Origin: a virus
Direction: 5' to 3' (one strand)
IMG/VR virus record: IMGVR_UViG_3300042504_003161
Location: 1 to 20,728 of that record
DNA: 20,728 nucleotides
A model generated the notes under the pieces. The model saw only the letters and a program-made list of their open reading frames with translations. It did no database searches and was not told the origin of the DNA. Within the stretch, counting starts at the first letter, position 1; the number at the start of each line of letters is the position of its first letter. Positions 1 to 20,728 of the stretch are shown here, in pieces. Both the position numbers and the translations under genes were made by a program.

Positions 1-84
1 GAACATTTCATCGGGAGTGGCTTCGGATAAATCTACCCAACCAGCACCCTCGTTATCCATACGGAAAATCTCAATGTATCCCAT
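1..84 (-). CDS. Small hypothetical protein, C-terminus outside the window
   Basis: The reading frame opens with ATG at 84 and stays open to the window edge, giving 28 residues that begin MGYIEIFRMDN. It starts two bases after the stop codon of the gene at 87-293, so the two are almost certainly translated from one mRNA from promoter P1. The visible part is acidic (D10, E12, D18, E21, D25, E26) with no recognisable motif. The gene is partial because of the window edge, and nothing suggests that it is broken. Function unknown. Confidence 0.6.
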   Translation of the reverse strand, partial: MGYIEIFRMDNEGAGWVDLSEATPDEMF

Positions 85-86
85 TA

Positions 87-293
87 TTATTCACCGACCT
101 TTACTGCGATTGTTGCGAATTTATTTCGCAAGCCACCAGCACGAACTTCGATTAGATAGGCTTCAGTATTTTCGCCATACCAAATTGCTGGGCGAGGTTC
201 AGCAGAAACAATTTCGCCTGAAAAGTGGCGAGAGTTTGAGCGATAGTTTTTTCCTACAAGTAGGCTTTCGATTGTGTATAGTTTGGTAGCCAT
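87..293 (-). CDS. Small hypothetical protein, 68 aa, first gene of operon 1
   Basis: A 68-residue soluble-looking protein beginning MATKLYTIESL. The ATG at 293 follows a Shine-Dalgarno-like AGAAGG about 8 bases upstream, and the predicted start of transcription from P1 (about 322) leaves a leader near 29 nt. It is rich in short beta-prone stretches (AYLIEV, FATIAVKVGE) and has no cysteines, signal peptide or membrane segment. I do not recognise the family. Position, size and promoter type match the other small left-arm genes, which are probably early or regulatory phage genes; that role is inferred only from context. Confidence 0.65.
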   Translation of the reverse strand: MATKLYTIESLLVGKNYRSNSRHFSGEIVSAEPRPAIWYGENTEAYLIEVRAGGLRNKFATIAVKVGE

Positions 294-328
294 TGGCAGA
301 CCTTCTTTCGTTAGTTGGTTATAATGGA

Positions 329-350
329 ATTATACACGAACCCACTGACA
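329..350 (-). promoter_or_regulatory. Promoter P1 (TGTCAG-N10-TATAAT)
   Basis: On the minus strand TGTCAG occupies 350-345 and TATAAT occupies 334-329, separated by 10 bases. The same arrangement occurs at three other operon starts (912-933, 1720-1741, 2298-2319). No TTGACA lies at the usual -35 distance. The predicted start of transcription is near 322, upstream of the gene at 87-293. Confidence 0.65.
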
Positions 351-398
351 TTTTCACATTACTTGCCAGTAATTCCAAATACTGAGACGCTCAAGTCG

Positions 399-414
399 TG
401 TGATAAGCATCACA
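399..414. promoter_or_regulatory. Crp/GlxR-like palindrome, site 1
   Basis: TGTGA-N6-TCACA with both half-sites exact. The full inverted repeat GTGTGAT-AAGC-ATCACAC spans 398-415. It lies upstream of P1: the first T of the site is 49 bases from the outer base of TGTCAG, and its centre is about 84 bases upstream of the predicted transcription start. This matches the consensus bound by Crp-family regulators, including actinobacterial GlxR. Binding is inferred, and a hairpin in RNA is the alternative. Confidence 0.5.
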
Positions 415-433
415 CCAAAATGTCCGATTTGTC

Positions 434-545
434 TGTCAAATCGACACGCCGTAGAATTCACGGGATTTTATAACAATGTCGTAACGACACGCCCGAGTGC
501 GGCAGATATGCGGGCCAGCTTGATCTTGTCAAGCCGACACGCCGT
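434..545. repeat. Three iteron-like repeats TGTC-N5-GACACGCC
   Basis: Three direct copies start at 434, 477 and 527 (spacing 43 and 50 bases). Their N5 parts are AAATC, GTAAC and AAGCC, and copies 1 and 3 continue with GT. A fourth copy with one changed base lies at 1079-1097, and the core GACACGCC occurs inverted at 950-957. The 477 copy contains the dyad TGTCGTAACGACA. The repeats lie in a gap of about 270 bases without a convincing gene. They could be binding sites for a phage repressor or replication protein. Confidence 0.6.
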
Positions 546-560
546 TAATTGAAAAAGATT

Positions 561-686
561 TTATTTTTCTTCAACGTTAAACGTTTTTTCTAAAGCAGAG
601 TTTGCTTTAGTTAAAGCGACAAGCGCATTTTGCAAAGATTGTGCACGTTGTTCTTCAACGTGCTTTTTAAATTCATCTAAATTCAT
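561..686 (-). CDS. Small hypothetical protein, 41 aa
   Basis: The frame runs from ATG at 686 to TAA at 563-561 and encodes 41 residues beginning MNLDEFKKHVEEQRAQ. It has a strong ribosome site (AAGGAG, about 8 bases upstream), and its ATG shares one base with the upstream stop codon (TAATG), so translation is probably coupled. The sequence is charged and helix-prone, with leucines at heptad-like positions (L18, L22, L25, L32), and could form a short coiled coil. There is no cysteine or membrane segment. Function unknown. The overlap and ribosome site are the reason to call it. Confidence 0.6.
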   Translation of the reverse strand: MNLDEFKKHVEEQRAQSLQNALVALTKANSALEKTFNVEEK

Positions 687-856
687 TAGTTAGACTCCTT
701 ATCTAAACAGTTAATACAATTACAATTTTTACTAGAGAATAAAAACTTTAACAACTCTTTACGAGTGTAAGCATCTAAACCATAAGAGGATTTTACTCCG
801 CCGTTATGGTAATCGTGAACGATTGTAGAGAATAGAGTTTCATTTAGTGTAGTCAT
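686..856 (-). CDS. Small hypothetical Cys-containing protein, 56 aa
   Basis: I place the start at the ATG at 856, which has AAAGGTGG just upstream and follows the predicted P2 transcription start (about 905) by 49 nt. A longer frame opening at 934 would begin upstream of that transcript and is rejected. The 56-residue product begins MTTLNETLF and has a C-terminal cysteine cluster (CNCINC, residues 45-50), which could bind a metal. It is the first gene of a two-gene operon and ends in TAATG overlap with the 41-aa gene. I do not recognise the family. Confidence 0.65.
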   Translation of the reverse strand: MTTLNETLFSTIVHDYHNGGVKSSYGLDAYTRKELLKFLFSSKNCNCINCLDKESN

Positions 857-911
857 TTTAGACCACCTTTCTTTTTTTATTAAATAACCTTTATTTAATC
901 TTGATACTAGT

Positions 912-933
912 ATCCTATCATAGACCACTGACA
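912..933 (-). promoter_or_regulatory. Promoter P2 (TGTCAG-N10-TAGGAT)
   Basis: TGTCAG at 933-928 and TAGGAT at 917-912 on the minus strand are separated by the same 10 bases as in P1, P3 and P4. TAGGAT fits the TAnnnT form of a -10 box. A TATGAT at 922-917 is the other candidate, but it breaks the shared spacing. Confidence 0.6.
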
Positions 934-971
934 TTTTGACCCCTTTTTCGGGCGTGTCGCAAAACTATTTT

Positions 972-987
972 TGTGATTTAGGTCATG
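972..987. promoter_or_regulatory. Crp-like site 2, one half degenerate
   Basis: TGTGA-N6-TCATG: the left half is exact and the right half has two changes. It lies 39 bases from the outer base of P2 TGTCAG, exactly the distance seen at P4. The flank GCAAAACTATTTTTGTGAT (959-977) is nearly repeated at 2346-2363, in front of P4, so the two upstream modules appear related. Confidence 0.45.
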
Positions 988-1047
988 TGGATAACTTACG
1001 CTCAGAATTCCAGGGATTTCCACACCTGTGTATAAAGCTGTGGATAA
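986..1047. promoter_or_regulatory. DnaA-box cluster, candidate replication origin
   Basis: TGTGGATAA, the reverse complement of the classic DnaA box TTATCCACA, occurs exactly at 986-994 and 1039-1047. A one-mismatch copy (TGTGTATAA) lies at 1027-1035. All have the same orientation and sit in a non-coding gap (857-1099) that also holds a hairpin and one iteron-like repeat. This could be an origin using host DnaA, or a DnaA-responsive control site. No initiator gene is visible in the window. Confidence 0.5.
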
Positions 1048-1048
1048 C

Positions 1049-1067
1049 GCCCCCAAAAGAAGGGGGC
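1049..1067 (-). terminator. GC-rich hairpin after operon 3, possible terminator
   Basis: GCCCCC (1049-1054) pairs with GGGGGC (1062-1067) across a 7-base loop, 33 bases after the last stop codon of the minus-strand operon at 1681-1100. There is no T-tract on either side, so intrinsic termination is uncertain. Confidence 0.4.
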
Positions 1068-1078
1068 CGATCTGACAA

Positions 1079-1097
1079 AGTCAAATCGACACGCCGT
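1079..1097. repeat. Fourth copy of the TGTC-N5-GACACGCC repeat
   Basis: This copy reads AGTC-AAATC-GACACGCCGT. Sixteen contiguous bases (1080-1095, GTC-AAATC-GACACGCC) plus the trailing GT are identical to the copy at 434-452. It lies between the hairpin at 1049-1067 and the last gene of operon 3. Confidence 0.55.
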
Positions 1098-1099
1098 GT

Positions 1100-1213
1100 T
1101 TAGCGTGTGAGTTCTCTCACATCTTCTTTTAGCCACTCCCACATAGCCCGCACACCGATAACGGCGGGGACTAGTAAGGATAATTGGACTAATGTAGTTA
1201 GTAATCTATTCAT
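1100..1213 (-). CDS. Small membrane peptide, 37 aa
   Basis: ATG at 1213, TAA at 1102-1100, 37 residues beginning MNRLLTTLVQLSLLVPAVIG. Residues 4-21 form one hydrophobic segment followed by a charged tail (WEWLKEDVRELTR), so a single-span membrane protein is likely. The ATG overlaps the preceding stop as ATGA, and AGAGG lies about 9 bases upstream. It is the last gene of operon 3. Its 3' end contains another Crp-like palindrome (1106-1121). Function unknown; small membrane proteins in phage early regions can modify host functions, but nothing here shows that. Confidence 0.55.
   Translation of the reverse strand: MNRLLTTLVQLSLLVPAVIGVRAMWEWLKEDVRELTR
1106..1121. promoter_or_regulatory. Crp/GlxR-like palindrome inside a gene end
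   Basis: TGTGA-N6-TCACA with both halves exact, inside the last codons of the 37-aa gene. A TGTCAG lies 29 bases away (1077-1072 on the minus strand), as at P3, but the expected -10 position reads TTCTTT, so no working promoter is predicted here. It may be a decayed module or an RNA hairpin. Confidence 0.35.
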
Positions 1214-1362
1214 CGGTAGAACCTCTTATAAATCTTATACGCTATTACCGCTAGTGTGGTAATAATAATAGTGTGCCAAGGTAGATAGATAGCCCCTAGG
1301 AAACTATCAAACTCTAATCCGTATTCGTTAGATATAACTAACTCAAATCCGCTTATGGTCAT
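1210..1362 (-). CDS. Small membrane-anchored protein, 50 aa
   Basis: ATG at 1362, TGA at 1212-1210, 50 residues beginning MTISGFELVISNEYG. The first half is soluble and mildly acidic. Residues about 28-44 (LPWHTIIITTLAVIAYK) form a hydrophobic segment ending in a basic tail (KIYKRFYR), which suggests a C-terminal membrane anchor with the tail inside the cell. GGAG lies 8 bases upstream. It overlaps the gene before it by one base (TAATG) and the gene after it by four (ATGA). Family not recognised. Its pairing with a second tiny membrane protein just downstream suggests that the two act together, which is inference. Confidence 0.6.
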   Translation of the reverse strand: MTISGFELVISNEYGLEFDSFLGAIYLPWHTIIITTLAVIAYKIYKRFYR

Positions 1363-1532
1363 TAGATTATCTCCAATTCTTCTAGTTCTTTATCGCCTAG
1401 TTCATCAAGCGAAATTATATCGTGTCCGAAATATTCTTCTTCGGTTTCTTTGTTTTCTGTTTCTAGTTCTTCATCTAGGTGGCGGTATGCGTCCGCTACA
1501 TCTAGTTGGATAGTATCCCATTTAGTCATCAT
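1362..1532 (-). CDS. Small acidic protein, 56 aa
   Basis: The frame starts at tandem ATG codons (1532 and 1529) and ends with TAA at 1364-1362. The 56-residue product begins MMTKWDTIQLDV and is strongly acidic: more than a third of its residues are Asp or Glu, concentrated at 20-33 and 43-54. It is soluble, without cysteine. Very acidic small phage proteins are sometimes DNA mimics or inhibitors of host DNA-binding proteins, but I see no specific motif to support that. It overlaps both neighbours by one base as TAATG, so translation is probably coupled. Confidence 0.6.
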   Translation of the reverse strand: MMTKWDTIQLDVADAYRHLDEELETENKETEEEYFGHDIISLDELGDKELEELEII

Positions 1533-1681
1533 TAGTTTTGTTCTACCTTTCGCATATGTGCTACTACATTTTTAGAAATCTTTTGTAGTTCTGTTAGTGT
1601 TTTATTCATTTCATCTGCGCTAGTAGCGGTGAAGAAACCGAGGAATTGTGCCCCGTCCCATAGTGAGTATGTTATTGTCAT
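1532..1681 (-). CDS. Small hypothetical protein, 49 aa, first gene of operon 3
   Basis: ATG at 1681, TAA at 1534-1532, 49 residues beginning MTITYSLWDGAQFLGFFTATSADEM. AAAAGGA lies about 11 bases upstream of the start, and the predicted P3 start site (about 1713) gives a leader of some 32 nt. The first 20 residues look like two beta strands and the rest like one amphipathic helix (ADEMNKTLTELQKISKNVVAH in substance). No cysteine, no membrane segment. It is the first of four overlapping genes read from P3. Family not recognised. Confidence 0.6.
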   Translation of the reverse strand: MTITYSLWDGAQFLGFFTATSADEMNKTLTELQKISKNVVAHMRKVEQN

Positions 1682-1719
1682 TTTATTTTCTATCCTTTTC
1701 GTTAGTTGTTATAGTTGAT

Positions 1720-1741
1720 ATTGTAGCCTATGTGGCTGACA
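1720..1741 (-). promoter_or_regulatory. Promoter P3 (TGTCAG-N10-TACAAT)
   Basis: TGTCAG at 1741-1736 and TACAAT at 1725-1720 on the minus strand, 10 bases apart as at the other three operons. It precedes the four-gene operon at 1681-1100 with a predicted leader of about 32 nt. Confidence 0.6.
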
Positions 1742-1769
1742 TTACCTAGCATAGGGCTAGGTGTGTCGG

Positions 1770-1785
1770 TGTGAGTTATCTCACA
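1770..1785. promoter_or_regulatory. Crp/GlxR-like palindrome, site 3
   Basis: TGTGA-N6-TCACA, both halves exact, inside a longer inverted repeat GGTGTGAG-TTAT-CTCACACC (1768-1787). It is 29 bases from P3 TGTCAG. It also covers the stop codon of the gene at 1776-1928, so the same bases could form an 8-bp RNA hairpin ending that operon. Confidence 0.5.
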
Positions 1786-1928
1786 CCTAGGGTGTTATGT
1801 GTAGCGTAGTTACCGCCACACATTACGCATAGTGTCCAAGCGGTTACCCTACCGCAACCATTAGAACACGCCACATAGTGGCTAGGTGTATGGTAGTCGT
1901 TACGACTTTCCCAAATACGATTAGTCAT
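1776..1928 (-). CDS. Small zinc-finger-like protein, 50 aa
   Basis: I choose the ATG at 1928 because AAAGGG lies about 9 bases upstream and the previous gene stops at 1930; a longer frame from 1970 would overlap that gene by 41 bases. The 50-residue product begins MTNRIWESRNDYH. It has cysteines at about 21, 25, 33 and 36 (ACSNGCG ... LCVMCGG), a C-x3-C...C-x2-C pattern that could bind one zinc ion. Small zinc proteins of this type often bind nucleic acids or partner proteins, but no family is recognised. It is the second gene of operon 4. Confidence 0.6.
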   Translation of the reverse strand: MTNRIWESRNDYHTPSHYVACSNGCGRVTAWTLCVMCGGNYATHNTLGVR

Positions 1929-1929
1929 A

Positions 1930-2142
1930 TTAGTTACCCTTTCTATTAGAGAGAACCCATTGGCTCTCATTAGGTGATAGATAGCGGTGAGAGATAAGAC
2001 CCTTATCGGCTACCATATATACATAAGCCATACGGCTAATGTAGTTACCATTAGCAAGGCGAAAGATATTCTTATCCTTAGTGTTACTAGAGGACATAGG
2101 GTGAGTAGGTTCTACTACTACATTTACATTTAGTGAGTTCAT
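1930..2142 (-). CDS. Small hypothetical protein, 70 aa, first gene of operon 4
   Basis: ATG at 2142 with a strong AAAGGAG 7 bases upstream; TAA at 1932-1930. The 70-residue product begins MNSLNVNVVVEPTHP. The central part, FRLANGNYISRMAYVYMVADKG (residues 27-48 approximately), looks like a compact strand-and-helix fold, and there is no cysteine or membrane segment. It is read from P4 with an unusually long leader of about 149 nt carrying repeats and a hairpin, so it may be controlled after transcription. Family not recognised. Confidence 0.6.
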   Translation of the reverse strand: MNSLNVNVVVEPTHPMSSSNTKDKNIFRLANGNYISRMAYVYMVADKGLISHRYLSPNESQWVLSNRKGN

Positions 2143-2164
2143 TTAGAACTCCTTTCTTTTATTC

Positions 2165-2181
2165 GATTAGACTTTCTAATC
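2165..2181 (-). other. Perfect hairpin in the operon 4 leader
   Basis: GATTAGA (2165-2171) and TCTAATC (2175-2181) form a 7-bp stem with a 3-base loop. In the minus-strand mRNA it sits just upstream of the AAAGGAG ribosome site. Read on the plus strand it is followed by TTTTT and resembles a terminator, but no plus-strand gene lies before it. Confidence 0.5.
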
Positions 2182-2196
2182 TTTTTGCTGACCTAG

Positions 2197-2262
2197 ATTA
2201 TTTGCTACTTATTTGCTTAGGCTCACCTTTCGGATTATTTGCTAAGGCTCATTAGGCTCACT
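2197..2262 (-). repeat. Short direct repeats in the operon 4 leader
   Basis: GATTATTTGCTA occurs at 2197-2208 and 2233-2244, and AGGCTCA occurs three times between 2217 and 2262, with TTGCTTAGGCTCA and TTGCTAAGGCTCA as the longer matching pair. They lie within the untranslated leader between P4 and the 70-aa gene. The rest of 2143-2300 is AT-rich with no gene. Confidence 0.5.
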
Positions 2263-2297
2263 AGGATTTTTCTTTATTTAATTTTCTTTATATAATA

Positions 2298-2319
2298 ATC
2301 ATAGCAGGGGGGACTGACA
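2298..2319 (-). promoter_or_regulatory. Promoter P4 (TGTCAG-N10-TATGAT)
   Basis: TGTCAG at 2319-2314 and TATGAT at 2303-2298 on the minus strand. The -10 is preceded by TGC, giving an extended -10. The spacing is identical to P1-P3. Predicted start near 2291. Confidence 0.65.
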
Positions 2320-2357
2320 AAATAGGGGGTTACTCGCTAGTATTCGCAAACTATTTT

Positions 2358-2373
2358 TGTGATAAGGCTCACA
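2358..2373. promoter_or_regulatory. Crp/GlxR-like palindrome, site 4
   Basis: TGTGA-N6-TCACA with both halves exact, 39 bases from P4 TGTCAG and centred about 74 bases upstream of the predicted start. Unlike sites 1 and 3, no minus-strand gene precedes it, so a transcription-terminator explanation does not apply here. Confidence 0.5.
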
Positions 2374-2530
2374 CTCACGCTCAAGCCAATAGGCTTATGG
2401 GCGCACTATCGGACAAATCGGACACGTTTTAGGTTCAGCATCATACATCAAAAATATATATTAACATTTTATAAAATATGAAAACGTAGTCAACTAAAAT
2501 GCTATAATAGATCAAGATAGCTTTGAACTG
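2374..2530. other. Non-coding divergent spacer
   Basis: No gene is supported here. The spacer carries GACAAATCGGACA (2412-2424), the exact inverted copy of 421-433. It also has a second weak plus-strand -10 (TGC TATAAT, 2500-2508) ahead of the main deoC promoter. The remainder is AT-rich. Confidence 0.4.
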
Positions 2531-2560
2531 TTGACAGTGGAATTTTGATAATGTTATAAT
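2531..2560 (+). promoter_or_regulatory. Strong SigA-like promoter of the deoC unit
   Basis: TTGACA (2531-2536) and TATAAT (2555-2560) are both perfect consensus boxes with an 18-base spacer. The start is predicted near 2567, right at a run GGGGGG-TC-GGGGGG-TC (2567-2582), giving an unusual G-rich 5' end. The first gene starts at 2634. Confidence 0.8.
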
Positions 2561-2633
2561 TCCATAGGGGGGTCGGGGGGTCAGCAAATCAACAAATAAC
2601 AAATATTTAATATATGTAATATATAAGGATAAT

Positions 2634-2729
2634 ATGGATAAAAAGTTAAAGAAATTGAATAAAGGACTCCTAGTAGTTTCTTGGATCTGGATAGCTGGTT
2701 GGATTTGGTATATATGGCATCTGAATTAG
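2634..2729 (+). CDS. Small membrane peptide upstream of deoC, 31 aa
   Basis: ATG at 2634 with AAGGAT about 6 bases upstream, TAG at 2727-2729. The 31-residue product begins with seven Lys among the first ten positions or so (MDKKLKKLNK), followed by a Trp-rich hydrophobic stretch (residues 11-28, with W17, W19, W23, W25 and W28). It looks like a single-span peptide with a basic cytoplasmic end. Its last 16 bases overlap deoC, so it could be a real membrane peptide, a leader that couples translation to deoC, or both. No family is recognised. Confidence 0.5.
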   Translation: MDKKLKKLNKGLLVVSWIWIAGWIWYIWHLN

Positions 2730-3523
2730 AATTTTTGCAATTTTCAAGTAAAATTGATCACTCAGTATTAAACCCTTCATACACAGATGATGAAGCAATA
2801 GAAGAAGTTAAGGTATCTGCTTGGTACAGAACTAAGTATGCTATTGTAAAACCACATCACTTGCCTATAACAAAAACTGTTCCAGGTGGTAATATCATAA
2901 GCACTATCGGATTTCCTCATGGCGGAAACTCAATGAGAAGTAAGATAATCGAAGCTCAGTATTTGCATACATTTATGTGTAAGGAAGCTGATATGGTTAT
3001 GAATATAGGTGCATTTAGATCTAAAAAGTTTAAGTATGTAGAAGATGAAATTATAGCTGTAAAAAATGCTTTAAATAATGTTATTAATACAGCTCCAGGT
3101 GTTACTTTGCCAAGTGGAGATTCTAGATCTCATAATGGTTCAGGTTCTGTGCTAAAGGTAATTATTGAAGTTGGACATCTAACAGATGATGAGATTGCTG
3201 ATGCTTGCAAACTTGTAGAGCAAGCAGGTGGAGATTTTGTAAAGACATCTAGTGGATATGGTCCTAGAGGAGCAACACTAAAAGATATTGAGATTATGAA
3301 AAATTCTGTTAGCTCAGCTGTTGGAGTAAAAGCAGCGGGTGGAATTAGAACATTAGAATCAGCACTTGCAATGATAGATGCAGGAGCAGATAGATTAGGA
3401 CTTACTGCAACTAAGAAAATATGTGATGATTGGCGTATTATGCATGGATTAATTGATTTAAGTTGGGATAATCCAGATTACAAAGATCATAAAGTAACAG
3501 ATGCGATGTTAAATCAACTATGA
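2714..3523 (+). CDS. deoC: Deoxyribose-phosphate aldolase
   Basis: Class I aldolase that cleaves 2-deoxyribose 5-phosphate to glyceraldehyde 3-phosphate and acetaldehyde in the cytoplasm. I choose the ATG at 2714 (269 aa) over a TTG at 2681 because the TTG lies far from AAAGGA and adds no conserved residues; the downstream ribosome site is weak, so coupling to the 31-aa gene is possible. DeoC landmarks are present: KIDH (13-16), GFPHGG (66-71), D93 in the ADMVMN segment, KVIIE (148-152), the Schiff-base lysine K177 in DFVKTSSGYG, and the second active-site lysine K206 in VKAAGG. An insertion rich in Gly and Ser (about 126-145) is not usual in the family. In phages this enzyme may redirect deoxynucleotide breakdown products; that role is inferred. 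Confidence 0.88.
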   Translation: MASELEFLQFSSKIDHSVLNPSYTDDEAIEEVKVSAWYRTKYAIVKPHHLPITKTVPGGNIISTIGFPHGGNSMRSKIIEAQYLHTFMCKEADMVMNIGAFRSKKFKYVEDEIIAVKNALNNVINTAPGVTLPSGDSRSHNGSGSVLKVIIEVGHLTDDEIADACKLVEQAGGDFVKTSSGYGPRGATLKDIEIMKNSVSSAVGVKAAGGIRTLESALAMIDAGADRLGLTATKKICDDWRIMHGLIDLSWDNPDYKDHKVTDAMLNQL

Positions 3524-3630
3524 AATTTTGTACTTATTGCGATAAGCTATCATATACTTCTAAATTAACTTCAGAAGGCAAAATTATATATTATTGTTCA
3601 GATCATGCTATAAATATCTCAGTCGACTAG
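3520..3630 (+). CDS. Zinc-ribbon-like microprotein, 36 aa
   Basis: ATG at 3520 overlaps the deoC stop codon as ATGA, and TAG lies at 3628-3630. The 36-residue protein begins MKFCTYCDKLSY. C4 and C7 (C-x2-C) pair with C26 and H29 (C-x2-H), a complete set of ligands for one zinc ion in a minimal ribbon or knuckle. Translation is probably coupled to deoC. Such microproteins are common in phages and usually of unknown function. The spacing of ligands and the tight overlap make it credible despite its size. Confidence 0.6.
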   Translation: MKFCTYCDKLSYTSKLTSEGKIIYYCSDHAINISVD

Positions 3631-3652
3631 GTTTATTATATATAGTACTAAT

Positions 3653-3660
3653 GATAGAAT
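3653..3660 (+). promoter_or_regulatory. -10 box placing a leaderless HNH transcript
   Basis: TGA (3652-3654 region) precedes TAGAAT at 3655-3660, ending 6 bases before the ATG at 3667. The predicted transcription start therefore coincides with the start codon. There is no Shine-Dalgarno sequence before the gene, which fits a leaderless mRNA. No clear -35 is seen. Confidence 0.45.
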
Positions 3661-3666
3661 GTAGCC

Positions 3667-3951
3667 ATGAAATCAGAAAAGTCTTCTGTAGCTAAACAAA
3701 AGGCATTTCTGACTAGATATATTCAAGAATTAAAAAGTAAAACTCCCTGTATGGATTGCAAAGAATCATATCCATACTACGTAATGGATTTTGATCATGT
3801 GCGTGGACAGAAGCAAGCAAATGTAATGGAACTAGTTTCTACTTTATCTAAGAAAAGAATAGATGAAGAAATATCTAAATGTGAGATTGTTTGTTCTAAT
3901 TGTCATAGAATAAGAACTCATTTAAGAAAAATTAAAAAGATAAATAAGTAA
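3667..3951 (+). CDS. HNH endonuclease
   Basis: A 94-residue HNH-family nuclease. The zinc-binding pairs are C28-x2-C31 and C76-x2-C79. The catalytic core runs from DFDH (residues 41-44, first His of the motif) to CSNCHRIRTH (76-85, with N78, H80 and H85 as candidates for the remaining motif residues). The tail is very basic, as expected for DNA contact. Small free-standing HNH enzymes in phages are either homing endonucleases or helpers of packaging; there is no terminase nearby, so homing is the more likely explanation here, but that is inference. The gene appears to have its own leaderless promoter rather than relying on the deoC transcript alone. Confidence 0.85.
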   Translation: MKSEKSSVAKQKAFLTRYIQELKSKTPCMDCKESYPYYVMDFDHVRGQKQANVMELVSTLSKKRIDEEISKCEIVCSNCHRIRTHLRKIKKINK

Positions 3952-4000
3952 TATATTCTAGTTGACTAAGATATATATGAATAATAAAACGGGGGGATAT

Positions 4001-4303
4001 ATGGAAAATCGTCTCAGATTGGCCTATGAGAGCTCAAGACTCGAAAACAAGAACTTCTACCTTGGAGATGAGATCTTGGCTAAAAAGGCCCTTGGAGTAT
4101 TTATAGACTATATTCTAGAAAAGTTGCTAGAATGTCCAAATGTAGAATATTCAAAGTGCTCTACTTGGTGGAAACATGATGATTGTAATAAATTGATGGA
4201 AATGTTATTCGAATTGACTGGAAATATTAAATATAAGGCAGTATATGATGATAGGTTACTATCTGAGCCTGCTGATGATAAGCAATTAAACCTATGGGAT
4301 TAA
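4001..4303 (+). CDS. Hypothetical protein, 100 aa
   Basis: I choose ATG at 4001, with GGGGGGAT directly upstream as ribosome site, over a TTG at 3962 and an ATG at 3977, which have none. The 100-residue protein begins MENRLRLAYESSRLENKNFYL and looks mostly helical. It has a Trp pair followed by HDD (about 68-73, in CSTWWKHDDC) and an acidic C-terminus ending NLWD. No known motif is recognised. It lies 49 bases after the HNH gene on the same strand, and its stop codon overlaps that of the convergent 60-aa gene in TTAA (4300-4303). Confidence 0.65.
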   Translation: MENRLRLAYESSRLENKNFYLGDEILAKKALGVFIDYILEKLLECPNVEYSKCSTWWKHDDCNKLMEMLFELTGNIKYKAVYDDRLLSEPADDKQLNLWD

Positions 4304-4482
4304 ATTAGGTTCTTCTTCTCCCGCCGCACTTTCACTTTCTGAATTAGCCCAAATGGATCAAGTATTCTCATAATTATTTTTTCAACTTTATCCTGAATAC
4401 GCATCTCTGTAGACTCTTCAAGATAATGTTTAGTTCTGAAGTATGGGTTATTCATCTGCTTTGAAAAATGATGTGGACTCAT
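4300..4482 (-). CDS. Small basic protein, 60 aa, probably leaderless
   Basis: ATG at 4482, TAA at 4302-4300. The 60-residue product begins MSPHHFSKQMNNPYF and ends in a strongly basic segment (KVKVRREKKNL), so nucleic-acid binding is possible. There is no ribosome site near the ATG, but a perfect TATAAT (4494-4489) places the transcription start exactly at the A of the ATG, so the mRNA would be leaderless. It converges on the 100-aa gene and shares its final four bases. Family unknown. Confidence 0.5.
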   Translation of the reverse strand: MSPHHFSKQMNNPYFRTKHYLEESTEMRIQDKVEKIIMRILDPFGLIQKVKVRREKKNLI

Positions 4483-4488
4483 GTATTA

Positions 4489-4494
4489 ATTATA
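4489..4494 (-). promoter_or_regulatory. -10 box of the leaderless 60-aa gene
   Basis: TATAAT on the minus strand, ending 6 bases before the start codon at 4482. No recognisable -35 box is present at 17-18 bases. Confidence 0.5.
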
Positions 4495-4553
4495 CACCCA
4501 AACCTTTCTTTTTTCGCCGCACTTTTTTCGCACTATATGCTTAATAAAACACA

Positions 4554-4585
4554 AAACCCAACCAGAGGCGGATCCGATTGGGTTT
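4554..4585 (-). terminator. Rho-independent terminator
   Basis: AAACCCAA (4554-4561) and TTGGGTTT (4578-4585) form an 8-bp stem around a 16-base loop. On the minus strand the stem runs into a T-rich tail (4553-4541). It would stop transcripts leaking from the minus-strand unit at 7171-4640 before the 60-aa gene. A minus-strand TATAAT at 4610-4605 upstream could also make a short RNA ending here. Confidence 0.6.
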
Positions 4586-4643
4586 ATGTAGTATATTACT
4601 ATACATTATACTGGGAACATTTCTGCTCTACCAGCACTTCTTA

Positions 4644-4667
4644 ATTGTAAAATAATAATTTTACAAT
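4644..4667 (-). terminator. AT-rich perfect hairpin after the minus-strand unit
   Basis: ATTGTAAAAT (4644-4653) and ATTTTACAAT (4658-4667) form a perfect 10-bp inverted repeat with a 4-base loop, 10 bases after the stop codon of the last gene. It could be a weak terminator, an mRNA end stabiliser or a protein-binding palindrome. Confidence 0.45.
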
Positions 4668-4676
4668 GTCAATAGT

Positions 4677-4874
4677 TTAGGCATCAAAATTGATGACGCC
4701 CTTAGAGGCCAATATATCATAAAGTCCACCGCACATATATTCTAGCTGTGGTCTCATTTCTTCGATATATTTCTCTAAATCAGCGAGTTTAGTACCTTCT
4801 TGATTCACAGCCGCCAAACGATTATCGTTATTAATCTTTTCGACCATAAGCAAGACTACTTGTTCTTTTGTCAT
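4677..4874 (-). CDS. Small hypothetical protein, 65 aa
   Basis: ATG at 4874 overlaps the preceding stop as ATGA; TAG at 4679-4677. The product begins MTKEQVVLLMVEKINNDNRL and is predicted to be largely helical, with a heptad-like stretch (residues about 27-46) that could be a coiled coil, and one Cys (about 48). Last gene of the minus-strand unit. Function unknown. Confidence 0.6.
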   Translation of the reverse strand: MTKEQVVLLMVEKINNDNRLAAVNQEGTKLADLEKYIEEMRPQLEYMCGGLYDILASKGVINFDA

Positions 4875-5089
4875 TTATTTTCCTCTTCATTGTTAGGGAC
4901 GTAAGAAGGGACTGGTCCCAATAAGTAACCCTTCTCATGATATTCTACCATTTTTTCTACGTCTTGGCTACCAGCAACCTCTTTTGCAATAAGGGTAAGC
5001 ATGTCATATATTCTGTGCAGCATAATATAATTTACTAGTGGCAAATTATCTTCTATGCTATTCGTCTGTTGATTCTGGTCTTCCTGCAT
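4871..5089 (-). CDS. Small hypothetical protein, 72 aa
   Basis: The frame opens with ATG at 5089 and ends with TGA at 4873-4871, overlapping the next gene as ATGA. The 72-residue product begins MQEDQNQQTNSIEDNLPLVNY; its first part is polar, followed by a helix (LHRIYDMLTLIAKEV) and a Pro- and acid-rich tail. The start overlaps the upstream 37-aa frame by 32 bases and its ribosome site (GAGAGG, about 12 bases away) is distant, so an internal Met at residue 23 cannot be excluded. No family is recognised. Confidence 0.55.
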   Translation of the reverse strand: MQEDQNQQTNSIEDNLPLVNYIMLHRIYDMLTLIAKEVAGSQDVEKMVEYHEKGYLLGPVPSYVPNNEEENK

Positions 5090-5171
5090 CTAACCAAAAT
5101 ACCTCTCTACCCATTGCATCTGTAACATACATTGCAGATCCTTCATATTCTATTTTTTCAGGCTCACACAT
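5058..5171 (-). CDS. Possible microprotein, 37 aa
   Basis: ATG at 5171, TAG at 5060-5058, overlapping the end of the GT61-like gene by 8 bases and the start of the 72-aa gene by 32. The sequence begins MCEPEKIEYEGSAMYVTDAMG and is soluble and acidic, with the composition of a real protein. The ribosome site is weak, so expression would rely on coupling. It fills an otherwise unexplained 74-base gap in a tightly packed unit. Moderate to low confidence. Confidence 0.4.
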   Translation of the reverse strand: MCEPEKIEYEGSAMYVTDAMGREVFWLDAGRPESTDE

Positions 5172-6345
5172 CTTGAAACCATTTCTTAATTATAGGGCTT
5201 TCAGTTGTTTCTAAATACTCTATCATGCTTTCAGGGTTATTATCTGTATAAATATTTTTAACCTCATGGTCCCATCTAGCAGACTGGTTTGAGTATATTA
5301 ACCAGTCCTGACTTTTGTCTGGATAAAATATAATTTGTTGTGTTCCTTTATCTGCATACATAGCATTTAAAAAGTTACTTCCAACTATTCCAACAATACA
5401 CTCAGCTTCAGTAACAGATTTAATCTGATCCATCATATTAATGTCTTCATTATAAAAAATTTCAAATCCTTTAGATTCCATATAGTCATTTAATTTATCT
5501 GTATTTGAAATTGCTCTATCGCTATAGAGTTTAGTGTTTCTAGCTATGAATATTTTTTTTCCAGGAATGGTTCTACTTATAAGACCGCTTTTGGCAAAAT
5601 TTCTTTTTAAAATCTCAAAAGAATCTGAGTACAGAAGTAAAGTAGGTTGTCCAAATGTAATGATTTGATAAGATAGCTTAAAAGCTAAGCTTTCGTGTCT
5701 TGTAGGAAAGACTCTTTTTACTCCAGATAGCCCAGTATTGTTTGACCAATGAATGTAGTTAGTTGTATATGTCTCACTGTCGTTAGCAGGCTCAAATCCC
5801 ATGTCGGTATAATAAAATACATAAGCTGAGTCTGCAGATATTACTTTATTAAATTTAGAGTCTGTACACTCATAATCAATTTCATAAAAATTTAAAAAAT
5901 CAAGCCAATATCTCAAAGGTTCAGTGTTTATGTCTTTTGCCTGTTGAGCAGTCATTAAAAACGTTTTATATATTTTATCTTCAGTAATCATGCTTTCTCT
6001 GGCATTAAAAACAACTTTAAATTTTTCATTATTTTCTTTTAGCGTAAGAATTATTGGCATAATTTCAAGCATGTCGTGAAAATATTTTTTTGTAATTGGT
6101 ATTGTAAGTATAGCTCCATCGTAATGTTCTTCTTGCTTATTATTAAATTCACCAATCATAGGAATCATTATTCCATTAAACTGATGTCTATAATTTATTA
6201 CAGGATTTTTTACTTTTACATAAAACCCAAATTCTCCGTAAGGCTTAACATCCTCAACTTGCTCTAAAGATCTTATTTCTTCGAAAAAGGCTTCTCTTAC
6301 TTCTGGATGAGTTATTGTTATTCCTTTAATTGGACCAGCAGCCAC
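5164..6345 (-). CDS. GT61-like glycosyltransferase
   Basis: A 393-residue protein starting with GTG at 6345, which overlaps the previous stop as TAGTG and has AAAGGGG 5 bases upstream. The C-terminal half matches the glycosyltransferase family 61 (DUF563) pattern: KKIFIARN (263-270), a conserved RAISNTDKL (277-285), GFEIFYNEDI.MMDQI (293-308) and AECIVGIVGSNFLNAMYADKGT (314-335), the last corresponding to the VG.HGA..N segment, with S323 and N324 where HGA would be expected. The N-terminal ~200 residues are not recognised. No membrane segment, so it should act in the cytoplasm. The acceptor is unknown; virion proteins or host surface glycan precursors are possible. Together with the GT4-like enzyme at 7194 it suggests a phage glycosylation function. 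Confidence 0.7.
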   Translation of the reverse strand: MAAGPIKGITITHPEVREAFFEEIRSLEQVEDVKPYGEFGFYVKVKNPVINYRHQFNGIMIPMIGEFNNKQEEHYDGAILTIPITKKYFHDMLEIMPIILTLKENNEKFKVVFNARESMITEDKIYKTFLMTAQQAKDINTEPLRYWLDFLNFYEIDYECTDSKFNKVISADSAYVFYYTDMGFEPANDSETYTTNYIHWSNNTGLSGVKRVFPTRHESLAFKLSYQIITFGQPTLLLYSDSFEILKRNFAKSGLISRTIPGKKIFIARNTKLYSDRAISNTDKLNDYMESKGFEIFYNEDINMMDQIKSVTEAECIVGIVGSNFLNAMYADKGTQQIIFYPDKSQDWLIYSNQSARWDHEVKNIYTDNNPESMIEYLETTESPIIKKWFQDV

Positions 6346-6551
6346 TACAACCCCTTTATCTGTTTGCAGAGCTTATCATAAAAATCTAAGCCTATATTTT
6401 TTTTATAAGAACATGATAAGCAGTATAAGTATATATTACCATTTAAGTCTTCATTAGACATAAGAAGGCCCTGATCCAGAGGACAATCGAGTCTTGGAAC
6501 AAGGCCTTCTCTTGATAAGGCTATATATTTAGATACGTATTGTATCTGCAT
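6345..6551 (-). CDS. Small Cys-containing protein, 68 aa
   Basis: ATG at 6551, five bases after the stop of the transglycosylase-like gene; TAG at 6347-6345 overlaps the GT61-like start. The 68-residue product begins MQIQYVSKYIALSREGLVPRL. C23 (DCPLDQG) and C44-x2-C47 (YCLSCSYK) resemble a zinc ribbon whose first half has lost one Cys. It ends in a helix (FYDKLCKQIKGL). The pattern of a CP..QG.L knuckle and a YC..C knuckle is often seen in small phage zinc-ribbon proteins. The precise role is unknown. Confidence 0.6.
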   Translation of the reverse strand: MQIQYVSKYIALSREGLVPRLDCPLDQGLLMSNEDLNGNIYLYCLSCSYKKNIGLDFYDKLCKQIKGL

Positions 6552-6556
6552 CTGAC

Positions 6557-7108
6557 CTACTTCTTGTTATCAGTCGGGAATTGCAATAGCCATTCCTGTG
6601 CTTTTGGGGTCATACCCTTCCAAGCTGACCAATCAATACCGCCATTGGTCATGTAGTACGTTATCTCTGCGTTTGTTACTGGGTCGAATAACTCTTTGTT
6701 ACTCTTTAGGTCGAATTTCTCAAGTCTTTCAGGACCTAAGTCTCCGATCATATTTATCTGGAATATTCCGTAGGAATTGTCTCCAGTTTTCTTATTCCCG
6801 TTATATGCAAGCGGTCTTCCATTAGATTCACGCTTTGCTATTGACCAGGCTTTCTTAAGGCCTGCCCCTTCGAATCCTACAGTCTTAAGTAGCGTTAGCA
6901 ACTCTTGATCTGTAAGCATCTCAGATGGCTTGTAAATCTCTTTACTAAAACTATCTAAGACTTCTTGCTTTAATTGGGCTTCAGTTTTCACTAAAGGTTT
7001 TACTTCTAAGGCATTTGCAGGCTGGACTGGAAACAAAAATAATGTTATCATTACTATTGTTACCAGGTTATGAGCCAAATCACTTACCTGTTGTTTTATT
7101 TTCTCCAT
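6557..7108 (-). CDS. Exported lysozyme-fold / lytic transglycosylase-like protein
   Basis: I start this gene at the ATG at 7108 (183 aa): it has AAAGGAGG 8 bases upstream and lies after the predicted transcription start (about 7135), whereas the open frame extends to 7171 inside the promoter. Residues 1-33 form a classical signal peptide: a mildly basic start, a hydrophobic core (15-28) and ANA as a cleavage signal after residue 33. The mature part has the lysozyme-like pattern IAKRESNGRP with candidate catalytic E94, a GDNSYGIFQIN segment (109-119) and a later DPVTNAEITYYM segment. It should cleave cell-wall peptidoglycan outside the membrane. A Sec-type signal means it could be exported without the holin. 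It may assist lysis, or modify the wall during infection. Confidence 0.8.
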   Translation of the reverse strand: MEKIKQQVSDLAHNLVTIVMITLFLFPVQPANALEVKPLVKTEAQLKQEVLDSFSKEIYKPSEMLTDQELLTLLKTVGFEGAGLKKAWSIAKRESNGRPLAYNGNKKTGDNSYGIFQINMIGDLGPERLEKFDLKSNKELFDPVTNAEITYYMTNGGIDWSAWKGMTPKAQEWLLQFPTDNKK

Positions 7109-7141
7109 TGGCATTTCCTCCTTTAGAGATAACGAACTATA

Positions 7142-7171
7142 ATAGTAGCATTGATTGGATAAGCCTGTCAA
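7142..7171 (-). promoter_or_regulatory. Promoter of the minus-strand lysin/glycosyltransferase unit
   Basis: TTGACA at 7171-7166 and TACTAT at 7147-7142 on the minus strand, 18 bases apart, as in the deoC promoter. The predicted start is near 7135, about 27 nt before the start codon at 7108. A plus-strand TATAAT (7138-7143) overlaps it and could serve the divergent glycosyltransferase gene. Confidence 0.7.
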
Positions 7172-7193
7172 CCCAGTTAACTAAAAAAAATAT

Positions 7194-8180
7194 ATGCAAA
7201 TATCATTCTCTACGCCTAAAATTAACTTAACTCAAAATACTGGTTATGGCTATGCTAGCTGGAATATTATACAATCTTTGCAAAAATTAGGGCATCAAAC
7301 ACCATTTCAAGATTACCGTGCCCCAGTACAATTAAATTTTGCACAGCCATTTCAACATAAACTTCATAAAAATCAATATCAAATTAGTTATACACCTTGG
7401 GAATCTACAGTAGTTCCAAAAACATGGTTTCCAATGGTAAATTATTGTGATGAAGTCTGGGCTACATCAGATTGGTGTGCAAATGTTTTTGAAGATAATG
7501 GAATGAAAAATGTAAAAGTTTATCCTCACGGAATTAGCCCAGTATGGAAACCTAAAAAAAGACAAGAATCTGATGTTATTAAATTTTTGCATGTTGGTGA
7601 ACCAGCCCCTAGAAAAGCGGGTCAAATGGCTGTAGAAGCTTTTGTATCCCTATTTGGCAACAATCCAAAGTATAGCTTAACCATAAAAGCATACAGAGAA
7701 AACACAACAAGAGTTTATAATAATTTTATAGATAAAGAAATAATTGGTGTTCCAGACAAAATGTATAATAATATAAATCTTATTACTGAAGACATGTCTG
7801 AAGAAGAGCTAGTTAAGTTATATCATGACCATGATGTTTTAATTTATCCTAGCTATGGAGAAGGTTTTGGATTTATACCGCTCCAAGCTTTGGCTACTGG
7901 CATGCCAACAATTTGTACAGGTGGTTGGGCACATTACTTTAACTTCCTTGGACCTCTTGTTTTAAAATCAACTTTACAAGATTCAAAGTTTTTAAATCTT
8001 CCTGGTAAAGTGTATGAACCAAACTATCAACATTTACTTGAGCTTATGAGAGATGTTTCTCAAAACTTTAAAGCATATTCTGGTTATTATTATAAACAAG
8101 CCAATGAAATACATAATGAATATGATTGGATTCAGTTGACTAAGAACAGTTTTGATCCAATTTTTAAAAAATTTAAATAA
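7194..8180 (+). CDS. GT4-type glycosyltransferase (GT-B fold)
   Basis: A 328-residue soluble GT-B enzyme that should transfer a sugar from a nucleotide-sugar donor. The N-terminal half has TGYGYASWN (16-24) and a PHGI segment (111-114). The C-terminal half has the donor-site signature FLHVGEPAPRKAG (131-143), with R140 and K141 as phosphate contacts, and YPSYGEGFGFIPLQALATGMPTI (218-240). In the E-x7-E motif of GT4 enzymes the second Glu is replaced: E223 is followed by Q231. The start is ATG at 7194 with no ribosome site in an A-rich leader. Divergent from the lysin/GT61-like unit across a shared promoter region, which suggests the two transferases are linked in function. Acceptor unknown. 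Confidence 0.82.
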   Translation: MQISFSTPKINLTQNTGYGYASWNIIQSLQKLGHQTPFQDYRAPVQLNFAQPFQHKLHKNQYQISYTPWESTVVPKTWFPMVNYCDEVWATSDWCANVFEDNGMKNVKVYPHGISPVWKPKKRQESDVIKFLHVGEPAPRKAGQMAVEAFVSLFGNNPKYSLTIKAYRENTTRVYNNFIDKEIIGVPDKMYNNINLITEDMSEEELVKLYHDHDVLIYPSYGEGFGFIPLQALATGMPTICTGGWAHYFNFLGPLVLKSTLQDSKFLNLPGKVYEPNYQHLLELMRDVSQNFKAYSGYYYKQANEIHNEYDWIQLTKNSFDPIFKKFK

Positions 8181-8204
8181 ACCCTTCCCCTTTGAATTAA
8201 AGTT

Positions 8205-8213
8205 TGGTAGAAT
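8205..8213 (+). promoter_or_regulatory. Extended -10 promoter of the reductase gene
   Basis: TGG followed by TAGAAT (8208-8213) forms an extended -10 box in the 89-base gap before the reductase. No good -35 box is visible. The leader of about 50 nt has a small hairpin (CCGC-AAG-GCGG, near 8239-8249) and AAAAGG before the ATG. Confidence 0.4.
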
Positions 8214-8269
8214 TGAGCTTCAACTAAAAATCATACAACCGCAAGGCGGAGAAAAGGTGTTATTTAAAA

Positions 8270-10204
8270 ATGTCAAGAACTATTGCTAACCCATACGAAA
8301 ATTTTATTGCTTTATCTAGATATGCAAGATGGATTCCAGAAGAGAATCGTCGTGAAACATGGGGAGAAACAGTAGATAGATATTTTAACTTTATGTTAGA
8401 TCATCTAAAGGTAAACAATAACTATGTTCCATCAGAAAGCCTAGTCACAGAATTAAAAGATGCTGTATTTAATCGTAACGTAATGCCTTCTATGAGATCT
8501 GTAATGACTGCAGGTGCCGCATTAGATAGAGACAATGTTGCAGGATATAACTGCTCGTTTGTTCCAGTAGATTCACCACGCTCATTTGATGAAACTATGT
8601 ATATCCTTATGTGTGGAACAGGTGTTGGGTTTTCTGTAGAATACAAGTATGTTAACAAACTTCCTTCCGTCCCAGAGACGTTTGAAAAAACAACAACAGT
8701 AATTGTTGTAGAAGATTCAAAACAAGGTTGGGCCAAAGCATATCGTGAGCTGCTAGCTCTTTTGTGGACAGGACAAGTTCCAGCAATTGATGTTTCTAAA
8801 GTTAGACCAGCAGGTGCTCGCCTTAAGACTATGGGAGGAAGATCATCTGGTCCACAGCCACTTATAAACCTATTTGATTTTACTATTGCAAAATTTAAGA
8901 ATGCGGCAGGCCGTCAACTTAAGCCAATTGAAGCACATGACATTATGTGTAAGATTGGAGAAGTTGTAGTAGTTGGCGGAGTAAGACGCTCAGCAATGAT
9001 TTCTCTTTCTAATATTAATGATATTGAAATGGCTGCAGCCAAATCAGGTAATTGGTGGGAGAACAATACTCAACGTGCACTTTCAAATAACTCTGTTGCA
9101 TATTCACGCAAACCAGAGATGGAGCAGTTTATAGCAGAATGGAAGAATCTTTATGATTCAAAGTCAGGAGAACGAGGTATATACAATGTGGCCGCAGCTC
9201 AAGCCCAAGCAGCCAAGTATGGAAGAAGAGATCCAGATATTCACTATGGAACTAACCCATGCTCAGAGATTATCCTACGTCCTTACCAGTTTTGTAATCT
9301 TTCAGAAGTCGTACTACGTGAAAAAGATACAAATGAAGATGTCGCAAATAAAGTACGCCTTGCAACAATTCTTGGTACATGGCAATCAACACTAACAGAT
9401 TTTAAATACCTTCGTAAAATTTGGAAGGATAATACTGAAGAAGAAAGACTGCTTGGAGTTTCACTAACAGGACAATTCGGACATAAGTTTTTTTCTGGAA
9501 AACAGGGTCTTGATAAATTGGAAGATGCATTATCTCGACTTCGTGAGTATGCTCGTGAAATTAATAAAGAAGAGGCTGGGAAAATTGGGATTCCTGAGTC
9601 TGCAGCTATTACATGTGTAAAGCCTTCTGGAACAGTTTCCCAATTGGTCGGGGTATCTTCAGGAATGCATCCATGGCATTCCCCATACTATATTAGAACA
9701 GTTCGTGGCTCAAAGGGAGATCCAATTTCTGTATTTTTAAAAGAAGTTGGAATTCCAGTAGAAGACGATGTTATGAAGCCAAATGATACATACGTATTTT
9801 CATTTCCAGTAAAGGCTCCAGAAGGTGCTATTGTTAGAAACGATTTAACTGCACTAGACCACTTGAATACTTGGTTGGTTTACCAACGTGCATGGTGTGA
9901 GCATAAGCCATCTATTACAGTTTCTGTAAAAGAAGAAGAGTGGATGGAGGTAGGTGCATGGGTTTACAAGCATTTTGATGAAGTCTCTGGAATCTCATTC
10001 TTGCCACACTCAGATCATTCTTATAAGCAAGCCCCATATCAAGAGGTTACAGAAGAAGAATACTTAGATTTGTTGGCAAAAATGCCTTCAAGTATTCGTT
10101 GGGAAGATTTATCATTTTATGAGACAGAAGACGGAACTTCTACAAATGCTACACTTGCATGCTCTTCAGATGGAAATTGCGAACTTGTAGATATTTCTGC
10201 TTAG
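8270..10204 (+). CDS. nrdJ: Adenosylcobalamin-dependent ribonucleotide reductase (class II, single chain)
   Basis: Reduces ribonucleotides to deoxyribonucleotides in the cytoplasm, using a thiyl radical made with adenosylcobalamin. The 644-residue product resembles the monomeric class II enzymes of the Lactobacillus type rather than the dimeric ones, though shorter than the 739-residue model enzyme. Key residues can be seen: C95 (YNCSF), the catalytic NPCSE with C331 and E333, the partner C342 eleven residues after C331, the phosphate-binding segment KPSGTVSQL (451-459), and a C-terminal Cys pair C631 and C637 for reactivation by thioredoxin. No ATP-cone domain is evident. ATG at 8270 follows AAAAGG by about 10 bases. 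It needs no oxygen and no second subunit, but needs host or imported cobalamin. It lies directly before the holin and tail genes, an unusual place for a nucleotide enzyme. Confidence 0.93.
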   Translation: MSRTIANPYENFIALSRYARWIPEENRRETWGETVDRYFNFMLDHLKVNNNYVPSESLVTELKDAVFNRNVMPSMRSVMTAGAALDRDNVAGYNCSFVPVDSPRSFDETMYILMCGTGVGFSVEYKYVNKLPSVPETFEKTTTVIVVEDSKQGWAKAYRELLALLWTGQVPAIDVSKVRPAGARLKTMGGRSSGPQPLINLFDFTIAKFKNAAGRQLKPIEAHDIMCKIGEVVVVGGVRRSAMISLSNINDIEMAAAKSGNWWENNTQRALSNNSVAYSRKPEMEQFIAEWKNLYDSKSGERGIYNVAAAQAQAAKYGRRDPDIHYGTNPCSEIILRPYQFCNLSEVVLREKDTNEDVANKVRLATILGTWQSTLTDFKYLRKIWKDNTEEERLLGVSLTGQFGHKFFSGKQGLDKLEDALSRLREYAREINKEEAGKIGIPESAAITCVKPSGTVSQLVGVSSGMHPWHSPYYIRTVRGSKGDPISVFLKEVGIPVEDDVMKPNDTYVFSFPVKAPEGAIVRNDLTALDHLNTWLVYQRAWCEHKPSITVSVKEEEWMEVGAWVYKHFDEVSGISFLPHSDHSYKQAPYQEVTEEEYLDLLAKMPSSIRWEDLSFYETEDGTSTNATLACSSDGNCELVDISA

Positions 10205-10213
10205 TGGTAAAAT
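10185..10213 (+). promoter_or_regulatory. Promoter before the holin-like gene
   Basis: TTGTAG (10185-10190) and TAAAAT (10208-10213) are 17 bases apart, and TGG precedes the -10 as an extended element. The leader (10220-10276) has short inverted repeats, including TGGGC-ACAGG-GCCCA. This could start a late transcript covering lysis and tail genes. Confidence 0.45.
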
Positions 10214-10276
10214 AATGATATTGGGGGAAATACCCTCAAAATTCTGGGCACAGGGCCCAAAATTGGAGATGATCAA

Positions 10277-10504
10277 ATGAATAGAGATCTAAATAAGGAC
10301 GGAAAGGTTACAATGACAGAGGAAATTTTAGCAGCGCTAGGAACATATGCAAGAGCATTTCTTTCAGCCGCAATTGCTTTGTACATGACTGGAAACACAA
10401 ATCCAAAAGATTTGTTGATGGGTGGCATCGCAGCCGTTGCTCCAGTAATTTTGAAGGCTCTTAGCCCAAGTAATCAAGAATTTGGTTTCAAGACTAAGAA
10501 GTAA
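10277..10504 (+). CDS. Holin-like membrane protein with EF-hand-like loop, 75 aa
   Basis: Two predicted membrane segments (residues about 17-38 and 45-62), a short turn with N and P between them, and a basic end (FKTKK): the build of small phage holins, which open the cytoplasmic membrane at lysis. The N-terminus is unusual: D4-x-N6-x-D8-G9-x-V11-x3-E15 fits the 12-residue calcium-binding EF-hand/dockerin loop. GGAG lies 8 bases before the ATG. It is followed by a clear terminator, so it ends its own transcript rather than continuing into the fibre genes. Holin function is inferred from topology and position; a structural membrane protein is the alternative. Confidence 0.65.
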   Translation: MNRDLNKDGKVTMTEEILAALGTYARAFLSAAIALYMTGNTNPKDLLMGGIAAVAPVILKALSPSNQEFGFKTKK

Positions 10505-10522
10505 TTAAAGACGATTAGGATG

Positions 10523-10553
10523 ACTCCTGTGCTAAAATAAGCATAGGAGTTTT
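10523..10553 (+). terminator. Rho-independent terminator after the holin-like gene
   Basis: ACTCCTGTGCT (10523-10533) pairs with AGCATAGGAGT (10540-10550), an 11-bp stem with one G-T pair and a 6-base loop, followed by TTT. It lies 18 bases after the stop codon. The loop carries TAAAAT preceded by TGC, which by itself resembles an extended -10. Confidence 0.75.
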
Positions 10554-10574
10554 CCTATTTAGGAGTACTAGCAA

Positions 10575-10922
10575 ATGGCAGGGCAAAAAAATTTCGAAGT
10601 AGATCAAAATGCTACTTTTACATTTATTGTTGAATATAAAGACAATAATAACTTACCCATAAACTTAACTGGGGCAAGTGCTAAAATGCAGGTCCGTGAT
10701 TCTAAAGGCGGACAAAAGTTGGCATTTTCTTTAACCTCACCAGGCGGTGGAATTACAATAGATCCACTACTTGGTAAGCTAACTATTAAAATAACTCCTA
10801 CTCAAACAAATAAACTATTTTATCCAAAATCAGAGTATGACATTATGCTTACTGATTCTAACGCTAATAAGATTAAGCTGCTAGAAGGATATATGACGCT
10901 GAGCAGGAGTGTAACTATTTAA
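10575..10922 (+). CDS. Tail/baseplate structural protein, 115 aa
   Basis: A beta-rich protein beginning MAGQKNFEVDQNATFTF. Its first 90 residues follow the pattern of phage baseplate-type domains that start with a YKDNNNLPINLTGASAKMQVR segment (residues 21-41 approximately), found at the start of upper baseplate or fibre-attachment proteins. AGGAG lies 9 bases before the ATG. Its stop overlaps the next start as TAATG. It is the first of six consecutive tail genes after the terminator, so it probably connects fibres to the baseplate. The precise role is inferred. Confidence 0.65.
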   Translation: MAGQKNFEVDQNATFTFIVEYKDNNNLPINLTGASAKMQVRDSKGGQKLAFSLTSPGGGITIDPLLGKLTIKITPTQTNKLFYPKSEYDIMLTDSNANKIKLLEGYMTLSRSVTI

Positions 10923-11389
10923 TGGCCGAAAAAGTAATCGTAAACGAAGAAACAAACCTTGTTGTTGTAAAAGAAAATATAAATGCTGTTAAAATTTCTT
11001 CTCCTGGCCCACAAGGACCAAGAGGAAAAACCATTCTCAACGGAGAAGGTGCACCAGCAGACAACCTTGGCCTAGAGGGAGATTTTTACTATGATAAAAA
11101 TACTTCTAGGTTTTATGGCCCTAAGCTATCAGACCTAACATGGGCAAATGCCACAAATTATCTGTTAAACGCAATGACCCTTACCTACAATTTTGCTATA
11201 GGTCAAGTTACTGGTCCAGTTAACGGCGTATACTCAGTTTCTATAGTTCATAATTTAGGATACAACCCTAACGTAACGATAAAAGCTAGTTCTGGAGATA
11301 TATTAGAAACAGGAATAGACTATAATAGTATTAATCAATTAACACTGACAATGGCTCAACCATTTTCAGGGACAGCATATCTGTCTTAA
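10922..11389 (+). CDS. Fibre-associated structural protein with short collagen-like stub, 155 aa
   Basis: The 155-residue product begins MAEKVIVNEETNLVVV, continues with a single short collagen-like stretch (GPQGPRG, residues 29-35), and then the segment GDFYYDKNTSRFYGPK (53-68), typical of phage fibre and host-contact proteins. The C-terminal part is a beta-rich domain (about 90-155) with a HNLGYNPNVTI segment also seen in fibre tips. Collagen-like stubs in phages mark trimeric fibres. Start overlaps the previous gene as TAATG, so both proteins are probably made in step. Confidence 0.65.
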   Translation: MAEKVIVNEETNLVVVKENINAVKISSPGPQGPRGKTILNGEGAPADNLGLEGDFYYDKNTSRFYGPKLSDLTWANATNYLLNAMTLTYNFAIGQVTGPVNGVYSVSIVHNLGYNPNVTIKASSGDILETGIDYNSINQLTLTMAQPFSGTAYLS

Positions 11390-11399
11390 GGAGAAGTAA

Positions 11400-12878
11400 A
11401 TGGCAAAATTATTCGTAACAAATATTAACCTCAATAAAAATGAGTTGTTAAATGCTCGAATTCAAAATTTAAGTACACCGCCATCTAGTCCAGTAACTGG
11501 TCAGATTTACTATGATAATTCTGACAACTTCCTGTATTTCTGGAATGGCTCAGAATGGTTAAGAGCTTCAGGCGATTTTGGAGATGGTAATTATACTACC
11601 AGAATTAGATTTGGACAGTCTGTTAATCACGGCTCTTCCATCTATGTTGCACGAGCAGATCACACTCATGATGTAGCCGATATTTTAGGTACAGCAAATC
11701 AAATTACAGTAACCAAAGCGGCAAACGGTGACTCTACTTTATCTATACCAACTCAATTAACAGTAACAAATATTGATGCTGCGACCTTAGATACAACAGG
11801 AGATTCAAATGTTGGCGGAAACTTTGATGTAACTGGCACAACAAAATTAGACAACACCTTAACGGTAGATGGAGCCACAGAATTAAATAGCTCTTTAAAC
11901 GTAGATGGTGCAGCGACACTTGGTTCAACATTAACCGTAACTGGAGCAACTACTCTAAACGGAGCAGTGGGAATTAATGCAAATACTACAATTAATGGAG
12001 ACGTAACACTATCTGGAGCAACTTCAGATCTTTCTGTTGGTGGAAACACAACAGTAACTGGCACCTCTACTTTAAATGGTGCTACAACAGTAAACAACAC
12101 ACTAAAAGCAACTGGTGCTGTAGACTTTGACGCTACATTAAATGTAGATGGAGCGACAACAGTAGGTGGGCAACTTACAGTAAACAACGCAGTTGATATT
12201 AACGGAAGCGCAGACATATCAGCAAACCTTGTTGTAGGTGGAACAACCGATTTAAATTCAACACTAGATGTATCTGGAGCTGCTCAGTTTGACTCTACAT
12301 TAGGAGTAACTGGAAATGTAATCTTAGGTGCAGATCTTTCTGTTGGAGATGATTTAACAGTAACTGGAGACGCTTCAGTAGGCGGAACATTTGCGGCTAC
12401 TGGGGACGCAACCTTTGGAGGAAACTTACAGGTTAACGGAAGTCTCAATGTTCAAGGTTCAATTAACGCAATAAATACAACTCAAGTAAATATCTCTGAC
12501 AACAAGATTAACCTTAACAGCGACATGCCTGTTGGTCAAACACCAACAGTTGATGCTGGTTTAGTAGTTCACCGTGGTGCTGAAGCTGATGCTTACCTAA
12601 CATGGAATGAAACTTTAAACCAATGGGAGATCGGACTTGAGTCAGGTCCACAACATGCTCTTACAAGGAAATTTGTTTCTTTAATTGGAGACGGAGTTGC
12701 TTTAAATTGGCCTATTACACACAATATAGGAACAAGAGAAGTAAGTGTACAGATTTATGATTCAGCAACTTACGATACAGTAGAGGCAGATGTAGTAAGA
12801 ACATCCGAAAATGTCGTAACCGTATCTTTTGCTGCACCGCCGCCAGCCCAATCATTTAAGGTAGTAATTATAGGCTAA
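11400..12878 (+). CDS. Tail fibre protein with beta-helix-like repeats, 492 aa
   Basis: ATG at 11400 with AAGGAG 7 bases upstream. Residues 1-55 form an adaptor ([18 protein letters not shown] and FWNGSEW) that is paralogous to the next gene. An HTH residue triplet (ADHTHDVAD, about 86-94) resembles His motifs of fibres. Residues about 105-345 are irregular short repeats of the type [11 protein letters not shown] and LNVDGA, expected to fold as a trimeric beta-helix shaft. Then come a [12 protein letters not shown] segment and a DAGLVVHRG domain (about 380-420), and a C-terminal beta domain. Should bind host surface or form the fibre shaft. Receptor unknown. Confidence 0.82.
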
Positions 12879-13183
12879 TGGCAAAAAAATTTCTGACCCC
12901 AATACAACTGGTAACTCTAGAAGAGCCACCAGCTAACCCCTTAGTTGGTCAGATTTATTTTAATTTAAACGAACAAACCATAAAGGCTTATAACGGAACG
13001 GTTTGGTATGATGTAGCTGGTCCAAAAGCAATTTTGGAACACATTCACGGCTCAGATAATCAAGTTTCTGAAGTTTCTTATGCAGACTATGTAGATGATG
13101 ACAGAGTTTTTGCAGATAGCTCAAGTTCAAGTGCAACATTTATAAATGATTTTTTAGATGGAGGTAATGCAAGTGGCAATTAG
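12878..13183 (+). CDS. Small fibre-adaptor protein, 101 aa
   Basis: The 101-residue product repeats the first domain of the preceding fibre gene: [11 protein letters not shown] versus [11 protein letters not shown], then PPANPLVGQIYFN and YNGTVWYDV. It has a HIHG motif (about 52-55) and an acidic, Ser-rich tail. It overlaps both neighbours: TAATG with the previous gene, and 11 bases with the next. It may be a free-standing attachment domain, or what remains of a fibre that lost its shaft. Both are inference. Confidence 0.65.
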   Translation: MAKKFLTPIQLVTLEEPPANPLVGQIYFNLNEQTIKAYNGTVWYDVAGPKAILEHIHGSDNQVSEVSYADYVDDDRVFADSSSSSATFINDFLDGGNASGN

Positions 13184-16100
13184 AATTCAATTACGTAGAG
13201 ACACTGCAGCAAATTGGGGTTCAGTAAACCCAATACTAAGAGCTGGAGAAGTTGGAATTGAAACAGACTCACTACGCTTTAAAATTGGTGACGGTTCATC
13301 CACTTGGTCAAGCAGACCATATGTTAACGTATTACCTTCCGAACTTACAGAACTTTCTCAAGATGCTGTAAATCAAGCACTTACTGCTGGTAACGGAATT
13401 ACAAAAGTATACAATGATGCAGCAAACACCATTACAGTATCTGTTGATACTTCAGTAATTGCAAATAAACAATATGTAGATGACTCATTGGCTGCAGTTT
13501 TAGACACTGCCCCAGAGTTACTTAACACTCTTAATGAATTAGCTGCCGCTATTGGAGATGACCCTAACTTCTTTGCATCAGTTGCAGCAAATTTAGCTTC
13601 TCACGAAGCAGACACCACAAATATTCACGGCATTCCAGATACAAGTATTTTAATAACAACTACTGGAACACAAACATTAACAAATAAGACTTTAACAAGC
13701 CCAGTTATTAATACACCAACTGGAATAGTTAAGTCCGACGTAGGCCTTGCAAATGTAGACAACACATCAGACATTAATAAGCCTGTATCTACAGCTCAAG
13801 CCACAGCAGACAGTCTTGTAGCGTCAAACGCAGCATCAGCTCTTGCTGCACACGAAGCAGACACAACTAATATTCACGGAATTACAGATACATCAAAATT
13901 AATTACTGATGATGGGATTCAAACTCTTACAAATAAAACAATTGTTAGCCCAAATATTACTGGAGTTCCAACAGCTCCTACGGCTACACCTGGAACCAAT
14001 ACAACTCAAATTGCAACCACACAGTTTGTTAAAACCGCTGTAGATAATTTAATTGACGGAGCTCCTGGAGTTTTAGATACATTAAATGAGCTTGCAGCAG
14101 CCATAAATGATGATCCAGCATTTTTTAATAATGTTGCAACAAATCTAGCTAGCCATGAAGCTGACACAACTAACGTCCATGGAATAGCAGACACCAGCCT
14201 CCTTGTAACAACAACTGGAACACAGACTCTTACAAATAAGACTCTTACAACTCCAACAATTAATGGAGGAGAAATTACCGAAGTTGGCGGAACCCCACGT
14301 ATTCATGGTATATATCTTCCACAACCACACTTCATTACTTTTGAAGGTGCAACCAATAATGAGTTTGAGACAGTTTTAACAACTGTAGACCCAACAGCAG
14401 ATAGAACAGTAAGTCTTCCAGATGCAACAACTACTCTTGTTGGAAGAGACACAGTAGACACACTTACAAATAAAACTTTAACATCTCCAGCAATAAACAC
14501 TCCTACAGGAATTACAAAATCTGACGTAGGCCTTGCAAACGTTGATAATACTTCAGATATTAATAAGCCATTGTCTACAGCTACAGTAGAAGCTTTAGCC
14601 CTTAAAGCTAACCTAGCAGATATTACAGAGCTTTCACAAGATGCAGTAAATACTTCCCTTAATGCGGGAGTTGCTTTAACTAAAACTTATGATGACAATG
14701 CAAATACAATAACAATAGATTTAGATAACACAGCAGTAGCATCAGGATCATACGGATCAACTACAAAAATTCCAACATTTACTGTAGATGCTCAAGGCCG
14801 TTTAACTGCAGCAGGAGAAACAGATGTAGCAACAAATCTTTCAATAGCTGGAGACACTGGTTCAGACACAGTTAATTTACTAACAGACTCTTTAACAGTT
14901 GAAGGCGGAGAAGGAATTGACGTGTTGGTTACAAACAACACAATTAACGTTTCTGCAGAAGATGCAACTTCTACGAATAAAGGTGTGGCATCTTTTAATC
15001 AAACAGACTTTACTGTTGCACAAGGAAATGTTACATTAAATGCTGAACGTGTACAAGACATTGTTGGAGACATGGTTACACCAACAAATACTGAAAATGG
15101 AATTGCAGTCTCATATGATGATGCAACAGCAAAGCTAAACTTTGATGTTTCCGATTTTGATGTACAGCTTTCTGGAGACGTAGTTGGTACAGCTACAGTA
15201 ACAAACCTAGCAAGTATCAATATTTCAACAACAATCCAGCCAAACTCCGTAGTCCTTGGAGACGACACAACTGGAGCATATATTGCAACAGTGGCTGGAA
15301 CAGCAAATGAGATTACAGTAGCTGGTTCAGGTGGAGAAACAGCAGCAATTACAATTGGTTTGCCAGATGACGTAACAATTACAAATAACTTATCTGTTGG
15401 AAACAATTTAACTGTTACAGGAGATTTAACCGTAAATGGAACTACGACTACAATTAACTCAACAACAGTTTCTGTTGACGATAAAAACATAATTCTTTCA
15501 GATATTTCTAGCCCAACAGATGCATCTTCTGACGGTGGAGGAATTACTCTTAAAGGAGATACCGATCACAATTTTTCTTGGACTAATGCAACAGACGCTT
15601 GGACCTCTACAGAAAACATAGACTTAAATTCTGGAAGATCTTATATGATTAATGGATCTTCAATACTTACATCAAATTCTCTTTTTAACATTAACACAGA
15701 CAATATTGGTAAAATTACTCAAAAACAATCTTCATCATTTTTAGCTTCAGAAGTTTTACGAAATGGTGAAATTGGATTTGAAACAGATACACTTCAAATA
15801 AAGATTGGTAACGGAACCTCTACTTGGGCACAGCTTGAATATGTTACAGTTACTCCAGATGGACTACAAAATAACTTAGGTGATTATATTCCACTAAATC
15901 AATTAGATGCTCCTGGTGGTGCAGTAAAATTAGATAATGACGGAAATGTTTTAGCTCAAAAGAGTGTAATATTAAATTCAGATCATGATCCAGCCACCGC
16001 TCCTCAACCAGGAACAAACTATGGAATTATTGTTGAAAGAGGAACTTCTACAGATGCAGGAATAGTTTGGGATGAAACAGTAGACCAATGGAAAGTATTT

Positions 16101-18215
16101 GAAAATGGAAATGCATATAATCCTATTGCATCACAAAACTATGTAGCCCAGAATCTTGCAGTAGAAATTAGTAGTCATAATAATGATACTACAGGCGTTC
16201 ACGGAATATTAAACACTGCCGATTTAGTAACTGAATCTGAATTAACAGCTGCAATAACAATATCTGAAACATCAACTGCAACAGCAATTGCAACAGCAGT
16301 TTCAGCTCATCACAATGATACTACAGCAGTTCACGGTATTGCAGATACAGCACAGTTAGTTACTCAAACACAATTAACTGCACAAGGTACAACATTAAGC
16401 GCTGATATAGCTACAGCATCAAGCTCAGCCGCTTTAAATTTAGCAATTCATGAAGCAGACACAACAAATATACATGGAATTACAGATACATCACAACTTG
16501 CATATCAGTCAGATGTCTCTGCTGCCGAAACTGCAGCAGCCACAGCCCTTGCATCTCACGAATCAGACACAACAAATATTCACGGAATTGCAAACACTGC
16601 TCTTTTAGCAACAACATCTTATGTTGATACACAAGTTGCACAGGCTAGCGTTACAGATAAAGCTTACACTGATGCTGAAATTCAAGAATTAGATCTATCA
16701 ATTGCAACAGATTTATCTACACTAGATGCTTCATTAAAACAGTATACAGATTATGGTATAGCTCAAGAAGTAATTGCTAGAAATAGCAGAATAGCTTCAG
16801 ATATAACTGCACATCAAAATGATACAACTTCAGTTCATGGAATAGCAGATACTAGCGTACTAGCAACTAACTCGTCTGTTTCTTCAGCAATATCTACTCA
16901 CAACTCTGATACAACTGATGTTCATGGAATTGCTGATACTGCTCTTTTAACAACACAATCTTATGTTGCCTCTGCTATATCAACACAGGCTGGAATAACA
17001 GAAGGCGCTGCAAACTCCTTTACAACTTCAGCAGTATCAACACACAATACTGCTACAACATCGGTTCACGGAATATCTAACACAGCCAACCTTGTATACA
17101 CAAATGATGTAAGGCTTTCTGATACAAGAGTTCCAACAGATAATTCTGTAGGAACTGCAAAAATTATTAATGACGCAGTAACAAATGAAAAAATATTTGG
17201 AGGAATTGATCAGTCTAAGATAACTAATTTAGTTTCAGATTTATCATTAAAGGCTCCATCAGAAGATCCAGTCTTTACTGGTAGCGTAACTCTTCCAACA
17301 TCAATATCTTTATCAAATTCTTCAATAATAGATCTGACACATTTATCATCAATTACTAGCTCTGTTCAGGGACAAATTAATTTAAAGGCTTCTTTATCTT
17401 CTCCAGCTCTTACTGGAATTCCTACTGCTCCAACGGCAGCACCAGGAACTACAACTACACAAATTGCTACGACAGAATACGTACATTTTGAAATAAATGA
17501 TTTGCTTAATGGTGCTCCAGCAGCCTTAGATACATTAAATGAGTTGGCAGCAGCAATTAATGATGATGCAAATTTTGCTGGAACAGTAACAACAGCCCTA
17601 GGATTAAAGGCACCACTTGCCTCACCTACATTTACTGGTACAGTAATTCTTCCAAATTCAACTATTACAGAAGCAATGATTGCAGCAAATGCAATTACAA
17701 ATGATAAAATTAGCGCATCAGCCGCAATTGATCAATCTAAAATTTCAGGTCTGGTTAGTGACCTGAATCTAAAGGCTCCAAAAGCTTCTCCAACATTTAC
17801 TGGAACGGTAACAGTTCCAACTCCAGTAAATCCAACAGATGCCGTTAATAAGGCATATGTCGATGCGGGAGCTCAAGATATTATACCTTTAGATAATTTG
17901 ACTAGCCAATTTAACGGCGCAGAACAAAGGTTCCAGCCAAAATTCAATAATACTGTAGTAAACATAACCAACCCTCTTAGGCTTTTAATAAGCATTAATG
18001 GTATAATTCAAATACTAGGAAATCAAGATAATCATTGGTTATCTCCGATACCTCAAGAAGGTTTTTTTGTAGACTCTCAGGGTTATCTGAACTTTGGAGA
18101 ACCTGTACCAAGAGGATCTACATTTGACGGTAGAGTAATGGGTGGACCTGCCACCAACTCTATAACCAAATCAAAGTATCCGTTTAGACCAATAGATATA
18201 TTATTAGGAGCGTAA
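13173..18215 (+). CDS. Giant tail fibre protein with His-rich repeats, 1680 aa
   Basis: I choose GTG at 13173, giving MAIRIQLRRDTAANW, because GGAGG lies 8 bases upstream and this is the usual start of such fibres; the frame opens earlier at 13158. Residues 1-52 match the N-terminal domain of phage tropism-type proteins (NPILRAGEVGIETDSLRFKIGDG), and a second copy lies inside the protein (about 857-890, LRNGEIGFETDTLQIKIGNG). Between 144 and about 1300 there are ten copies of H-x2-(D)-TT-x-(I/V)-HGI. The LDTLNELAAAI.DD segment occurs three times and TLTNKTLTSP blocks several times. The last 115 residues form a separate beta domain. Should be a long trimeric fibre that contacts the host. Confidence 0.85.
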   Translation: MAIRIQLRRDTAANWGSVNPILRAGEVGIETDSLRFKIGDGSSTWSSRPYVNVLPSELTELSQDAVNQALTAGNGITKVYNDAANTITVSVDTSVIANKQYVDDSLAAVLDTAPELLNTLNELAAAIGDDPNFFASVAANLASHEADTTNIHGIPDTSILITTTGTQTLTNKTLTSPVINTPTGIVKSDVGLANVDNTSDINKPVSTAQATADSLVASNAASALAAHEADTTNIHGITDTSKLITDDGIQTLTNKTIVSPNITGVPTAPTATPGTNTTQIATTQFVKTAVDNLIDGAPGVLDTLNELAAAINDDPAFFNNVATNLASHEADTTNVHGIADTSLLVTTTGTQTLTNKTLTTPTINGGEITEVGGTPRIHGIYLPQPHFITFEGATNNEFETVLTTVDPTADRTVSLPDATTTLVGRDTVDTLTNKTLTSPAINTPTGITKSDVGLANVDNTSDINKPLSTATVEALALKANLADITELSQDAVNTSLNAGVALTKTYDDNANTITIDLDNTAVASGSYGSTTKIPTFTVDAQGRLTAAGETDVATNLSIAGDTGSDTVNLLTDSLTVEGGEGIDVLVTNNTINVSAEDATSTNKGVASFNQTDFTVAQGNVTLNAERVQDIVGDMVTPTNTENGIAVSYDDATAKLNFDVSDFDVQLSGDVVGTATVTNLASINISTTIQPNSVVLGDDTTGAYIATVAGTANEITVAGSGGETAAITIGLPDDVTITNNLSVGNNLTVTGDLTVNGTTTTINSTTVSVDDKNIILSDISSPTDASSDGGGITLKGDTDHNFSWTNATDAWTSTENIDLNSGRSYMINGSSILTSNSLFNINTDNIGKITQKQSSSFLASEVLRNGEIGFETDTLQIKIGNGTSTWAQLEYVTVTPDGLQNNLGDYIPLNQLDAPGGAVKLDNDGNVLAQKSVILNSDHDPATAPQPGTNYGIIVERGTSTDAGIVWDETVDQWKVFENGNAYNPIASQNYVAQNLAVEISSHNNDTTGVHGILNTADLVTESELTAAITISETSTATAIATAVSAHHNDTTAVHGIADTAQLVTQTQLTAQGTTLSADIATASSSAALNLAIHEADTTNIHGITDTSQLAYQSDVSAAETAAATALASHESDTTNIHGIANTALLATTSYVDTQVAQASVTDKAYTDAEIQELDLSIATDLSTLDASLKQYTDYGIAQEVIARNSRIASDITAHQNDTTSVHGIADTSVLATNSSVSSAISTHNSDTTDVHGIADTALLTTQSYVASAISTQAGITEGAANSFTTSAVSTHNTATTSVHGISNTANLVYTNDVRLSDTRVPTDNSVGTAKIINDAVTNEKIFGGIDQSKITNLVSDLSLKAPSEDPVFTGSVTLPTSISLSNSSIIDLTHLSSITSSVQGQINLKASLSSPALTGIPTAPTAAPGTTTTQIATTEYVHFEINDLLNGAPAALDTLNELAAAINDDANFAGTVTTALGLKAPLASPTFTGTVILPNSTITEAMIAANAITNDKISASAAIDQSKISGLVSDLNLKAPKASPTFTGTVTVPTPVNPTDAVNKAYVDAGAQDIIPLDNLTSQFNGAEQRFQPKFNNTVVNITNPLRLLISINGIIQILGNQDNHWLSPIPQEGFFVDSQGYLNFGEPVPRGSTFDGRVMGGPATNSITKSKYPFRPIDILLGA
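13602..17080 (+). repeat. Ten diverged protein repeats with paired histidines
   Basis: Within the giant fibre gene, units with the core H-x3-TT-x-(I/V)-HGI-x-(D/N)-T recur ten times, from residue 144 to about 1300. Two adjacent long blocks (13669-13780 and 14452-14570) are also alike at DNA level around TLTNKTL...GLANVDNTSDINKP. The repeats probably arose by unequal duplication and then diverged at synonymous sites. Confidence 0.75.
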
Positions 18216-18219
18216 GCAC

Positions 18220-20728
18220 ATGGCAAGAAAAATTTTAGTAGAAACACATTATACATTTACACCATCGACTAAGACCTTGGTGATTCCAAAGGCAATCCCA
18301 CGAGAGAGACTGCTTTTAATTACAAACGTTACCCAAAATCAGGTAATTTATAACTTCTCTGACCCTTCACTTAATGCAACATCTTATGTTTCATTAGAGG
18401 CAAATGGTGTCGAGACCACGACCATCGTTTTTGCATATAATACAGCAGCGATGTTGTCTACAGATAAAATTTCAATCACATTGGATGAGGTGGATGAATC
18501 ATTTACTCCATCAGAAACAATGTTGGATCCAACAAATAAGCTTAGAGTAACTCAGCCACAAGCCCTTATCGATACAGACTTTGAATATGGAACACAGATT
18601 TCAAAGTGGGAAAACTTAGCTCTCTACAACAACAAGCCTTTTGCTTACGCATCTCCAACTCCAATTGCAAATATTGGATCAATTACTTACGGCTTGGGAA
18701 CAAACGTTGTAACCGTAGCATTAACTTCAGGAGTTGGTCCAAATAACGGAGACCCTATTTCTGTACAAGATACATTTGCTCCAGCAGCAAACGGTAACTT
18801 TGTTATAGAGTCTGGTGGAGGAACAAATACATTTACTTATACAGCCTCTTCAAAAAATACCCAGTCTAACCTAACAAATATTCTAGACACAAATAAAACA
18901 GCAATTTATAGAGCTACAGTATTTAGTGGCGCAAGAATTGGATTTATTCCAACATTAAGCTATTCTACTAATAGAATTAACGTTACTACTACAGTAGACC
19001 ACGGACTAGCAATTGGAAACGAAATTGTTGTTAAGGGATCAACATCTACAACAAATCCACCAAACGGTAACTTTGTTGTTGCAACAGTTCTTAGCCCAAC
19101 ACAGTTTGTGTATTACGCAAATAACATTCCAACAGGAACACTAGGAGGACCAACAGAAATTTATGTTAGACCTCAAGGTGTTTTCTTGCATAGACCAGCA
19201 GACGGCGGAGTAATTTTTGGTACTCAAGCTGGTTCTAACTACGGAGAAGCATATCGTCAAACAAGACGTTATTTTAGATATCAATCTGGTAAGGGCATTC
19301 AAATGTCTTCAGGAACAATTCTAAAGCCATACGCAGGTATTGACTCAATTACTTCATCTGGAACAACTGTAACTGTTGTTACAAAAGAAAAGCACTGTAT
19401 CCAGCCAGGAACTATAGTAAAAATTGGTGGTGCTGATCAATCAGCATACAATGGAACATTTACTGTAAACGATATTCTAGGATACAATAGATTCTCATAT
19501 ACAGCTCTATCTACACCATCAAGCAATATTGCAACTGGTAACGTATTTGCTTCTATTGAAGCATGGTACGGATGTCAAAATAGACTTGGTATGTTTGATG
19601 AGCAAAACGGAGTATTTTTTGAGTATGACGGAACAAAGCTTTATGCAGTTCGTAGAAGCTCAACAACTCAACTTTCTGGAAGAATTAACGTAACTAATGG
19701 TTCAGACGTTGTTGTTCAATCACTTAGCGAACAACCAACATATTTTAGTAAGCAGTTAATTCCAGGAGATACAATTGTAATTAGAGGACAATCTTACAGA
19801 ATTACTTCGATTACAAATGATATTGAAATGAATATCTCTCCTGCATATAGAGGAGCAACAGCTTCACTATGTATTTACTCAAAGACAATTGATACAAGAA
19901 TTCCTCAAGATCAATTTAACATGGACAAGGCAGATGGAACAGGACCTTCACAATATACAATGGACCTTTCTAAGATGCAGATGTTCTATATCGACTATAC
20001 ATGGTATGGAGCAGGATTTATCCGTTGGGGTGTAAGAGGTCCAAAGGGTAACATTATTTATTTGCACAGAATGCAAAACAATAACGTTAACACTGAAGCG
20101 TATATGCGCTCTGGTAACCTTCCAGGTAGATATTCTTCAACTACAAACCCTCCTTTTACAAGCCTAACAGATACAGTATTGACTACTGGCACATCTTTGC
20201 CAGTAAAAGATACATCAAGATTCCCTAGCTCTGGAACCTTGGTTGTTAGAAATACAACACAGGTTGAGTATGTAAATTATTCTGGTAAAACAGCAACATC
20301 ATTTACTGGTTTAACTCGTGCAAAGCTTGGTGCACAAAACGTAGCAATTACTATTGGAAGCGGACAAAATAGAGGAAATATCACACTTGGTGCTGATACC
20401 GCAAAAATTCAGGTTGGTATGAGAGTTGTTGGTTCAGAATATCCAGACGAGACATTTGTATCAGCAATTAACTACGACACAGGAGCAATTACATTTAGCC
20501 AGCCAGTAGCTGCAGCTAACTCTGCTTTCTCAGCAATTCCAATGGGATCAGATGTTCCTCTACAGTTTACCTATGATGCACAGTCACCTGCATGTGTTGA
20601 GTTAGCTTTTCCAACATTTGCAGCAACTATTTCACACTGGGGAACATCGGTAATTATGGATGGACAGTATGATGAAGATAAGTCTCTTATCTTTACATAT
20701 GGACAGAGAACTGCAACAACAGTTCCAT
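18220..20728 (+). CDS. Large tail/structural protein, C-terminus outside the window
   Basis: ATG at 18220 with AGGAG 9 bases upstream; the frame is open to the window end, giving 836 residues of an unfinished protein beginning MARKILVETHYTF. Three tandem beta domains can be seen at about 160-230, 245-310 and 375-450, each with a pattern of V-x-V-T...G..I.V.G...NG.F.V......F.Y.A, as in Ig-like or adhesion domains of phage structural proteins. A later segment (about 590-640) has an aromatic-rich YIDYTWYGAGFIRWGVRG. It follows the fibre genes in the same operon and is likely part of the tail tip, a spike or another virion component. Not recognised more precisely. Confidence 0.75.
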   Translation, partial: MARKILVETHYTFTPSTKTLVIPKAIPRERLLLITNVTQNQVIYNFSDPSLNATSYVSLEANGVETTTIVFAYNTAAMLSTDKISITLDEVDESFTPSETMLDPTNKLRVTQPQALIDTDFEYGTQISKWENLALYNNKPFAYASPTPIANIGSITYGLGTNVVTVALTSGVGPNNGDPISVQDTFAPAANGNFVIESGGGTNTFTYTASSKNTQSNLTNILDTNKTAIYRATVFSGARIGFIPTLSYSTNRINVTTTVDHGLAIGNEIVVKGSTSTTNPPNGNFVVATVLSPTQFVYYANNIPTGTLGGPTEIYVRPQGVFLHRPADGGVIFGTQAGSNYGEAYRQTRRYFRYQSGKGIQMSSGTILKPYAGIDSITSSGTTVTVVTKEKHCIQPGTIVKIGGADQSAYNGTFTVNDILGYNRFSYTALSTPSSNIATGNVFASIEAWYGCQNRLGMFDEQNGVFFEYDGTKLYAVRRSSTTQLSGRINVTNGSDVVVQSLSEQPTYFSKQLIPGDTIVIRGQSYRITSITNDIEMNISPAYRGATASLCIYSKTIDTRIPQDQFNMDKADGTGPSQYTMDLSKMQMFYIDYTWYGAGFIRWGVRGPKGNIIYLHRMQNNNVNTEAYMRSGNLPGRYSSTTNPPFTSLTDTVLTTGTSLPVKDTSRFPSSGTLVVRNTTQVEYVNYSGKTATSFTGLTRAKLGAQNVAITIGSGQNRGNITLGADTAKIQVGMRVVGSEYPDETFVSAINYDTGAITFSQPVAAANSAFSAIPMGSDVPLQFTYDAQSPACVELAFPTFAATISHWGTSVIMDGQYDEDKSLIFTYGQRTATTVP

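Follow-up and report, generated by a model that had tools for sequence, protein, structure and literature searches.

An apparent PafBC-type element and helically phased Crp-type sites in a promoter class of uncultured, probable actinobacteriophages

Four minus-strand promoters with upstream palindromes

The window analyzed here is positions 1 to 20,728 of IMG/VR virus record IMGVR_UViG_3300042504_003161, in which four minus-strand operons each start below a Crp-like palindrome, TGTGA-N6-TCACA. Which proteins start transcription at these operons? The initial annotation proposed a cAMP- or nutrient-sensing regulator of the host, or a phage mimic of one, acting from sites that differ by full turns of DNA. 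We recomputed the palindrome coordinates and their distances to TGTCAG (outer bases at 350, 933, 1741, and 2319) from the window and obtained the same values, namely, 49 for site 399, 39 for 972, 29 for 1770, and 39 for 2358 (Table 1). Each of the four promoters has TANNNT exactly 10 bases beyond TGTCAG.

The inventory of three exact sites (399, 1770, and 2358) and one degenerate site (972, with 2 mismatches) held, except that a fourth exact site at 1106 had been overlooked. Its distance to a TGTCAG at 1072-1077 is 29 bases, but that TGTCAG lies in a terminator-like hairpin and lacks a -10 element; at least three relatives likewise keep the site without a promoter. When up to 2 mismatches are allowed, the window holds 11 matches, exact ones included, versus 12.3 expected; thus, site 972 by itself is indistinguishable from chance. 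That site adjoins DnaA-box-like repeats.

Few of the small window ORFs tested against Pfam and PHROGs gave any family match, and a tblastn search of phages with a 70-amino-acid ORF returned nothing informative. The leading gene of operon 1 belongs to the largest downstream-gene family (79 promoters), which has a gap of 47 to 49 in 43 cases across relatives. For the family of the operon 2 gene, the commonest gap is 38 to 39 (11/26 sites), and 36 of its 59 promoters have no site at 1 mismatch or fewer. Judging from position and synteny, the minus-strand block probably consists of early genes.

Table 1. Promoter elements, Crp-type sites, and genes in the window
Feature	Coordinates	Strand	Remarks
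Crp-type site, exact	399..414	.	gap 48 to TGTCAG; predicted centre ~-84.5
PafBC-type -26 element TGTCAG (most likely), operon 1	345..350	-	motif pattern
-10 element TATAAT, operon 1	329..334	-	10 bases past TGTCAG
Operon 1 leading gene, 68 aa	87..293	-	no family match
Degenerate Crp-type site, 2 mismatches	972..987	.	gap 38, in phase
PafBC-type -26 element TGTCAG (most likely), operon 2	928..933	-	motif pattern
-10 element TAGGAT, operon 2	912..917	-	pattern
Operon 2 gene (MTTLNETLF...)	686..856	-	followed by ORF 561-686
Crp-type site, exact	1770..1785	.	gap 28; predicted centre ~-64.5
PafBC-type -26 element TGTCAG (most likely), operon 3	1736..1741	-	motif pattern
-10 element TACAAT, operon 3	1720..1725	-	pattern
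Operon 3	1100..1681	-	ORFs 1532-1681, 1362-1532, 1210-1362, and 37-aa ORF 1100-1213
Crp-type site, exact	2358..2373	.	gap 38; predicted centre ~-74.5
PafBC-type -26 element TGTCAG (most likely), operon 4	2314..2319	-	motif pattern
-10 element TATGAT, operon 4	2298..2303	-	pattern
Operon 4	1776..2142	-	ORFs 1930-2142 and 1776-1970
Exact palindrome within coding sequence, not a promoter site	1106..1121	.	last codons of 37-aa ORF 1100-1213 (-)

Distribution of the palindrome in related phages

Two sets of relatives were used: a motif-selected set, which is biased toward sites, and an RNR-selected set, chosen independently of the motif. One scan for site plus promoter gave at least 119 loci, and all 119 were used. 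The 80 relatives picked by RNR contained 90 exact sites in the upstream block (419 kb) versus 1 downstream (549 kb), and the reversed motif occurred once upstream and not at all downstream. Most of the distinct exact sites in this set (72/79) face a TGTC-N12-TANNNT promoter within 110 bases. The claim that the palindromes are not due to chance is therefore borne out for the exact sites (in 418.6 kb of relatives, 90 occurrences compared to 1 of the reversed motif), and it does not extend to site 972 alone. Exact sites number from 1 to 10 per phage record (28 records), and somewhat less than half of the promoter class has an exact palindrome upstream.

Cellular genome contigs yielded 44 loci with the same architecture. 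Their gaps spread from 27 to 57 without a whole-turn pattern, and we rejected the idea that cellular genomes share this promoter architecture. Some of these loci recur among related genomes (enterobacteria and Bifidobacterium breve). The only cellular contig with three matches, L147, is binned with a cyanobacterium and was taken to be a phage contig.

TGTCRG as a probable PafBC-type element

In the RNR-selected set, TGTC stands 10 bases (counted from the six-base element) before TANNNT in 133 cases, and the next best spacing has 28. The fifth base of the element is A in 133 cases, G in 39, C in 0, and T in 2, and the sixth is G in 133, with 12 others. Two phage records of 113-115 kb have 14 and 16 such elements on the minus strand. 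TGTCAG as a -35 box was rejected given its spacing of 10 to the -10 element and its fixed A/G position. Among 152 promoters, TTG occurred at spacers of 16, 17, and 18 bases in 0, 9, and 14 cases, with up to 8 at other spacers, so these promoters usually have no -35 element.

The published consensus for PafBC (RecA-NDp) promoters is tTGTCRgtg-8 nt-TannnT (PMC5656591). The phage element has the same form, TTGTCRGTG-like and 8 nt from TAnnnT. PafBC is described as using a -26 motif and being activated by single-stranded DNA (PMC11804915). We conclude that TGTCRG is most likely a PafBC-type -26 element.

It is quite unlikely that the PafBC likeness is convergent and that TGTCRG is bound instead by a phage-specified factor or a variant sigma element. 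The base-by-base fit to the motif of PMC5656591, including the A/G position, argues against convergence, as does the occurrence of this motif at the recA gene of the probable host. PafB and PafC had no match in the phage DNA searched, and nothing exceeded the Sigma70_r4 cutoff in 17 phage records or in Streptomyces phage NootNoot; a phage sigma factor was rejected on this basis, with weak below-cutoff matches in 4 phage records. What speaks for convergence is NootNoot itself, where TGTC at the same position accompanies a TTG -35 element; that placement could be older than the RG ending, or unconnected with PafBC.

Helical phasing of the Crp-type sites

Across 451 site-promoter pairs, which pool the motif-selected set, the RNR-selected set, and further phage pieces, site positions had a period of 10.3 bases with an R of 0.71, reached by 0 of 1,000 random sets that ignore the common descent of the sequences. 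Collapsing these to 183 family-gap pairs, which represent 85 gene families with singletons included, gave a period of 10.4 and an R of 0.61; a simple rule was used to call downstream genes, and the families are connected components that may merge unlike genes. Phasing by helical turns, as originally claimed, was thus upheld, with a period of 10.3 to 10.4 in place of a step of exactly 10.

Absent or nonphased sites in related phages had been named as what would speak against this reading. We looked for them and found exact sites in 24 of the 28 relatives for which 6.5 kb or more of the block is available. In phase were 369/451 pairs, or 138/183 when collapsed by gene family, compared to 25% expected, with windows defined after the data were seen and gap 47 (10 pairs) scored as out of phase. 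At gap 34, which is out of phase, 10 of 12 promoters have an additional in-phase site, while any second site is found at 28 of 352 in-phase promoters. Gap 33 is half a turn out of phase; of its 25 promoters, 17 lack an in-phase second site, and 15 of those 17 are near DnaA-box-like repeats.

The relatedness of the sequences, random sets without a descent model, and the post hoc windows leave room for chance or the shared ancestry of a few promoters, without functional phasing. We regard this as extremely improbable: the R of 0.61 persists across 85 families, several whole-turn gaps occur inside the same gene family (e.g., 28/38/48/59 and 18/38/48), and the reversed motif is found once against 90 exact sites.

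Assuming a start 7 bases past the -10 element, the site centres are predicted at -64.5, -74.5, about -85, and -95.5. Class I Crp sites in E. coli are centred at -61.5, -71.5, -82.5, and -92.5. The predicted centres, which depend on assumed rather than mapped starts, are about 3 bases off these positions. The palindrome resembles class I Crp sites in consensus, in lying upstream of the polymerase site, and in its whole-turn positions, with half-turn exceptions at gap 33. The idea that Crp-type sites accompany a weak -35 element was not borne out, since promoters with a site match the -35 consensus at 3.10 of 6 bases and those without at 2.83.

Sites upstream of the polymerase footprint would suit activation, and in M. 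tuberculosis, CRP binding upstream accompanies activation (PMC4117774). The same source describes Crp repressing close to start sites, and one phage record bears up to 10 exact sites while the probable host bears none. Repression by Crp, or titration of host Crp off its own genes, is nonetheless distinctly unlikely in our view; besides the upstream location, whole-turn phasing to a promoter is not expected of a decoy.

Regulators in the phages and the probable host

A phage Crp mimic, one of the regulators originally suggested, was rejected: 28 phage records, some of which are fragments, contained neither a Crp HTH nor a cNMP-binding domain, and host Crp had no tblastn match in 319 phage records. 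Candidate hosts were the only place where Crp-type proteins were found, which favors the other suggestion, a host regulator. The cAMP- or nutrient-sensing part found no backing, as no class III adenylate cyclase was detected in six small candidate-host genomes.

One genome, G076, is a probable host. Of 394 class members, only 4, G076 among them, have a tRNA-Asn that matches one from a phage at 93-95% identity, and all four measure 1.4-1.5 Mb. This link is tempered because it comes mainly from one tRNA of one phage. Two other phage records also have tRNA-Asn genes, but these did not match G076 at an E value of 1e-3, and of 29 phage tRNAs found, 19 were tried and 6 of those had no match.

G076 encodes PafB (matching PDB 6sj9, E value of 2e-44) and PafC (PF19187, E value of 2e-28), and its recA carries a PafBC motif and a LexA-like box. 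Three of the nine matches to the motif lie before recA, before DUF6504 and the DnaE-type polymerase gene behind it, and before a gene for a DEDD exonuclease, so both proteins and the motif at DNA-repair genes are present in this probable host. TGTCAG-TANNNT occurs 5 times at spacing 10 and 5 times at spacing 19. As the spacing-10 count is unexceptional, the host evidence lies in which genes carry the motif. For GCGACACGCC, the counts were 5 versus 5; it is not enriched in the host and was rejected as a shared host-phage element.

The G076 Crp (230 aa) has a recognition stretch equal to that of 3d0s, which we take to be M. tuberculosis CRP. G076 has 4 Crp-like sites of at least 10 bits, whereas two permuted motifs give 15 and 31, so a host Crp regulon is not visible, and exact TGTGA-N6-TCACA is absent from the 1.34 of 1.385 Mb covered. 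GTGA-N6-TCAC is scarce in this one genome, with 5 versus 17 (rank 5 of 256 words; P of 0.0005 uncorrected and 0.014 against the same codon phase), and this scarcity is suggestive of a host protein reading the motif.

Could TGTCRG be PafBC-type and the palindrome be bound by an unrelated phage protein that prefers TGTGA-N6-TCACA? Host use of the palindrome is not visible as enrichment in G076, and the few family matches among the tested window genes would allow for such a protein. We still consider it unlikely, given the searches for Crp-type domains and host Crp in phage records, the Crp of GlxR-consensus type carried by candidate hosts, and the suggestive scarcity of GTGA-N6-TCAC. The motif also equals the published GlxR consensus (PMC7999487).

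Comparison with known promoters and phages

The phage promoters resemble the mycobacterial PafBC-dependent (RecA-NDp, recA P1) promoters in tTGTCRg, in equal spacing to TAnnnT, and in usually lacking a -35 element; the motif also stands at recA, here in the probable host. Unlike those, they lie in phage DNA and often have a Crp-type site, and their PafBC dependence is predicted only. Compared to class I Crp/GlxR promoters, which share the upstream consensus palindrome and positions one helical turn apart, they have the PafBC-type element in place of a -35 element and the predicted centres given above. GlxR is reported to activate ldhA (PMC7999487).

The phages resemble Stanwilliamsviridae (NootNoot and its relatives), with RNR 67% identical and left-arm synteny: small minus-strand genes, then lysozyme-like/transglycosylase (-), glycosyltransferase (+), and ribonucleotide reductase (+). 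NootNoot, the one Streptomyces relative examined, differs: exact Crp sites are absent from its first 25 kb, and TGTCCY accompanies a TTG -35 element; the NootNoot TGTC is therefore perhaps no PafBC element. There, TGTC occurs 12 bases before the -10 element in 6 cases and at most once at any other spacing tried.

A proposed model of two host activators

We believe, with a probability of about 0.65, that the window promoters belong to one class, common to a large group of uncultured actinobacteriophages and driven by host PafBC and Crp. What the DNA shows directly is the elements, how they are spaced and distributed, and genes for both proteins in the probable host. Our estimate is no higher because the host spacing-10 count is unremarkable and two phage tRNA-Asn genes had no G076 match.

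Binding, activation, timing, and the single-stranded-DNA trigger are what we infer from these sequences. Host PafBC, having bound single-stranded DNA, would sit between sigma-A domain 4 and the -26 element, with TGTCRG 10 bases before an often extended -10 element and usually no -35 element, and would recruit the housekeeping polymerase ("sigma adaptation"). Host Crp of the GlxR type would bind at about -64.5, -74.5, -85, or -95.5 and, lying on the same face of the DNA, touch a polymerase alpha C-terminal domain in the manner of class I promoters. The phage would thus drive a block of small, probably early genes via two host activators.

No paper linking PafBC to phage promoters was found in short literature listings, from which absence does not follow. 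Likewise, for Crp or GlxR and phage promoters, no description of this arrangement appeared among the titles and abstract starts seen, with many further hits.

We lean, somewhat past even odds, toward a widespread freshwater actinobacteriophage lineage that keeps a gene block on host single-stranded-DNA-sensing PafBC-type promoters, with host Crp as a second, phased activator. If so, the DNA-damage alarm of the host serves phages of lake bacteria as a signal to start transcription, and DNA entry, damage, or replication would itself turn on phage genes. With gaps of 18, 28, 38, 48, and 59 bases, the hundreds of natural promoters constitute a natural experiment on how an upstream activator is helically phased in Actinobacteria. 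The reading also suggests that phages can obtain Crp even from a small-genome host in which few Crp targets are visible.

Promoters and Crp-type sites in the window

The virus record of the window (20,728 bases) is classed as linear. Its gene order, with small genes and a lysozyme-like protein gene on the minus strand followed by glycosyltransferase and ribonucleotide reductase genes on the plus strand, matches that of the left arm in NootNoot, a Streptomyces phage of the Stanwilliamsviridae, and its reductase shares 67% identity with Streptomyces phage reductases. Relatives of the window reach 115 kb, with a G+C content of 0.375 and 0.378 in two of them. Of 17 phage records searched, 10 contain WhiB, described as an actinophage marker (PMC10202952), as does NootNoot.

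The three exact TGTGA-N6-TCACA (Crp-type) sites and the degenerate one proposed in the initial annotation were all recovered, at the proposed distances from minus-strand TGTCAG, and a further exact site was found at 1106 (table). Each of the four minus-strand TGTCAG that partner sites 399, 972, 1770, and 2358 is followed after 10 bases by TANNNT. We set site 1106 apart because it lies inside an open reading frame end, the TGTCAG near it is part of a terminator-like hairpin, and it is kept without a promoter in at least three relatives. Site 972 taken alone is at chance level, as the window has 11 matches with up to two mismatches versus 12.3 expected. It is in phase, with a gap (bases between site and TGTCAG, one less than the tabulated distance) of 38 to 39 in 11 of the 26 sites of its gene family, in which 36 of 59 promoters lack a site even when one mismatch is allowed. 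The DnaA-box-like repeats adjoining this promoter could mark a replication origin or a DnaA-controlled promoter.

Features of the window
Position	Feature	Details
87-293	Gene	Family: 79 promoters, 22 without site; gaps 28 (5), 38 (4), 47-49 (43), 59 (1), 70-71 (5), and 33, 34, or 43 (5)
399	Crp-type site, exact	Distance to TGTCAG, 49
972	Crp-type site, two mismatches	Distance to TGTCAG, 39
1106	Crp-type site, exact	End of 37-amino-acid open reading frame 1100-1213
1770	Crp-type site, exact	Distance to TGTCAG, 29
2358	Crp-type site, exact	Distance to TGTCAG, 39
986-994, 1027-1035, 1039-1047	DnaA-box-like repeats	TGTGGATAA (twice), TGTGTATAA
434-452, 527-545, 948-959, 1079-1097	Repeats with CGACACGCC	Around terminator-like hairpins
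2531-2560	TTGACA-18-TATAAT, plus strand	12/12 matches, G runs after; resembles a strong ordinary promoter that diverges from the block

TGTCAG resembles the PafBC-type element

We took the best 80 of 600 loci fetched by reductase alone as an unbiased set. In the block of minus-strand small genes upstream of the reductase in these loci, TGTCAG-N10-TANNNT occurred 133 times on the minus strand and never on the plus strand, versus 3 times on both strands downstream. The next most frequent spacings were 5 (28 cases) and 16 (24 cases). At the fifth base of the element we counted A 133, G 39, C 0, and T 2 times, and at the sixth, G 133 times and other bases 12 times; variants at any one of positions 1 to 4 numbered at most 17 each. 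TGTC held this place in 103 of 784 extended −10 words of the block (next word, 21) and in 3 of 2,169 downstream. TTG stood at the −35 place (spacers of 16 to 18) in 23 of 152 promoters. In NootNoot, TGTC lies at an equal position but is followed by CY and has a TTG −35.

Assuming that transcription starts 7 bases downstream of the −10, the phage element spans about −28 to −23. A LexA-independent, recA P1-like consensus is given as tTGTCRgtg - 8 nt - TannnT (PMC5656591), and PafBC is described as acting through the RecA-NDp motif (PMC6789036). PafB is reported to bind the −26 motif and PafC sigma-A domain 4, with PafBC activated by single-stranded DNA (PMC11804915).

Crp-type sites across virus relatives

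Exact Crp-type sites in the best 80 of 600 loci numbered 90 in 418.6 kb upstream of the reductase and 1 in 548.9 kb downstream, versus 1 and 0 for the reversed motif. Thus, the proposal that the sites exceed chance was borne out upstream of the reductase. After removal of 10 duplicates and 1 cut site, 79 distinct sites remained, of which 61 faced TGTCAG, 11 faced a TGTC variant, and 7 faced neither; at least 3 of these 7 are homologues of coding site 1106. Conversely, 65 of 152 distinct TGTC[AG]G promoters had an exact site within 110 bases upstream. The 68 gaps were 18 (1), 27-29 (16), 33 (2), 37-39 (21), 43 (1), 47-49 (23), 59 (1), and 70 (3).

Where the block reached at least 6.5 kb, 27 of 28 of these loci had TGTC[AG]G promoters and 24 of 28 an exact site; L249 had neither. 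Loci L228, L239, and L288 have promoters and no exact Crp-type site, and 46 of at least 97 loci newly fetched by the PafBC-type pattern, many of them short, have no exact site. Since relatives carry PafBC-type promoters without exact Crp-type sites, the PafBC-type element appears to be the invariant component and the Crp-type site an optional one. In another locus, L425 (14.7 kb), a single strand carries 11 PafBC-type promoters, and exact Crp-type sites are absent. The CGACACGCC word occurs 108 times in relatives' blocks (both strands) and not downstream (best 80 of 600 loci).

A biased set was obtained by scanning viral contigs for a Crp-type site and then TGTCAG within 25 to 55 bases. Gaps in its at least 119 loci and the window clustered at 28, 33-34, 38, 48-49, and 59-60, and 93 of these 120 records hold 249 distinct promoters with a −10. 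In cellular genomes, a scan that also required the −10 identified 44 loci, whose gaps did not show the viral clusters. L147, a 110-kb contig that binning placed with a cyanobacterium and that we take to be a misbinned phage contig, has three promoters of the combined kind.

Sites are mostly phased by whole helical turns

The phasing analysis covered 728 distinct promoters in 216 records, which gave 451 site-promoter pairs when up to one mismatch and gaps of 15 to 75 were allowed. The best period was 10.3 bases (R = 0.71; top of 1,000 random sets, 0.19). Counting each family-gap pair once left 183 of them, from 85 gene families with singletons included, and the period was then 10.4 (R = 0.61), matched by none of 1,000 random sets. 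In-phase windows held 369 of 451 pairs and 138 of 183 collapsed pairs, versus 25% expected. Thus, of the proposed steps of exactly 10 bases, whole-turn phasing holds in relatives, while the best period is 10.3 to 10.4 rather than 10.

Gaps differ by whole turns even within one gene family, as in that of gene 87-293 (table) and in another of 40 promoters, 10 without a site, with gaps of 18 (5), 37-38 (20), and 47 and 49 (5). Three families never carry a site (37/37, 10/10, and 9/9 promoters) and others always do (e.g., 15/15 and 23/23), so the Crp-type wiring looks gene specific.

Promoters with a gap of 34 had a second, in-phase site (up to two mismatches) in 10 of 12 cases, compared to any second site in 28 of 352 in-phase promoters. 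Of 25 promoters with a gap of 33, 8 had an in-phase second site and 17 had none, the latter lying half a turn off; a DnaA-box-like repeat was present in 17 of the 25. Gaps of 40, 45, and others occurred in smaller numbers. Tandem sites with gaps of 34 and 59-60 were seen in five loci (L014, L026, L029, L030, and L043).

A probable host and its regulators

The tRNA-Asn of phage record G007 matched at full length, with 93 to 95% identity, tRNA-Asn in 4 of 394 class members (G076, G167, G197, and G207, each 1.4 to 1.5 Mb); the next matches among those listed were at 82%. We compared 19 of 29 tRNAs from fetched phage pieces with G076. Thirteen matched, all except the G007 tRNA-Asn at 72 to 93% and mostly over part of their length, and six, including tRNA-Asn of two other phage records, had no match. 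On this evidence, G076 is a probable, not a proven, host. Its G+C content is 0.478 (1.34 of 1.385 Mb analyzed), and we take it to resemble “Ca. Nanopelagicales” in size and composition.

G076 encodes PafB (PDB 6sj9 match, E = 2e-44) and PafC (HTH_PafC match, E = 2e-28). Its nine TGTC[AG]G-N10-TANNNT matches include one before recA (Pfam RecA, E = 1e-143) and one before a DUF6504 gene, behind which lies a DnaE-type polymerase gene; boxes of LexA-like pattern accompany both matches. A third precedes a DEDD exonuclease gene; of the other six, one precedes an MrcB_N-domain gene, and others fall in coding sequence or at unassigned positions. In number alone, spacing 10 is not special in G076, with five TGTCAG-TANNNT there and five at spacing 19.

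A Crp-family HTH was found in 16 of 16 genomes tested. The ASRETVNKALADFA stretch is identical in five small genomes (about 47 to 49% G+C) and PDB chain 3d0s. The Crp of genome G057 best matched 3d0s (E = 7e-77), presumably M. tuberculosis CRP, and also matched 4byy (E = 1e-72), presumably C. glutamicum GlxR. Six small genomes, six phage records, and NootNoot yielded no class III cyclase. The GlxR consensus is given as TGTGA-N6-TCACA, with ldhA activated by GlxR (PMC7999487). For M. tuberculosis CRP, similar DNA affinity without cAMP (PMC8026907) and activation accompanying upstream binding (PMC4117774) are described.

None of the 10 class members of up to 1.5 Mb that we sampled had an exact site; the reversed motif occurred twice in them. 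One-mismatch sites numbered 100 versus 80 for the control in seven small genomes and 72 versus 65 in the five near 47 to 49% G+C, and phage-motif matches in G076 were fewer than controls. These low counts speak against a simple picture of host Crp use. As GTGA-N6-TCAC is scarce in G076 (5 versus 17; loci L323 to L389), the host might possibly avoid the motif that its Crp reads, which the counts hint at weakly.

A likely scheme of two host activators per promoter

A phage mimic of Crp, the other regulator envisaged in the initial annotation, finds no backing: no Crp HTH or cNMP domain was detected in 28 phage records, some of which (several) are fragments, and tblastn with G076 Crp gave no match in 319 phage records totaling 3.2 Mb, overlaps included. 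PafB and PafC of G076 likewise had no tblastn match in those 319 records. The most likely reading of these sequences is that each promoter uses two host activators. PafBC would sit on the −26 element, and Crp would bind the same DNA face at a distance of one or more turns upstream. The genes are taken as early given their left-arm position. Such an arrangement would couple the left-arm genes to single-stranded DNA, with Crp acting as a booster.
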